From Geopsychrobacter electrodiphilus DSM 16401 (GTDB taxonomy: Bacteria > Desulfobacterota > Desulfuromonadia > Desulfuromonadales > Geopsychrobacteraceae), in the NCBI RefSeq assembly GCF_000384395.1, contig NZ_ARWE01000001.1, positions 3,446,501 to 3,510,500 of the forward strand: 64,000 nucleotides of DNA. Direction: 5' to 3'. Numbering within the stretch: the first letter of the stretch is position 1; the number at the start of each line of letters is the position of its first letter. Made by a program: the position numbers and the translations under genes. Under the pieces are notes generated by a model. That model saw only the letters and a program-made list of their open reading frames with translations, had not been told where the DNA came from and did not search any database. Positions 1 through 64,000 of the stretch are shown one piece after another.

Positions 1-1
1 G

Positions 2-448
2 GTCCACACCCTCGGCATTGTGACTGTGCTCGGGGTAACCTTTCCGGCGGGGGCGGTGGCGGTCGGGCTGACCTTTTCGGCGCGCGACTTTGTACAGGAC
101 CGCTATGGCAAGTTCGGCTGCTGGGGCTGGATGCTGGTCGCGTCGGGGATCACCTTCGCCTTCAATCAACAGCTGGCGCTGGCCTCAGTCTGCGCCTTCG
201 GGGTCGCCGAAACCAGTGACTGGCTGATCTACAGCGGCACCAGGGGGAGCTTCGAAAAGCGCATGATCCTGAGCAATCTGATCTCGACGCCCCTCGATTC
301 GCTGGTGTTTGTTTTGTTGGCCTTCGGTCCACTCTGGCCGGCAATCTGGGGACAGGCGCTGATCAAAATGCTCAGCAGCCTGCTGGTTCTGCCGCTGTTT
401 AAAAATGGTAAGATCCGCACCCTGCACCTCAGTGTTCAACGCGGCTGA
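2..448 (+). CDS. VUT family (queuosine precursor) transporter, 5' truncated
   Basis: The reading frame is open from the first bases of the window, so the start lies upstream; the GTG at 20 is only an internal candidate. The 148 visible residues are hydrophobic with several membrane segments and carry a 'FPAGAVAVGLTFSARDFVQD' stretch typical of the DUF165/VUT (YhhQ-like) family. That family is thought to import 7-deazaguanine precursors of queuosine across the inner membrane. The usual family length is about 200-230 aa, so roughly a third is missing. The gene ends 12 bp before the convergent murB. Substrate is inferred from the family only. Confidence 0.75.
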   Translation, partial: VHTLGIVTVLGVTFPAGAVAVGLTFSARDFVQDRYGKFGCWGWMLVASGITFAFNQQLALASVCAFGVAETSDWLIYSGTRGSFEKRMILSNLISTPLDSLVFVLLAFGPLWPAIWGQALIKMLSSLLVLPLFKNGKIRTLHLSVQRG

Positions 449-460
449 ACACTAAGCCCT

Positions 461-1426
461 TTATTTTTGAGCCTGATCAGCCGGCATCACCACCCCCTGC
501 GGACTGACATAACGCACCTCACAGTGCAGGTCAAAACCAATCTGATCCAAAACGATTCTGCGGATATGGGCGATCAGGGCGAGGACATCGGCGGAACTGG
601 CGCCGCCGGTGTTGAGGATAAAGTTAGCGTGCTGCTGTGAGACTTCGGCTGCGCCGCAGCGCAGGCCTTTGAGACCTGCGGCTTCAATGATTTGACCGGG
701 CGGGCCAACGCTTGTGTGCATCTTGCTGGTACTTAAGAAGACCGAACCGCAGTTGGGGGTTTTACGCGGAAACTTTCTCCGCCGCTCGCGCAGATCACAG
801 ACCATCTCACGCCGGATGGTTGCCAGCTCACCCGCGGCACATTCCAGCTCGGCCTTGACCACCACCACTGCCTCTCCTTGCAGGACACTGCTGCGATAAG
901 CAAAATCGCATTCTGCCTGTGACCGGATCTGCAACCTTCCAGTAGAATCGACCAGCCAGACCCGGCGGATATTTTCACCGATTCCCTTGCGCTGACTGCC
1001 GCCGTTCATCAATACCAGCCCCCCCAGCGTACCGGGAATCCCGATACAATGTTCCAGTCCGGCCAGACCGGCGCGCATTGCCAGTCGCGCCAGTTGCGGC
1101 ACCCAGGCTCCTGCTTCGGCGCTGATAATATTTCCGTCGATATGAATTCGGGAGAAAGCTGAACCGAGCTTGAGGGCAACCCCGCGCAGACCGGCATCAT
1201 CAAACAGCAGATTGGTCCCCTGCCCGATGACCACCAGCGGAATCTGATGCTTATGCGTGTAACTGATCAGGGTGATAATCTGGGCAATACTGACAGGTTC
1301 GACCAGCAGATCGGCCGGGCCCCCGATTCGCCAGCTGCAGTGGTCTGCCAGGGACTCATCATGATACGTCTGCCCTATATCCTGTGTCGCCAATGCCAGC
1401 AGCATATTTTTTAATGAACCAGGCAA
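461..1426 (-). CDS. murB: UDP-N-acetylenolpyruvoylglucosamine reductase
   Basis: MurB is the cytoplasmic FAD enzyme that reduces UDP-GlcNAc-enolpyruvate to UDP-MurNAc with NADPH in peptidoglycan synthesis. The 321 residues show the FAD-binding N-terminal part with 'SWRIGGPADLL' and 'GQGTNLLFDD', the central 'GIPGTLGG' loop, and the C-terminal 'NCGSVF' containing the catalytic serine, followed by 'EVSQQHANF'. The start is probably TTG at 1426, which has a GGAG Shine-Dalgarno 5 nt upstream; the next ATG (1405) has none. It lies 24 bp downstream of the diguanylate cyclase gene on the same strand and may be co-transcribed with it. This is an odd setting, because murB is usually inside the division/cell-wall cluster. 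Confidence 0.93.
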   Translation of the reverse strand: MPGSLKNMLLALATQDIGQTYHDESLADHCSWRIGGPADLLVEPVSIAQIITLISYTHKHQIPLVVIGQGTNLLFDDAGLRGVALKLGSAFSRIHIDGNIISAEAGAWVPQLARLAMRAGLAGLEHCIGIPGTLGGLVLMNGGSQRKGIGENIRRVWLVDSTGRLQIRSQAECDFAYRSSVLQGEAVVVVKAELECAAGELATIRREMVCDLRERRRKFPRKTPNCGSVFLSTSKMHTSVGPPGQIIEAAGLKGLRCGAAEVSQQHANFILNTGGASSADVLALIAHIRRIVLDQIGFDLHCEVRYVSPQGVVMPADQAQK

Positions 1427-1450
1427 AAACGCTCCGGCAAAAGTTGACTC

Positions 1451-2857
1451 TCAGATTTGAAAAACACAATCCTTCCCCTGCGCCTTGGCTTTATACATCG
1501 CGGCATCCGCCATATGAACGAGGCTATCAAAAGCCGGGATATTTTTATGGGCAAAGGTTGAGACCCCGATACTGATCGTCACATGATCGTTCTTCAGACA
1601 ACTGAACAAATGAGCCTTTACTGTAGCACGCAGCCGGGTTGCCAGATCAAAAGCACCTTCGGCCGAAGTATTCGGCAAAATAATTGCAAACTCCTCTCCC
1701 CCATAGCGGGCGGGGATGTCGATATCTCTGGCCACCATTTTTATCAGCAGGCCAATCTGCCTGAGCACCTCATCACCACAGGCGTGACCATATACATCGT
1801 TGATCCGTTTGAAATCATCAATATCAAAAAATAACAGCGACAACGAACTATTATAACGGTCAGCCCTGCTGAATTCTTCTTCCAAGCGATTGTAAAAATG
1901 ACGATGGTTGTAGAGTTTTGTCAGACCATCACGAATGGACATCTCTTCGAAGTATTCCTGCGCGGTTTTCATGGTATCGAAAAGCATCGCATTCTCCAGC
2001 GCGTTGGCCGAAATATTCGCAACCAGCTGGCAGACCTTGTAAATTCTGTCGGTGATTCCACCTTTGAACGGCGAGGCTGTTCTTAAAAAGAAGGTTCCGA
2101 TAATGTTCTCTTTTTTAAGAACCGGGATGACAATAATAGAATTGTAGCGCAGGTCTTTAATCAGTGGCCGCACTGAATCCATCAGTGGGTCCTGTTGAAT
2201 GTTATTGACGATGACGGCCCGCTTCGTTTCAAGCGACTTGCGAATTTCCGGATACTTTGCCAAGTCGAGCCGAATTTCCATATTCTCGTCCAGATCATTG
2301 CTGGCCTTGACGTATAGATCCCCGTTGCCGTTGATACTGACGATAGAGCACCTTGCGACATCGATAATGGCTGACATTTTTTCCACAATGATGCGCAGGA
2401 TTGTCATGGGATTGCGTATGGCAGAGATATTTTCCGCGAGTTCCAGAAGCAGTAGCAGGTCCTTGTGGAGCAGATCAGAATAGTAATCCTTGGTTCTGAG
2501 ATGGGCATCAACCCTTGCAACAATTTCAGAAAGACAAATCGGCTTGGTAATATAGTCATCGGCCCCGGCTTTTAATCCGAGGACAATGTCTTCTTTTTTT
2601 GAAAGGGCGGTAAATAAAATGACCGGAATCTTGTGGGTCGCGGCGTTTGCCTTGAGTATCCTGCAGACGTCGATCCCATTGCCATCCGGCATCATGACAT
2701 CGAGAATAATCAGATTTGGCTGATGCTCTTCGGCAAGAGCTACCGCCTGCTCACCATTTTCGCCTTCAATAATCTGATAGCGTTCGTGGAGGGCTTCTTT
2801 CAAGATATCCCTGAAAAAAACTTCATCATCAACAACAAGAATTTTTTTTAATCTCAT
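1451..2857 (-). CDS. Response regulator with GAF and GGDEF domains (diguanylate cyclase)
   Basis: A 468-aa cytoplasmic protein. An N-terminal receiver domain (about 1-120) has the DD pair at 10-11, the phospho-acceptor D53 in 'LIILDVMMPDG' and the lysine in 'YITKPI'. A GAF-like domain spans roughly 150-290. The C-terminal cyclase domain (about 305-468) has an intact GGEEF active-site motif, so it should make c-di-GMP from GTP. The product-inhibition I-site RxxD (RDID) lies exactly five residues before GGEEF, suggesting feedback inhibition. No cognate kinase is adjacent in an operon; the hybrid kinase gene lies upstream on the same strand after a gap of about 220 bp. Confidence 0.92.
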   Translation of the reverse strand: MRLKKILVVDDEVFFRDILKEALHERYQIIEGENGEQAVALAEEHQPNLIILDVMMPDGNGIDVCRILKANAATHKIPVILFTALSKKEDIVLGLKAGADDYITKPICLSEIVARVDAHLRTKDYYSDLLHKDLLLLLELAENISAIRNPMTILRIIVEKMSAIIDVARCSIVSINGNGDLYVKASNDLDENMEIRLDLAKYPEIRKSLETKRAVIVNNIQQDPLMDSVRPLIKDLRYNSIIVIPVLKKENIIGTFFLRTASPFKGGITDRIYKVCQLVANISANALENAMLFDTMKTAQEYFEEMSIRDGLTKLYNHRHFYNRLEEEFSRADRYNSSLSLLFFDIDDFKRINDVYGHACGDEVLRQIGLLIKMVARDIDIPARYGGEEFAIILPNTSAEGAFDLATRLRATVKAHLFSCLKNDHVTISIGVSTFAHKNIPAFDSLVHMADAAMYKAKAQGKDCVFQI

Positions 2858-3078
2858 AATGATTAAATCAGGCCCTGGATTTTTACATCCGTAAAGGTGT
2901 CGTCAGATTCATCCTCAAGAGAAATGATAAACGCAGATATAATAGATTTACTCAAACATGTCAAAGTTGAGCCCATCTAACTAATATGGCAAAATATTTT
3001 TCAGGGGATAAGGATTGAAGCACAGTCCATATCCCGGACCAGAAAAAAGAGTGAACAGGACTGCAGCAAGGGGGAAAA

Positions 3079-5535
3079 CTAACTCCTCAAGGCCTGAGAT
3101 ATAACCTCTGATAGTTTGTCGAGATGATAAGGTTTGACGAGAACCCCTTTGAACCCGTATGCAGAAAAATTAGCCATGATCGGGTCGTCGGCATAACCGC
3201 TGGAAACGACCATTTGCACAGCAGGGTCAATCTGCAACAATTTTGCGGCGGTGTCTTTCCCGCCGAGCCCTCCGGGTATGGTCAGATCCAGAATGACCAG
3301 ATCAAACGGGGTCCCGACTGTCATCGCATGTTGATAGGTATCCAATGCCTGCTGACCTTCAACGGCAGTCTCAACGGTAAAATTCAACTCTTCCAGCATG
3401 GCGCTGATGCTGGTGCGGATCATCTCCTCATCATCCATAACAAGAATTCTGGCAGTATGCTCCGGAGCTTCAAGAACAACCTTCGGTTCTTTTTGCGGCA
3501 GCTCGGTTAATTCAGAAGCCGGCAGGTAGAGGGTAAAAGTCGTCCCTTTGCCGAGCCGTGAGTCAACGCTGACGTGCCCGCCATGTTGATGGATGATGGA
3601 ATAGATGGTAGCCAGGCCGAGACCGCTGCCGGTCTGCTTGGTGGTGAAGTAGGGATCGAAAATCCGGTTCAGATGTTCAGGGGCGATACCGGTTCCATTA
3701 TCCTTCACCCGGATCCGGATGTACCTTCCCTGAGCAAGAGACTGGATATTACTTTCTGCAACCTCAGTATTCTCCACCTCGATCCACAGATACCCTCCTT
3801 CAGGCATCGCTTGCGCCGCATTGATCGTCAGGTTGCCAAACACCTGCTGCAGTTGGCCAAGATCCGCCTGGGCCAGCCACAGGTTCTCTGCCAGACTGAT
3901 GACCGGTTTTACGTTACTGCCGGACAAATTGAACTGGACAACTTCTTCGATCAGCTCCCCCAGATTTACACTCTCAACAACCGGCGCCCCCCCTTTGGCG
4001 AAGGTGAGCAACTGATTGGTCAGCAGAGTTGCCCGGCGCATCGACTTTTCGGCCGCATCAAGAAACCGGAAGGCCGGATGGTCTTTGACCAGTTTTATTT
4101 TGGCCAGGGAAATATTGCCGTACAATCCGGCCAGAATATTGTTGAAATCATGAGCAATGCCACCAGCCAGGGTGCCGACGGTGTTGAGCTTTTCAATGGT
4201 TTTACGTTCTTCTTCATGTCGCTTGCGTTGGTCAATATCGGTGTGCGTACCGAACATGAGCAGGGGGTTGCCGTCATCGGTCCAGGAGGAGACTTTTCCG
4301 CGTGAGATGACCCAGAGCCAGCGGCCATCTTTGCATTTAATCCGAAACTCATACTCGTAGAAATCAAGTTCACCGTTAAAATGTTTCTCGAGCAGAGGCA
4401 AGCTGCCCGGCAAATCATCCGGGTGCACAAGCTCCCGCAGCAGATCGATCGTGAAGGGTGAAAATTCATCCCGCCGGTAGCCAATCATTTCAGCATAGCG
4501 CTCGTTCAGTATTATTTCACCTGTCTGCAGGTGCCATTCCCAGGTGCCGATATCGGCACCCCTGATCACTTCGGACAGCCTGAAGCGTTCAGTCCTTAAT
4601 TCATCTTCAGCCTTTTTGCGCGCGGTGATATCACGAAACTCAATGACCCGCGCCTCCCGCCCCTTGTAAGGAATGGTTTTCCCCCGGATTGACAGAGGAT
4701 AGACAGATCCATCCTTACGTACCCCTTCAACTTCATAACGGAGATCATAACCCTGCTCGATATTTCTTTGGACCCGCCCAAGCGAATTTTGCGTAACAAG
4801 CTTAAATCCATCCATGCCGATCAGCTCATCACTGGTAAAACCTGTCATGTTTGACAGACCCTGATTACAGTCAAGTATCACCCCCTTTTCATGAATGAAA
4901 ACACCTCCAAAGGTTGCGTCATGCAGCGCCCTGAAGCGTTCCTCGCTCTCTTTGAGTAATTTCTGGCTGGCCACAAATTCATTATTTTGAACACGCAGCG
5001 CCTCTTCGCTTTCAGATTTCCTTTTATACAGCAGCCCCTGCTCCGTCAGAACTTGGGTGAGGGTATGGATAAAGGTCAGATTCTTACGCAGCTTTTCCTC
5101 AGAGAACAGGGGAACTTTCCGCACCGCCGCCAGATAATCAATCTCGTCAAAACCGTATTCGCGGGCCTGCTGAATAAAGTAGGCTTCGTCCGGCGGGGCA
5201 GTTAAGAGCTGACCGGTGAAAACGTTGCCAAGATGTTGGCCTTCAATAATGAGCGGTATCGCTGCGTCGACCAGTCCCATCGGACAGCGGTAGATGACAT
5301 GGGGATCTTCGGCATCCAGTCTGGCGGCGAAGTGCAAATCACTTTCCAGACATTTTTTTGCGGTTTCAGGGTTAATCCGGTGGAATTTTGTGCAGAGGTC
5401 CTGCCAACCGGTCGCGGTCAGGATAGTGCCATTCATATCAACAATGGCGGAGGGGAGCTTGTGGATTTCGTCGAGAGAGTCCAGCAGTACTCTCAGCCGC
5501 GGGACATCAAGCAGTTCCTTGAGCGTATAGGTCAT
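3079..5535 (-). CDS. PocR-PAS-PAS hybrid sensor histidine kinase
   Basis: The 818-aa protein starts at the ATG at 5535, which has an AGGGGGT ribosome-binding site; the longer frame to 5643 lacks support. Domains in order: a PocR-type sensory domain (about 1-190, with conserved Cys residues such as 'CLESDLHFAARL' and 'YRCPMGLVDAAIPL'), PAS (about 210-325), PAS with PAC (about 335-460), HisKA-type dimerisation with 'AHDFNNILAG' (His phosphorylation), HATPase (N and G boxes 'GTGIAPEHL', 'GSGLGLATIYSI'), and a C-terminal receiver ('VILDLTIPGG', lysine in 'LVKPY'). No transmembrane segment is evident, so it is probably a cytoplasmic sensor. PocR domains are thought to bind small hydrocarbon-like ligands; the ligand here is unknown. 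Confidence 0.9.
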   Translation of the reverse strand: MTYTLKELLDVPRLRVLLDSLDEIHKLPSAIVDMNGTILTATGWQDLCTKFHRINPETAKKCLESDLHFAARLDAEDPHVIYRCPMGLVDAAIPLIIEGQHLGNVFTGQLLTAPPDEAYFIQQAREYGFDEIDYLAAVRKVPLFSEEKLRKNLTFIHTLTQVLTEQGLLYKRKSESEEALRVQNNEFVASQKLLKESEERFRALHDATFGGVFIHEKGVILDCNQGLSNMTGFTSDELIGMDGFKLVTQNSLGRVQRNIEQGYDLRYEVEGVRKDGSVYPLSIRGKTIPYKGREARVIEFRDITARKKAEDELRTERFRLSEVIRGADIGTWEWHLQTGEIILNERYAEMIGYRRDEFSPFTIDLLRELVHPDDLPGSLPLLEKHFNGELDFYEYEFRIKCKDGRWLWVISRGKVSSWTDDGNPLLMFGTHTDIDQRKRHEEERKTIEKLNTVGTLAGGIAHDFNNILAGLYGNISLAKIKLVKDHPAFRFLDAAEKSMRRATLLTNQLLTFAKGGAPVVESVNLGELIEEVVQFNLSGSNVKPVISLAENLWLAQADLGQLQQVFGNLTINAAQAMPEGGYLWIEVENTEVAESNIQSLAQGRYIRIRVKDNGTGIAPEHLNRIFDPYFTTKQTGSGLGLATIYSIIHQHGGHVSVDSRLGKGTTFTLYLPASELTELPQKEPKVVLEAPEHTARILVMDDEEMIRTSISAMLEELNFTVETAVEGQQALDTYQHAMTVGTPFDLVILDLTIPGGLGGKDTAAKLLQIDPAVQMVVSSGYADDPIMANFSAYGFKGVLVKPYHLDKLSEVISQALRS

Positions 5536-5684
5536 GGGACACCCCCTAAATATATCGTAAGCACAGAGTACGTTGAATTTTTCCCTGAGGCCAGACCAGG
5601 CATCTCCTGCACAGCAGACAATTGGTTTTTCGGCTATAATCAACTTTACCCTAAAACGCTCACCTTAGCCTCGGGAGGATAAAT

Positions 5685-5864
5685 ATGACTGAAGCCAGTT
5701 GCACAAACCCGGAAGAACATTGCGATCTCCACGCCTGTCAGTTGACCAGCAAGGAGCGCAATCCCGAAATTGACAAAATATTTGAGAATCCGCGTTTCGC
5801 CTGCACCAACTGCGGCACCAGGGTCCACGACGCGGCGAATGTCTGCATGCCGAAAGAGCTCTGA
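5685..5864 (+). CDS. Small cysteine-rich protein (59 aa)
   Basis: ATG at 5685 is preceded by a good GGGAGGAT ribosome-binding site and the frame ends at TGA 5862-5864, giving 59 aa. It has Cys at 6, 13 and 18, then a 'CTNCG' knuckle near the C-terminus followed by another Cys, so a small zinc- or metal-binding fold is plausible. It is followed 22 bp later by a strong intrinsic terminator, supporting a monocistronic gene. It is transcribed away from the hybrid kinase. I know of no defined function; similar short Cys-rich proteins occur in Desulfuromonadales. Confidence 0.7.
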   Translation: MTEASCTNPEEHCDLHACQLTSKERNPEIDKIFENPRFACTNCGTRVHDAANVCMPKEL

Positions 5865-5886
5865 TTCTCAACAACCTCAACGACAC

Positions 5887-5918
5887 AAAGCCCCGGCCAG
5901 AACTCTGACCGGGGCTTT
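5887..5918 (+). terminator. Intrinsic terminator after the small Cys protein
   Basis: A 10-bp stem AAAGCCCCGG/CCGGGGCTTT with an inner CAG/CTG pairing is followed by GTACTTTTC. It sits 22 bp after the stop of the 59-aa gene. It may also serve the convergent racemase gene, which ends at 5967. Confidence 0.8.
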
Positions 5919-5966
5919 GTACTTTTCAACTGGAAGCCTATACTTAAATCCTTCTGCGAACCAGCG

Positions 5967-6665
5967 CTACTCGCCTTTTAAACTCTCTTCGAGGGCGTAC
6001 CCGGCATGCAGCGCCGCAGTATTGAACAACGGCAGGCTGGTATCTTCCGGCTTGACCAGCAGCGGAATTTCGGTACATCCGAGGATCACACCGTCAGCGC
6101 CCTGCTCTCTCAACCCATCGATTATCGCCAGGTAAGCGGCTTTGGACTCAGCCCGAAACTCACCCCGGCACAGCTCTTCGAAAATCACCCGCTGCACCAG
6201 CTCACGCTCTTTTCGCGCCGGAATCACGACCTCAATGCCGAACTTCTCCAGCAACCGCTGACGATAGAAATCTTCCTCCATGGTGTAAATCGCGCCGAGC
6301 AAGCCAACCTTTTTTAATCCCTGACGCACAATCTCACGTCCGGCCGCGTCGGCAATATGCAAGAGGGGGATCTGGATGTGGCTTTCGATCTGCGGTGCCA
6401 CCTTGTGCATCAGGTTGGTGCAGAGCAGCACCATATCGGCCCCCGCAGTTTGCAAACCGCAGGCCGCGGCACCCAGCAGAGCCCCGGCTTTCTGCCACTG
6501 TCCAGTGACCTGGCAATATTCGATCTCGGCGAAGTCAACGCTGTGCAGCAAAATCTTGGCCGAGTGGAGTCCGCCGAGACGCTCGCGCACTCCGCGGTTG
6601 AGAACTTCATAATAGAGGATCGTCGATTCCCAACTCATGCCGCCCAGCAATCCGATTGTCTTCAT
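5967..6665 (-). CDS. Aspartate/glutamate racemase family protein
   Basis: A 232-aa cytoplasmic cofactor-independent amino-acid racemase. It opens with 'MKTIGLLGGMSWEST' and has the two catalytic cysteines in 'LLCTNLMHK' (about residue 83) and 'ILGCTEIPLL' (about 195), as in the aspartate racemase/YgeA family. It interconverts L- and D-amino acids; aspartate, glutamate or a broader substrate cannot be told apart by eye. The start has a GGAGG ribosome-binding site. It is divergent from the MocR-type regulator, and the 108-bp gap holds palindromic operator candidates, so it is a likely target of that regulator. Confidence 0.88.
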   Translation of the reverse strand: MKTIGLLGGMSWESTILYYEVLNRGVRERLGGLHSAKILLHSVDFAEIEYCQVTGQWQKAGALLGAAACGLQTAGADMVLLCTNLMHKVAPQIESHIQIPLLHIADAAGREIVRQGLKKVGLLGAIYTMEEDFYRQRLLEKFGIEVVIPARKERELVQRVIFEELCRGEFRAESKAAYLAIIDGLREQGADGVILGCTEIPLLVKPEDTSLPLFNTAALHAGYALEESLKGE

Positions 6666-6683
6666 CTTTTACCTCCATCAATG

Positions 6684-6697
6684 TGATGTCGACATCA
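6684..6697. promoter_or_regulatory. 14-bp perfect palindrome upstream of the racemase
   Basis: TGATGTC-GACATCA is a perfect two-fold palindrome 19 bp upstream of the racemase start codon. It could be a protein-binding site. No regulator can be assigned from the sequence. Confidence 0.35.
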
Positions 6698-6706
6698 AAC
6701 CGTAAA

Positions 6707-6757
6707 ATCTGTTTACAAAACAGATACAGTATTGCTAAAAATGAACCATAACAGATA
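6707..6757. promoter_or_regulatory. Putative MocR-type operator (inverted plus direct AACAGAT half-sites)
   Basis: ATCTGTTT-aca-AAACAGAT forms an 8-bp inverted repeat at 6707-6725. The half-site AACAGATA recurs in direct orientation at 6719-6726 and 6750-6757, exactly 31 bp apart, about three helical turns. MocR/GabR regulators are known to bind direct-repeat half-sites that can include an inverted one. The position between the divergent genes fits control of both. Confidence 0.5.
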
Positions 6758-6773
6758 TGACAATGGAGGCCAC

Positions 6774-8195
6774 ATGGGCGAACAGGGATTTATCTACCGG
6801 CGGGTCGAAAAGCAGGTCATGGCCCTGATCGATTCAGCAGCGATTCGTCCCGGCGACAAGCTTCCGTCCTTACGTAAATTGAGCAGTCAGCTCGGGGTCA
6901 GCATCGCCACGGTGAGCCAGGCCTATCTGGAACTGGAGAAGAAAGGGGTCCTCGCCTCGCGTGAGCGCTCGGGCTTTTTTCTGGCACCCAGAGCCCTGCA
7001 AATGCCGGCGCCGTCCAGTCGACCACGACCGTCGATGGTCCCGACCATCGGCACGCGCAACAGCCTGATTCAGAAGGTGCTTGAAGCCCTGGGGAACAAA
7101 GAGTTGCTTCCCTTCGGCGTGGCTTGTCCGGCCGAAGCGCTGCTGCCGGCCAAAACCCTGGCGCGGCTGTTGAACAACAGCCTGCGCAACCATCCCGCTC
7201 GAGCTCTCGATTACGCGCCGGTAGCGGGCGATTTAGACCTGCGGCGTCTGATCGCCCTGCGCTCCCTCGAAGCCGGAATCAGCGTTACCCCGGACGAGAT
7301 CCTGATCACCAATGGCGCAATGGAAGGCTTATCCCTCGCGTTGCGCGCACTAACCAAGCCAGGTGACAACGTGCTGATCCAGTCGCCCAGTTACTTCTGC
7401 CTGTTGCAACTACTGGAGAACTGCGGCCTGCGGGCGATCGAAATTCCGTCATCGACCAGCGGCGTCGAACCGCAGGACCTGCGTCGCGCCATTGAACGCT
7501 TCGCCATCAGTGTGGCCATTCTGGTGCCCAACTTCAATAACCCGGATGGCAGTTTGACCGCTGACACCAAGAAGGCCGAGATCGTTAAGCTGCTAGCGGA
7601 ACGCAACATTCCGCTGGTTGAAGATGACGTTTATGGCGAGATATATTTCGGCGAGCAGCGCCCGGGCAGTTGTAAAGCCTTTGATACCCGGGGCGAGGTG
7701 ATCTACTGCTCATCCTTCTCCAAGACTATCGCACCTGGCTACCGGGTCGGCTGGATGATCCCCGGCCGCCACCTCACGAAAGCCCTCGAGCTTAAAACCA
7801 CGACCAACATCTGCACCGCCGCACCCACCCAGCTGACGATCGCCGCTTTTTTGCGCGAAGGTTATCTTGACCGCCATCTGCGGCGTCTGCGTGGCGCCAT
7901 CCACCTCCAGATGGAATCCCTGCTGCTCAGCCTGCATCGTCACTTTCCCGCGACAACCCGCGCCAGCTTTCCCGACGGCGGCGCATCGATCTGGGTCGAG
8001 CTCCCCGCCACAATTGACGCCGTCGATTACTTCTTCAAGGCGCGCGAAATTGGGATTGGTCTGGCGCCGGGGGCGATCTTTTCGACCCAGGAGAAATACA
8101 ATAACTTTATCCGGCTGAGCTGCACCGGCGTCTGGAATCAGGCGATGGAAGAGGGGGTTGAACGCCTCGGGTCCCTGGCGAGGAAGATGAGCTGA
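6774..8195 (+). CDS. MocR-type regulator / PLP-dependent aminotransferase (GntR N-terminus)
   Basis: ATG 6774 follows GGAGG closely and gives 473 aa; the frame upstream to TTG 6732 lacks a ribosome-binding site. Residues about 1-75 are a GntR winged helix ('GDKLPSLRKLSSQLGVSIATVSQAYLELEKKG'). After a linker comes a fold-type I aminotransferase domain (about 105-470) with 'VPNFNNPDGS', 'VEDDVYGEIYFG' and the PLP lysine in 'CSSFSKTIAPGYRVGWM'. MocR proteins are usually PLP-sensing transcription factors rather than free aminotransferases. The divergent racemase suggests amino-acid racemisation/catabolism as the regulated process (inference). Confidence 0.88.
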   Translation: MGEQGFIYRRVEKQVMALIDSAAIRPGDKLPSLRKLSSQLGVSIATVSQAYLELEKKGVLASRERSGFFLAPRALQMPAPSSRPRPSMVPTIGTRNSLIQKVLEALGNKELLPFGVACPAEALLPAKTLARLLNNSLRNHPARALDYAPVAGDLDLRRLIALRSLEAGISVTPDEILITNGAMEGLSLALRALTKPGDNVLIQSPSYFCLLQLLENCGLRAIEIPSSTSGVEPQDLRRAIERFAISVAILVPNFNNPDGSLTADTKKAEIVKLLAERNIPLVEDDVYGEIYFGEQRPGSCKAFDTRGEVIYCSSFSKTIAPGYRVGWMIPGRHLTKALELKTTTNICTAAPTQLTIAAFLREGYLDRHLRRLRGAIHLQMESLLLSLHRHFPATTRASFPDGGASIWVELPATIDAVDYFFKAREIGIGLAPGAIFSTQEKYNNFIRLSCTGVWNQAMEEGVERLGSLARKMS

Positions 8196-8199
8196 AAAA

Positions 8200-8228
8200 C
8201 AACAGGCCCCGCAATGTGCGAGGCCTGT
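8200..8228 (-). terminator. Intrinsic terminator after tpx
   Basis: The stem ACAGGCC/GGCCTGT (8202-8208 with 8222-8228) has an inner CGCA/TGCG pairing and a loop of three. On the minus strand it is followed by TTGTTTTTC, fitting termination of tpx. It may also act on the convergent MocR gene. Confidence 0.65.
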
Positions 8229-8251
8229 CTGAGCTGCGGAATGTGTCTCCT

Positions 8252-8773
8252 TTATTCAGCGAGCTTGAGGACCGCATTGAGAGCCGCCGCATAATCCGGC
8301 TCATCGGTGACCTCTTTAACGATCTCCTGATAGGCGAGCTTGCCGGCCTTATCGATGACGAAAACCGCCCGCGCCAGCAGCTTCAGTTCCTTGATCAGCA
8401 CGCCGTAGTTCAGGCCGAAAGAGCGCTCCTGATAATCGGAGAGCATCCTGACCCGTTCGATTCCAGCTGCGCCGCACCAGCGCATCTGGGCGAAGGGCAG
8501 ATCCAGACTGATCGTGTAAATCTCGACCGCATCGGGCAATTGGGCCGCCTCTTCGTTAAAACGCCGAGCCATGGTGTCACAGACCGGGGTGTCGATCGAG
8601 GGGACCACCGTAATCAGTTGAATCTTCCCGGCGGCGGTTTTCTGCGTGACCGGTTGCAGCGCATTGTCAACCACCTGAAACGCGGGGGCCGAAGCCCCCA
8701 GCTTTAGTGCCGGGCCACAAACTGTCATCGGGTTACCCTTGAAGGTAATAACGCCACTACGTTCTTCAGCCAT
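8252..8773 (-). CDS. tpx: Thiol peroxidase (atypical 2-Cys peroxiredoxin)
   Basis: Tpx reduces H2O2 and organic peroxides using thioredoxin. The 173-aa sequence has the N-terminal 'VITFKGNPMTVCG', the peroxidatic cysteine in 'PSIDTPVCD' (about residue 65) and the resolving cysteine in 'FAQMRWCGAAG' (about 100), and is the usual Tpx length. Start has a GGAGAA-like ribosome-binding site. The ADP-ribosylglycohydrolase gene lies 75 bp upstream on the same strand, so they may share a transcript, but no functional link is known. Confidence 0.95.
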   Translation of the reverse strand: MAEERSGVITFKGNPMTVCGPALKLGASAPAFQVVDNALQPVTQKTAAGKIQLITVVPSIDTPVCDTMARRFNEEAAQLPDAVEIYTISLDLPFAQMRWCGAAGIERVRMLSDYQERSFGLNYGVLIKELKLLARAVFVIDKAGKLAYQEIVKEVTDEPDYAAALNAVLKLAE

Positions 8774-8848
8774 TTCATTTCTCCTGTGGTTAAATTTCTT
8801 GTGGTTTGAGTCACAGCAAACAATATTGATTCTTGGTTGTCGTGATTA

Positions 8849-9922
8849 TTATACCTGAGCCGCCAATCCATGGGCCAAACTGAGAAGCCCGGCAGCATCC
8901 TCCAGACCGTCTATGAAGCGCTGTGGAATCCCCTTTAAACCGACCTGCGCACCAACCAGAGCACCAGTTAACATAGCCCGTGCCATATTCTGCCCGCCGC
9001 CATTGACAGCATGCAGTACCGCGGATTCAAAATCATCCCTGAAGCGCGCAGCCAGATAATAGGCTGCCGGCACTTGGTGATAAATGGCGCAGGGCATCCC
9101 GTATACCAACGAGACTTTCCAGGCTGGCTCGATACGGATGGCCGGATCATGCGCGGCTTGCACCATGTACATCGGCGACAGCAGCGCATCGGGTGAGGCA
9201 AAGCGTCCTGCCCGTGGAGGGTCCGGGTCGCCGGGTTGTGGTGGTTGCAGATTATCAGCCGTCACCGCATGAAAGGGTAAGTCTCCAGTTTTTACCAACC
9301 GCATCAAGCGCGTCGAAATGTTCTCATCGAAAGGGTGACCCTGGACCAGCTGACCCAGGGTGGCCCCGAACGCGACCGTCATCGCCACCACCGTGTCGTC
9401 AATCTGGGTCAGGGTGGTGTTGGCTGCAATGTTTTCAGCGAGCTGCGCCGGCGATGATGCATAACGAATTGCGAGGGGGATGGTCCGCTCAATCGACTCG
9501 GTGTCATCAGCATGCCCCCCGGTTTCCCCCCAGGGAAGCTGCTGTTCGACCCGGCGTCGCCAGGCCTCCCGGATCGATTGGCTGGTATAACCTCCCGGTC
9601 CATTTGCCGGGGTCCCATCCAGCTGCGGAAACAGGTCCTCGTCAAGCCGGCGGCAAAAATCGGCCTGGCGATATTCCCCCTTCTCGACCAACGACTCCGT
9701 CATCATGCGCATCAAAATCCCGGCCTGAGAGGACTGCCCTGCCTTGAGCCCGGCATGATATCGATTCGGCCGGGGATCGGTGTAATCATCGATCCAGGTC
9801 CCGTAATCCTGCCACTGCTGCTTCAGATCGTAATACCAGTGTGGCCCGAGCGCCAGCGCATCTCCGATAAAGGCACCCATCATTGCCCCCGCTGCACGTT
9901 CCTGTAGCTCAGAATTCAACAT
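8849..9922 (-). CDS. ADP-ribosylglycohydrolase family protein
   Basis: A 357-aa cytoplasmic protein of the DraG/ARH family, which removes ADP-ribose from modified arginine or other acceptors with a di-magnesium centre. Visible signatures are 'GAMMGAFIGDALALG' at the N-terminus, 'HADDTES' in the middle, 'TQIDDTVVAMTVAFG' and 'HAVNGGGQNMARAMLTGALVGA' near the C-terminus. These supply the metal-binding Asp and Glu positions. No dinitrogenase ADP-ribosyltransferase or nif gene is in the window, so a nitrogenase role is not supported. Substrate unknown. Confidence 0.82.
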   Translation of the reverse strand: MLNSELQERAAGAMMGAFIGDALALGPHWYYDLKQQWQDYGTWIDDYTDPRPNRYHAGLKAGQSSQAGILMRMMTESLVEKGEYRQADFCRRLDEDLFPQLDGTPANGPGGYTSQSIREAWRRRVEQQLPWGETGGHADDTESIERTIPLAIRYASSPAQLAENIAANTTLTQIDDTVVAMTVAFGATLGQLVQGHPFDENISTRLMRLVKTGDLPFHAVTADNLQPPQPGDPDPPRAGRFASPDALLSPMYMVQAAHDPAIRIEPAWKVSLVYGMPCAIYHQVPAAYYLAARFRDDFESAVLHAVNGGGQNMARAMLTGALVGAQVGLKGIPQRFIDGLEDAAGLLSLAHGLAAQV

Positions 9923-10032
9923 AAGATCTCCGCTCTCATGGGTGATTCACAGAATCTCAGTCTAACAGAAGTTCAGCTCTGACGTATGTCCACCATTTAC
10001 CCGGCAGGAGCTATGAGAGTAGAATAAGGCCT

Positions 10033-10608
10033 ATGGGCCCAAAAATGAGACCAGCTGTCAAAAAAGCGTTGAAGCTTCTGTTCCCCATGATTGTACTGCT
10101 TATTACTCTGTCCAACTGTGCCACCCACAATGACTGGCATCACGCCAGCCGCGCATCATCCGGGCTTGCTCCCGACCCTGCAACCACCAGCGAAGCGGTC
10201 CTCCAGATCTACGGTGCTCCGGCCTGGAGCTGGCGCGGCTGGTTTGCCATCCACACCTGGATCGCGGCCAAGCCGAGCGGTGCCGATCACTATACGGTCT
10301 ACGAAGTGATCGGCTGGCGTCTGCCGGCCATGGGGAGCGTGGTGCGCATTGCAGCAGATCTACCGGATCGTTTGTGGTACGGGAAACAGCCACGCCTCCT
10401 CAACGAACATCGCGGGCAGGGGGTCGACGCCCTGATTCAAAAAGTTGATACCGCCGCACGGCGCTACCCCTGGGGAAAGGAATACACCCTCTTCCCTGGC
10501 CCCAACAGCAACACCTTTACCGCCTGGATCGGCATTCAGGTTCCCGAGCTGAAGCTGGACCTCCCCTTTTCGGCGATTGGGAGTGGTTACGCAGTGAAGG
10601 CAAATTGA
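10033..10608 (+). CDS. DUF3750 domain protein, probable lipoprotein
   Basis: A 191-aa protein with a hydrophobic N-terminus ending 'LITLSNC', which could be a signal peptide with an imperfect lipobox (Asn before Cys is unusual), so membrane anchoring is probable but not certain. The body 'WRGWFAIHTWIAAKP' and 'YEVIGWR' matches the DUF3750 family of unknown function. ATG 10033 follows AAGG; ATG 10045 is an alternative start. It appears monocistronic. Confidence 0.72.
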   Translation: MGPKMRPAVKKALKLLFPMIVLLITLSNCATHNDWHHASRASSGLAPDPATTSEAVLQIYGAPAWSWRGWFAIHTWIAAKPSGADHYTVYEVIGWRLPAMGSVVRIAADLPDRLWYGKQPRLLNEHRGQGVDALIQKVDTAARRYPWGKEYTLFPGPNSNTFTAWIGIQVPELKLDLPFSAIGSGYAVKAN

Positions 10609-10886
10609 TGACGGATAGATTTCTGGATCGCCCCCAGCACCAAATGATCGAGGTAAGAAGAGGCGCTGCGTTGCGGCGAGATCAAACAGACAAAATAGCG
10701 CAAAAATTCGCTAATTCTCTAAAATATCGAAGAAAATTATTGATCTAATCAGCCAGACGCGGTAATACTTTCGCCCTTCGGATGGTAGGGTTTCAGGATG
10801 GTCCTCGCTGCTTACCTTCCACAATTGCTCAAAACACCCTCTACGAATCACTTCCGGGTATTTCAGCCCTTTAAGAAAGATAGACC
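10609..10886. other. Intergenic region / helicase leader
   Basis: About 280 bp without a convincing gene. The middle part is A+T-rich (10690-10750). Cold-shock helicase genes often have long 5' leaders, but I could not identify a defined element or a clear promoter here. Confidence 0.3.
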
Positions 10887-12596
10887 ATGACAGAATCTCA
10901 ACCGCTCGGGTTCGCGGATCTCGGCCTTGCTCCCAACGTTTTCAAAGTCATCAAAGAACTCGGCTATGAATCCCCCTCTGAAATTCAGGCCCAGAGTATC
11001 CCGCCGCTCCTCGCCGGGCGCGACCTTCTCGGCCAGGCCCAAACCGGAACCGGCAAGACTGCGGCCTTCGCTTTACCGCTGCTGAGCATGCTTGACCTCA
11101 AAAAACGCGTGCCGCAGATTCTGGTGCTCGCACCGACCCGCGAGCTGGCCCTGCAGGTTTCCGAGGCCATCCAGACCTATGCGCGTCACCTCAAAGATTT
11201 CCATGTTCTGCCGATCTACGGCGGACAAAGTATGGTTCAGCAGCTGCGCCAGCTGTCGCGTGGCGTTCACGCCATCGTCGGCACCCCCGGCCGGATTCAG
11301 GATCACCTGCGCCGCGGCACCCTGAAACTCGACAATATCCGCACGGTCGTGGTCGACGAAGCGGATGAGATGTTGAAGATGGGCTTCATCGCCGACGTCG
11401 AAGACATCCTCTCCCACGCTCCGGCCGAGCGTCAGACCGCACTCTTTTCAGCCACCATGCCCAGCGAGGTGAACGGGGTCGCGCGACGCAACCTGAGAAA
11501 CCCGGTAGAGATCCGGATCCAGACCAAAACCCGCACCGCCGAGACCATCGACCAGTATGTCTGGCAGGTCAAGGGGATGCACAAGCTGGATGCGTTAACC
11601 CGGATTCTCGAAGTCGAAGAGACAGAGGCGATGATCGTCTTCGTCCGCACCAAGGTTGCCACCGTCGAGCTGGCCGAAAAGCTGGAAGCGCGGGGCTTCT
11701 CATGCGCCGCCTTGAATGGTGACATGACCCAGCAGGCGCGCGAAAAAACGGTTGAACGCTTTCGCGACGGCAAACTCGATATCGTGGTTGCGACCGATGT
11801 CGCCGCCCGTGGGCTTGATGTACAGCGGATCAGTCACGTCATCAATTACGATATCCCCAACGATATTGAAGCCTATATTCACCGCATCGGCCGGACCGGA
11901 CGCGCCGGACGCGCTGGCAAGGCGATCCTCTTTGCCGCTCCGCGCGAGCAACGTATGATCGCCGCCATTGAACGCGCCACGCGGCAGAAGATCAAGCCGA
12001 TGGGTCTGCCGAGCCGTCAGCAGGTCACCGATCGCCGCGTCAGCCAATTCAAGGAGTTGGTCACTGAGGCGATGGAGGCGCAGGACCTCGAATTTTTTGA
12101 AGACCTGATCGATGGCTATCAAAATGAAAGCGATGTCAGCTTTCGCCGCATCGCTGCAACCCTCGCCTTCCTGCTGCAAAAGGAACGTCCGCTGCAGCCC
12201 GAGGAGCGGGTCGAATCCCTCCCGCCGCAACGTGAGCCGCGCGAGAGTACACATAGCAGTTCGAGTCAACAAAACTATGATATCGAACGCCTGCAGTATC
12301 GCGTCGAGGTCGGTCGCACTCACGGCGTGGAGCCGGGCAATCTGGTCGGCGCCCTCAGCAACGAAGGGAACATGCCCTCTTCGATGATCGGCAAGATCAA
12401 GATCATGCAGGAGTTCAGCCTGGTCGACCTGCCGAAATCACTCTCACCAGAGGTCCTTGCCAAACTGGCCAAGGTCTGGGTCCGAGGCCAGCAGTTACAA
12501 ATCTCACTTGATGGCGGCCAGAAGCAGGCCCCCAAAAGACGCACCTTCGGCAAACCGGCGAGCGGTTTCAAAAAACCGGTTAACCGCAGAAAATAA
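10887..12596 (+). CDS. deaD: DEAD-box ATP-dependent RNA helicase with DbpA-type RNA-binding domain
   Basis: A 569-aa cytoplasmic RNA helicase of the CsdA/DeaD type, acting in ribosome assembly and cold-stress RNA remodelling. Motifs in order: Q motif ('FADLGLAPNVFKVIKELGY'), Walker A 'AQTGTGKT', 'PTRELA', 'GTPGR', DEAD in 'VVDEADEM', 'SATMP', and 'HRIGRTGRAGRAG'. The C-terminal 80-90 residues ('VEVGRTHGVEPGNLVGALSN') form a DbpA-like RNA-binding domain. The tail is basic. A strong terminator follows 4 bp after the gene, so it is monocistronic. Confidence 0.93.
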   Translation: MTESQPLGFADLGLAPNVFKVIKELGYESPSEIQAQSIPPLLAGRDLLGQAQTGTGKTAAFALPLLSMLDLKKRVPQILVLAPTRELALQVSEAIQTYARHLKDFHVLPIYGGQSMVQQLRQLSRGVHAIVGTPGRIQDHLRRGTLKLDNIRTVVVDEADEMLKMGFIADVEDILSHAPAERQTALFSATMPSEVNGVARRNLRNPVEIRIQTKTRTAETIDQYVWQVKGMHKLDALTRILEVEETEAMIVFVRTKVATVELAEKLEARGFSCAALNGDMTQQAREKTVERFRDGKLDIVVATDVAARGLDVQRISHVINYDIPNDIEAYIHRIGRTGRAGRAGKAILFAAPREQRMIAAIERATRQKIKPMGLPSRQQVTDRRVSQFKELVTEAMEAQDLEFFEDLIDGYQNESDVSFRRIAATLAFLLQKERPLQPEERVESLPPQREPRESTHSSSSQQNYDIERLQYRVEVGRTHGVEPGNLVGALSNEGNMPSSMIGKIKIMQEFSLVDLPKSLSPEVLAKLAKVWVRGQQLQISLDGGQKQAPKRRTFGKPASGFKKPVNRRK

Positions 12597-12600
12597 CCAA

Positions 12601-12643
12601 AAAAAACGCGGACGTCGTTTCCATGTGACGTCCGCGTTTTTTT
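12601..12643 (+). terminator. Strong intrinsic terminator after deaD
   Basis: A 16-bp stem (12601-12616 with 12628-12643) of A-run plus CGCGGACGTC and its complement is followed by T-rich sequence. It lies just after the helicase stop. Confidence 0.9.
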
Positions 12644-12831
12644 GTTTCCGGGCGGACTGACCGATTCGTACGGGTCAAGACATGTGTATTTTTCGCTTGA
12701 ATTCTGTCTTGTCAATCCCCGCTTGAAAGGCGGATGTTTTGTTTGCCTCATTTTCTAAATTCAGGTTATACAACTTTCGGAGCTGAATCTAACCCGAATA
12801 TATCTCATCAGAGGGGGACAAGGTTCCTCGC

Positions 12832-14283
12832 ATGAATGAGCCTGTCCGGCGCAACCGAAAAACTCAACGGCAACAACCTTTCGGATTAACCTCCCGCGTA
12901 CGCAGAAGCCTCAGCCATTTTTTACCGCGTAAAATTTCCCGCCAGTTCGACGATATCGGCTCTAAACTGACTCTGCTGGTTATCAGCCTGGTCGCACTTC
13001 TCACCTTTGGCACGGCTTTTCTCGTCATCAGCATCATGAACGATGTTCTGATGCACTCCATGATCAAACGGGGCGCTGCCACCGTCTATGCCATCGCCAG
13101 CTCGGCAGGATACAGCATTCTCAGCGATGACCGTCTGGCTCTCGACAATCTGGCAGCCCAGACAAAAAGGAGCCAGGAGGATCTCACCTACGTAGCGATC
13201 CTTGACCGTTCTCAGACCATCCTCGCTCACAGCCAGCTTGAACTTGAGGGTAAACGTTGGCCACGCCTGGAAGGTGAGCTCATTGAACGCGATGGTCTTT
13301 TGCGCATCACGCGTGTTTTTCGCAACGGCCTGACCGTCTATGAATTCAGTCTGCCGATCAACTTTTCCGCGCACCGGGTCGGTGAGGTCGTGATCGGACT
13401 CAACCCGCAATCGTTAGTCGCAGCCCGTTCGGCCGCTCACTGGCGTATCCTCTTTATCGCCAGCCTCGCGATGCTCTGCGGTACCCTCGGGACAGTCTTT
13501 CTCTCCCGCCTCTTTACCCGACCGATCACCCAACTTTATCAGGGCGTCGAGCGTCTCAAATCGGGCGCAGGGAAAGTCAACGTCCCGGTGCTGTCCAATG
13601 ATGAGCTGGGGGGATTAACCCGCAGCTTTAACGCCATGGCCGCCGAAATTGTCCATCAGAGGCAGGGTCTGTTGGACTCTTCGGCCGATCTTGAAAAGTC
13701 TTATCATGATATCGTCCGCATTCTGGCCGGAGCGCTCGATGCGCGCGATAATTACACCTATGGGCATTCCGCCCGGGTCGCCCGGCTCGCGGTGATGCTC
13801 GGCAAACAACTTGAACTTGATACTTCACAACTAAAAGAGCTGGAAATGTCGTGCCTGCTCCATGATATCGGCAAGATCCGAGTCCCGGACAACATTCTCA
13901 ATAAACGCGAGCCTCTCAATCACCTTGAGAATTCCCGTATTCAGAAGCACCCGCACCACGGGGTTGAAATCCTCGAACTGGCAAATTCCCTGCACTGTCA
14001 TATTCCGACGGTGAAACACCATCACGAATGGTACAATGGTCAGGGCTATCCTGATGGGTTATGCGATGAGCAAATTCCTTTGAATGCCCAGATCGTGGCG
14101 ATCGCCGACGCCTACGACGCCATGACAACCTCGAGGCCCTATCGTCAAGGACTCCCACACGAAGCCGCTGTCGCTGAAATTCAGCGCTTCCGCGGAACCC
14201 AATTTGCCCCGTACCTGACCGATATTTTCGTTGCGACACTCCAACAGCAGGGCCATTCAGAGCTGGAGGTCTCGAGCCAGTGA
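12832..14283 (+). CDS. Membrane HAMP / HD-GYP cyclic-di-GMP phosphodiesterase
   Basis: A 483-aa inner-membrane protein. Transmembrane segments at about 45-67 and 203-225 flank an extracytoplasmic sensor of about 135 residues. A HAMP linker follows ('RLFTRPITQLYQGVERLKSG'), then an HD-GYP domain (about 285-475) with 'LLHDIGKIRVPD', 'HHEWYNGQGYPDGL' and 'IVAIADAYDAMT'. HD-GYP enzymes hydrolyse c-di-GMP to pGpG/GMP; the HD and GYP signatures are intact, so activity is expected. It overlaps the lipoprotein gene by one base, which suggests translational coupling. Together with the diguanylate cyclase at 1451 it indicates active c-di-GMP signalling. Confidence 0.93.
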   Translation: MNEPVRRNRKTQRQQPFGLTSRVRRSLSHFLPRKISRQFDDIGSKLTLLVISLVALLTFGTAFLVISIMNDVLMHSMIKRGAATVYAIASSAGYSILSDDRLALDNLAAQTKRSQEDLTYVAILDRSQTILAHSQLELEGKRWPRLEGELIERDGLLRITRVFRNGLTVYEFSLPINFSAHRVGEVVIGLNPQSLVAARSAAHWRILFIASLAMLCGTLGTVFLSRLFTRPITQLYQGVERLKSGAGKVNVPVLSNDELGGLTRSFNAMAAEIVHQRQGLLDSSADLEKSYHDIVRILAGALDARDNYTYGHSARVARLAVMLGKQLELDTSQLKELEMSCLLHDIGKIRVPDNILNKREPLNHLENSRIQKHPHHGVEILELANSLHCHIPTVKHHHEWYNGQGYPDGLCDEQIPLNAQIVAIADAYDAMTTSRPYRQGLPHEAAVAEIQRFRGTQFAPYLTDIFVATLQQQGHSELEVSSQ

Positions 14284-14867
14284 TGAAAAAAATCCTTCTC
14301 TATCTCGTCCTCACTTTTGTGCTGAGCGGCTGCGCCGGCTCGACGATACCTGAAGGGTCGAAAACCTCGGGGCAACCCGTCCCGCAGCACCAGCATACCC
14401 GCAGCCCTCAAACCCAAATCGACCTGTCCCTGCGTCAGGGAGACTACAGCAGGGCTCTCAGGTTACTGGGTGCCCTCCAGGAACAGGGCGGCTGGAACCA
14501 ACAATTTGAAGACACCTGGGCGCAAGCTTTCGCGGGCCTGTTAGCGCAAGCCGAACAACGCCTGGCGCAAAAGGACTACCCCGTAGCCGGTCGACTGTAT
14601 AGCGATGCGATCGACAACCTGCAAAAAAACAGCGCGCGCCTGGCCAGGAGGGAAAGAGATCTGCTGCAGCTGAACAAACAGCTTGATTACTGTGCAGACC
14701 AGCTGCTCGAACGCGGGTTATTGGTATATCGCAGCGGGAAGCTGCAGCAAGCCCTTGCTATCTGGGAGCAGATAAATAAGTTTCACCCCCAGCACACGGC
14801 CTCACAACGTGCGATCAACACTACCCGCCGACAACTGCATAACCTTGAAGCTCTCTCCGCAGAATAA
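14283..14867 (+). CDS. Hypothetical lipoprotein, coupled to the HD-GYP gene
   Basis: A 194-aa protein with a clear lipoprotein signal peptide: basic MKK start, hydrophobic core, lipobox 'VLSGC'. ATG 14283 overlaps the TGA of the preceding gene; GTG 14280 is an alternative. The mature part is Gln/Arg-rich and helical with TPR-like periodicity ('ALRLLGALQEQGG', 'ALAIWEQINKFHPQ'). Function unknown; a partner of the adjacent HD-GYP sensor is possible by coupling. Confidence 0.75.
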   Translation: MKKILLYLVLTFVLSGCAGSTIPEGSKTSGQPVPQHQHTRSPQTQIDLSLRQGDYSRALRLLGALQEQGGWNQQFEDTWAQAFAGLLAQAEQRLAQKDYPVAGRLYSDAIDNLQKNSARLARRERDLLQLNKQLDYCADQLLERGLLVYRSGKLQQALAIWEQINKFHPQHTASQRAINTTRRQLHNLEALSAE

Positions 14868-14902
14868 AAAAAGCCGGACACAATCAGTGCCCGGCTTTTT
14901 TA
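14866..14902 (+). terminator. Intrinsic terminator
   Basis: A-run plus GCCGG pairs with CCGGC plus a run of six T (14891-14901), with an inner CAC/GTG. It ends the HD-GYP-lipoprotein operon. Confidence 0.85.
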
Positions 14903-14927
14903 ATCAACTTATGACTGGCTATCGTTT

Positions 14928-15353
14928 TTAACCGCAGCGCAAAACCTTGGCGCCGTCTGCAAAAAGAACCTGCATCTTGCGGGTGCCGGTGAGTACCTGA
15001 ACTTGCCCAAGACCGAAAGTCGGGTGATTGATCAATGCACGCAACTTGTAGGTCTGCTCCATGGAATAGGCCAGCGCGGCGTTGGAATTAAACGACGACT
15101 CCAGGTCCTGCCATTTTTGTCGTTCGGCGGCCAGCGGATCCGCTTTTGCTCGTCGGGTCGCGGGTTTTTTAGCCACAGCCGGCTTCTTTGCCGCGGCGGG
15201 CTTACGAAACTTGTGTTCACTGCTGCAGATGTTGCACTTGACCTTGACCGGTGTATCTTCAACCATAGCAACGATAGTGTGATTGGTTTCCTGCGCGCAC
15301 TTGGAACACTTGGCCGCAATATAATCGCCAGCTGACAACGGGGTACTGCTCAT
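14928..15353 (-). CDS. Zinc-ribbon protein with CarD/tudor-like C-terminus
   Basis: The start is ATG 15353 with an AAAGGGAG ribosome-binding site, giving 141 aa; the longer frame upstream is unsupported. The N-terminus has two CxxC knuckles ('KCSKCAQE', 'KCNICSSEHKF') that would bind one zinc. The middle is an Ala/Lys/Pro linker (about 48-70). The C-terminus ('HPTFGLGQVQVLTGTRKMQVLFADGAKVL') resembles the small SH3/tudor-like module of CarD or the UvrD/PcrA tail, which contacts RNA polymerase. A nucleic-acid or RNA-polymerase-associated role is inferred; no defined function. Confidence 0.72.
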   Translation of the reverse strand: MSSTPLSAGDYIAAKCSKCAQETNHTIVAMVEDTPVKVKCNICSSEHKFRKPAAAKKPAVAKKPATRRAKADPLAAERQKWQDLESSFNSNAALAYSMEQTYKLRALINHPTFGLGQVQVLTGTRKMQVLFADGAKVLRCG

Positions 15354-15637
15354 TGATGAAACTCCCTTTAGTGAAAAAATAGTCAAGCACACCAGAAACG
15401 ACCAAGCACTCAGCAGGGTTTCGAGGCAAGCCTGACAGGTCTCAAAAATAGACCTGACGACACACCGGACGCTTAACCGAGGAACAGAAAGGCTCAAGAG
15501 TCTAAAGAGGGTGTCAGCCAGGTTGGTCTTACATAGTACCCCCGGACGGCAAAAAAAGATAGCAGCATTGGATTAGAATTTGGAAACATCGACCATATAG
15601 CGGGGCAGGATCCTCCTGATACAGGTTCTTCTACGAC

Positions 15638-16690
15638 TCACAGGACCTGAGAAATGACGGTCAGCAGGCGAATGAAGGCCTCCACCGACTCAGCATCCGC
15701 ACTTTCTTCCATCGTATGATAACCGAAGGTCGGGATCTGAATAGTGGTCCCGTCAACCAGCCTGTTCGAGGCCGCGATGATTCGACCCATCTCGGTACTG
15801 CCGAGGGAGCGCGGCTTTTCCCCGGAAAGCACGCGCTGTGCGTTGCCGGCTTCGACATAACGATTCTTGTACAGAAAAGACAGTCGATTCTCCTGACAGA
15901 GGCGCTCAATCAGCGTAGTCGCCTCGCGGTTGAAAGTGGCATTGGCGTCCTTTTCACGCAACACCAGAAGCTGGCCGTTGGCCGCCTCAATGTCACGGAA
16001 AGGGCTGGTATCAACAACAAACAAGCGATTGGTTGACCCCCCAAAGCGCCGAAACCATTCCAGCAGATAGCGCCAGCTCTTCCCCGCTTCTTCCTGGGCG
16101 GTAAAAAAAGCGGTCCCTTCAAAGCCGAGGCTGAACAAGTGAACCAGCACCGCAGCCGTCAGGACATTATCCAGCTGCCCCTCCAGTCGGCCGTTGGTTA
16201 TTTTGAGCCGATCCTTAAAAGCCACCGGCGTGCCGGCGACGACGGTGTCCAGCCCTTCGGTCTCAAAAATCAGGTTATTTCTGAACTCACAGACATGCGA
16301 AGAACGGATGATTCCATTGCCGCGATAGACCCCGGACCAGGGCTCATAAGCATAAACCGGCACCGACTGAAAGCGCCCGGTGATCTTGCTCATCAGCTCT
16401 TCCGAGACCGAATTGTTCAGCAGATCTGTCCGGTTACCAGAGATAAACGCGGCATACTGAAACTCATCAGGGCCGGTACAGATCAGACCATGCCGGTCGA
16501 TATGTGCTGAAAACATGGCGCTCAAAGGCCTGCTCCCCTGGGCCACCAGCAACCCCTCATACCAGGTAACCTGCGCACCGCGCTCTTCGAGTTCGCGCTG
16601 CAGGACGCGAAAAAAGGAATGCTCGGCGCCCACGACGCTGGGTTGGCGGATGAGGGCTTTGAGCAGATCGATAAATTCAAGACTCAACAT
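15638..16690 (-). CDS. M42-like metallopeptidase family protein
   Basis: ATG 16690 gives 350 aa, preceded by CAGGTGA; the frame further upstream is doubtful. The sequence has 'FSAHIDRHGL' near residue 60 (first metal His/Asp), 'LEGQLDNVLTAAVL' (bridging Asp), 'FTAQEEAGKSW' (catalytic Glu pair), 'VVDTSPF' and a late 'IQIPTFGYHTMEE' (last His). This is the metal-site order of M42/M28-type aminopeptidases. It probably trims peptides in the cytoplasm. It lies 73 bp downstream of bioA on the same strand. Confidence 0.8.
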   Translation of the reverse strand: MLSLEFIDLLKALIRQPSVVGAEHSFFRVLQRELEERGAQVTWYEGLLVAQGSRPLSAMFSAHIDRHGLICTGPDEFQYAAFISGNRTDLLNNSVSEELMSKITGRFQSVPVYAYEPWSGVYRGNGIIRSSHVCEFRNNLIFETEGLDTVVAGTPVAFKDRLKITNGRLEGQLDNVLTAAVLVHLFSLGFEGTAFFTAQEEAGKSWRYLLEWFRRFGGSTNRLFVVDTSPFRDIEAANGQLLVLREKDANATFNREATTLIERLCQENRLSFLYKNRYVEAGNAQRVLSGEKPRSLGSTEMGRIIAASNRLVDGTTIQIPTFGYHTMEESADAESVEAFIRLLTVISQVL

Positions 16691-16763
16691 CGAAATCACC
16701 TGTAGCGGCGCGCGGGCCGGGGGAAAGAGCTTCTGGATGGTTTGACATGCAGGCACCCTGTCG

Positions 16764-18047
16764 TTATTGCAGCGCCACGACCCGGTAGATAGCGGCCATC
16801 AAGATTGCCAGATCTGGATCCGACATCACATAGGGCGGCATCACATAGACCAGCTTGCCGAAGGGACGCACCCAGACCCCCTGTTTTACAAATTCCGGCT
16901 GAATCCGGGCCATCACCACCGGCGCCTTCATCTCGACCACCCCGATGGCGCCGAGCACCCGCACCTCAGCCACTTGCGGCAACTCGCGACAGGGGGCAAG
17001 GCCCGAGGAAAGACCGGCGGCAATTCTGGCAACGTTCACTGCCCAATCCGAATCGAGCAACAGGTCGATACTCGCGCAGGCGACCGCGCAGGCTAGCGGG
17101 TTGCCCATAAAGGTCGGGCCGTGCATAAAGACCCCCGGCTCACCTTGCGAAAGGCCCTCGGCCACGCGCGCTGTGGTGAGGGTTGCCGCCAGGGTCATGG
17201 TGCCGCCGGTCAGCGCCTTGCCGAGGCAGAGGATATCAGGCGAGATCCCGGCATGCTCGCAGGCGAAGAGTTTACCGCTACGCCCGAACCCGGTCGCAAT
17301 TTCGTCAGCGATCAACAGCAGATCATACTGATCGCAGAGTGCCCGCACTTCGCGTAGATATTGCGGGTGGTAGAAGCGCATCCCCCCCGCCCCCTGCACA
17401 ATCGGTTCAAGAATGACCGCCGCGAGCTGTGAGTGATGCTCCTCGATCAGGCATTGCAGGCTGAGGATATCCTGCGGCTCCCAGTCTGCGCCGAAAGGGC
17501 AGCGGGGCGCATCGGCGAACAGCTGATGCTGCAGCAGGCCCGACCAGATTTGATGCATCCCGGTGTCGGGGTCACAGACCGACATGGCGCCGAAGGTGTC
17601 ACCATGATAGCCGTTCCGAATGGTCAGCAGGCGCTGTTTTTCTGGACGACCGGTGCTGTAGCAGAACTGGATCGCCATCTTCATCGCCACTTCGACCGCA
17701 ACCGAACCTGAGTCACTGAAGAAGACATGCTGCAGCGGTGCCGGGGTCAGTTCGACCAGTTTACGCCCCAGTTCGACGGCGGAAGGGTGAGTCAAGCCAC
17801 CGAACATGACATGGGACATCTGGTCGATCTGCTGCTTGAGTGCGGCGTTTAAACGGGGATGGTTATAGCCGTGGATAGCAGACCACCAGCTGGCCATGCC
17901 ATCGATCAGTTCGCGGCCATCTGCCAGTTTAAGGCGGACTCCGCTGGCGCCGACCACCGGGAAGACAGGCAAGGGGTCGGTCATAGAGGTGTAGGGGTGC
18001 CACAGGTGCTGGCGGTCAAAACTGAGCCAGTCGTTGGAATCAGGCAT
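16764..18047 (-). CDS. bioA: Adenosylmethionine-8-amino-7-oxononanoate aminotransferase
   Basis: BioA uses S-adenosylmethionine as amino donor to make 7,8-diaminopelargonate in biotin synthesis. The 427-aa sequence has 'HLWHPYTSM' at the N-terminus, '[14 protein letters not shown]', '[12 protein letters not shown]', '[14 protein letters not shown]' (PLP Asp) and the PLP lysine in '[17 protein letters not shown]', all typical of BioA. The start is ATG 18047 with GGAGAG upstream. No other bio gene is in the window, so biotin synthesis genes are dispersed. It lies 54 bp downstream of the Cu/Zn permease gene. Confidence 0.94.
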
Positions 18048-18101
18048 GGACTCTCCGAAAATATCTAGATGGGAACAGTAGACAGGAATGAAACCCGTTT
18101 T

Positions 18102-19184
18102 TCAGGAAGAACAGGAATCGCCACAGCCACAATCACTCGAGCCCTTGATACCCGGCAGCAGATTTCTGACAATCAGCAGCAGCAGCAGGATCGCAGAGAT
18201 CACCTCAACCGGGGATGAGGCCGTTGTTCCAGCCTGTGCGACCCATGGCATCAGATCAAGACCAGTGATGCCGATACCCCAGTTGAGCAAAAACCCGAAC
18301 AGCAGTGAACAGAGTGCGAGGGACGCCAGGTAGATCACCGTCGCCGCCCGTCCAAAATAACGCAGGACCAGGGTCAGGGTTGCCGCATTGGTCGCCGGAC
18401 CTGCCAGCAAAAAAACCAGTGCTGCGCCGGGCGACAGGCCTTTCAAAATAAGCGCGGCTGCAATCGGCGTTGACGCACTGGCGCAGATATAGAGCGGAAT
18501 CCCGACCAGCAACATGATCAGCAGCGAGACAAATTCACTCCCCAGGTAACGCGCGATCAGCACTTCGGGCACCAGATGCGAAATCACCGCGGCAAGCAGG
18601 ACCCCGAGCAGCAGCCATTTACCGATATCACCGAGCAGGTCACCAAAGGCGTAGGCTTGCCCGGCGCGAACCCGCGACCACAGGGAAGCTTCGACATGCT
18701 GGTGGCCGGCGTCCGCGCAACCGGGAACAGAACACTCACAGCTGGCGGCCAGCGCCTTATCCAGCGGCTCTTCCGGCAACAGGTTGATCAACAACCCGGT
18801 AATGGTCGCCGTCAGAAAGGCCGCAATCGGCCGCACCACTGCCATCAACGGCCCCAGCAGCGCCCAGGTGATGGCGATAGAATCGACCCCGGTCTCGGGC
18901 ACCGAAACCAGAAACGAAGCCGCAGCGCCTTTACTCGCCCCCTGCTTGCGCAGGCCGATCGCCGCGGGAATGACCCCGCAGGAACAAAGCGGCAGCGGGA
19001 CACCGAAGAGTGCCGCCTTGAACACCGAGCCGCTGCTGCTTTTCCCCAGATGGCGAACCACGACATCCTCAGGCACCAGCGCCTTGAGCAGTCCGGCGGC
19101 AAAAAAGCCGAACAGCACATAGGGCGCGGCCTCAAGCAGGATGCGCCAGCATTCAAGGCCGATAGCAGTGAGAAATTGGATCAT
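18102..19184 (-). CDS. SO_0444-type Cu/Zn efflux permease
   Basis: A 360-aa polytopic inner-membrane protein (about eight to ten segments) of the DUF318/ArsP-like permease superfamily. It has the paired signatures 'PLPLCSCGVIPAAIGLRKQGASKGA' (split: CSCG core at about 65-68) and 'PLYICASASTPIAAALI'. A cytoplasmic-loop metal motif 'CECSVPGCADAGHQH' and the C-terminal 'CGCGDSC' would bind soft metals. These features match the SO_0444 family, described as a Cu/Zn efflux transporter. Substrate is inferred from Cys/His content. The downstream bioA and peptidase genes may be read through from its promoter. Confidence 0.82.
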   Translation of the reverse strand: MIQFLTAIGLECWRILLEAAPYVLFGFFAAGLLKALVPEDVVVRHLGKSSSGSVFKAALFGVPLPLCSCGVIPAAIGLRKQGASKGAAASFLVSVPETGVDSIAITWALLGPLMAVVRPIAAFLTATITGLLINLLPEEPLDKALAASCECSVPGCADAGHQHVEASLWSRVRAGQAYAFGDLLGDIGKWLLLGVLLAAVISHLVPEVLIARYLGSEFVSLLIMLLVGIPLYICASASTPIAAALILKGLSPGAALVFLLAGPATNAATLTLVLRYFGRAATVIYLASLALCSLLFGFLLNWGIGITGLDLMPWVAQAGTTASSPVEVISAILLLLLIVRNLLPGIKGSSDCGCGDSCSS

Positions 19185-19435
19185 CGGACTACCTAATATA
19201 AAAACAAAAAATTATCGGACGCGTTTTATTTAAGAATAACCCAGCAGCGGCAAACATGTAAGACACGATTTCTGGCGGTGCCAATGCTGGCTAAACCGTC
19301 TGAAATAGATGCCACCCTTTTATTTGAGACAATCTCATTTTAAAAAAATCACAAATCCATAAGCCCCGGGTAAACCTTTCTGTCACCCCTGCGTCTAAAC
19401 AGGTAATCAAACAACTTACCGAAGGAGAAAACAGC

Positions 19436-19765
19436 ATGAAAAGTTTATTTTTAGCGGCGGTCATCATGGCAAGTCTCGTAGGAACTCAAATAGTTGCTGA
19501 AGCCCGCGGCGGTTCCGGTAATGGTGCTGGCATGAGTAACGGCTCGGCGAGCATGACCCGCATGGGCGGTAACGCCATGGGCCTGAGTGGTTCGGCCATG
19601 CAGACGCGAACTCGGACACAGGCCCGCGTGCGTGACCAGTCTCAACTCAGAGATTCAACGATGACCGGCACCGCAGATGAAAGCAAACTTCAAACCCGGC
19701 AACAACTGCGTGACCCCGCACTGCACGTTGAGACAATGCCCTCTCCGGTCGTTGTCACAGAGTAA
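19436..19765 (+). CDS. Small secreted hypothetical protein
   Basis: A 109-aa protein with a cleavable signal peptide ('MKSLFLAAVIMASLVG...AEA', cleavage near residue 23) and a good GAAGGAGAA ribosome-binding site. The mature part is low in complexity, rich in Gly/Ser/Met and then Thr/Arg/Gln ('QTRTRTQARVRDQSQLRD'). No Cys and no domain recognised. It is monocistronic, with its own terminator. Confidence 0.65.
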   Translation: MKSLFLAAVIMASLVGTQIVAEARGGSGNGAGMSNGSASMTRMGGNAMGLSGSAMQTRTRTQARVRDQSQLRDSTMTGTADESKLQTRQQLRDPALHVETMPSPVVVTE

Positions 19766-19797
19766 ACAACGCCAAAGACAGCTTCGCAGTACTAACC

Positions 19798-19831
19798 AAA
19801 AGGCCCATCCGCTTGCAGATGGGCTTTTTGC
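19798..19831 (+). terminator. Intrinsic terminator
   Basis: AAAAGGCCCATC pairs with GATGGGCTTTTT around an 8-nt loop. It ends the small secreted protein gene. Confidence 0.85.
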
Positions 19832-19972
19832 AATTTGTGGCGCGTTCAACGCCATCCCCTGTTTCAGCTCAAAAGGATGTCATGCCGCCACAGAAGAATG
19901 CCGACGCTCAGGTTTCTGTTAGAATGAAGGGTGTAGCCCCTTCACCTGATTGTCTCAAGAAAGGTATTTTCC

Positions 19973-20359
19973 ATGGATTACGTCTTCAATAAAAAGGTAC
20001 ATATCTCTTTCGCACAAGCCATTGAGCGGGTAATCGAAGAACTAGGAAAGGAAGGATTTGGTGTCCTGACCGAAATCGACGTTACGGCGACCCTCAAAAA
20101 GAAGCTGGATGTTGATTTTCGCAACTACCGGATTCTGGGCGCCTGCAATCCGACCTACGCCTATAAAGCCCTGCAGGCCGAGCCCTGGATCGGCAGCATG
20201 CTCCCCTGTAACGTCATCGTGCAGGAATTGGAGACGGGGGAAGTCGAAGTGGGGGCCGTTAACCCGATCGCTTCGATGCAGGCGGTCGACAACCCCGCGC
20301 TCGGCGAGATTGCGCTGGTGATTCAGAAAAAGCTGCAGGACGTTATAGATCGGCTTTAA
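19973..20359 (+). CDS. DUF302 domain protein
   Basis: A 128-aa cytoplasmic protein of the DUF302 family, an alpha/beta fold of unknown function often near redox or metal genes. Visible landmarks: 'IERVIEELGKEGFGVLTEIDVTATLKKKL' (first half), 'YRILGACNPTYAYKALQAEP' (conserved Cys and Pro) and 'LPCNVIVQELETGEVEVGAVNP'. A ribosome-binding site AAGAAAGG precedes ATG 19973. It stands 52 bp before the transglutaminase cluster; linkage to it is uncertain. Confidence 0.85.
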   Translation: MDYVFNKKVHISFAQAIERVIEELGKEGFGVLTEIDVTATLKKKLDVDFRNYRILGACNPTYAYKALQAEPWIGSMLPCNVIVQELETGEVEVGAVNPIASMQAVDNPALGEIALVIQKKLQDVIDRL

Positions 20360-20411
20360 TCACTAACGCCATTTTTGTAACTCTACTCAACATGCGTCAG
20401 GGTTTTCACAC

Positions 20412-21212
20412 ATGATCTGGCTTAAAGCGACCTGTCAGCTCGACTTTCACATGGATTCGCAAACCGCCCTGATGCTGATGTTACGCCCACAGAGCGGAGC
20501 GCAGCAGTGGATCGCGCGCGAAGACTACAGGCTGGACCCCAACCTCCCCATGGTCGAATTTACCGACAGCTATGGCAACCTCTGCCAGCGCCTGGTCGCA
20601 CCATCAGGAGCCCTGTCTATTCAAACCTCCGCGCTGGCTATGACAGCAGAGGGGGTGGACTGTGCCCCCGGTTCCAGATTTATTGAAGTACAGTACCTCC
20701 CCCAGGCCGTACTCGTTTACCTGCTTCCGAGCCGCTATTGTGAGTCCGACCGACTTGGCGACATCGCCTGCGAAATCGTCACCGGGGAGACACTCGGGTA
20801 TGACCAGGTAGCGTGCATCGACGACTGGATTCGCAACAACATCCGGTACACCCCCGGGTCGAGTCCGTTTCAGGTTTCTGCAACTGAAGTTCATACGCGG
20901 CGCGAAGGGGTCTGCCGTGATCTGGCGCACCTTGGCATCGCACTCTGCCGCAGCATCAGCATTCCCGCGCGCCTGGTGGTCGGGTACCTCTACGGTCTTC
21001 AGCCGTTGGATTTGCACGCCTGGTTCGAGGCCTATGTCGGTGGGCGCTGGTATACTTTCGACCCGACTCAGTACCAGAGCCGCGGTGGCCGCATTGCCAT
21101 CGCCTATGGTCGCGATGCCGCCGACGTGTCGATCTTCCATCAGTTCGGTGGGGGTGATATTCTCTCCGGAATGGAGGTTCTGGTGCAGTCGCTGCCGGGT
21201 ATGCCGTTCTAG
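20412..21212 (+). CDS. Transglutaminase-like protein (first of three)
   Basis: A 266-aa protein. The N-terminal ~150 residues are the beta-rich domain that precedes bacterial transglutaminase folds. The papain-like core has the full triad: Cys168 in 'GVCRDLAH', His202 in 'DLHAWFEAY' and Asp217 in 'FDPTQ'. No signal peptide is seen, so it is cytoplasmic. Members of this family cluster with circularly permuted ATP-grasp and alpha-E proteins, as here. Proposed roles in the family are cleavage or transfer of amide-linked peptides; the substrate is unknown. Confidence 0.88.
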
Positions 21213-21399
21213 GAGACCATCTCATCAACAGTCGCCCAGATCAGGCACTGTTTCTGCGCTGCCGCGATAAACAGAACAAAAACATTTCTCCTCGTTTGTC
21301 AGTACATATGCTATTTTAGAACTTCATTGGTCATATATCAGATACCAGCTTGCGCCTCTCTTGAGAGCCATCTGTGTCACTCTTCCACAAGGATTTTCT

Positions 21400-24300
21400 A
21401 TGCCCATCCGCATCGCCTGTAATCACGACACCAGCTATAAATTTGATCGTCCGATTTCGATTTTTCCCCATGTCATCAGACTGCGACCAGCGCCGCACAG
21501 CCGCACTCCGATTCATGCATATTCACTCAAAATCACTCCGGAAAAACATTTTATAAACTGGCAGCAGGACGCCTTTGGCAACTACCTGGCGCGGCTGGTT
21601 TTTCCGGAAAAAACCAACGAGATGAGCATCAAGGTCGAGGTTATAGCCGACATGACGGCCTATAACCCCTTCGACTTTTTTATTGAAGAGTATGCCGAGA
21701 CCTATCCCTTCACCTATGAGGCGCTGGAGCGTTCTGAGTTAGCCCCCTACTTCGCTAAAATTGAACCCGGTCCGCAGCTGAAAAAACTTCTCGAGAGCAT
21801 TGACCGCAGCGAAAAGCGTACTATCGATTTTCTGATCGAGGTTAATCAGAAAATCATGTCAGTCGTCAACTATTCGGTGCGTATGGAGGTCGGGGTTCAG
21901 AGCTGCGAGACAACCCTGTCGCGCGCCATCGGATCCTGTCGTGATTCTGCCTGGCTGCTGTTGCAGGTGCTGCGTCACCTCGGTCTGGCGTCACGCTTTG
22001 TCAGCGGCTACCTGGTCCAGCTGTCATCCGATGAAAAATCGCTGGATGGCCCTTCGGGCCCCGAGAAAGATTTTACCGATCTGCACGCCTGGACCGAAGT
22101 TTATATCCCGGGCGCCGGCTGGATCGGCCTCGACCCGACCTCGGGGCTCCTCGCCAGCGAAGGACACATCCCCCTGGCCTGCACCCCGCATCCGTCGAGT
22201 GCTGCGCCGGTGACCGGCGCGACCGAAAAATGCGAGGTCGAATTCACCCACAGCAACGTCGTGACCCGGATCCATGAAGACCCGCGCGTCACCAAGCCCT
22301 ACAGCGATGAACAATGGCTGATGGTCAACGCCCTCGGCCAGCAGGTCGATGCCGAAATTGTCGCCGCCGACATGCGCCTGACCATGGGCGGTGAGCCGAC
22401 CTTTGTCTCCATCGATGACATGGCGAGCGCCCAGTGGAACACCGCCGCCGACGGCCCGCACAAACGGGAACTCGCCTACGACCTGACCCTGCGCCTGCGC
22501 GACGCCTTTTCCCAGGGCGGCCTGCTGCACTTCGGCCAGGGAAAATGGTACCCCGGTGAGCCACTGCCGCGCTGGGCCAACAGCATCTTCTGGCGCAAGG
22601 ACGGCAACCCCATCTGGCGAAACCCGACGCTGCTCGCCGACATCCATAAAGACTACAAGCTCACCGATACCGATGCGCTGAACCTGGCTGAGCGTGTGAC
22701 CGCGCTTTTGGGGATCAACAATAACTATCTGGTCGCAGGCTTCGAGGATGTCTTCTACTGGCTGTGGAAAGAGGGCACCATTCCCAAAAACCTCGACCCG
22801 CTTAAGGTCGATCTGAAAGATTCGGCTGAACGCCGTGCCCTGGCGCAGGCGCTTGATCGCGGAATAGGGAACCCGGTCGGCTATGCCCTGCCATTAAAAT
22901 GGGACGACCAGAAAGCGACCTGGGCCAGCAGCCCCTGGGATTTCAAACGTGAACAGATGTTCCTGATCCCCGGTGACTCAGCTATGGGGATGCGTCTCCC
23001 CCTCGATTCACTCCCCTGGGTGGCACCGGAGAAACGTGAGCCATTTTACGACAAGGACCAGTTCGCCGAACGCGCCGCACTGGACGACTTTCACGACAAA
23101 ATTTCCAGCGCGGCGGCAGGTGCCGAAGAGACCGCAGACCGCAGCGATGAAGAGACCCCGCTGATTGAAATCACCCACACCGCCCTGTGCATCGAGGCGC
23201 GCGGCGGGCGCCTGCATCTCTTCATGCCCCCTCTGAGCACCCTGGAACAGTACCTCCACCTGATCGCGGCCATCGAGACCGCGGCTGAAGAACTTCAGCA
23301 TCCGGTAGTTATTGAAGGCTATGAACCGCCGCGTGACGCACGGCTTGAAAAACTGGCCGTCACTCCCGACCCCGGGGTTATCGAAGTCAACGTCCATCCG
23401 GTCAGCAGCTGGAACGAGCTGGTCGAGAACACCACGCGGCTCTACGAAGAAGCACGCCAATGCCGGCTGGGAACCGAAAAGTTCATGCAGGACGGACGCC
23501 ATACCGGCACCGGCGGCGGTAACCACATCACCCTCGGCGGTCCCACCCCGGCCGACAGCCCGATCCTGCGCCGTCCCGACCTGCTGCGCAGCCTGGTGAC
23601 CTACTGGCAGCATCACCCCGGACTCTCCTACCTCTTCTCCGGCATGTTCCTCGGACCGACCAGCCAGGCACCGCGTATCGACGAGGCGCGCAACGATTCA
23701 CTCTACGAACTTGAGATCGCGTTCCAGCAGATGCCCGAAGGAGAGGTCGCCGAACCCTGGCTGGTTGATCGCCTGATGCGCAACCTGCTCATCGATGTCA
23801 CCGGCAACACCCATCGGGCCGAATTCTGCATCGACAAGCTTTATTCACCGGACAGCGCCACCGGCCGCCTCGGGCTGCTTGAGCTGCGGGCCTTTGAAAT
23901 GCCCCCGCATGCGCGCATGAGCCTGGTCCAGAATCTGCTCTTGCGCACCCTGCTCGCCTGGTTCTGGAAGCAACCCTACAAACAGAATCTGGTGCGCTGG
24001 GGGACCGAGCTGCATGACCGTTTTCTCCTCCCCTATTATGTGAAGCAGGATATGAAGGAGATCGTCGCCGATCTGCAAAAGGCCGGGTACCCGTTCAAGC
24101 TGGAATGGTTCGATCCCTTCTTCGAATTCCGCTTCCCGCGTTACGGCACGGTGCAGATTGACGAGATCGAACTGGAGCTGCGCTTTGCCATCGAGCCCTG
24201 GCATGTGCTGGGCGAAGAGGTCACCAGCCAGGGAACCGCGCGCTACGTCGATTCCTCGGTGGAACGGTTGCAGCTCCACGTCACTGGTTTGACCGAAGGT

Positions 24301-24747
24301 CGTCATGTCATCTCCTGTAATGGCCGCCGACTGCCGTTACGCAAGACCGGGCGCAAGGATGAGTTCGTCGCCGGGGTCCGTTATCGGGCCTGGCAGCCGC
24401 CTTCGGCGCTGCATCCGACCATCAAGCCCCATACTCCACTGATTTTTGACGTCATCGACAGCTGGACCGGCCGCTCCATCGGCGGTTGCGCCTATCATGT
24501 CGCCCATCCGGGCGGGCGCAATTATGATGATTTCCCGGTCAACGCCTTAACTGCCGAGTCGCGCCGCGGTGCGCTGTTTACCGTGACCGAACACAGCCCC
24601 GGGCCGATTCAGGCCCAGGCCGATTATGCCCCCGCAGGCCACTTCTTCCCGCAGGGAACACCACCGAATCTGATGGCGCCCCCGGTGGAAGAACCGAACG
24701 AAGAATTTCCGTACACCCTGGATTTGCGCTGTGCACCACCCAAATGA
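21400..24747 (+). CDS. Large transglutaminase / DUF2126 protein
   Basis: ATG 21400 follows AAGGA and gives 1115 aa. N-terminal transglutaminase domain (about 1-300): catalytic Cys in 'SCRDSAWLLLQVLRHLG', His in 'DLHAWTEVYIPG' and Asp in 'GLDPTSGLL'. The rest (about 330-1115) is the DUF2126 region with 'LTMGGEPTFVSIDDM' and 'GGGNHITLGG', whose Asn/His/Glu-rich motifs recall glutamine-synthetase-like carboxylate-amine ligases. It would therefore couple a peptide-bond hydrolase to an amide-forming domain in one chain (inference). Length and order are usual for the family. Confidence 0.88.
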   Translation: MPIRIACNHDTSYKFDRPISIFPHVIRLRPAPHSRTPIHAYSLKITPEKHFINWQQDAFGNYLARLVFPEKTNEMSIKVEVIADMTAYNPFDFFIEEYAETYPFTYEALERSELAPYFAKIEPGPQLKKLLESIDRSEKRTIDFLIEVNQKIMSVVNYSVRMEVGVQSCETTLSRAIGSCRDSAWLLLQVLRHLGLASRFVSGYLVQLSSDEKSLDGPSGPEKDFTDLHAWTEVYIPGAGWIGLDPTSGLLASEGHIPLACTPHPSSAAPVTGATEKCEVEFTHSNVVTRIHEDPRVTKPYSDEQWLMVNALGQQVDAEIVAADMRLTMGGEPTFVSIDDMASAQWNTAADGPHKRELAYDLTLRLRDAFSQGGLLHFGQGKWYPGEPLPRWANSIFWRKDGNPIWRNPTLLADIHKDYKLTDTDALNLAERVTALLGINNNYLVAGFEDVFYWLWKEGTIPKNLDPLKVDLKDSAERRALAQALDRGIGNPVGYALPLKWDDQKATWASSPWDFKREQMFLIPGDSAMGMRLPLDSLPWVAPEKREPFYDKDQFAERAALDDFHDKISSAAAGAEETADRSDEETPLIEITHTALCIEARGGRLHLFMPPLSTLEQYLHLIAAIETAAEELQHPVVIEGYEPPRDARLEKLAVTPDPGVIEVNVHPVSSWNELVENTTRLYEEARQCRLGTEKFMQDGRHTGTGGGNHITLGGPTPADSPILRRPDLLRSLVTYWQHHPGLSYLFSGMFLGPTSQAPRIDEARNDSLYELEIAFQQMPEGEVAEPWLVDRLMRNLLIDVTGNTHRAEFCIDKLYSPDSATGRLGLLELRAFEMPPHARMSLVQNLLLRTLLAWFWKQPYKQNLVRWGTELHDRFLLPYYVKQDMKEIVADLQKAGYPFKLEWFDPFFEFRFPRYGTVQIDEIELELRFAIEPWHVLGEEVTSQGTARYVDSSVERLQLHVTGLTEGRHVISCNGRRLPLRKTGRKDEFVAGVRYRAWQPPSALHPTIKPHTPLIFDVIDSWTGRSIGGCAYHVAHPGGRNYDDFPVNALTAESRRGALFTVTEHSPGPIQAQADYAPAGHFFPQGTPPNLMAPPVEEPNEEFPYTLDLRCAPPK

Positions 24748-24771
24748 CCTTTTCCGCCGTGATCACCGATC

Positions 24772-27369
24772 ATGGCGGGCAGTGAGATAGCTGACGTGAG
24801 AATAGAATCAGATCAACGCCAAAATGCCGGTTCACAATCCTATGCAACCGAGCTCAGTCAGGACACAGATTTCTGCCTCAGCAAAGGGATTCTCTCCGCG
24901 CACGAACAGAAACTTATGCAGTCCCTCGAAACGATCGGCAGCAAACGCCTGAATCGCCGACGCAAAGAAGCGCAACGTCTGCTGCGCGAAAATGGGGCCA
25001 CACATAATGTCTTTGATACGATAGACCGCGCACACCCCTGGCAGTTTGACCCCGTGCCACTGATCATCAGTGATGAGGAATGGGGAAAAATTGAAGCGGG
25101 GCTCGTTCAGCGTGCGACGCTCCTGAACCTGATTCTTGCTGACATCTATGGCCCGCAAACTCTCACAGAGAAAGGGTTATTGCCACCGGAACTAATCTTC
25201 GCCCACCAGGGTTTCCTCTTGCCTTGCGTCGGCATGCTCTCCTCCGAGAAACGCCATCTGAATATCTATTCGGCGAATTTGACCCGCGGCAAAGACGGAC
25301 GCTTCTGGGTCCTGGAAGACCGCACCCAGCCTCCGCTGGGATCTGGTTATGCCCTGGAAAATCGCATCGTCATGACCCGCAGCTTTCCAAGGCTTTTTCA
25401 GGATTTTCAGGTCCACCGTCTGGCCATGTATTATCGCGCCCTGCGCAACAACCTCAGCCAACTGGCACTGCACAACAAGGCGGAACCGCATATCGTCGCC
25501 CTTACTCCCGGCCCCGGTCACAGCGCCTATTTTGAACATGCCTATCTGGCCTCTTATCTTGGCTATACCCTGGTGCAAGGCGGGGATTTGGTCGTAAGGG
25601 ATGGGTGTGTCTGGCTTAAATCGGTCGGTGGCTTGCGTCAGGTCGATGTCATCCTGAGACGCCTGGATGATAACTGGTGTGATCCCCTTGAGCTGCGCGG
25701 TGATTCGATGTTCGGCGTTCCAGGCCTGCTGGAAGCGATCCGCCTCGGCAATGTCGTTACGGCCAATCATATCGGCAGCAACGTCCTCGAAAACCCTGCC
25801 CTGCTCGCATTTCTGCCGGGAATTTCACGCCACCTGCTGCAGGAAGAACTTCTGCTCCCCTCTGTCGCAACCTGGTGGTGTGGTCAACCACGCGAGCGTG
25901 AATTTGTGCTGCAGAACCTCAACAAACTCATGGTCAAGCCGATCCATCCGATCTCCGGACTGCCAGAATTTATTCCGGGGAGCCTGGATGAAATACAACT
26001 CTCCAGCTGGCGAAAGAGAATCCTTGCCAACCCGCACCTGTATGTGGGACAGGAGCTGGCCTGCCTGTCGACGGTCCCTTCATTTGTATCTGACAAGATC
26101 GAACAACGTCAGAGCATCTTGAGTACCTTCCTCACCGCGCAGGATCAGACCTATGTCGCCATGCCGGGCGGACTGACCCGAATTGCGCCTCAGGCCTCCG
26201 GTGAAATATTCTCCAATCAGGAGCGCGGCATCAGCAAGGACACCTGGGTGCTGACCCGGGAGCCGGAGAAACAGGTCAACCTCTGGCGTAAAGCGCAACC
26301 CAACCAGTTAATTCAGCCGATTGTCGGCTCTCTACCGAGCCGAGCCGCCGAGAACCTGTTCTGGGCAGGCCGTTACGCCGAACGAACTGAAGCAACCGCG
26401 CGACTGCTTCGTGCGATCCTGACGAAAATACTGGAATACAATGAATTTCGTGACGCCGATGACCACCAGCGCCTGAATCATCTCCTTGGCGCCTTGACGC
26501 ACTTGACCTCAACCTTCCCTGGCTTTATCGGGGAGGGTGCCGATGAGAAGCTGGCAGATCCACGGGCTGAGCTCCTCTCCCTCGCCCGGGAGATAGAAAG
26601 ACCGGGGAGCCTGAGAGCATCCTTGCGTGGCCTGAGCAGGGCGACCTACGCGATAAGGGATCTCTTACCCGCTGACGCCTGGCTGGTAGTCGACAATATG
26701 CGCCAAAACTGGAACCCCAAGATTGCTGTCAGTCAGATCGGCAGTGGCCAGCTAAACGCCAGCGTCAATAAATTGATCCTGCAACTCTCGGCATTCAGCG
26801 GTCTGACCCATGAAAATATGTCACGCGAGACGGCCTGGCTTTTGCTGAATATCGGCCGGAGACTTGAGCGGGCCATCAACCTGATCACTCTGTTACGCGC
26901 GACCCTGGTCCCCTGCTATGAAGCGAGCATGGAGTCCCAGATGATTGAATCGGTGCTGGAAACCTGCAACAGCCTGATCGTTTTCCGGCGCCGCTATCGC
27001 TCGTTCATGCAACTTTCGACCATCCTGGAGCTTCTCCTGCTTGATGAAAACTACCCGCGTGCGCTGGCCTATCAACTGCAGCAGCTCCAAAGTCACATCG
27101 ACGCCCTGCCACGTGAACAGCTGATCGAAGGCCCCGGCCAGGATAAAAAGATGATCTCGGAAGCGATCACCGAACTGCGGAACGCCAACCATACGCAACT
27201 GACCCAACTTGCGGGGAGCGACAGCACCTATCCCTTGCTTGAAAAACTGCTGGTCTCGCAGAAAGACCGGCTGGAGCAGCTACTGGAGGCCCTGACGCAG
27301 CTCTATTTCAGTCCGGTGCTCGTGCCGCAGCAACTCGGGAACAATGTTGAGGGGAAGAAGGCTTCATGA
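24772..27369 (+). CDS. Circularly permuted ATP-grasp fused to alpha-E domain
   Basis: An 865-aa cytoplasmic fusion. Residues about 60-500 form the circularly permuted type-2 ATP-grasp (DUF404/407): 'NGATHNVFD', 'GFLLPCVGM', 'VLEDRTQPPLGSGYALENR', 'GGDLVVRDGCVWLK', 'LNKLMVKPI', 'MPGGLTRIAP'. Residues about 520-850 are an alpha-E (DUF403) helical domain beginning 'LPSRAAENLFWAGRYAERTEATARLLRAI'. The same two domains occur as separate genes at 28329 and 29816. The stop overlaps the next start by 4 bp. In the first copy the glycine-rich lysine region after 'LMVKPI' differs from the '[13 protein letters not shown]' of the second, so catalytic competence may differ. Confidence 0.88.
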   Translation: MAGSEIADVRIESDQRQNAGSQSYATELSQDTDFCLSKGILSAHEQKLMQSLETIGSKRLNRRRKEAQRLLRENGATHNVFDTIDRAHPWQFDPVPLIISDEEWGKIEAGLVQRATLLNLILADIYGPQTLTEKGLLPPELIFAHQGFLLPCVGMLSSEKRHLNIYSANLTRGKDGRFWVLEDRTQPPLGSGYALENRIVMTRSFPRLFQDFQVHRLAMYYRALRNNLSQLALHNKAEPHIVALTPGPGHSAYFEHAYLASYLGYTLVQGGDLVVRDGCVWLKSVGGLRQVDVILRRLDDNWCDPLELRGDSMFGVPGLLEAIRLGNVVTANHIGSNVLENPALLAFLPGISRHLLQEELLLPSVATWWCGQPREREFVLQNLNKLMVKPIHPISGLPEFIPGSLDEIQLSSWRKRILANPHLYVGQELACLSTVPSFVSDKIEQRQSILSTFLTAQDQTYVAMPGGLTRIAPQASGEIFSNQERGISKDTWVLTREPEKQVNLWRKAQPNQLIQPIVGSLPSRAAENLFWAGRYAERTEATARLLRAILTKILEYNEFRDADDHQRLNHLLGALTHLTSTFPGFIGEGADEKLADPRAELLSLAREIERPGSLRASLRGLSRATYAIRDLLPADAWLVVDNMRQNWNPKIAVSQIGSGQLNASVNKLILQLSAFSGLTHENMSRETAWLLLNIGRRLERAINLITLLRATLVPCYEASMESQMIESVLETCNSLIVFRRRYRSFMQLSTILELLLLDENYPRALAYQLQQLQSHIDALPREQLIEGPGQDKKMISEAITELRNANHTQLTQLAGSDSTYPLLEKLLVSQKDRLEQLLEALTQLYFSPVLVPQQLGNNVEGKKAS

Positions 27370-28277
27370 ATTTTCACATCACCCACTCGACCCGCTACAG
27401 CTACAGCGCCCCCGTCGGGCTGTGCTGGAACCAGGCCTGCCTCCTGCCGCGAGAGACCGCAAATCAGAAATGTCTCTCGAGTGAGCTGCAGATTTGTCCG
27501 CCCGCTTCCGGGGTACGCGAACGCAGCGATTTTTTTGGCAACCGCGTCACCCACTTTGCTATCCAGAACCCCCACAAGGAATTACTGGTCACAGCCAACA
27601 GTGATATTTCGATCACCCCGGACCCCGAACTACTGCTCGACGCCAACCTCCACACCTGGGACGAGCTTAAGATCCTGTTGGCGACGGAGAAGGATCCAGT
27701 CCGACTGCAGGCCATCCCTTTTCTCTTCGATTCACCAATGATTCCACGCACTCAGGCATTGGCCGATTATGCCTTGCCTTCATTTCAAGCCGATCGCCCG
27801 CTGGTCGAGGCGGTCCGGGATCTGATGGAACGCATTTACCGCGACTTCACCTACGATCCCGCCGGCACCACAATTGCCACCCCCCTGGCGGAGGTCTTGA
27901 AGAACAGACGCGGCGTTTGCCAGGATTTCGCCCACCTGGGAGTTGGTTGTCTGCGCTCCATGGGGCTCGCGGCGCGCTACGTCAGCGGGTATATCGAGAC
28001 CCTTCCCGCACCGGGCAAGGAGCGCCTGGTCGGCGCCGCCGCATCGCACGCCTGGTTTTCGGTTTATGCGGGAGAGGCGGGCTGGGTAGATTTTGACCCG
28101 ACCAATAATCAGATTCCGCTGGAGCAGCATATTACGGTGGCCTGGGGGCGTGATTTTTCGGACGTCTCGCCTTTACGGGGCGTTGCTCTGGGCGGCGGAA
28201 AACACCGCGTCAGCGTTTCGGTGGATGTCGCCCGCGCCCCGACCAAAATTGTAAACTTTCAGTTTCAAAGTCAATAA
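27366..28277 (+). CDS. Transglutaminase-like protein (third)
   Basis: A 303-aa protein overlapping the preceding gene by ATGA. The N-terminal bacterial transglutaminase domain ('HITHSTRYSYSAPV') is followed by the core with Cys185 in 'GVCQDFAH', His228 in 'ASHAWFSVY' and Asp244 in 'DFDPTN'. It ends with 'WGRDFSDVSPLRGV', typical of the short transglutaminases found next to alpha-E genes. Likely a cysteine peptidase or transferase acting on the product of the neighbouring ligases (inference). Confidence 0.9.
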   Translation: MNFHITHSTRYSYSAPVGLCWNQACLLPRETANQKCLSSELQICPPASGVRERSDFFGNRVTHFAIQNPHKELLVTANSDISITPDPELLLDANLHTWDELKILLATEKDPVRLQAIPFLFDSPMIPRTQALADYALPSFQADRPLVEAVRDLMERIYRDFTYDPAGTTIATPLAEVLKNRRGVCQDFAHLGVGCLRSMGLAARYVSGYIETLPAPGKERLVGAAASHAWFSVYAGEAGWVDFDPTNNQIPLEQHITVAWGRDFSDVSPLRGVALGGGKHRVSVSVDVARAPTKIVNFQFQSQ

Positions 28278-28328
28278 CGGCCTGATCCTTACGCTTAGAG
28301 AAAAACACTGCCCGGAAAGGAGCCTCAG

Positions 28329-29816
28329 ATGAGATTTACTGGTTATGATACAGAGGGATTTTACGATGAAGTGTTCGACGAGCAGGGAAACCCGCGCCCC
28401 GGGGCCGATCTTCTGATAGAGCGGATCAATGCCCTGCCTGACAAAGAGTTGCATCGTCGCCAGAAAGCCGCGGAAAAAGCCCTGCTCAACCTCGGAATCA
28501 CCTTTAACGTCTATGGCAGCGACGCTCAAACCGAAAAAATATTCCCCTTCGATATTGTGCCGCGCATCGTCCAGGCCGATGAGTGGGAAGTTCTGGAGCG
28601 TGGCCTGAAACAGCGTATCAAGGCCCTGAACGCCTTTATCGATGACGTTTACAACGAACAGAAGATTTTAAAGGATGGCATCGTTCCATCCGAACTGGTG
28701 CTCTCGGCCGACGGCTTTCGCAAGCCCTGTATCGGCCTGAAACCGCCCGGTGGCATCTGGTGTCACATTACCGGTACCGACCTGGTGCGCGGCGGTGACG
28801 GTAAATATTATGTGCTGGAAGATAACCTGCGCTGCCCTTCGGGTGTTTCCTATGTGCTGGAAAACCGTCTGATCATGAAACGCACCTTCCCGATGGTCTT
28901 CGACGCCTGCAGCGTTCAGCCGGTCACCGATTACCCCAGCCGCCTGCTGGAGATGCTGCAAGGTCTGGCCCCACAGGGCATTCGCTCGCCCAACGTCGTC
29001 GTCTGGACGCCGGGGATTTACAATTCGGCCTATTTCGAGCACAGCTTTTTAGCTCAACAGATGGGGGTTCCGCTGGTTGAAGGGGGCGATCTTGTCGTCA
29101 ACCGTGGCGAAGTGATGATGCGCACGACCAAGGGGCTTGAAAAGGTCGATGTCATCTATCGCCGTATCGATGATGACTTCATGGATCCCAAGGCCTTCCG
29201 CGCCGATTCGATGCTCGGAGTCCCCGGCCTGATGAAAGCCTACAGCAAAGGGAAGGTCGCGCTGGCCAATGCGCCCGGCACCGGCGTCGCCGATGACAAG
29301 GCGGTCTATGCCTACGTGCCCGAGATCATTCGCTACTATCTGAACGAAGAACCGATCCTCAACAATGTTCCGACTTACGCCTGCTGGCGGGATGAAGACC
29401 GCAAGTATGTCCTCGAGAACCTCGACAAGCTGGTGGTCAAGGCGGTCAATGAATCCGGTGGCTACGGCATGCTCGTCGGGCCGCATTCAACTGCCGAAGA
29501 ACAGGCCGAATTTGCCAAACGGATTGAGGCCAATCCACGCACCTATATCGCCCAACCGACCCTGGCGCTATCACGCGTCCCCGTGCTGCTTGAGGATCAC
29601 TTCGAGGGGCGGCACGTCGATCTGCGCCCCTACATCCTCTATGGCAAAGAGAGTATCTATGTCCTGCCCGGCGGATTAACCCGGGTGGCACTGAAAAAGG
29701 GTTCGCTGGTGGTCAATTCATCACAAGGCGGCGGGAGCAAAGACACCTGGGTGCTCAATGCGGATGACAGCTCTGCCACAGCATCCTCGATGCAGCAGCA
29801 ACAGGAGGTCAACTAA
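28329..29816 (+). CDS. Circularly permuted type-2 ATP-grasp protein
   Basis: A 495-aa stand-alone ligase of the DUF404/407 family. Landmarks: '[24 protein letters not shown]' region at the N-terminus, 'GITFNVYG', '[18 protein letters not shown]', '[18 protein letters not shown]', '[18 protein letters not shown]' (ATP-phosphate binding) and '[11 protein letters not shown]'. These enzymes are predicted to form an amide or peptide bond using ATP. A ribosome-binding site AAAGGAG lies before ATG 28329. The stop shares a base with the start of the alpha-E gene, indicating coupling. Confidence 0.92.
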
Positions 29817-30793
29817 TGCTAAGTCGCGTTGCAAATTCCATGTACTGGCTCAACCGTTACATCGAACGGGCCGAAAATGTCGCCCGTTTCATCGATGCCA
29901 ACTATCACATGACCCTCGATATCCCCGAAGGCGCCAGCGATCAGTGGCAACCCCTGATCAACACGACTGGCGACCACGAGCTCTTCAAAAAACTCCATGG
30001 TGAAGCCACGCGTGAGAAGGCCATCGAATTTCTGGTGTTCGACCGCAACAACCCCAACTCAATCCACTCCTGTGTGCGCGCGGCGCGTGAAAATGCACGC
30101 TCGGTCCGCGAATATATCAGTTCGGAGATGTGGGAACAGATCAACACTTTCTACCTGATGATCAATAATGCGGCCAAAGAAGTGTCGATGGATCTGCCGC
30201 ACCAGTTTTTTGTCGACATCATGACTGCCAGCCACACCTTTATCGGCATCACCGACTGCACCATGAATCATGGCGAGGGCTGGCATTTCGGCCGCCTGGG
30301 CCGCATGCTGGAACGCGCCGACAAGACCTCGCGGATCCTCGATGTCAAATACTTTATCCTGCTCCCCTCCGTCGATTATATCGGCAGCCCCTATGACAAC
30401 ATCCTCTGGGGAGCACTCTTAAGGTCGGCCAGCGCGTTCGAGATGTACCGCAAGCAATACGGCCGGATCGACCCCAAAAAGATCGTCGAGTTCCTGCTGC
30501 TCAGCGCGACATTCCCACGGGCCGTACACTACAGCGTCGTGACTGCCATGATTTCGATGAACAACATCACCGGCAGCTCGCGCGGCACCTTTTCTAACAA
30601 GGCCGAACAGAGCCTTGGACGGCTCCTGTCCGAATTTGACTTTGCCGCCCTGGATGACATATTCACCCAGGGTCTGCACGAATATCTTGATGGTGCTCAG
30701 TCCCGCATCAATGATGTTGGCGCGGCCGTACAGAAAACGTTCTTCAGTCCCCAAGTCGAAGAGGTTGCAACAGAAGCCAGGATCAACGAATAG
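29816..30793 (+). CDS. Alpha-E domain protein (DUF403)
   Basis: A 325-aa all-helical protein beginning '[29 protein letters not shown]', the alpha-E signature of conserved Glu/Arg pairs. Later motifs are 'HFGRLGRMLERADKTSRILDVKYF' and 'FPRAVHYSV'. Alpha-E proteins are always found with circularly permuted ATP-grasps and transglutaminases; their biochemical role is unknown. It is the last gene of the run and is followed by a long terminator hairpin. Confidence 0.92.
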   Translation: MLSRVANSMYWLNRYIERAENVARFIDANYHMTLDIPEGASDQWQPLINTTGDHELFKKLHGEATREKAIEFLVFDRNNPNSIHSCVRAARENARSVREYISSEMWEQINTFYLMINNAAKEVSMDLPHQFFVDIMTASHTFIGITDCTMNHGEGWHFGRLGRMLERADKTSRILDVKYFILLPSVDYIGSPYDNILWGALLRSASAFEMYRKQYGRIDPKKIVEFLLLSATFPRAVHYSVVTAMISMNNITGSSRGTFSNKAEQSLGRLLSEFDFAALDDIFTQGLHEYLDGAQSRINDVGAAVQKTFFSPQVEEVATEARINE

Positions 30794-30824
30794 AGTCGGC
30801 TGGTTCAACTCTCTGCAGCACCCG

Positions 30825-30886
30825 CCCGAAAAAAGAGCGCAGGCCCAACTGATACTCTCAGCTTGGGTCTGCGCTCTTTTTTCGGG
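30825..30886 (+). terminator. Long intrinsic terminator closing the transglutaminase/ATP-grasp operon
   Basis: CCCG-AAAAAAGAGCGCAG (30825-30842) pairs with CTGCGCTCTTTTTT-CGGG (30869-30886), with a further CCCAA/TTGGG pairing inside. The descending arm contains a T6 run. Confidence 0.85.
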
Positions 30887-31044
30887 ATCTCACCTTTTTC
30901 TACCGAAATATTTCCGAACTGACCCTATCCATTTTGTCGGAAAAATTTACAGCTATTTTCCCAACCCCACTTTGGCTCGCTAAGATAGCTATTTTAAAAA
31001 GATTTTTTTTCTTGGAACAAGAGTTGCTAGAACATTCGGAGGGT

Positions 31045-31068
31045 AAAAGTAAGAGAATTTACTTTTTT
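31045..31068 (+). promoter_or_regulatory. A/T-rich stem-loop in leader of the 68-aa gene
   Basis: AAAAGTAA pairs with TTACTTTT and runs into T residues, 17-40 nt before the start codon. It resembles a weak terminator and could be an attenuator of the small gene downstream. The stem is nearly all A/T, so this is tentative. Confidence 0.3.
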
Positions 31069-31084
31069 CTAAAAAGGGTAGCCC

Positions 31085-31291
31085 ATGCTGATGCGTGTCA
31101 TCTACACTGATGGAACTTTTGATCTGGTTAAGGACTTCAGCCTTAACCGCTTAATTGAAACTTGCAGAATTATAAAGTTCAAGAGGGAGAGTGGTTGGGT
31201 CGACATCCGCTCGCAACAAATACGCAGAAAAGGCAGAGACGAAAATTATTTCGGGCCTGAAAGAAGAAGCCATCCGCAGCCCGGGCCGTGA
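31085..31291 (+). CDS. Small conserved protein ending in a GPERR-type motif
   Basis: A 68-aa basic protein with 'MRVIYTDGTFDLVKDFSLNR' near the N-terminus, a central 'IIKFKRESGWV' and a C-terminal 'YFGPERR' motif. Short proteins of this pattern with a Y-x-GPERR tail are common in Geobacter/Desulfuromonas genomes and have no established function. A ribosome-binding site AAAAAGGG precedes ATG 31085; ATG 31091 is an alternative. It follows the hairpin in its leader. Confidence 0.7.
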   Translation: MLMRVIYTDGTFDLVKDFSLNRLIETCRIIKFKRESGWVDIRSQQIRRKGRDENYFGPERRSHPQPGP

Positions 31292-31357
31292 CATATACCT
31301 CACGCTCCACACACCAGATGAATCAGGTTGACGTCCCGCACAAATCACTATTACCGC

Positions 31358-31406
31358 ACCACATGAGGGGCCAGCCCGGCTAGAACGGGACGGCCCCTCA
31401 TGTGGT
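31358..31406. terminator. 15-bp perfect inverted repeat (bidirectional terminator or small structured RNA)
   Basis: ACCACATGAGGGGCC (31358-31372) is perfectly complementary to 31392-31406, and the loop holds a further CCCG/CGGG pairing. Only three T follow on either strand, so it is an atypical terminator. It lies between the 68-aa gene and the convergent RND gene. Confidence 0.6.
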
Positions 31407-31493
31407 TTAACACCAATTCAATTGCGACTTTGTCAGGGAATCTGTCGCCTCTTCATTCGTTGTTAAAGACAACCCATACCCGGCCTCTTCATC

Positions 31494-34756
<3,263 letters not shown>

Positions 34757-34760
<4 letters not shown>

Positions 34761-35806
34761 TTGCCGAGCCCAGTCTGAATGATTTCGAGAGGTTGTCCAT
34801 CTTTCAGCTCAGTTTTTGCCGAGATCACGATCTGCTCGCCGGCGTTCAGGCCACTGAGAATTTCGACCTGGTCTGCGTAATCTGCCCCCGTCCGGACGAG
34901 TCGCATCCGGGCAACGCCCTGTTCTGCCACATAAACCTGCTCCATCTGGCCATTTTGGTGCACAGCGCTTTGGGGCACCAGCAGAGTCGTTGCTCGCTTG
35001 GCGGCCAGTGAGACGCGTGCAAATTGACCTGCGCGCAGTGCTGGGTTGACAGGCAGGGTCAGCTTTATTTGCCTGGTGCGTGATGTCGGATCGGCAGTCG
35101 GTGAGATTTCACTTATTTTAACCTGGAGTTCAAGTTGGGCTGCGGGAATAATGACGGAGAGGCTGGTCCCCAGGCTCAAACCCTGAGCAAGAGCTTCGGG
35201 CACCTGCACCAGGACCTCAAGAGCGCGACCATTTTCGAGGTTGAGCAGAGGCGCCCCAGGCGCCGACAGATCACCGATATCGACCATTTTGTGAGTAACT
35301 GTTCCGGCAAAGGGTGCTCTAACCTGGGTGTAGTCGAGCATGGCCAGCGCCTCATGGTACCCAGCCTTACTGATTTGAACCATCTCGCTCAGGGATTTCA
35401 CCCTTTCCTGGGTCGAAGCATTAACTTTCAGCAGTCTTGTTTCCCGGTCCAGGTTGCGTTCTGCCTGCGCCAACTGGGTTTTGGCCTGCATGACTTTGGC
35501 ATTAATTTCGGCGGCGCGGATCTTCACCAGCAGATCTCCCTTTGCCACCTTGGAACCCACTGACACCGGCATTTCAGTAATCTGTCCGCTGACGCGGGAA
35601 GAGATCAGCGCCCGCTCGACGGCTTGCAGAGTTCCAGCCACTTCAACCTGAAATGGTACCTCGCTTAAGCTCAGGGTTTTAACCTGAACCTGAACAGGCG
35701 CCTGTGGCACGGATTTTATCGCTGTTTTTTCTTTCGACTCACTGCAAGCACTTAGTGAAAGCAAAAGAAGGAGCAAGACAAAGAATAGGGGTTGTTTCAA
35801 CATCAT
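34757..35806 (-). CDS. RND periplasmic adaptor (membrane fusion lipoprotein)
   Basis: A 349-aa HlyD/AcrA-type adaptor bridging the pump and the outer-membrane channel. The signal peptide ends in the lipobox 'LSAC', so it is lipid-anchored. The body has the split lipoyl-like motif ('LISSRVSGQITEMPVSVGSKVAKGDLLVKI', later 'TQVRAPFAGTVTHKMVDIGD'), a coiled-coil hairpin between (about 110-145), and a C-terminal beta-barrel. ATG 35806 and 35803 are both possible; the stop of the TolC gene lies inside ATGATG, showing translational coupling. Confidence 0.93.
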
Positions 35807-37158
35807 GGCTGGTTCTCCACGTTGGGTTGATCATTGAGAGAAGAGTCAAACTGGGGAAGTCCTGCGGTACGCCGTAAATCGGCGATGGCAACCTGAACCG
35901 CCGAAGACGAAAGGACATTATGCAAGCGAGCATCTGTCAAACGATTTTCACTATTGATCAGGTCGGAGGTCAAAATCACGCCCTCACGAAATTGAGCATG
36001 ACTGAGTTGTGCGCCCTCAGTCGCCTGTTCGAGCATAACTCTGGTTACCTGCAGGCGCTGCTGGGCCTGATCAAGAGCCAATTGCGCCTGGGCGATTTCA
36101 AACCCGAGGGCCAACTGCAATTTATGTCGGGCAGCGCGTAGGGCACCAAGTTGAGCATGAACCTGAGCGATATCTGCGCTTGCTCTATGACCATCGAACA
36201 ATTTAAAATTAACTTTAACTCCAGCCAGCCAGGAATCCCCGTTTCCACCGAGAACAGTCCCTTGATCATATTGATAGCGCGCAAAGCTATCGACCGTCGG
36301 CAGACGGCTGCCACGGACCGCTGACTCCTTCGCCTCCAGGGCCTGAATTGCCGCATTCACGCGTTGCAGTTCGGGTCGCTGGTCGGGGCCAGGATCGACC
36401 GGTACAACCTGATCTTCCACCGCTGAAACATCGACGTTAACCTCGCCGCTTGAAAGTCCCAGCAGGGTCAAAAAAATCTTCTTCGCCAATTCCAGATTAT
36501 GCCGGCTCTGAATCAGGGTTTCCTTCGCCTGCGATTCCTGCACTTCCAGATTAAGCAGATCAAGCTTTAACAAATCCCCGGCATCGAACCTGGCCTGCGC
36601 TACCTGAAGTGAAGAACGGACCGCCTCTAACCCTGACTGACGTGCTTTAACGACATTTTCGGCTTCCACAATCCGCTGAAATCCCTGATAGGCGGCAAAT
36701 TCAAGCTGCAACCGGGTTGTTTTTTGCTCAGCTGCGGACACATCGACGCCCGCCTCGGCGGCGGCCTTACCTGCCACATCCTGACCGCCATTATAGATAC
36801 GGTATTGCACCCCAACCGCCAGCTCCAGATTGTCGGTGCGACCTGGATCGTTAAAATTGATCCCCTGGTTAAACTCACCCTGGGTGAGGATATTGCCAAA
36901 CGAATACATCGGGTTGTTGGTCTGACTATAACCGCCACTCAAGTCAACCTGCGGATAAAACCCGACGGCCGCTTTCTTCAATACCGCCGCGGCCTCGAGC
37001 ATCCGCTGGTGTGCGATCAGAGCATCGGGATTATTCTGGCGGGCAAAAATAACCGCACTTTGCGCCGTCCAGAGTTCAGGGACACGCAACTCGGATGCAG
37101 CGCATTGTCCCGCCGTCAACAGGCCTAAAAAGACCCAAAGTGCTGATAACCGTTTCAT
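35803..37158 (-). CDS. TolC-family outer-membrane efflux channel
   Basis: ATG 37158 gives 451 aa with a signal peptide ('MKRLSALWVFLGLLTAGQCAA'). Two TolC-type repeats of long helices and beta-strands follow, with 'LWTAQSAVIFARQNNPDALIAHQR' and 'GVQYRIYNGG' in the first and 'GVKVNFKLFDGHRASADIAQ' in the second. It is the first gene of the three-gene efflux operon (channel, adaptor, pump). No regulator gene is adjacent. Confidence 0.92.
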   Translation of the reverse strand: MKRLSALWVFLGLLTAGQCAASELRVPELWTAQSAVIFARQNNPDALIAHQRMLEAAAVLKKAAVGFYPQVDLSGGYSQTNNPMYSFGNILTQGEFNQGINFNDPGRTDNLELAVGVQYRIYNGGQDVAGKAAAEAGVDVSAAEQKTTRLQLEFAAYQGFQRIVEAENVVKARQSGLEAVRSSLQVAQARFDAGDLLKLDLLNLEVQESQAKETLIQSRHNLELAKKIFLTLLGLSSGEVNVDVSAVEDQVVPVDPGPDQRPELQRVNAAIQALEAKESAVRGSRLPTVDSFARYQYDQGTVLGGNGDSWLAGVKVNFKLFDGHRASADIAQVHAQLGALRAARHKLQLALGFEIAQAQLALDQAQQRLQVTRVMLEQATEGAQLSHAQFREGVILTSDLINSENRLTDARLHNVLSSSAVQVAIADLRRTAGLPQFDSSLNDQPNVENQP

Positions 37159-37275
37159 AAACTGAACATCTTTCTTTATGAGGGAGTGGGTAATCTCACC
37201 AAAGCATAACAGCTGGTTTGGTTGCCGCCACCGCACACCAACCACTAACCACTAACCAATTAATATGAATAATAC

Positions 37276-37304
37276 GATATATCATTGATAACAATTTGTT
37301 TCAA
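37276..37304 (-). promoter_or_regulatory. Possible promoter of the RND operon
   Basis: On the minus strand TTGAAA (37299-37304) is followed after 17 nt by TATATC (37276-37281), about 115 nt upstream of the TolC start. The match is moderate and the region is A/T-rich, so chance is likely enough to keep confidence low. Confidence 0.3.
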
Positions 37305-37337
37305 CCCCTTTTATGCCACTCAATCAACATCGACCTT

Positions 37338-37360
37338 CGGTAAAAAATACCGTTTTTTTT
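37338..37360 (+). other. Terminator-like palindrome CGGTA-N5-TACCG plus T8
   Basis: A 5-bp stem with an A5 loop is followed by eight T. No plus-strand gene precedes it, so it is either an attenuator/operator in the leader of the DUF1858 gene or chance. It lies in the 315-bp gap 37159-37473 between divergent operons. Confidence 0.3.
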
Positions 37361-37396
37361 GCCCCACATAAAAAAGATGACTATTTTTATCTTATT

Positions 37397-37410
37397 TTGA
37401 CTTGAATCAT
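37397..37410. promoter_or_regulatory. CRP/FNR-family box upstream of the DUF1858 gene
   Basis: TTGAC-ttga-ATCAT matches the FNR consensus TTGAT-N4-ATCAA at 8 of 10 positions and is centred about 70 bp before ATG 37474. The downstream genes encode an Fe-S-type pair and a hemerythrin, so control by oxygen or NO through an FNR/HcpR-type regulator would make sense (inference). Confidence 0.4.
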
Positions 37411-37473
37411 ATTTTTCTTCCGATCAAGCAGCTATCCTAACAACATCGACAATGAAACTAAGGAGAACGTACC

Positions 37474-37689
37474 ATGAATTTACCGGCAGAAATTGGCGAA
37501 CAAGCCATCAACAAAGTGATCGAAGATCATCCAAAAATCGGCGAAATCCTCGACCGTTACGAAATCGGCTGCGTAACCTGCGGCGTCGGTATCTGTCTGG
37601 TCAAGGACGTGGTCGGTATTCATGCCCTGGGCGCTGAGATTGAAGCCAGGATTGAACAGGAAATAGTCGAATACCTGGAAAAGCAGTGA
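37474..37689 (+). CDS. DUF1858 / ScdA-N-like small Cys protein
   Basis: A 71-aa cytoplasmic protein with an AAGGAG ribosome-binding site. It has the helical DUF1858 pattern 'INKVIEDHPKIGEILDRYEIGC' and a Cys cluster 'CVTCGVGIC' (CxxCx4C). Such domains occur at the N-terminus of ScdA/RIC iron-centre repair proteins and next to hybrid-cluster proteins, linking them to NO and oxidative stress. Its stop codon lies inside a 7-bp repeat array. It heads a run of three genes ending with hemerythrin. Confidence 0.85.
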   Translation: MNLPAEIGEQAINKVIEDHPKIGEILDRYEIGCVTCGVGICLVKDVVGIHALGAEIEARIEQEIVEYLEKQ

Positions 37690-37769
37690 GGCGTGAGGCG
37701 TCAGGAGTGAGGCGGAAGAACAACTCTTCAGGACTTTACATCACACCTCACACCTCACACCTCACCGGC
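37687..37769. repeat. Paired heptamer repeats (GTGAGGC)n ... (CTCACAC)n
   Basis: Four period-7 units of the form GTGAGGC/GTCAGGA begin at the DUF1858 stop codon (about 37688-37717). About 25 bp later there are three and a half units of CTCACAC (about 37741-37766) in opposite sense. The two arms are largely complementary, so the transcript could form a long imperfect hairpin between two genes of the operon. The same heptamer recurs downstream of aceF at 53806. Confidence 0.7.
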
Positions 37770-37838
37770 CCCATGAATGTAGAATTTCAGAAAATAACCA
37801 GAAACCAAACAACCTTAAACTGAGATGGAGATAACATC

Positions 37839-38297
37839 ATGAGTAAACTCGCTTGCGGCTGCCCCGGCAGCCAGGTCCGTACCGTCGAAGCTCCGCAAAC
37901 CAATACGGCAGAAACCAGCGGACGCCTGCAGTCAGAATTGCGTCAGTGGCCGACCCAGCTTCACCTGGTCCCGCCCTCGGCGCCCTGGTTGAAGGATGCC
38001 CATCTGCTGATCGCTGCGGACTGTGCGCCCTTCGCCTACGCCGAATTCCATCGCGACTTCATCAAAGGGAAAGTGCTGGTCAACGCCTGCCCCAAGCTGG
38101 ATGATACCAGCCCCTATGTCGAAAAACTGGCGGCAATGCTGCGCGAAAACGAGGTCAAATCCCTGACCGTCACGATTATGGAAGTCCCCTGCTGTCGTGG
38201 CCTGGCGATGATGGCCGAAAAGGCGCTGGAACTTTCAGGTAAAAACATACCGTTTGAAGTTGCAGTTATCGGGGTTAACGGCGAAAGGAAGTCCTGA
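37839..38297 (+). CDS. Cys-rich Fe-S-type protein of unknown function
   Basis: A 152-aa cytoplasmic protein with Cys motifs 'CGCPGSQ' at the N-terminus, 'AADCAPFAYAEFHRDFIKGKVLVNACPKLDD' (two Cys around 70-95) and 'VPCCRGL' near the end. This matches proteins annotated as iron-sulfur or ferredoxin-like in anaerobes, usually fused to a 4Fe-4S ferredoxin domain that is absent here. Cofactor binding is inferred from the Cys. It ends 2 bp before the hemerythrin start, so the two are coupled. Confidence 0.78.
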   Translation: MSKLACGCPGSQVRTVEAPQTNTAETSGRLQSELRQWPTQLHLVPPSAPWLKDAHLLIAADCAPFAYAEFHRDFIKGKVLVNACPKLDDTSPYVEKLAAMLRENEVKSLTVTIMEVPCCRGLAMMAEKALELSGKNIPFEVAVIGVNGERKS

Positions 38298-38299
38298 TC

Positions 38300-38854
38300 A
38301 TGACTGAAAATGTCACCCAGCGGCTCAAGGACGAACATCAGCTGATTCTGCGCATGATCGCGCTGGTCGAACAGAACACCGCCCTGGTCGAAAGCGGAAA
38401 ATTTCGCAACTGGCAATTCTATCTCGACGCAGTCGATTTCATCCGCAACTACGCCGATCACTTTCATCACGCCAAGGAGGAGGATGTCCTGTTTGTCGAA
38501 CTGGTCGGCAACGGCATGCCCGCCAAAAGTTCGCCGATCGAGGCGATGCTGATGGAACATGACCAGGGTCGTGCGCGGGTCAAGGGCATGGAAGAAGCGG
38601 CCCGGAAGATGCTGGAAGGACAAAGCGGGCAGGCACCGGCGCTAATCGAACATGCGCGCGGCTACGCCGAACTGCTGCGCGGCCATATTGATAAGGAAGA
38701 CAACATCCTCTACCCTCTGGCCGAAAGGATCCTCCCCGCCGAAGTCCGCGCGCGGATGCTTGACGCCTACACCGAAGCGGCCAGTAAATCCCCGCAGCTC
38801 GAAAAACGCTACCGCACCATGGTCGAAGAGTATGAACGCCAGGCGGCGCCCTGA
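38300..38854 (+). CDS. Hemerythrin-like domain protein
   Basis: A 184-aa four-helix protein with the di-iron ligand pattern: 'DEHQLILRMI' (His), 'DHFHHAKEEDVLF' (His, Glu), 'LMEHDQGRARV' (His) and 'RGHIDKEDNILYPL' (His, Glu/Asp). Hemerythrins bind O2 or NO reversibly. Ribosome-binding site GGAAG. The gene is the last of the three-gene run. Role: O2/NO sensing or scavenging, or di-iron repair as in RIC/YtfE-type proteins, of which the first and last genes here resemble the split halves. Confidence 0.9.
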   Translation: MTENVTQRLKDEHQLILRMIALVEQNTALVESGKFRNWQFYLDAVDFIRNYADHFHHAKEEDVLFVELVGNGMPAKSSPIEAMLMEHDQGRARVKGMEEAARKMLEGQSGQAPALIEHARGYAELLRGHIDKEDNILYPLAERILPAEVRARMLDAYTEAASKSPQLEKRYRTMVEEYERQAAP

Positions 38855-38870
38855 CCGAAGTGCAATTTCT

Positions 38871-38908
38871 CTGCGAGAGTCTCATCGCAATGCTGACGAC
38901 TCTCGCAG
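38871..38908 (+). terminator. Hairpin after the hemerythrin gene
   Basis: CTGCGAGAGTC and GACTCTCGCAG form a perfect 11-bp stem with a 16-nt loop, 17 bp after the hemerythrin stop. There is no T-run, so it may be a Rho-type boundary or RNA-stabilising hairpin rather than an intrinsic terminator. Confidence 0.5.
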
Positions 38909-39102
38909 ATATCCATCGCTTAACAAGCCCCCGAACACCCCCTTGCCTGAAAAAACATCTTAAATTTGAAGCGTTTGAACGCCAGATACAGTAAAATGGA
39001 ATTCAGACCGATTCTGTGACAAATTTCCCTTGCTTCACGGAAGGACATCAACCTATAAGAGCGCTCAGTCTGGAGCATTTTACTCGGGTTAAGGACCTAT
39101 TG

Positions 39103-39570
39103 ATGAATACAACTATCGGCTGGCGCGAATGGATATCCCTGCCCGAGCTGCAGATCCCCGGCATCAAAGCCAAAATTGACACCGGCGCCCGGACCTCCGC
39201 CCTGCACGCGTTCTTTGTCGAACCCTTCCGCCAGGATGGCATCGCCATGGTCCGCTTTGGCGTGCATCCTTTGAGAAAGCGCGAAGAGATTGAACTGATC
39301 TGCACCGCGCCGGTCAAGGAGCAGCGCCTGGTAACCGATTCAGGCGGACACCGTGAAAATCGCTTCGTCATTGAAACACCTATCAAGCTCGGCCAGCATC
39401 TCTGCCCGATCGAAATAACCCTCACCAACCGCGACACCATGAAATTCCGTATGCTTCTCGGCCGCAGCGCCCTGCAGAAGCTTGAATTTCTGGTCGATTC
39501 GAGCCACTCGTATCTGATTGGCAAATCCCTGCGGAAAGAGTATCCCCCGAAAAAGGAGCTATCAGCATGA
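39103..39570 (+). CDS. RimK-associated retropepsin-like protease (RimB type)
   Basis: ATG 39103 has AAGGACC upstream and gives 155 aa; the longer GTG frame is less likely. The sequence '[15 protein letters not shown]' contains the single aspartic-protease-type DTG motif of the DUF785/RimB family ('ATP-dependent zinc protease'). In other bacteria RimB trims glutamates added by RimK to ribosomal protein S6. It overlaps rimK by 4 bp. Confidence 0.9.
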
Positions 39571-40472
39571 AAATTGCCATCCTCTCGCGCAACCCTAAAC
39601 TCTACTCAACCCGGCGCCTCGTCGAAGCGGGAGAAGAGCTTGGCCATGAAATTCAAGTGATCGACCCCTTGCGCTGCTATATGACCATCGCGTCACAGAG
39701 ACCGACAATTCACTACAAGGGGGAGGAGTTGAAGGATTTTGACGCCATCATCCCCCGCATCGGCGCCTCCGTCACCTTCTACGGCACCGCGGTTGTGCGT
39801 CAGTTTGAAATGATGAACGTCTACAGCGTCAACGAATCGGTCGCCATCAGCCGCTCGCGCGACAAATTGCGCAGCATGCAGTTGCTGGCACGCAAGGGGA
39901 TCGGCATGCCGGTCACCGGCTTTGCCCATTCGACCAAATACACCAACGACCTGATTGATATGGTCGGCGGGGCGCCCCTGGTCATCAAACTCCTGGAAGG
40001 GACACAGGGGATCGGCGTGGTTCTGGCCGAAACCAACAAGGCGGCCGAAAGCGTCATCGAGGCCTTCCGCGGTCTGCGCGAGAACATTCTGGTTCAGGAA
40101 TTTATCAAGGAGGCAGGTGGTGCCGATATTCGCTGCTTCATCATCGGCGATAAGGTTGTAGCCGCAATGAAGCGTCAGGGCAAAGAGGGCGAGTTCCGCT
40201 CCAACCTCCATCGCGGCGGCTCGGCCACCATCGTCCGCCTGACCCCCGAAGAACGCTCCACGGCGATTCGCGCAGCACGCATCATGGGTTTGAGTGTTGC
40301 CGGCGTCGATCTGCTGCGTTCTAATCACGGACCGGTCATTATGGAGGTCAACTCCTCCCCCGGGCTCGAAGGGATTGAACTGGCGACAGAGAAAGACGTG
40401 GCCGCTCAGATCATTCAGTTCATCGAGAAACAGGCCAAACCGGGCAAAACCAAAACCAGAGGTAAGGGATGA
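39567..40472 (+). CDS. rimK: RimK family ATP-grasp alpha-L-glutamate ligase
   Basis: A 301-aa cytoplasmic ligase. It opens '[23 protein letters not shown]' and shows the ATP-grasp elements '[19 protein letters not shown]', '[30 protein letters not shown]' and the metal-binding '[14 protein letters not shown]'. RimK adds glutamate residues to the C-terminus of ribosomal protein S6 and can make poly-glutamate. It is coupled by 4-bp overlaps to both the upstream protease and the downstream deacylase, making a write/erase module. Confidence 0.93.
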
Positions 40473-41500
40473 GAAACCAGGCGGCATTTTCGCTGGGGGG
40501 AGTCAATGTCAGTGCGGGCACCCGCACCACGATTGATCTGCCGATGGCAAAACTTTACACCCACGCGGAAGTGACCTTGCCGGTGCACGTAATTCACGGC
40601 CGGCAAAAGGGTCCGACCCTGTTTGTCAGTGCCGCGATCCATGGTGATGAGATCAACGGGGTCGAGATCATCCGTAAGCTGCTGCAGAGCCGCTCCCTGT
40701 CACGCTTAAAAGGAACCTTGCTGGCGATTCCGGTGGTTAACCCCTTCGGTTTTATCCAGCGCACCAGATATCTGCCTGACCGACGTGATCTGAATCGATC
40801 CTTTCCGGGCTCGGCGACCGGTTCGCTGGCCAGTCGCCTGGCGCATCTGTTCATGGACCAGATCGTCAATCGCTGCAGCCACGGCATCGACCTGCACACC
40901 GGCTCCAACTATCGCAGCAACCTGCCCCAGATCCGCGCCGATCTTTCGGACCCGGAAACCGCCCGGCTGGCCGACGCCTTTGGCGCCCCGCTGGTGATTC
41001 ACTCCGAGGTGCGTGACGGATCCTTACGCGAGGCGGTGGCCGACAAGGGGATTCCGATCCTGCTCTATGAAGCGGGCGAGGCGCTCTACTTTAACCCGGC
41101 GGCGATCAAGACCGGCACTCAGGGCATCCTCAATGTCATGCGCGCCATCGGCATGCTCAGTCCCGCTCGCAAAAAACCGGCGCAGGATCCGATCCATTCC
41201 GACAAAACCCATTGGATCCGTGCCACCATGAGCGGTATCTTTGAAAAACGGGTCTCTCTCGGCAGTCTGGTCCATAAAGGGGATCTGCTCGGGATTCAGA
41301 GCGACCCCCTGGGTGATGAGACCCAAAAGCTCTTCTCACCCCTGACCGGAGTAGTGATCGGCCAACTCAACCTGCCATTGACTTATGAAGGGGACGCCCT
41401 GATGAATATTGCCCGGGTCAAGGACACCGATGAGGCCGAAGAGACACTGGACGATTACACTTCCGGCTTGACCGAGGCGGATTACGGCGCGGAGCGTTAA
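40469..41500 (+). CDS. Succinylglutamate desuccinylase/aspartoacylase family (M14-like) protein
   Basis: A 343-aa zinc carboxypeptidase-like enzyme. Zinc ligands are in '[14 protein letters not shown]' (His, Glu), and '[19 protein letters not shown]' (His); '[11 protein letters not shown]' is the usual substrate-binding stretch and 'LLYEAGE' carries the catalytic Glu. A C-terminal beta domain ('SPLTGVVIG') follows. The family removes acyl groups from amino acids, or cuts N-acyl-glutamate/aspartate. Placement after rimK suggests action on glutamate-containing conjugates (inference). Confidence 0.9.
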
Positions 41501-41538
41501 TATCAAGGGAGGGAAACAGGCATGATGGAGAAACTGGG

Positions 41539-42597
41539 ATGAGACTATTTTCAGAAGCGAAACCGATCGGCCTTTCGCCGGGAACGCTGGTCCATATCGG
41601 GCGGCAGAAGACGGACACGGCTTCGATCTCGGTTATCGATTATAATTCCGAAAGTCATAAAATTGTCACGAACATCTCTCCGGAACAATCGAAAACTTTC
41701 AAGAATTCGGATTCGGTCAGCTGGATCAATATCTGCGGTATCCACCAGACAGATCTGATCAGCGATCTCGGACAGGTCTTCGATCTTCATGCCCTGGCCC
41801 TCGAAGATATCCTCAATACCGAACATCAACCGAAGTGCGAGGAGTTCGATTCCTACATTCTGTTGATCTTCAAACTGATTCACGTACAGAAAGACACACA
41901 TCAGCTCGAACAGGAACAGATCAGCATGGTGATCGGGCCGAACTGGCTGCTGACCTTTCAGGAGAAACCTGAAGATATCTTTGACCGGCTACGCGACCGG
42001 ATCAACCGGGCCACCGGCAAGATCAGGCAGCGCGGCACCGATTATCTCGCCTACGCCATTCTCGATTCTGTCGTCGACAGCTATTTCCATATCCTTTCCG
42101 ATCTGGGTGAGCAACTGGAAGATATTGAAGAATCCCTGCTACTTGACCCCGAACAAAATGTTTTGCAGGAGATCCACCGTCTCAAACAACAGATGATCAT
42201 GCTCAGGCGTTCGATCTGGCCGTTACAGATTGCGATCACCGAATTTCGTCAACTTGAATCTGCGTTGCTGACGCCGGGTACCGAAATTTTTCTGCGCGAT
42301 CTGCTCGACCACATTTCCCATGCTGTCAATTCGCTCGAACTGATGCGCGACTCGAGCGCTAACCTGCTCGACCTTTACCTGTCGTTGTCCAGCCAGAAAA
42401 TGAACGAAACCATGAAGGTTCTCACCATCATGGCCTCGCTCTTTATCCCCCTGACCTTTATTGCCGGGATCTACGGCATGAACTTTGAGAACATGCCCGA
42501 GCTCAAGTGGGCCTGGGGCTACCCGATGGTCTGGATGATCCTCATCAGCTGTGCCAGCGGTATGCTCTGGTATTTCAAAAGGAAAAAATGGTTCTGA
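41539..42597 (+). CDS. corA: CorA family magnesium/cobalt transporter
   Basis: A 352-aa inner-membrane channel. A large cytoplasmic domain (about 1-285) is followed by two C-terminal membrane helices separated by the diagnostic 'YGMNFENMPEL' (GMN) selectivity motif; the last residues are basic. It forms homopentamers that import Mg2+ (or Co2+/Ni2+). It begins 38 bp after the deacylase gene and overlaps the channel gene by 10 bp. ATP-grasp ligases need Mg2+, but a functional tie to rimK is speculative. Confidence 0.95.
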   Translation: MRLFSEAKPIGLSPGTLVHIGRQKTDTASISVIDYNSESHKIVTNISPEQSKTFKNSDSVSWINICGIHQTDLISDLGQVFDLHALALEDILNTEHQPKCEEFDSYILLIFKLIHVQKDTHQLEQEQISMVIGPNWLLTFQEKPEDIFDRLRDRINRATGKIRQRGTDYLAYAILDSVVDSYFHILSDLGEQLEDIEESLLLDPEQNVLQEIHRLKQQMIMLRRSIWPLQIAITEFRQLESALLTPGTEIFLRDLLDHISHAVNSLELMRDSSANLLDLYLSLSSQKMNETMKVLTIMASLFIPLTFIAGIYGMNFENMPELKWAWGYPMVWMILISCASGMLWYFKRKKWF

Positions 42598-45101
42598 ATC
42601 GATATTTCATCATTTTGGTGGCGCTGCTGTTGCTGGCGGCCGTCCCCATGCAGACTCTGGCGGCAGCAGCCGATACCGCCGCTCCGGCGCAAACAGCACC
42701 AGCCGCCGCGCCAGCCGCTCCGTCCTTTCCCGGGCTCAGCGAACTCGGTCCACGCACCAGTAAGCTGACCGAGTTTGTTGATAATTCCGAAAGCCGTCTG
42801 CATCTCCTCGCCGAACTGAAAGACAGCGAAGAGGCTCTGCGGAACTTCACAACCCAGCTTCAGGATCTTCACGACAAGGCTGCACTCCTCGGCGACCCGA
42901 ACGAATGGTACGTTGATCGCCTGAGCCAGTTCAACAACCAGTTTCTGCAATTGAAACAGAACCTGGAAGGATTGCAGGCCAAACTGGCTGAACGTCAGAA
43001 AAACGTAGAACAAATTCTTAGCAAGAGCCGTGAAGAGAGTGACTTCTGGCAGCAATGGAACAAGGAACTAAAGGCACAGAAGGTCGCCGTTCCGGTGACC
43101 ACCGTCGGTCAGGTCAAAACTCTGTTGAAACGCCTTGAGCAGGGAGGCCAGAAGACCTCCGGTGCCATTCTTAAAATTCAGGAAAAGACCAGTACCCTGC
43201 AACAGAAGGTTAATACCGAACTGGACAGGTTCGCAGGGGCCCTGGCGGCCTTGCGTAAAGCAACCTTTCGTAAGAATGAATATTCGTTTTTTTCCCCTGG
43301 TTTTCAGGCCCGCTTCACCCCCGAGCTCTGGGCTCAAGTTCTTCAAGGCTGGCAAACCGCCAAAAAAATCGATTGGGAGTATCTGCAACGCTATATCTGG
43401 ATCTTCGGCGTACTTGGCCTGGGGTTCATCGGCTTAGGCTACGCGATCAGACGTTACAGGCTTCCGGTGCAGGAAAACAAAGAGTGGCTTTTTGTCCTCT
43501 CACACCCTTTTGCTACCGGCGGGTTCCTCTCGCTGATTCTGGTGGGTAATCTTTTTCCGGCACCACCGACCCAGCTCCGTTTCGCCCTGATGCTCGCCAG
43601 CGTCGTGACCGGTTCGATTCTGGCGGCGGGGCTGATGGAGAATCGACGCCAGGTGCGGATGCTCTTTCTGGCCGCGGTGGTGCTGGTTCTGACCACCGGT
43701 TTCCGCATGATCGACCTGCCCCAGCCGCTCTACCGGATCTACATCGCATTTCTGGCCGTGGCAACCGTGCCGCTGTTGATCGGGCAGATCCGGACCTCAC
43801 TTAAAGTCCGCGGGCCTAAGGCCGGGAATTTCTTCCGATTCCTGATGCGTATAGCTGTTGTCGTGCTGCTATTGTCATTCCTGACCCAGATGGCGGGCTA
43901 TATGAATTTCGCCTCCTGGTTATTGCAGGCGGCATTTGAAACCGGGATGGTTATTCTGTTTGCCATCATGATTTTGCGCCTGGGCAGAGGGGCGATCGAC
44001 TTTGTCCTGCAACACCAGAGGCTTGCCCGACATAAATTTTTTAGCCATTACGGCAAAGAGCTGGCACTGCGCTTCTATCATCTTCTGCAAATGATGGTTG
44101 TCCTCTATTGCCTGTATTATCTGCTGCCGCTGTGGCGGCTGGTCAACAGCAGTCAAGAAGCCTGGGCCCTGATTTCAGACTTTTCCATTCATTTCGGCAA
44201 AACGCGCATCAGCCTGGAGATGTTAATTCTTGCCCTGATCTCATTCTACCTGGCTATGCAGGTATCCTGGCTGCTGCAGGGATTGCTGGAGACCCGTCTC
44301 TTCTATCGCAAATCGGTCGATCGGGGCGTGCGCGATGCGATCAAAAAGCTGGTGCACTATGGGATGGTGAGCTTCGGCTTTCTGGCCGTCCTCAGCCTGC
44401 TCGGTATGAGCCTGCAAAACTTCGTCGTGATTCTTGGCGCCTTCGGTATCGGGATCGGCTTCGGCCTGCAGGATATCGTCAACAACTTCCTCTCCGGCCT
44501 GATCCTGCTCTTTGAACGACCGGTCAAGGTTGGCGATTTCATAGTGGTCAACGAAGAATGGGGGAATATTACGAAAATCGGGTTGCGTTCAACCGTGGTC
44601 GAAATAATTGATCACTCTGAAATCATCGTTCCAAATTCACAGCTGGTCTCGGAAAAGGTCACCAACTGGACCCACAGCACGCGGATGGCCCGCCTGGCCA
44701 TTCCCGTCGGGGTCGCCTACGGCAGCGATGTGCCACGCGTGATGCAAATTCTCACCGAAATCGCCCAACAACATCCAGATGCGGTTAAGGATCCGGCAGC
44801 GAAAGTCCTCTTTATGGAATTCGGGGATAGTTCTCTCAATTTTGAAATTCGGGTTTTTATCCCGGATATCGTGGGGAGCTTCGGCATCCGAAGTGAGATG
44901 CTGCAGCAGATCGATGCTCGTTTCCGCGAAGCCGGAATCGAGATCCCCTTCCCGCAGCGTGACCTGCACCTGCGCAGCGTTGATGGCCAGATTCTGGAGA
45001 AAGCTCAGCAGCATCAACCGGCACAGGAAGCGGAACCAGCCCCGGAAAAGGAAAAGGAACCAGCCCCAGAATTGGCAACAGGCTTCCCCGAAGAAGGTTA
45101 G
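42588..45101 (+). CDS. Large mechanosensitive ion channel (MscS/MscK-like)
   Basis: ATG 42588 after AAAAGGA gives 837 aa. There is a signal peptide (about 1-24), an Ala/Pro-rich stretch, a periplasmic coiled coil (about 60-235), roughly ten membrane helices, and a C-terminal MscS pore and beta domain with 'LSLLGMSLQNFVVILGAFGIGIGFGLQDIVNNF' and 'FERPVKVGDFIVV'. The last 40 residues are Glu/Pro/Lys-rich. It releases solutes on hypo-osmotic shock. It converges on the HDAC gene with only 9 bp between. Confidence 0.92.
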   Translation: MVLNRYFIILVALLLLAAVPMQTLAAAADTAAPAQTAPAAAPAAPSFPGLSELGPRTSKLTEFVDNSESRLHLLAELKDSEEALRNFTTQLQDLHDKAALLGDPNEWYVDRLSQFNNQFLQLKQNLEGLQAKLAERQKNVEQILSKSREESDFWQQWNKELKAQKVAVPVTTVGQVKTLLKRLEQGGQKTSGAILKIQEKTSTLQQKVNTELDRFAGALAALRKATFRKNEYSFFSPGFQARFTPELWAQVLQGWQTAKKIDWEYLQRYIWIFGVLGLGFIGLGYAIRRYRLPVQENKEWLFVLSHPFATGGFLSLILVGNLFPAPPTQLRFALMLASVVTGSILAAGLMENRRQVRMLFLAAVVLVLTTGFRMIDLPQPLYRIYIAFLAVATVPLLIGQIRTSLKVRGPKAGNFFRFLMRIAVVVLLLSFLTQMAGYMNFASWLLQAAFETGMVILFAIMILRLGRGAIDFVLQHQRLARHKFFSHYGKELALRFYHLLQMMVVLYCLYYLLPLWRLVNSSQEAWALISDFSIHFGKTRISLEMLILALISFYLAMQVSWLLQGLLETRLFYRKSVDRGVRDAIKKLVHYGMVSFGFLAVLSLLGMSLQNFVVILGAFGIGIGFGLQDIVNNFLSGLILLFERPVKVGDFIVVNEEWGNITKIGLRSTVVEIIDHSEIIVPNSQLVSEKVTNWTHSTRMARLAIPVGVAYGSDVPRVMQILTEIAQQHPDAVKDPAAKVLFMEFGDSSLNFEIRVFIPDIVGSFGIRSEMLQQIDARFREAGIEIPFPQRDLHLRSVDGQILEKAQQHQPAQEAEPAPEKEKEPAPELATGFPEEG

Positions 45102-45110
45102 CTTTCCTGG

Positions 45111-46856
45111 TTAAACGCGATAGGCGCCGGCCCACAACCCCTTAAAAAATTGCTTCGCGTTGAGCCCGAGGACGCGGCTGTCGTAGCCCCCCTCCTGCAC
45201 CACCAGGGTCGGCAGACGCAGCTCTCCCAGCAGCTGGCCGTTGGCGAAAAAATCTTCCTTGAGCAGACTCCATGTCCCGGTCGGATCGCCGTTGGCCGTA
45301 TCAAGACCCAGGGCAATCACCAGAAACTGGGGCTTGAATTTTGCGATGCGGCGTAAGGCCTTTTCGAGCACCTTGCGGTAACCCTCCCCGTCCAGTTTCT
45401 CGCCCAGCGCGTAGTTCTGATTAAAGCCAAGGCCTTCCCCTTCCCCATGTTCGTCTTCGAACCCGCTGAAATAGGGGTAGGCAAAATTCGGATGACCGTG
45501 AATCGACAGGGTCAAGACATCGGCACGCCCGTAGAAGATGTCCTGGGTGCCGTTGCCATGGTGATAATCGACATCCAGCACGGCAACCCGTCCGTGGCTC
45601 GAAAGCATCTCGGCTGCCACCGCCGAAGAGTTGAAATAACAGAAGCCGCCATAAACCCGACGTTCGGCATGGTGTCCCGGCGGGCGCACCAGGGCATAGG
45701 CCAGGCGCTGCCCGTCGAGCAGACTCCCCGCGGCGGTCAGGGCGCAATCAGTCGCACGTCTGGCCGCAGGATAGGCATTGGCGGTCAGCGGCGTGAAGGT
45801 GTCGATGCAGTAATAACCGGCGCGAATTTCACGGTCGAGGGGCGGCCGCGCCTGATTGCGGATCGGGAAAACATAAGGATAAACCGCCTGCTTCTCGGGC
45901 AGGCCAAGACAGACCGTTTTCAGATAGCGGATATACGCCTTGTCGTGCACCCGCTGCAGAAGCTTCTCCGGATGACGCTTGATCGCGCCTTCCCGGAACA
46001 ACCCGGTCGGCTTCAGTTCACGCAGAATCGAGCGAATCCGCACCGGCGACTCGACGTAACCCCGCTCGCGGATATGATGAATATCGTGCTGATCATTGAT
46101 GACCAGCAGAATCTGCTGATCTTCGGTCAGGGTCTTTGGAGCCTTGACCCCGTTCACTGGGGATTTGAGATAACGCAGCGGGCGCTGACTGACCGGATCG
46201 GCGCTGAAAGACTCAACCACCAGCTTGATGTACTCAGGCGGACAATGATGCTTGTACTTGCGCTCGAGAATCGCCCGCACCAGGGCCTGAGCATCATCGC
46301 GGGACAAGGGCCGCGAACTGTCCAGCGGGTCAAAGACCAGGTAGGGCGGGTTATCATCCCCCGGCTTAACCGGGGTTTCATAAGCGGTGCCGGCAAGGGG
46401 CGTGGCACCGTATTGTTCATAAAACTTCAGCCGCGCCCGGTTCTGCGCCCTGACTTTGCTATCGGCACAGAGCGCCGGATCATCCGGCAGACATTCGAAG
46501 AAGATACCGCGACTGTTCCATTTTTTGGCGTCACCCCGCACCCGCTCATAGAGCGCCCCACCGATCCCGCGCCCGGTCATACCGGAGGCCGTGCTGATAT
46601 AGTCGAGATAGTCAAACTTAAGATCAGGCTCATGCAGCAGCAGGGCAAAGCCTTTCACCCCCCGCCTGGCCCCTTCCGCCACGTAGAGAATGGCACGGAA
46701 GCCGTGTTTGACCGGGTTGTCCAGCTGTTGGGGCAGCTTGTCGACATCACTCACGCTGAGCCCGGAAAACTGCTCGCGCAGAATCGCCTGGACCTGATCA
46801 AGCACGATACGATTGGCAGGCAACCAACTATCAAACAGCCGTCTTATGCGAAACAT
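45111..46856 (-). CDS. GNAT acetyltransferase fused to histone deacetylase-like amidohydrolase
   Basis: A 581-aa cytoplasmic fusion. N-terminal GNAT domain (about 20-175) with the acetyl-CoA motif 'GRGIGGALYE' near 97. C-terminal class-II/acetylpolyamine amidohydrolase-type deacetylase (about 240-575): 'RPPGHHAE' with the catalytic His pair at 395-396, zinc ligands D430 and H432 in 'DVDYHHGNG', and D519 in 'IALGLDTANGD'. All catalytic residues are intact. One chain thus holds both an acetyl writer and eraser. It is the last gene of the minus-strand KamA operon, 48 bp after kamA, with an AAAGGAA ribosome-binding site. The substrate may be an acetylated amine such as acetyl-beta-lysine or a polyamine (inference). 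Confidence 0.9.
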   Translation of the reverse strand: MFRIRRLFDSWLPANRIVLDQVQAILREQFSGLSVSDVDKLPQQLDNPVKHGFRAILYVAEGARRGVKGFALLLHEPDLKFDYLDYISTASGMTGRGIGGALYERVRGDAKKWNSRGIFFECLPDDPALCADSKVRAQNRARLKFYEQYGATPLAGTAYETPVKPGDDNPPYLVFDPLDSSRPLSRDDAQALVRAILERKYKHHCPPEYIKLVVESFSADPVSQRPLRYLKSPVNGVKAPKTLTEDQQILLVINDQHDIHHIRERGYVESPVRIRSILRELKPTGLFREGAIKRHPEKLLQRVHDKAYIRYLKTVCLGLPEKQAVYPYVFPIRNQARPPLDREIRAGYYCIDTFTPLTANAYPAARRATDCALTAAGSLLDGQRLAYALVRPPGHHAERRVYGGFCYFNSSAVAAEMLSSHGRVAVLDVDYHHGNGTQDIFYGRADVLTLSIHGHPNFAYPYFSGFEDEHGEGEGLGFNQNYALGEKLDGEGYRKVLEKALRRIAKFKPQFLVIALGLDTANGDPTGTWSLLKEDFFANGQLLGELRLPTLVVQEGGYDSRVLGLNAKQFFKGLWAGAYRV

Positions 46857-46904
46857 GTCTGGTTCCTTTGAGGTTGCCGAGCCATACGGCAGCCGTGTTG
46901 GATT

Positions 46905-47996
46905 CTAACCCGCGTCTGCCTGCCGGACGATAACCCGCTCATCCGCCTCGGCAGGTTCGGCGTTGGGGTAATGATAGGTGTCGCCCTTATAATTTTTGAG
47001 GACCACATCGTCACCGAGCTGCTGCAGGTAATCGGGCAACAGCGGGATTTTCCCGCCACCGCCTGGCGCATCGATGACATAAGCCGGCACCGCCATCCCC
47101 GAGGTATGTCCACGCAGGGCACGCATCACTTCCAGCCCCTCTTCAACGCTGGTGCGGAAGTGGTCGGTCCCCTGCACCAGATCGGCCTGGTAGATGTAGT
47201 AGGGCCGCACCCGGATCATCAACAGCTTCTGCATCAGGCGCCGCATTACCAGCGGGTCATCATTGACGCCGCGCATCAGAACGGTCTGGTTCCCCAGCGG
47301 GATCCCGGCGTTGGCCAGACGCGCGCAGGCGCGGGTTGATTGCGGGGTGATCTCATCCGGATGGTTGAAGTGGGTATTGAGATAGATCGGATGATAGCGC
47401 CGCAGCACCCGCACCAGGTTCGGCGTGATCCGCTGCGGCAGAACCACCGGGATCCGCGATCCGATGCGGATCATCTCGATATGCGGGATCGCCCGCAGCC
47501 GCTTAAGGATACTGTCGAGGCTCTCATCGCTGCGCAATAACGGATCACCACCCGAAAGGATGACATCACGAATTTCCGGATGCTGCTGGATATAGGCGAT
47601 GCCGTCATCGATGGTTGTGTCGTTGACCGCCATATCTGCGCATCCGACCTTGCGCTTGCGCGTGCAGAAGCGGCAGTACATGGCGCAGGTCGAACTGATG
47701 ATAAACAGCACCCGATCAGGATAGCGGTGCACCAGATTCGGTACCGGGCTCTGATTCTCCTCATTAAGTGGGTCGACGTGACAGACCTTATCCTGCAGCT
47801 CCAGCGCATCGGGCATCGCCTGCTTCCAGATCGGATCGCCGACTTCACGGATCAAACTCAGATAATAGGGGTTAATCCGCATCGGGTAGCGTTCGGCGAC
47901 CTTCAGCAATGGCGCCGGGTCAATCCCAAACTTGCGTGCCAGCACGGTCGGATCGGTAATGCTATTTTGTAATATTTTTTGCCAGGATTCCATCAT
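46905..47996 (-). CDS. KamA family radical SAM aminomutase (lysine 2,3-aminomutase type)
   Basis: A 363-aa cytoplasmic radical SAM/PLP enzyme. The 4Fe-4S cysteines C104, C108, C111 lie in 'CAMYCRFC'; the PLP lysine K316 is in 'DAPGGGGKIP'. D272 ('YQADL') and D309 ('VIDAPG') keep the exact 37- and 7-residue spacing of Asp293/Asp330/Lys337 in clostridial lysine 2,3-aminomutase, the residues that hold the lysine side-chain amine; glutamate 2,3-aminomutase has Lys/Asn there. So the substrate is probably lysine, giving beta-lysine. Length is nearer EpmB (about 340) than KamA (about 415). Start is ATG 47996 or 47993 after GGAGGG. Confidence 0.9.
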   Translation of the reverse strand: MMESWQKILQNSITDPTVLARKFGIDPAPLLKVAERYPMRINPYYLSLIREVGDPIWKQAMPDALELQDKVCHVDPLNEENQSPVPNLVHRYPDRVLFIISSTCAMYCRFCTRKRKVGCADMAVNDTTIDDGIAYIQQHPEIRDVILSGGDPLLRSDESLDSILKRLRAIPHIEMIRIGSRIPVVLPQRITPNLVRVLRRYHPIYLNTHFNHPDEITPQSTRACARLANAGIPLGNQTVLMRGVNDDPLVMRRLMQKLLMIRVRPYYIYQADLVQGTDHFRTSVEEGLEVMRALRGHTSGMAVPAYVIDAPGGGGKIPLLPDYLQQLGDDVVLKNYKGDTYHYPNAEPAEADERVIVRQADAG

Positions 47997-48005
47997 TCCC
48001 TCCAG

Positions 48006-48482
48006 TTAGGCAAAACGCTTGACGTAGGTGATCCGGTCATCGCCCGGTGTGTAGAAATCGGCGATTACCGATTCCTGCAGGTAGCCGGCGTTGTCGTAGA
48101 AGGAACGCGTCCGTTGGTAGGAGCCCTTCGACGAGGTTTCGAGACAGATCATACGGGCACCCCGTTCGCACATGTCGCGCTCGGCGGCCTCCATCAGCAG
48201 ACGACCAAAACCTTCCCCCTGAACACTCGGGTCGGTGGCGATCCAGTAGATATCAAAATTGCCACTGGTCACCGGCACCGGTCCATAGAGGATGTATCCG
48301 ACCACCCCTTGTGGTTTTTCGGCCACCAGTACCAGGTAATCCTTCTGTTCAGGTTGATCGAGAACGATCTGCAGCAATTCCATGGCGCAGACGACTTCGT
48401 CCCTGGTGAAGGAACCCGCCAGTTTGAGGCGATTCAAGATCCCTTTGAGTTGCGCCAGATCACTGCGTTTAAGGGCGCGCAT
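48006..48482 (-). CDS. GNAT family N-acetyltransferase
   Basis: ATG 48482 (AGGAAG upstream) gives 158 aa, the size of a single GNAT domain. Acetyl-CoA motif 'QGEGFGRLLME' (about 93) and 'FDIYWIATDPSVQGEG' are clear. It lies between the ligase genes and kamA, overlapping the ligase by 14 bp and ending 9 bp before kamA. By analogy with ablA-ablB it could acetylate beta-lysine, but true AblB (YodP-like) is about 270 aa, so it is not that enzyme. Substrate unknown. Confidence 0.87.
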   Translation of the reverse strand: MRALKRSDLAQLKGILNRLKLAGSFTRDEVVCAMELLQIVLDQPEQKDYLVLVAEKPQGVVGYILYGPVPVTSGNFDIYWIATDPSVQGEGFGRLLMEAAERDMCERGARMICLETSSKGSYQRTRSFYDNAGYLQESVIADFYTPGDDRITYVKRFA

Positions 48483-49485
48483 CGGCAACTTCCTTTCTCT
48501 GGCTGACAAAAGCCAGAATACGATCGATGAGTTGAGCATAGTTCAGGCCGGCCGCCGTAGCGGACCGCGTGAGACCGGCATCCGGCGAGATATCCGGATT
48601 GGCGTTGATTTCGAGGATAAATGGGGTGTTATTGCGCAGACGGATATCGACCCGCGCGTAATCACGACAGCCCAGCAGGGTATACGCGCGCTCGGCCACA
48701 GTGTAGATCAGCAGCGTCTCCTTGGCGGTCAGCGCCGCCGGGCAAACGGGCCTGGTGCCACGGTATGCGGCAGACTCCGGCGACCACTTGCTGTCAAAAC
48801 AGACCATGGCGCGCGGCAATGACGGGTCAAAGGTGATCTCGGAGATCGGCAGAATCTTCGGTTTCACCCCGCCTAAAATGGCGACGTTCAACTCGCGACC
48901 TTCGATAAACTCTTCGACCAGCGCCGGCTGACGATAGACCTCATGGATATAGCGGATCCGTTTGGCCAGCGTCTGCTTGTTGTCCACCACACTCGCATGT
49001 TCAATCCCCTGCGAGGCGTCTTCATATGGGGGTTTGACAATCAGCGGAAACTTCAGCTTTTCGAGACGCAGGGCATCACCCTTCTGTTTGGCGATGGCAA
49101 AGGCCGGAGTCGGCAGACCGCTCTGCTGCAGCAAGGCTTTGGTGCGGATTTTGTCCTGGCTCAGGCCGAGGCAGAGCGCATTGGATCCGGTGAAGGGGAT
49201 TCTCAGCAGTTCAAACAGGGCCGCGACATGCATCTCCTGCCGCGCATTACCCCAGAAACCTTCACACAGATTGAAGACTACCCCGGGAGCAAAGGCCTTG
49301 ATCCGCTGGATGAAATCCACCAGGTCATCTGCCAGCGGCAGCAGCTCGGCCTGATGCCCAAGGGAGGCCAACGCCTTCTGCACCGCCTTGGCTTCGTCAA
49401 ACGAGCCGGCATCGGCGATCAGGTCACGGGCTTCGCCCTGATTCGGTTTTTTAGGGGTCTGATTATAACAAACGGCGATGCGCAT
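48469..49485 (-). CDS. D-Ala-D-Ala ligase-like ATP-grasp protein (second of pair)
   Basis: ATG 49485 (GTGGAG upstream) gives 338 aa. Ddl-type ATP-grasp signatures: 'NLCEGFWGNARQEMHVAALFELLRIPFTGSNALCLGLSQDK' region (about 72-112), 'FPLIVKPPYEDASQGIE' (phosphate loop), 'LVEEFIEGRELNVAIL' and 'ILEINANPDI' (Mg ligands). The Ddl 'GxxGEDG' loop is replaced by 'EGFWGNARQE', so it is not a cell-wall Ddl. It is a paralogue of the preceding gene and overlaps it by 23 bp. It probably ligates an amino acid to an amine or another amino acid. Confidence 0.88.
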   Translation of the reverse strand: MRIAVCYNQTPKKPNQGEARDLIADAGSFDEAKAVQKALASLGHQAELLPLADDLVDFIQRIKAFAPGVVFNLCEGFWGNARQEMHVAALFELLRIPFTGSNALCLGLSQDKIRTKALLQQSGLPTPAFAIAKQKGDALRLEKLKFPLIVKPPYEDASQGIEHASVVDNKQTLAKRIRYIHEVYRQPALVEEFIEGRELNVAILGGVKPKILPISEITFDPSLPRAMVCFDSKWSPESAAYRGTRPVCPAALTAKETLLIYTVAERAYTLLGCRDYARVDIRLRNNTPFILEINANPDISPDAGLTRSATAAGLNYAQLIDRILAFVSQRKEVADARP

Positions 49486-50533
49486 GATTTTTCTCCACCA
49501 GTCCCAGCCGCTCGCAAGCGGCATCGACGACACTCAGAATCATCTCTGAATAGCTGAGGCCCGCCGCACGCGCGGCCTTGGGGAAGCAGCTGTTCTGCTC
49601 CGGCCGCGGGAGGACCCCGGGCAACGGATTCACTTCGATGATCTGCGGATGACCCTCACTGTCGAGCCGCACATCGATGCGGCACCAGTCACGGCAACCC
49701 AGGTGGTTAAAAGCCTTACGGCAGAGATCCTCGATCGAACGCCGTAACAACGGTTCGAGGGGAGCGGGACAATGAAAAATCTGGAGCGGGTCATCATCAG
49801 TATCCCAGAGCCACTTGGCCTCGTAGGAATAGATCGGGTTGGCGCCCTCTGGCAGAGTCGAAAAATCGATTTCGACAATCGGCAGTACGCGAACATCTGT
49901 ACCGTTACCGAGCAGGGCGACGGTAAATTCACGCCCGCAGAGGAATTCTTCGACCAGCGCCTGCTGCGCATAATTTTCACGAACGCGCACCAGTTCACGC
50001 TGTAACTCCTGCGGCGTGCGAACCAGCGAGCTGTCGGTAATCCCCTTGCTCGAACCTTCGAGGGGAGGTTTGACCAACAGCGGGTAACTCATATGAGCGG
50101 GGAGCTCGTCAGCGTTGTCGATGAGGACAAAGTCCGGCGTTGCAATGTGGTTGTAGCTGAGAATCTCTTTGGTGCGGTACTTGTCGAGACAGAGCCCGAG
50201 AGTCAGCGGATCACTCCCGGTATAGGGGATTTGCAGCATCTCCAGCAGCGCCGGAATTTGGGATTCACGACTTCCGCCGAAGAGGCCTTCGGACATATTG
50301 AAGACCAGATCCGGTTTTAGTCCTCGAAGTCGTTCGAAGGCGTCGAGGTCGGCATTGACCAACGAAACCTGATGCTGTTGAGCGAGAGCGGAAGCGACCG
50401 CCGCTATGGTCTGTTCATCGTCCCATTCGGCGTAAAGGTCTGATGATGTTTGCTGCGGGTGCAGGGTGCAGGGTGCAGGGAGAGGGTCATCTCCTTCTGC
50501 GCCACGCTGATTAAAAGCGAGTGCAATATTCAT
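49463..50533 (-). CDS. D-Ala-D-Ala ligase-like ATP-grasp protein (first of pair)
   Basis: ATG 50533 after AAAAAGGGG gives 356 aa. Key stretches: 'NMSEGLFGGSRESQIPALLEMLQIPYTGSD' region (about 80-110), 'YPLLVKPPLEGSSKGI', 'LVEEFLCGREFTVALL' and 'IIEVNPLPGVLPRPEQ'. Same fold as the next gene. Compared with its paralogue it has an extra loop at about 14-30 encoded partly by three copies of a 7-bp repeat (21 bp, so in frame). Its ribosome-binding site is buried in a predicted leader helix. It heads the five-gene operon. Substrates unknown. Confidence 0.88.
   Translation of the reverse strand: MNIALAFNQRGAEGDDPLPAPCTLHPQQTSSDLYAEWDDEQTIAAVASALAQQHQVSLVNADLDAFERLRGLKPDLVFNMSEGLFGGSRESQIPALLEMLQIPYTGSDPLTLGLCLDKYRTKEILSYNHIATPDFVLIDNADELPAHMSYPLLVKPPLEGSSKGITDSSLVRTPQELQRELVRVRENYAQQALVEEFLCGREFTVALLGNGTDVRVLPIVEIDFSTLPEGANPIYSYEAKWLWDTDDDPLQIFHCPAPLEPLLRRSIEDLCRKAFNHLGCRDWCRIDVRLDSEGHPQIIEVNPLPGVLPRPEQNSCFPKAARAAGLSYSEMILSVVDAACERLGLVEKNHAHRRLL
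50457..50480. repeat. Heptamer repeat GGGTGCA x3 inside a coding region
   Basis: Three and three-sevenths copies of GGGTGCA lie in the 5' part of the first ATP-grasp gene, coding on the minus strand for 'PAPCTLHP'. Three units are 21 bp and keep the frame; a gain or loss of one unit would shift it. Confidence 0.75.
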
Positions 50534-50538
50534 GGTCA

Positions 50539-50635
50539 ACCCCTTTTTAAGTAAAACAAGCCACTACAAAATCTACCCTTGCGGGGTGCATTCCTCTTGG
50601 CGCGAAGCGCCTGACGTCTGTGGCTAAAAAGGGGT
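50539..50635 (-). promoter_or_regulatory. Structured leader that sequesters the ribosome-binding site (candidate riboswitch/thermosensor)
   Basis: Read on the minus strand, ACCCCTTTTT (50635-50626) is perfectly complementary to AAAAAGGGGT (50548-50539), which contains the Shine-Dalgarno of the first ATP-grasp gene. Stacked directly on it on one side, AGCCAC (50625-50620) pairs with GTGGCT (50564-50559). Enclosed are two hairpins: GGCGC-TTC-GCGCC (50611-50599) and ACCC-CGCAA-GGGT (50587-50575). This makes a branched junction closed by a 10+6 bp stem. It does not match any riboswitch consensus I can recall. Confidence 0.6.
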
Positions 50636-50691
50636 CTCTTTTGTCGCTTGGTCGTTGCGCGCTCCGTAGCCGGATATGCCTATTTCGCGCA

Positions 50692-50720
50692 CTAATACTC
50701 CCGCTAAATATACTTGTCAA
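50692..50720 (-). promoter_or_regulatory. Sigma70-type promoter of the KamA/ATP-grasp operon
   Basis: Minus strand TTGACA (50715-50720) is a perfect -35, followed after exactly 17 nt by TATTAG (50692-50697) as -10. Transcription would start near 50685, leaving a leader of about 150 nt that contains the structured element. Confidence 0.6.
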
Positions 50721-51239
50721 CTAAATAAAAAAAAGCCCCCATTCACCCATTTCAACTACCTGAAATCTTAACAGAAAAGTTAAGGGTGGCTAGTTTAAAT
50801 CCAGAATAAAAAAGGTCGGATTTTTCATAAAAAAATTTGCCGTGGGCCAAACAGAAACTGGGTTCCGTTTTACTAACTCCGAAAAATGAAATAAACCGCA
50901 CCCAGCAGACAGAATGCCGCCTGCTCAAAAACCCTTCCGGCTCAATTCGCGAGAAAAAGCACAGCAGCTCACCGAGCCGTTTCAAGGCCTCATCGATGCG
51001 CAGTCCCAGTGCCAATCGGGCACCGGTGTTTTTGCCGGCTGCCTATTTTTTAGATAGCTTCGACTACACGATCGGAGCTACTTTCATGGTTTAGATTCTG
51101 AGGGAATTCTCGGAGCACCAGCAGACGCCCCTTGGCACACTGGTGCACAACGACCTCTGTTTCTCAGGCGACGGTCAAAAGCCTGCCTGAGGTTGCTAAA
51201 ACGCCCGACAAACCCGTCCCTTTCAGACCGGACCTGCAT
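50721..51239. other. Intergenic region without a supported gene
   Basis: About 520 bp between the divergent KamA operon promoter and the EamA gene. It is more A/T-rich than its surroundings between 50720 and 50900. Short frames on both strands (50752-51015 minus, 50837-51094 plus) have no ribosome-binding site or recognisable domain. No repeat or mobile element ends were found. Confidence 0.4.
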
Positions 51240-52145
51240 ATGCTTAATGTCATCTTCTACTGCGCTACCGTCCTGATCTGGGGCTCCACCTGGCTGGCGA
51301 TCAAATTTCAGCTCGGCACTATCGCGCCAGTGGTCTCAATCTGCTGGCGCTTCGGGCTTGCTTCGCTGCTGCTGCTCGGCTTTTGCCTGCTGCGCCGCCT
51401 GCCGCTGCGTTTCTCGGCGCAGGATCAGCTGTTTATTGCACTGCAAGGGATCTCGCTGTTCGCTCTCAACTATCTGTGCTTTTATCTGGCCGAACTGCAG
51501 ATTACCAGTGGCCTGGCGGCGGTGGTCTTTTCAACCATCGTGGTGATGAACATCGTCAACGGCAGGATATTTCTCAGCACCCCGCTCGAATGGCGGGTGC
51601 TGCTGGGAGGAGGTTTCGGCCTCTGCGGGCTGGGACTGCTCTTCTGGCCGGAGCTGGTCGCGGTTCATTTCAGCGGGGCGGTGGTCAGCGGCCTGCTGCT
51701 CAGCATCGCCGCGACCTATCTCGCATCCCTCGGCAATATCCTCTCGGCGCGCAACCAGCGTGCCGGGCTACCAGTGATCCAGACCAACGCCTGGGGGATG
51801 AGCTACGGCACCCTCTGCATGCTGGCGGTGGCCCTGGCCAGCGGTGCCCCCTTGCAGATCGACACCAGCCCCGCCTACCTGCTCTCGCTGGCCTACCTGG
51901 CGATCTTCGGTTCAGTCATCGCCTTCGGCTGCTACCTCAGTCTCATCGGCCGCATCGGCGCCGGTCGGGCCGCCTACTCGACCCTGCTCTTCCCGCTGGT
52001 AGCGCTACTGCTTTCAACCATCTGGGAGGGATACCGCTGGACCCCGGCGGCCATAGGTGGCGTACTGCTGATCGCCGGGGGAAACTGGCTGGCCCTGCTC
52101 AAGAAACCACTCGCGGTTCCCGTCGGCAACACGCAAAGATCCTGA
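51240..52145 (+). CDS. EamA/DMT family transporter
   Basis: ATG 51240 gives 301 aa with ten membrane helices in two EamA repeats, starting 'MLNVIFYCATVLIWGSTWLAIKFQLG' as in the YdcZ/RhaT-like DMT superfamily. The longer frame to 51132 adds a polar, unlikely N-terminus; neither start has a strong ribosome-binding site. Members export amino acids or metabolites. Substrate unknown. It converges on the lpd gene with 6 bp between. Confidence 0.87.
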   Translation: MLNVIFYCATVLIWGSTWLAIKFQLGTIAPVVSICWRFGLASLLLLGFCLLRRLPLRFSAQDQLFIALQGISLFALNYLCFYLAELQITSGLAAVVFSTIVVMNIVNGRIFLSTPLEWRVLLGGGFGLCGLGLLFWPELVAVHFSGAVVSGLLLSIAATYLASLGNILSARNQRAGLPVIQTNAWGMSYGTLCMLAVALASGAPLQIDTSPAYLLSLAYLAIFGSVIAFGCYLSLIGRIGAGRAAYSTLLFPLVALLLSTIWEGYRWTPAAIGGVLLIAGGNWLALLKKPLAVPVGNTQRS

Positions 52146-52151
52146 AGCAGA

Positions 52152-53546
52152 TTAAGCCTTAAACAACATCTGCGCCGCCTCGAAAATTGTCTCTGACAGG
52201 GTCGGATGAGGGTGGATGCTGCTGCGCAGATCCTCTCCCGTCGCCGCCATCTCCAGCGCCAGCACCGCTTCAGCAATCAATTCCCCAGCCCCGGGACCCG
52301 CCAGCCCCACGCCGAGCAGCCGATCATTTTCAGCATCAACTATCAACTTAGTGATGCCGTCGTCACGCCCCAGGGTCAACGTCCTGCCGTTACTGCGCCA
52401 GGGGAGCTTGGCGGTCTTGACCTTAAGCTTCTGTTCACGCGCGGCGGTCTCGGTCAGACCGCACCAGGCAATTTCGGGATCGGTGAAGACCACCGCCGGG
52501 ATGGCGCGCGGGTCAAAGACCGCCTTGCGCCCGGCCGCAACCGCTGCGGCTACATGCGCTTCGGCATAGGCCTTGTGGGCGAGCATCGGTTCCCCGGCCA
52601 GATCGCCGATGGCAAAAATGTGCGGTACTGCGGTGCGCTGCTGGCCATCGACCTCGACAAAACCTTTATCTGAAACCTTGACAGCAGTATTTTCCAGCCC
52701 CAGATTTTCATGGTTGGGTCGCCGACCGATAGCAATCAGCACCTTGTCGAAGCGTTTGCTGCTGCTCTCCCCTTTTTGAGTTTCAAAGGTAACAGTCACG
52801 CCATTCTTCTGTACCTTAAGCTCGGCGACCTTGGTGTTCAGCAGCATCTGCTCAAACTTCTTGTCGAGCCGCCGCTTGAGCACCGAAACCAGATCGCGGT
52901 CACAACCCGGCAACAACCCAGAGGTCATCTCGACCACCGAAACCTTGCTCCCCAGCGCCGCATAGGCCGAGCCGAGTTCTAGTCCAATATAGCCGCCACC
53001 GACCACCAGCAGCGTTTTCGGCACATCCTCCAGCTCAAGCGCGCCGCTCGAATCGATAATCCGCTTGCCGGTCTCCACCCCCGGCAGCATCACCGGCCGC
53101 GACCCGGTGGCGAGGATCGCCTGTTCGAAGGCAAGTTCGCTCTCTTCCCCTGCGCTGGTTGTCACCACCAGGGTTTGCTGATCCTTGAAGCGCGCCGTAC
53201 CGCGCACATAGCTGAGCTTCAGCTTGGTAGCTTTACCGCCCAGACCACCGGTCAGGGTTTCGATCACACCGTTTTTCCAGGCGCGGATCTTGTCGATATC
53301 GAGCTGTGGATTGCCGAACGTCACCCCGATCGCCGCTGATTCTTCGGCCTCGGTCACCAGCTTGGCGACGTGCAGCAGCGCCTTTGAGGGAATGCAGCCG
53401 CGGTAAAGACAGACCCCGCCGGGGTTGATTTCGGGATCGATCAGGGTAACTTCAAGGCCAAGTTCGGCGGCACGAAAGGCGGCGGAATAGCCACCGGGTC
53501 CGGCGCCGATGACGACCAGTTGGGATTTTTGGGGGAGAGTACTCAT
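52152..53546 (-). CDS. lpdA: Dihydrolipoyl dehydrogenase (E3)
   Basis: A 464-aa flavoprotein that reoxidises dihydrolipoamide with NAD+ in the pyruvate dehydrogenase complex. FAD site 'VVIGAGPGGYSAAFRAAELG', the redox disulfide in 'GVCLYRGCIPSK', the NAD site 'LLVVGGGYIGLELGSAYAALG', 'FAIGDLAGEPMLAHKA' and the C-terminal 'SIHPHPTLSETI' with the catalytic His-Glu pair are all present. It lies 341 bp downstream of aceF on the same strand, separated by a heptamer array. Confidence 0.95.
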   Translation of the reverse strand: MSTLPQKSQLVVIGAGPGGYSAAFRAAELGLEVTLIDPEINPGGVCLYRGCIPSKALLHVAKLVTEAEESAAIGVTFGNPQLDIDKIRAWKNGVIETLTGGLGGKATKLKLSYVRGTARFKDQQTLVVTTSAGEESELAFEQAILATGSRPVMLPGVETGKRIIDSSGALELEDVPKTLLVVGGGYIGLELGSAYAALGSKVSVVEMTSGLLPGCDRDLVSVLKRRLDKKFEQMLLNTKVAELKVQKNGVTVTFETQKGESSSKRFDKVLIAIGRRPNHENLGLENTAVKVSDKGFVEVDGQQRTAVPHIFAIGDLAGEPMLAHKAYAEAHVAAAVAAGRKAVFDPRAIPAVVFTDPEIAWCGLTETAAREQKLKVKTAKLPWRSNGRTLTLGRDDGITKLIVDAENDRLLGVGLAGPGAGELIAEAVLALEMAATGEDLRSSIHPHPTLSETIFEAAQMLFKA

Positions 53547-53805
53547 AATGCATCAGCCTTTCGACTATTTTTTAAAAGTCACGGCAAAGATCGTCGGGTT
53601 TCGCCCCGACAGGCGCCCAAGCTTTTGTCCGCCCAAAAGTTTGGATCAAAATGCGCCCCGACCTCCTTGCCGCCCACAGCGGTTCCCTCCACTCCACGCC
53701 GCTTTTGAGCTCACTCGAAAACTCGCCTGCGGCTCAGACATCCTCGCTCGAATTCCTCAAAATCTCTATTTCGCTCCGGCGGCGTCACGCGGGGAAGGTT
53801 GGCCG
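53547..53805. other. lpdA upstream region
   Basis: The gap between aceF and lpdA is 341 bp in total. This part holds no supported gene. With the array next to it, it separates lpdA from aceF and may carry a separate lpdA promoter, but none was clear. Confidence 0.3.
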
Positions 53806-53882
53806 CACCTCACACCTCACACCTCACACCTCACACCTCACACCTCACACCTCACACCTCACACCTCACACCTCACACCTCC
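53806..53882. repeat. Tandem heptamer array (CTCACAC)11
   Basis: About 77 bp of near-perfect 7-bp units CTCACAC (GTGTGAG on the minus, coding-sense strand) begins 5 bp after the aceF stop codon. The same unit is seen at 37741-37766. It is a simple tandem repeat without spacers. Copy number is likely to vary between strains. Confidence 0.92.
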
Positions 53883-53887
53883 TGATG

Positions 53888-55243
53888 TCACATCACCAGA
53901 TACAGCGGATTTTCCAGCGCACGACAGATCCAGCGCAAAAACCGCGCCCCGTCGGCGCCGTCGATCACCCGATGATCATAGGTCAGCGATAGCGGCATCA
54001 CCAGCTGCGGCTCGAATTCGGTGCCGTTCCAGACCGGCTGCATCCCGGCTTCGGAGACTCCCAGTATGGCGACCTGCGGTGCGTAGACAATCGGCGTGAA
54101 GGCAGTGCCGCCGATGCCGCCCAGGTTGCTGATGGTGAAGGTGCCACCTTCCATCTCTGCCGGGGTGAGGCGTCGTTCGCGGGTGCGGCCGGCAAGCTCA
54201 TTGAGCTCGCCGGCGATCGTCTCCACCCCTTTTTTGTCGACCTCGCGGATGACCGGCACCAGCAGACCGTTGGGGGTATCGACCGCTACACCGATATTGA
54301 TGTAGTGCAGCATCACCAGCTCACGGCTGGCCAGATCGAGGGCGCTGTTAAACTGCGGAAAAACCTTCAACGCCGCCGCGCAGACCCTGGCCAGAAAAGC
54401 GGTCATGGTCAGTTTGGTTTCGGGCGTGGCCTTCAGGTTAAACTCCTTGCGAAACGCCTCGACCTTGCCGATTTGTGCCTTGTCGTACTGGGTGACCATC
54501 GGGATGGTCGACCAGGCGTAACTCATGGCATCGGCCGTCAGCTCACGCACCTTCGACATCGGTTCACGGCTGCTGGTGCCGAAACGGCTGAAATCCGGGA
54601 GTGGACGCTGGGCATGCAACCCGGGAAATTCTGAGACATGAATCCCGCCGCCAGTCACGCGCCGCATGGTCTCCTGCACAAAACTGCGCACATCTTCGGC
54701 ACTGATTCGACCGGCGGGGCCTGTCCCCTGAACCTGATAAATGTCGACTCCGAGCTCGCGCGCCTGCCGCCGCACCGATGGCGCTGCCGGTGCCACCCGG
54801 TCATCACGCCGCACCGGAGTCAAATCAAGGGGACGCCTGACCTCGTCTTGTACCATTTCCACCGGCGCAGGCGCTGGATCCTGGCGCGCAGACGATTTTT
54901 CTGCGCCAACAACCGTCGCGTCCGCGGCTTGATTCTCTGTCGGTGTCTGTACTTTTTTATCCCGGCCATCCTCACCCCCTGCATCCTGGCTAGTTTCAGT
55001 TCGGCCCATACTCTCGAGCAGCATAATCACCGCCCCGATCTTGACCGAGTCCCCTTCCGCCACGCGGATTTCACTGATGGTTCCGGCCTCAGGCGTCGGG
55101 ATTGCCACCACCGCCTTGTCGGTCTCCAGCTCCAGCACGGTCTGGTCGGCCTCGACCCTGTCACCCACCGCCACCATCAACGCCACCACTGTGCCGGATT
55201 TCACTCCTTCGGCGACCTCAGGTATTTTAATTTCGACTTTCAT
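53888..55243 (-). CDS. aceF: Pyruvate dehydrogenase E2, dihydrolipoamide acetyltransferase
   Basis: A 451-aa E2 with one N-terminal lipoyl domain (lipoyl Lys43 in 'ELETDKAVVAIP'), an Ala/Pro/Glu linker, a peripheral-subunit-binding domain (about 150-190: 'APSVRRQARELGVDIYQVQGTGPAGRISAEDV') and the catalytic domain (about 215-451) with 'LSLTYDHRVIDGADGARFL' near the end (catalytic His and Asp). It transfers the acetyl group to CoA and forms the core of the complex. It follows aceE after 45 bp that include a REP-like element. Confidence 0.95.
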   Translation of the reverse strand: MKVEIKIPEVAEGVKSGTVVALMVAVGDRVEADQTVLELETDKAVVAIPTPEAGTISEIRVAEGDSVKIGAVIMLLESMGRTETSQDAGGEDGRDKKVQTPTENQAADATVVGAEKSSARQDPAPAPVEMVQDEVRRPLDLTPVRRDDRVAPAAPSVRRQARELGVDIYQVQGTGPAGRISAEDVRSFVQETMRRVTGGGIHVSEFPGLHAQRPLPDFSRFGTSSREPMSKVRELTADAMSYAWSTIPMVTQYDKAQIGKVEAFRKEFNLKATPETKLTMTAFLARVCAAALKVFPQFNSALDLASRELVMLHYINIGVAVDTPNGLLVPVIREVDKKGVETIAGELNELAGRTRERRLTPAEMEGGTFTISNLGGIGGTAFTPIVYAPQVAILGVSEAGMQPVWNGTEFEPQLVMPLSLTYDHRVIDGADGARFLRWICRALENPLYLVM

Positions 55244-55259
55244 AGCTATCCTTTTAAAA

Positions 55260-55288
55260 GGGGGACAGGCACCTGCAGAGCCAGTCCC

Positions 55289-55289
<1 letters not shown>
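55260..55289 (-). repeat. REP-like palindrome between aceE and aceF
   Basis: Minus-strand GGGGACTGGCTCTGCAGG...CCTGTCCCC overlaps the aceE stop codon (TAG followed by GGGACTGG) and ends about 20 bp before aceF. GGGGAC/GTCCCC are the terminal arms with an inner AGGTGCCT/CTGCAGAG-type pairing. Two further copies lie at 59809-59866. Such elements in this group are REP-type and can act as mRNA-stabilising hairpins. Confidence 0.75.
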
Positions 55290-57976
<2,687 letters not shown>

Positions 57977-58090
57977 AACCTGTGACTCCTTTTCTAAAGC
58001 GAAAAAGTACAGATAGCTGACAAAAATTGTTGCCTTTTATTTATAACAGATTTATCAGGTTAAGCGGCAGGGGGTAGAAGAAAACAGACA

Positions 58091-58126
58091 AATCGGCCCA
58101 ACTGCTTTTAAGCAGTTGGGCCGATT
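58091..58126 (-). terminator. Terminator after the NapC/ImcH-like cytochrome gene
   Basis: A 17-bp perfect inverted repeat (AATCGGCCCAACTGCTT and its complement, 2-nt centre) followed on the minus strand by TTGTCTGTTTTCTTC. It lies 88 bp after the cytochrome stop and before aceE. Confidence 0.8.
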
Positions 58127-58213
58127 AAGTGAAATCAGGTGAGAAGAGATCCGTGGAGAAAAAACGTTGCGTTGTCCGGTTGAAATCTTAAGCTCTTTTT
58201 TAAGAGTTCGGGG

Positions 58214-59662
58214 TTACCCTCCGCGGAGCGTTTGGAGAATCTTGGGATTTTCCTGATCCTCTGCCAGTACAGCATGGCAGGTGGTGCAGTCAGAGGGGAT
58301 GACCTCGCCCTGGGCACTTTCATGGGAGCCATCATGGCAACGGAAACAACCAAGGTCAAAATCTTTGCCATGGCCAATATCGTTAACGTAGGTGCCCCAC
58401 TCAAGGTTCATGTCAGGAAAGACATTCTTCGCATAAGCATTTTTAGCCCCGGCAATCGACTTGTCCAGCTTCGCTTGATCGATAGCGGGATAGTGTTCTC
58501 GGTACCAGCCACGCAGATAGGTTTCAATCCCGATCATGGCTGCAGCCTGGCTGGGAAATTTCTGGTTAATGGCTTTCAATGACTGCTGCTTGATAAAGGG
58601 GAGACTTCTGTCGATTGCCTCTATGGTGATCTCCTCATTGATCGCAGCGTCAGCCAGGCGGTAGATGTGCGTCGGCCGGTTGTGACAATCAATGCAATCC
58701 ATGGCGCGGTCTTCCAATTTATCCCCTGCTTTCTTAATAAGAGCGGCAGCATCTTCGCTGCGGAAGATGACGGTGGACCCATCTGCCTTGGTGAGAGTGA
58801 CTTCGGGAATAATCATGCGCTTAGAATCAGCTTTGTAGTGGATGCCGTTTTCTTTAGCCACATGCCAGTGGATGCCATTGGGTTTGTCGGTACCGCTTCC
58901 GGCTGAACCGATCTTGATCAGCATGACGGTCTGCAGATGGGTGTTCTCTTTATCCTCTGCATACTTGTCGATAACTCTCAATTTGTCCCCTTGAAATTTA
59001 TCGGGCCGGTGGCATTTTTCGCAGGTCTCACTGGCGGGGCGCAAACCATGGACCGGAGTAGGGATTGGCCTGGGGTAAGTATTGAGAGCAACCGCAAAAA
59101 CTTGGCGAATCCCTGAAATTTTTGATTTGGCAAACCAGGTGGCACCGGAGCCGATATGACATTCCACGCAATTGACCTTGGAGTGAGGGGAATTCTGGTA
59201 GGCCGTATATTCCGGGTCCATCACCGTATGGCAGAATTGGCCACAGAAGCTGTTTGATTCCAGATAATGGTAGCCGCTATAACCCAAAAGTCCGAAAACA
59301 ACAAAGTTAACGCTGGTCAGCAGCACCGCCAGAAAGATCAGTTTACGCACCCTGTTAAAGCGCGTTTCGTCAGCAAAGTGTCCCTGCAGATAATCCAGCG
59401 TGAAGAGACGAACATCCTCCTTCCCCTTCAGAAAAAACAGCCCGACGAAGACCATGACCAACCCCCCAATAAACGCCGGGCCGATGACCATATACACGAA
59501 AGCACCAAGGTAGGGGTTTTTGATATGAACCCAGGCGTCGAAAATTATCAGGCAGAGTAGAAAGGGAAAGGTCAGGGTGGTGATCATTGCCCCGACTAAT
59601 GATACCCGGCTTCTCGCGATCCCGTGAAAAAATGAGAGGATGATGCCTTTAAGGTCGCCCAT
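58214..59662 (-). CDS. NapC/NirT-family multihaem c-type cytochrome, ImcH-like
   Basis: A 482-aa inner-membrane cytochrome. Three N-terminal membrane helices (about 20-42, 55-78, 107-127) precede a periplasmic domain with six haem motifs: C140-x3-C-H ('CGQFCHTVM', one residue longer than normal), CVECH, CEKCH, CIDCH, CFRCH and CTTCH. The CX3CH followed by an x-V-M is the usual first NapC/NrfH-type haem in some Geobacter proteins. Size, membrane count and motif order resemble ImcH, the quinol oxidase needed for high-potential extracellular electron acceptors. The ImcH assignment is a family resemblance only; a nitrate/nitrite-linked NapC role is the alternative. Terminates at the hairpin at 58091. 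Confidence 0.82.
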   Translation of the reverse strand: MGDLKGIILSFFHGIARSRVSLVGAMITTLTFPFLLCLIIFDAWVHIKNPYLGAFVYMVIGPAFIGGLVMVFVGLFFLKGKEDVRLFTLDYLQGHFADETRFNRVRKLIFLAVLLTSVNFVVFGLLGYSGYHYLESNSFCGQFCHTVMDPEYTAYQNSPHSKVNCVECHIGSGATWFAKSKISGIRQVFAVALNTYPRPIPTPVHGLRPASETCEKCHRPDKFQGDKLRVIDKYAEDKENTHLQTVMLIKIGSAGSGTDKPNGIHWHVAKENGIHYKADSKRMIIPEVTLTKADGSTVIFRSEDAAALIKKAGDKLEDRAMDCIDCHNRPTHIYRLADAAINEEITIEAIDRSLPFIKQQSLKAINQKFPSQAAAMIGIETYLRGWYREHYPAIDQAKLDKSIAGAKNAYAKNVFPDMNLEWGTYVNDIGHGKDFDLGCFRCHDGSHESAQGEVIPSDCTTCHAVLAEDQENPKILQTLRGG

Positions 59663-59808
59663 GGATCGAACTCCTGTCGTGTTACAAGCAAAATTTAACT
59701 GTCAATTTAAAAAATGGACATGTCTGTTTTCTGGATGGCTATGAGTATGACACTTCACCTTTGGAATAACAGGGATATTTTGAAAAATTTAACATCTGAG
59801 CATCTAAA

Positions 59809-59866
59809 GGGGGACAGGCACCTGCGGGAGCCGCTAAGGGGACAGGCACCTGCGGAGCCAGTCCCC
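59809..59866 (+). repeat. REP-like element, one partial and one full copy
   Basis: GGGGACAGGCACCTGCGGGAGCC (59809-59831, partial) and GGGGACAGGCACCTGCGG...CCAGTCCCC (59838-59866, full) stand in tandem. The second is the same palindrome as 55260-55289 in reversed orientation. It lies in the gap between the cytochrome and the CopD-type gene. Confidence 0.78.
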
Positions 59867-59929
59867 GAACACGCCCAAGCTGGTATAGAGCACCTTTTAT
59901 CCTGCATCGTGAAAGGTCCTGCGAGTCAC

Positions 59930-60829
59930 TCACCCCCAGCGCCAGAACGCCACGATCAGCAGGATAGCGACCGCCAGAATCAGGTTGAGATAGGCCAGAA
60001 AGAAAAACTGTTTCTTCGGCCGGTCGCCGCTTGTGGCACCCGAGGCTAAAAGCGATCCGACTTCGGGCAGACGCATGACCCGGTCTTCACCGTGGGGGGC
60101 CTGCCCCAGGGCGACGGTCAGATCGGTGCCAGCCGAGTGGCGCTGCATATGCTGCCCCTTTTTCCACATCGGGCTCTGGCTCGCGTCATAGATTTTGCCT
60201 TTAAAGGCAAAACAGGCCGGCCGCCCTTCCTGTCCATCGCATAGGACCAACTGTTCTGACGTCATATCCCCCAGCACAATTTCTGTCGTTGCCGAGCTGC
60301 GCCGCCGTAAGCGCGGGCCGACAATAAACACCGCGATCAGACCCATGGTGACCATTATGGCGAACAGGCCAACCTTGACCAGCAGCAACTGTCCGAAACG
60401 GGTATCAACCAGGCCCTGCCATGAATCAAACCGCATCCAGGTCAGATAAAGCCCGGTCAACGCCATAATCGCCATCGAGACCAGTCCGACCCGCACCTCA
60501 CCGCGCGGCAGACCTTTGGCGGCATAGGCCGGCTTGAGGACAAGGTGGACGTAAAAAATGGTGCCGAACCAGAAGACAGCCGTCAGCAGGTGCAGGCTGC
60601 CGACCAGCAGGCGCAGCAGTCGGGCAAAGCCTGACGGAGCGACCGGCGTCCCCGCAGCGGCCTGGGAAGCGATAAACGACTCACCTTGCGCCGTCAACTC
60701 TCCACCACCGGCGGGATCGAGATGACAATAGCTGCAATTCTGCCCAGTCTGGGCCGCAAATTCCGGGGTGGCAAGGGCCGGAACGACCCAACAGAACAAC
60801 AGCAATGCAACCAGAATCACTCTCATCAT
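59930..60829 (-). CDS. Membrane fusion: c-type haem motif, CopD domain, cytochrome b5-like domain
   Basis: ATG 60829 (GGGAGAA upstream) gives 299 aa. There is a signal peptide ending near 'ALA', a single haem-c motif 'CSYCH' (about 32-36), a polytopic CopD domain ('LLVGSLHLLTAVFWFGTIFYVHLVLKPAY', 'TRFGQLLLVKVGLFAIMVTMGLIAVF', about 80-185), then a soluble domain of the cytochrome-b5-like fold ('CFAFKGKIYDASQSPMWKKGQHMQRHSAG', about 205-265) and a last membrane helix. CopD domains resemble diheme/copper-type membrane helices. The gene is divergent from the nar operon and shares its FNR box, so a role in nitrate/NO respiration is likely. Confidence 0.82.
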   Translation of the reverse strand: MMRVILVALLLFCWVVPALATPEFAAQTGQNCSYCHLDPAGGGELTAQGESFIASQAAAGTPVAPSGFARLLRLLVGSLHLLTAVFWFGTIFYVHLVLKPAYAAKGLPRGEVRVGLVSMAIMALTGLYLTWMRFDSWQGLVDTRFGQLLLVKVGLFAIMVTMGLIAVFIVGPRLRRRSSATTEIVLGDMTSEQLVLCDGQEGRPACFAFKGKIYDASQSPMWKKGQHMQRHSAGTDLTVALGQAPHGEDRVMRLPEVGSLLASGATSGDRPKKQFFFLAYLNLILAVAILLIVAFWRWG

Positions 60830-60885
60830 AAATTCTCCCGCAATCAACAAGTTATCCTCATCAAAATCTTCTTCCCTGCACTTTT

Positions 60886-60899
60886 TTGATCTGGGTCAA
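60886..60899. promoter_or_regulatory. FNR/DNR-type box between the CopD fusion and nar genes
   Basis: TTGAT-CTGG-GTCAA matches 9 of 10 positions of the FNR consensus and is the DNR/NarR-type variant. It is 57 bp upstream of the CopD-fusion start (minus) and 183 bp upstream of the narC-like start (plus). Oxygen- or NO-dependent control is expected. Confidence 0.7.
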
Positions 60900-61081
60900 A
60901 GATATCCGTAAACAACCGTTCTATTGTATCTGAGCGAATCAGTCAGGTTTTTCCCAGAAAAATGACTGCCCTATAAAACCTGTTCTGTTTCATTTAGTCA
61001 AAACCTAATGCTTATGAACAACTGATTACCGGAATTTAAACTTTCACTCCCCGCACCAGATATTTTCCAAGGAGAGACCGC

Positions 61082-61612
61082 ATGAAAATCAGAGGCTGGA
61101 GGACCAATCTCTTTCGACTCATCATGCCGCTGGCATTCCTGGCATTTTTGCTGCCGGGGTTCAGCGCCATGGCTGTCGAGGGTGACGCCACGATCGGTGG
61201 TCAACTTTACGCCGGCTCACGTCCCATGGCAAACGGCGGTGCCCCCTGTATCGCCTGTCATGCCCACCCCGGGTTCGGTGCAGCAGGCACCGCCAGTTAT
61301 GGCCCGGACCTTTCCAACCTCTATACCGACTACGGCGCTGAGGGGGTTGCGGGGGTGCTCGAATCCCTGGCCTTTCCCAGCATGGAGGCGATCTTCGCCA
61401 GCCGCCCGCTGACCGCAAGGGAGCGTCTCGATCTGAGCGCTTTTTTCGCCCAGACGGCAGACCGGAAAACCGCGCCGGCCATATCTCTGGCCGGGCTGAT
61501 TCTGCTCGGGGTTGTCAGCGTCTTTGCCATTGTGGCCCTTTTGGGACTGCGCCGCCTCAAGGGGGTGCGTCAGCCGTTGATTGATCAAGTCAGAAAACAG
61601 CGAGGTATGTGA
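61082..61612 (+). CDS. Cytochrome c of the nar operon (NarC-like)
   Basis: A 176-aa membrane-anchored cytochrome. Signal/anchor (about 12-32), then one haem motif 'CIACH' with following 'PGFG...[12 protein letters not shown]', an axial-Met candidate in '[12 protein letters not shown]', and a C-terminal membrane helix (about 132-155). A ribosome-binding site AAGGAG precedes ATG 61082. It ends 2 bp before narG, so it is cotranslated. In Thermus and several deltaproteobacteria the nar operon begins with such a cytochrome (NarC), which passes electrons to NarGHI. Confidence 0.85.
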
Positions 61613-61614
61613 GC

Positions 61615-64000
<2,386 letters not shown>

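Follow-up and report, generated by a model that had tools for sequence, protein, structure and literature searches.

A conserved bacterial operon as a candidate for the synthesis of small, acetylated peptides of beta-lysine

Results and discussion

Five adjacent genes of Geopsychrobacter electrodiphilus DSM 16401 form a conserved unit, and we consider the case about evenly balanced that their products build a small, acetylated peptide of beta-lysine in the cytosol, by a mechanism deduced from the enzyme families present. Alignments indicate that catalytic residues are intact in the KamA-family enzyme, in both ATP-grasp ligases and in the HDAC domain encoded by these genes, and co-conservation is very strong. 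The known fates of beta-lysine are few: osmolyte, EF-P tag and constituent of antibiotics. A new fate in common environmental bacteria would add a class of metabolite, and would explain many proteins resembling D-Ala-D-Ala ligases and histone deacetylases. No description of the gene set is present among the matches listed in the open-licence literature.

Organisation of the operon

The window, the whole stretch of 64,000 nucleotides that was analysed, carries all five genes on its minus strand. The ATG-initiated lig1 (49463..50533) encodes the first of a pair of ATP-grasp ligases of the D-Ala-D-Ala ligase family, and overlaps by 23 bp with lig2 (48469..49485), which encodes the second, paralogous ligase; lig2 in turn overlaps by 14 bp with a gene for a GNAT acetyltransferase (48006..48482; PF13508/PF00583 match). 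A gap of 9 bp separates the latter from the gene for a KamA-family radical SAM enzyme, a predicted lysine 2,3-aminomutase (46905..47996), and 48 bp further on lies a GNAT-HDAC fusion (45111..46856), whose N-terminal GNAT part (approximately 1-180) precedes a C-terminal zinc deacylase of acetylpolyamine amidohydrolase type (approximately 250-575). The untranslated stretch upstream of lig1 (50534..50840, minus strand) probably contains the promoter, judging from its position. The initial annotation had described five co-directional minus-strand genes with these overlaps and gaps, and is exact in this respect when compared with the reading frames; the families it named (two Ddl-like ligases, a GNAT, a KamA-type radical SAM enzyme and a GNAT-HDAC) are matched by Pfam and NCBIfam profiles.

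Conservation across bacterial phyla

In a survey of 136 genomes of the order, where Fisher tests count related genomes as independent, a lig1 orthologue is present in 47, and the cluster KamA is found in 46 of these against 0 of the 89 genomes lacking lig1. The two genes lie within 3 kb of each other in 44 of 46 pairs, and the order lig1-lig2-GNAT-KamA is kept in all 20 order loci that were read. Outside the order, the kamA-ligase module recurs under approximately seven other phylum labels, with the GNAT-HDAC gene sometimes elsewhere in the genome; together or as partners at separate sites, the gene set occurs in Desulfuromonadales, Planctomycetota, Chloroflexota, Bacteroidota and marine Alphaproteobacteria. 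Among 80 GNAT-HDAC loci from other genomes, 35 carry kamA and a ligase, ten a ligase without kamA, and 35 the HDAC gene alone. Given the invariant four-gene order (20/20) and the 35/80 loci with kamA and ligase, the grouping is far beyond chance. The proposal that the five genes are one conserved unit is therefore borne out both within the order and in other phyla, and the converse possibility, that they are not conserved together in relatives, is contradicted. In one genome only, a related ATP-grasp ligase is fused to a peptidase S58 domain downstream of ablA-ablB.

The fusion gene is less tightly bound to this unit. It was found in 37 of the 47 lig1 genomes (33 full length), often unlinked to the operon, and was not detected in the other ten; it is also present in seven of the 89 lig1-less genomes (three full length, four partial or fragmentary). 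A kamA-ligase cluster lies elsewhere in 19 of the 35 genomes with a solitary HDAC gene, and none was seen in the remaining 16 when it was looked for. Since these 16 genomes and the seven lig1-less genomes of the order have the protein without its partners, GNAT-HDAC also has some additional role.

Two ligases with altered D-Ala sites

Both ligases match PF07478 (lig1 121.8 bits, lig2 104.7 bits) and fall short of the 243-bit cut-off of the NCBIfam Ddl model NF002378 (187.9 and 160.8 bits respectively). The AlphaFold model of lig1 (pLDDT 87.5) has DdlB as its nearest Foldseek match, an expected fold. Phylogenetically, lig1 forms its own clade across phyla (support 96/88), from which lig2 is separated with support 97/86; that both persist as separate groups over approximately eight phylum labels suggests that two different ligations have been kept.

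We aligned 42 lig1 and 41 lig2 sequences, after removal of three of uncertain placement and reassignment of two by tree, and used E. coli DdlB numbering for what we take to be the ATP-grasp/Mg positions and the D-Ala site (E15, S150, Y216 and S281-L282). Equivalents of K97, K144, E180, E187, K215, R255, D257, E270 and N272 are kept in 41-42 of 42 lig1 and 40-41 of 41 lig2 sequences. The D-Ala site is altered in both: lig2 has A or G at S150 (41/41), W at Y216 (41/41) and G at L282 (40/41), while lig1 has E, R, W or K at Y216 (41/42) and D or C at L282 (41/42), and retains S281 (42/42) and S or T at S150; the E15 column is poorly aligned. By sequence, both enzymes thus retain the chemistry of ATP-grasp ligases and lack the D-Ala site, whose replacements are specific to each clade.

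A predicted lysine 2,3-aminomutase, apparently recruited twice

The window KamA scores 312 bits against TIGR00238 (cut-off 199), and its best NCBIfam match is AblA (TIGR03820), at 476.5 bits below the equivalog cut-off of 525.4. Aligned to 2a5h, it keeps C125, C129, C132, R134, D293, D330 and K337, as do all 35 cluster KamAs compared, the window's included (one truncated row was excluded). These presumably comprise the radical SAM CxxxCxxC motif, the PLP lysine and two aspartates binding the epsilon-amine, and on the strength of the two aspartates we predict an enzyme of lysine 2,3-aminomutase type acting on lysine.

The cluster KamAs do not appear to be of one origin. A tree with 40 cluster and ten non-cluster sequences rejects them as a single clade (AU p 0.0016); a second tree, to which six EpmA-adjacent paralogues absent from the first were added and from which 15 other-phylum cluster sequences were thinned out (25 cluster, 16 non-cluster), leads to the same conclusion, if less strongly (AU p 0.010). 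Within the order, the cluster KamA groups with its local paralogue as sister (support 100/100). Taken together, these topologies suggest that a KamA activity was recruited twice. In-frame stops flagged among the KamA paralogues had raised selenocysteine as a candidate; in the one case read, the TGA is a terminal stop and the flag reflects aligner readthrough.

The acetyltransferases and the deacylase domain

The stand-alone GNAT has 2r7h as its nearest solved structure (91 bits) and rimI as its best NCBIfam match, at 47 bits against a cut-off of 86.4; the AblB-type GNAT model (TIGR03827) has no match in the whole genome. In the fusion protein, the HDAC domain is clear (PF00850, 237 bits). The N-terminal half scores below the Pfam cut-off for GNAT in the window's protein, and matches GNAT families at E <=0.01 in 21 of 22 members of the family. 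A GNAT fused behind an HDAC domain is evident from Pfam in one other genome, and HDAC frames of approximately 2250 nt suggest a similar fusion elsewhere. The structure model (pLDDT 75.1) gives the nearest folds expected, the best PDB matches are acetylpolyamine amidohydrolases at 33-38% identity, and the catalytic set (zinc, His-His/Tyr) is intact in 80-81 of 81 sequences. By nearest structures and catalytic set, the domain is of acetylpolyamine amidohydrolase type.

A predicted pathway and its alternatives

For the substrate of KamA, the peptide-bond product of the ligases, the order of steps and the position of the acetyl group, we infer the following scheme. KamA would convert L-lysine to L-beta-lysine, and the ligases would form two successive amide bonds, incorporating beta-lysine into a molecule that resembles a di- or tripeptide. 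The GNAT, perhaps with the GNAT half of the fusion, would acetylate a free amine, and the deacylase domain would strip acetyl from a lysine-like side-chain amine, either unmasking a protected intermediate or recycling the product. The initial annotation had proposed that beta-lysine is made, ligated and reversibly acetylated: this is the most economical reading, and KamA is of lysine type by its residues, while the ligase substrates stay predicted. Recurrence over several phyla suggests a product probably useful to the cell, and that a small molecule probably awaits discovery. More tentatively, and with somewhat less confidence than doubt, we propose an undescribed beta-lysine peptide pathway spanning approximately eight phyla, with at least two independent recruitments of lysine 2,3-aminomutase to one and the same ligase pair, and with a dedicated GNAT and a deacetylase of acetylpolyamine amidohydrolase type that set and remove the peptide's acetyl group. 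If true, the product would define a new class of small molecule that is widespread among bacteria.

Could KamA instead serve a different reaction? That the operon's KamA is EpmB, with the other genes bystanders, would accord with the presence of EpmA in the window genome (308.5 bits, cut-off 286.9) and with the sister relationship between the order's cluster KamA and a paralogue group containing EpmA-linked KamAs. EpmA, however, exceeds its cut-off not only in 41/47 lig1 genomes but in 70/89 genomes without the operon, it has the KamA paralogue as a neighbour (within 10 kb) in 31 genomes but the cluster KamA in none of 46, and the window KamA reaches only 259 of the 369 bits set for EpmB. This linkage makes it unlikely that KamA acts as EpmB on EF-P, which the initial annotation had named as a refutation, and as a whole we give that reading hardly any credence; EF-P modification more likely belongs to the paralogue, a role which in the window genome rests on tree position, EpmA and the paralogue being approximately 1.9 Mb apart. 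It is also very improbable that KamA uses another amino acid and the peptide holds a different beta-amino acid: the enzyme does fall under every KamA-family NCBIfam equivalog cut-off, but both epsilon-amine-binding aspartates are kept in 35/35 sequences, and the matching residues are absent, as read from sequence, from the genome's third KamA, which is of another type. A target larger than a peptide, with the ligases loading beta-lysine, alone or as a beta-lysyl peptide, onto a protein, tRNA, lipid or carrier while the acetyltransferase and deacetylase switch the tag, has precedents in the beta-lysine protein tag of EpmA/EpmB and in the ATP-grasp enzyme RimK, which extends the ribosomal protein RpsF with glutamates (PMC12239564), and the deacylase superfamily includes protein deacetylases. 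Against it, any additional gene accompanies the operon in 6 of the 20 order loci at most (reading frames >=80 aa), so that a carrier gene does not belong to its constant set; the substrates joined by Ddl-type ligases are small amino acids, and the HDAC domain is nearest to acetylpolyamine amidohydrolases, which act on small molecules. We regard such a target as improbable.

Scarcely more favoured than the very improbable readings above, and a little less than a macromolecular target, is the possibility that KamA and the GNAT simply make N-epsilon-acetyl-beta-lysine, which the HDAC domain degrades, with the ligases serving another pathway. It follows ablAB logic, the HDAC type fits deacetylation of a primary-amine acetamide, and the window genome lacks an AblB match; yet the operon's GNAT is not AblB, the ligases are the genes most strictly linked to KamA, and 26/47 operon genomes hold a separate ablB as well, either on a different contig or no closer than 70 kb to the operon. 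An osmolyte or compatible-solute role, which the initial annotation had found plausible from the neighbouring mscS and corA genes, is unlikely too, if the least so of these alternatives. In its favour, lysine 2,3-aminomutase genes function in making osmolytes, and Na+ riboswitches can control them (PMC9337991; PMC3543383); no transporter family recurs beside the operon in order loci, the names of some hosts point to the sea, and ablB is weakly linked to the operon (above cut-off in 26/47 lig1 genomes against 30/89 others, p 0.018). However, the MscS, CorA and EamA genes of the window have homologues beside the operon in none of the 20 other order loci (in the other 80 loci, MscS in 5/80, CorA and EamA in 0/80), BCCT transporters do not track it (12/47 against 15/89, p 0.26), and an Rfam scan of the whole window finds no family, riboswitch or other RNA, reaching its gathering score. 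Proteins encoded around Ddl, whose acidity is a proxy for salt adaptation, are less acidic in operon genomes (p 0.018; for the window's family p 0.30) in a sample of 56 genomes among the Ddl matches listed (28 with and 28 without the operon), a comparison confounded by two dropped operon-less genomes with fewer than three usable genes, by several stretches ending at contig ends, and by differing GC content (0.587 against 0.545, p 0.003). The osmolyte role thus gains no firm support: neighbours and BCCT transporters lend none, acidity points in the opposite direction, and ablB is weakly in favour.

Comparison with known systems

The preferred peptide pathway shares parts with several systems. 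EpmB/EpmA likewise employs a KamA-family enzyme, but the operon holds neither EF-P nor EpmA. The ablA/ablB pathway, which makes N-epsilon-acetyl-beta-lysine in methanogens and is predicted in Pelobacter carbinolicus, also pairs a GNAT with a lysine 2,3-aminomutase within a single operon, whereas here the GNAT is not AblB, and two ATP-grasp ligases and GNAT-HDAC are added. In the N-acetylglutaminylglutamine amide system, a GNAT and an ATP-grasp ligase make an N-acetylated dipeptide, and an asnO amidotransferase and an M42-type peptidase stand beside ngg; that system is not known to have an aminomutase or HDAC, and our operon has no amidotransferase, neither asnO nor the peptidase being among the recurring neighbours in the 20 order loci scanned. 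Iyer and others reportedly predicted, in 2009, ATP-grasp amidoligase operons in which peptide ligases accompany GNATs, peptidases and enzymes that modify amino acids; that set may already include the present operon, and a prior report would most likely be found there. Ddl and the L-amino acid ligases have the fold and ATP/Mg residues in common with lig1 and lig2, which differ from Ddl in their D-Ala-site residues; a better Ddl candidate (188.5 bits) is encoded elsewhere in the genome. Finally, acetylpolyamine amidohydrolases, from Marinobacter and others, are the closest solved HDAC-fold structures and have the same full catalytic set, whereas the operon's domain is fused behind a GNAT and tied to a KamA/ligase operon.

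The operon and its conservation within the Desulfuromonadales

Reading frames bear out the five genes that the initial annotation had placed at 45111-50533 on the minus strand, including their overlaps and gaps, and family scans match the names it gave them: two paralogous Ddl-like ATP-grasp ligases (lig1 and lig2), a GNAT, a KamA and a GNAT-HDAC fusion. The genome containing the window is a single contig of 4.24 Mb. In the fusion protein a GNAT (approximately residues 1-180) precedes an HDAC-fold domain; the GNAT signal of the window protein taken singly is weak, but 21 of the 22 members of an alignment of the family match GNAT families. Acetylpolyamine amidohydrolases, which deacetylate small primary amines, are the nearest matches of the HDAC domain both in a Foldseek search with a model (pLDDT 75.1) and by phmmer. 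For the separate operon GNAT, the closest solved structure is PDB 2r7h, annotated 'putative D-alanine N-acetyltransferase'.

Orthologues of lig1 are present in 47 of the 136 genomes of the order that were searched, all at 481 bits or more (next match 204.8), and the KamA encoded with the ligase pair (cluster KamA) was found in 46 of these 47 versus none of the other 89 (Fisher p 1e-35, kinship of genomes ignored). Both thresholds were chosen after the score gaps had been seen; that for cluster KamA was at least 574 bits, plus two contig-end or partial matches at 70 and 75% identity, with the next match at 507. In the sole lig1 genome without a cluster KamA match, G014, about 1.2 kb separates lig2 from the end of its contig. 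The lig1 and kamA genes lie no more than 3 kb apart in 44 of the 46, the remaining two being on split contigs, and the order lig1-lig2-GNAT-KamA is kept in all 20 loci read out of the 47, mostly picked for long contigs. The operon is thus conserved together in relatives, as the single pathway proposed in the initial annotation would lead one to expect. GNAT-HDAC is found in 37 of the 47 lig1 genomes (33 full length, 4 fragmentary) versus 7 of the 89 others (3 full length, 4 partial or fragmentary), yet it adjoins the operon in some genomes and is distant in others (2.57 Mb in G135, for instance); it is therefore a partner, but a looser one.

The ligase pair

All nine ATP-grasp positions checked are retained in lig1 and lig2. 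Positions of the D-Ala site are altered, with changes that are fixed within each ligase clade and more extensive in lig2 than in lig1, which retains S281 of this site. The closest match to a lig1 model (pLDDT 87.5) is DdlB, at 29% identity, and a better Ddl candidate is encoded elsewhere in the window genome (L001). Judged by these residues and by the presence of L001, lig1 and lig2 are active-looking ligases that probably act on substrates other than those of Ddl.

Related ligases also occur in other settings. One, encoded downstream of ablA-ablB (L144/L252, G124:C225), carries a fused domain of peptidase family S58 (DmpA/BapA), as identified by Pfam; phmmer detects the same fusion in G042, with no ablAB nearby (L245 6592-8739), and in G167 a tandem lig1-lig2 fusion of 697 aa is followed by an S58 peptidase gene (L246 3064-6304). 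The S58 family includes beta-aminopeptidases such as BapA, and these associations provide a lead bearing on the beta-amino-acid peptide reading. Three GNAT-HDAC genomes without lig1 (G164, G162 and G156; loci L242, L243 and L244) have a single ligase whose closest match is lig2 (256-280 bits), with no KamA nearby within the fetched stretch.

Distribution in other phyla

When the GNAT-HDAC alignment was scanned against GTDB species genomes, a relative was found in 593 of 595 stretches among the matches listed, and the best 80 of these at least 593 relatives form our sample of other-phylum loci. All five genes are present in 20 of the 80, kamA with at least one ligase in 35 (five-gene loci included), a ligase without kamA in 10, several of them on short contigs, and the HDAC gene alone in 35. 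A lig1 search of these 35 HDAC-only genomes, with KamA sought only next to ligase matches, revealed a kamA-ligase cluster elsewhere in 19 and none in 16, six named Spirochaetes included; four added genomes with known clusters were all recovered. One HDAC-only genome, G167, has a lig1-lig2 fusion with kamA not nearby (L112). Locus L062 encodes a fusion in which the GNAT follows the HDAC domain, an arrangement also suggested for a dozen more loci by their HDAC frames of about 2250 nt. Three other-phylum clusters encode a CxxCxxCC-type putative metal-binding protein between kamA and lig1, assigned by Pfam at L054 1428-2048 and L074 5399-6028 and by similarity at L079 5342-5926.

In the ligase tree, lig1 (42 rows, support 96/88) and lig2 (43 rows, two of them doubtful, 97/86) form separate groups; three long rows are uncertain, and the Ddl outgroup row lies beside lig1 on a long branch. 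Each group spans the labels Thermodesulfobacteriota, Chloroflexota, Planctomycetota, Pseudomonadota, Bacteroidota, Ignavibacteriota, Myxococcota and FCPU426, labels that come partly from MAGs and may be wrong. As the two groups share the same phylum labels, the ligase pair is therefore old.

Origin and role of the cluster KamA

Aligned to 2a5h, the window KamA keeps C125, C129, C132, R134, D293, D330 and K337, as do all 35 cluster KamAs, the window's among them; we take these positions to be the cluster, carboxylate, epsilon-amine and PLP residues, and the chain numbering fits. In two trees, the cluster KamA of the Desulfuromonadales groups as sister with paralogues from the same order rather than with its cluster counterparts in other phyla, a placing supported at 100/100 in the KamA tree to which six EpmA-adjacent paralogues were added. 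AU tests reject a single clade of cluster KamAs (p 0.0016, 40 rows versus 10), also after removal of two long rows picked once the tree had been seen (p 0.00012), and a single clade has p 0.010 in the second KamA tree (25 rows versus 16). With the cluster KamAs not forming one clade, the same ligase pair appears to have acquired a lysine 2,3-aminomutase at least twice, on a sampling of few non-cluster KamAs. Such repeated recruitment hints at a need for beta-lysine itself.

Alternatively, the cluster KamA might serve EF-P. EpmA scores over the cut-off in 41 of the 47 operon-bearing genomes and in 70 of the 89 others, and it is encoded within 10 kb of the KamA paralogue in at least 31 genomes (39 same-contig EpmA-paralogue pairs among the matches listed), but in none of 46 genomes does it lie that close to the cluster KamA; in the window genome EpmA lies about 1.9 Mb from the paralogue (L120). 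It is thus the paralogue, more likely than the cluster KamA, that serves EF-P.

The window genome also encodes a third KamA (L121, G000:C1 about 409000-412000), which is nearest to an arginine 2,3-aminomutase model, below its cut-off, and lacks both epsilon-amine aspartates. It adjoins genes that, read from sequence, appear to be for a glycine-betaine ABC transporter, and is perhaps a beta-amino-acid osmolyte gene.

Neighbouring genes and the osmolyte question

The initial annotation considered an osmolyte plausible from the neighbouring mscS and corA genes, a suggestion that finds no firm support in relatives. Beside the operon, none of the 20 order loci encodes a homologue of the window's MscS, CorA or EamA; among the best 80 of at least 593 relatives in other phyla, MscS homologues occur in 5 loci, and CorA and EamA homologues in none. 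BCCT shows no association with the operon (12 of 47 versus 15 of 89 genomes, p 0.26). Proteins encoded around Ddl are slightly less acidic in operon-bearing genomes (p 0.018; 28 genomes versus 28 without the operon, 26 of the latter scored), the opposite of a salt signature, and within the window's own family there is no difference (7 versus 9 genomes, p 0.30).

The neighbours found in at least 3 of the 20 order loci are a DUF255 thioredoxin-like protein (6), an HTH regulator (5), DHH/CBS (4), DUF3108 (4) and, at 3 each, a HAD hydrolase, two methyltransferases and one short unassigned frame. The HTH gene, at L133 6332-7249 and in four more order loci, encodes a candidate regulator. No transporter recurs beside the operon among these 20 loci, so its product probably stays inside the cell; an ABC-transporter ATPase family occurs within 8 kb in 8 of the best 80 of at least 593 other-phylum loci, which may be background. 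Co-occurrence with ablB is weak (26 of 47 versus 30 of 89 genomes, p 0.018); in 26 genomes ablB and the operon are both present but lie apart, which speaks against plain acetyl-beta-lysine as the product. In the window, a second ATP-grasp peptide system converges on the operon from the plus strand, at 39016-42597 and then 42507-45101, encoding in order a RimB-like PF05618 protease, a RimK ATP-grasp, an AstE/AspA-family hydrolase, CorA and an MscK-like channel.

A candidate pathway and its relation to known systems

We infer every biochemical step of the pathway that the operon probably encodes: KamA would convert lysine to beta-lysine, lig1 and lig2 would join this through two ATP-driven steps, and the GNAT would acetylate an amine that the HDAC domain would deacetylate, the acetyl group perhaps serving for protection while the product is assembled, or as a turnover switch. 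No description of the five-gene set was found in the open-licence literature searched, and an earlier mention in a 2009 survey of ATP-grasp amidoligase operons is possible. The individual parts are already known, and the set takes its place among ATP-grasp peptide pathways.
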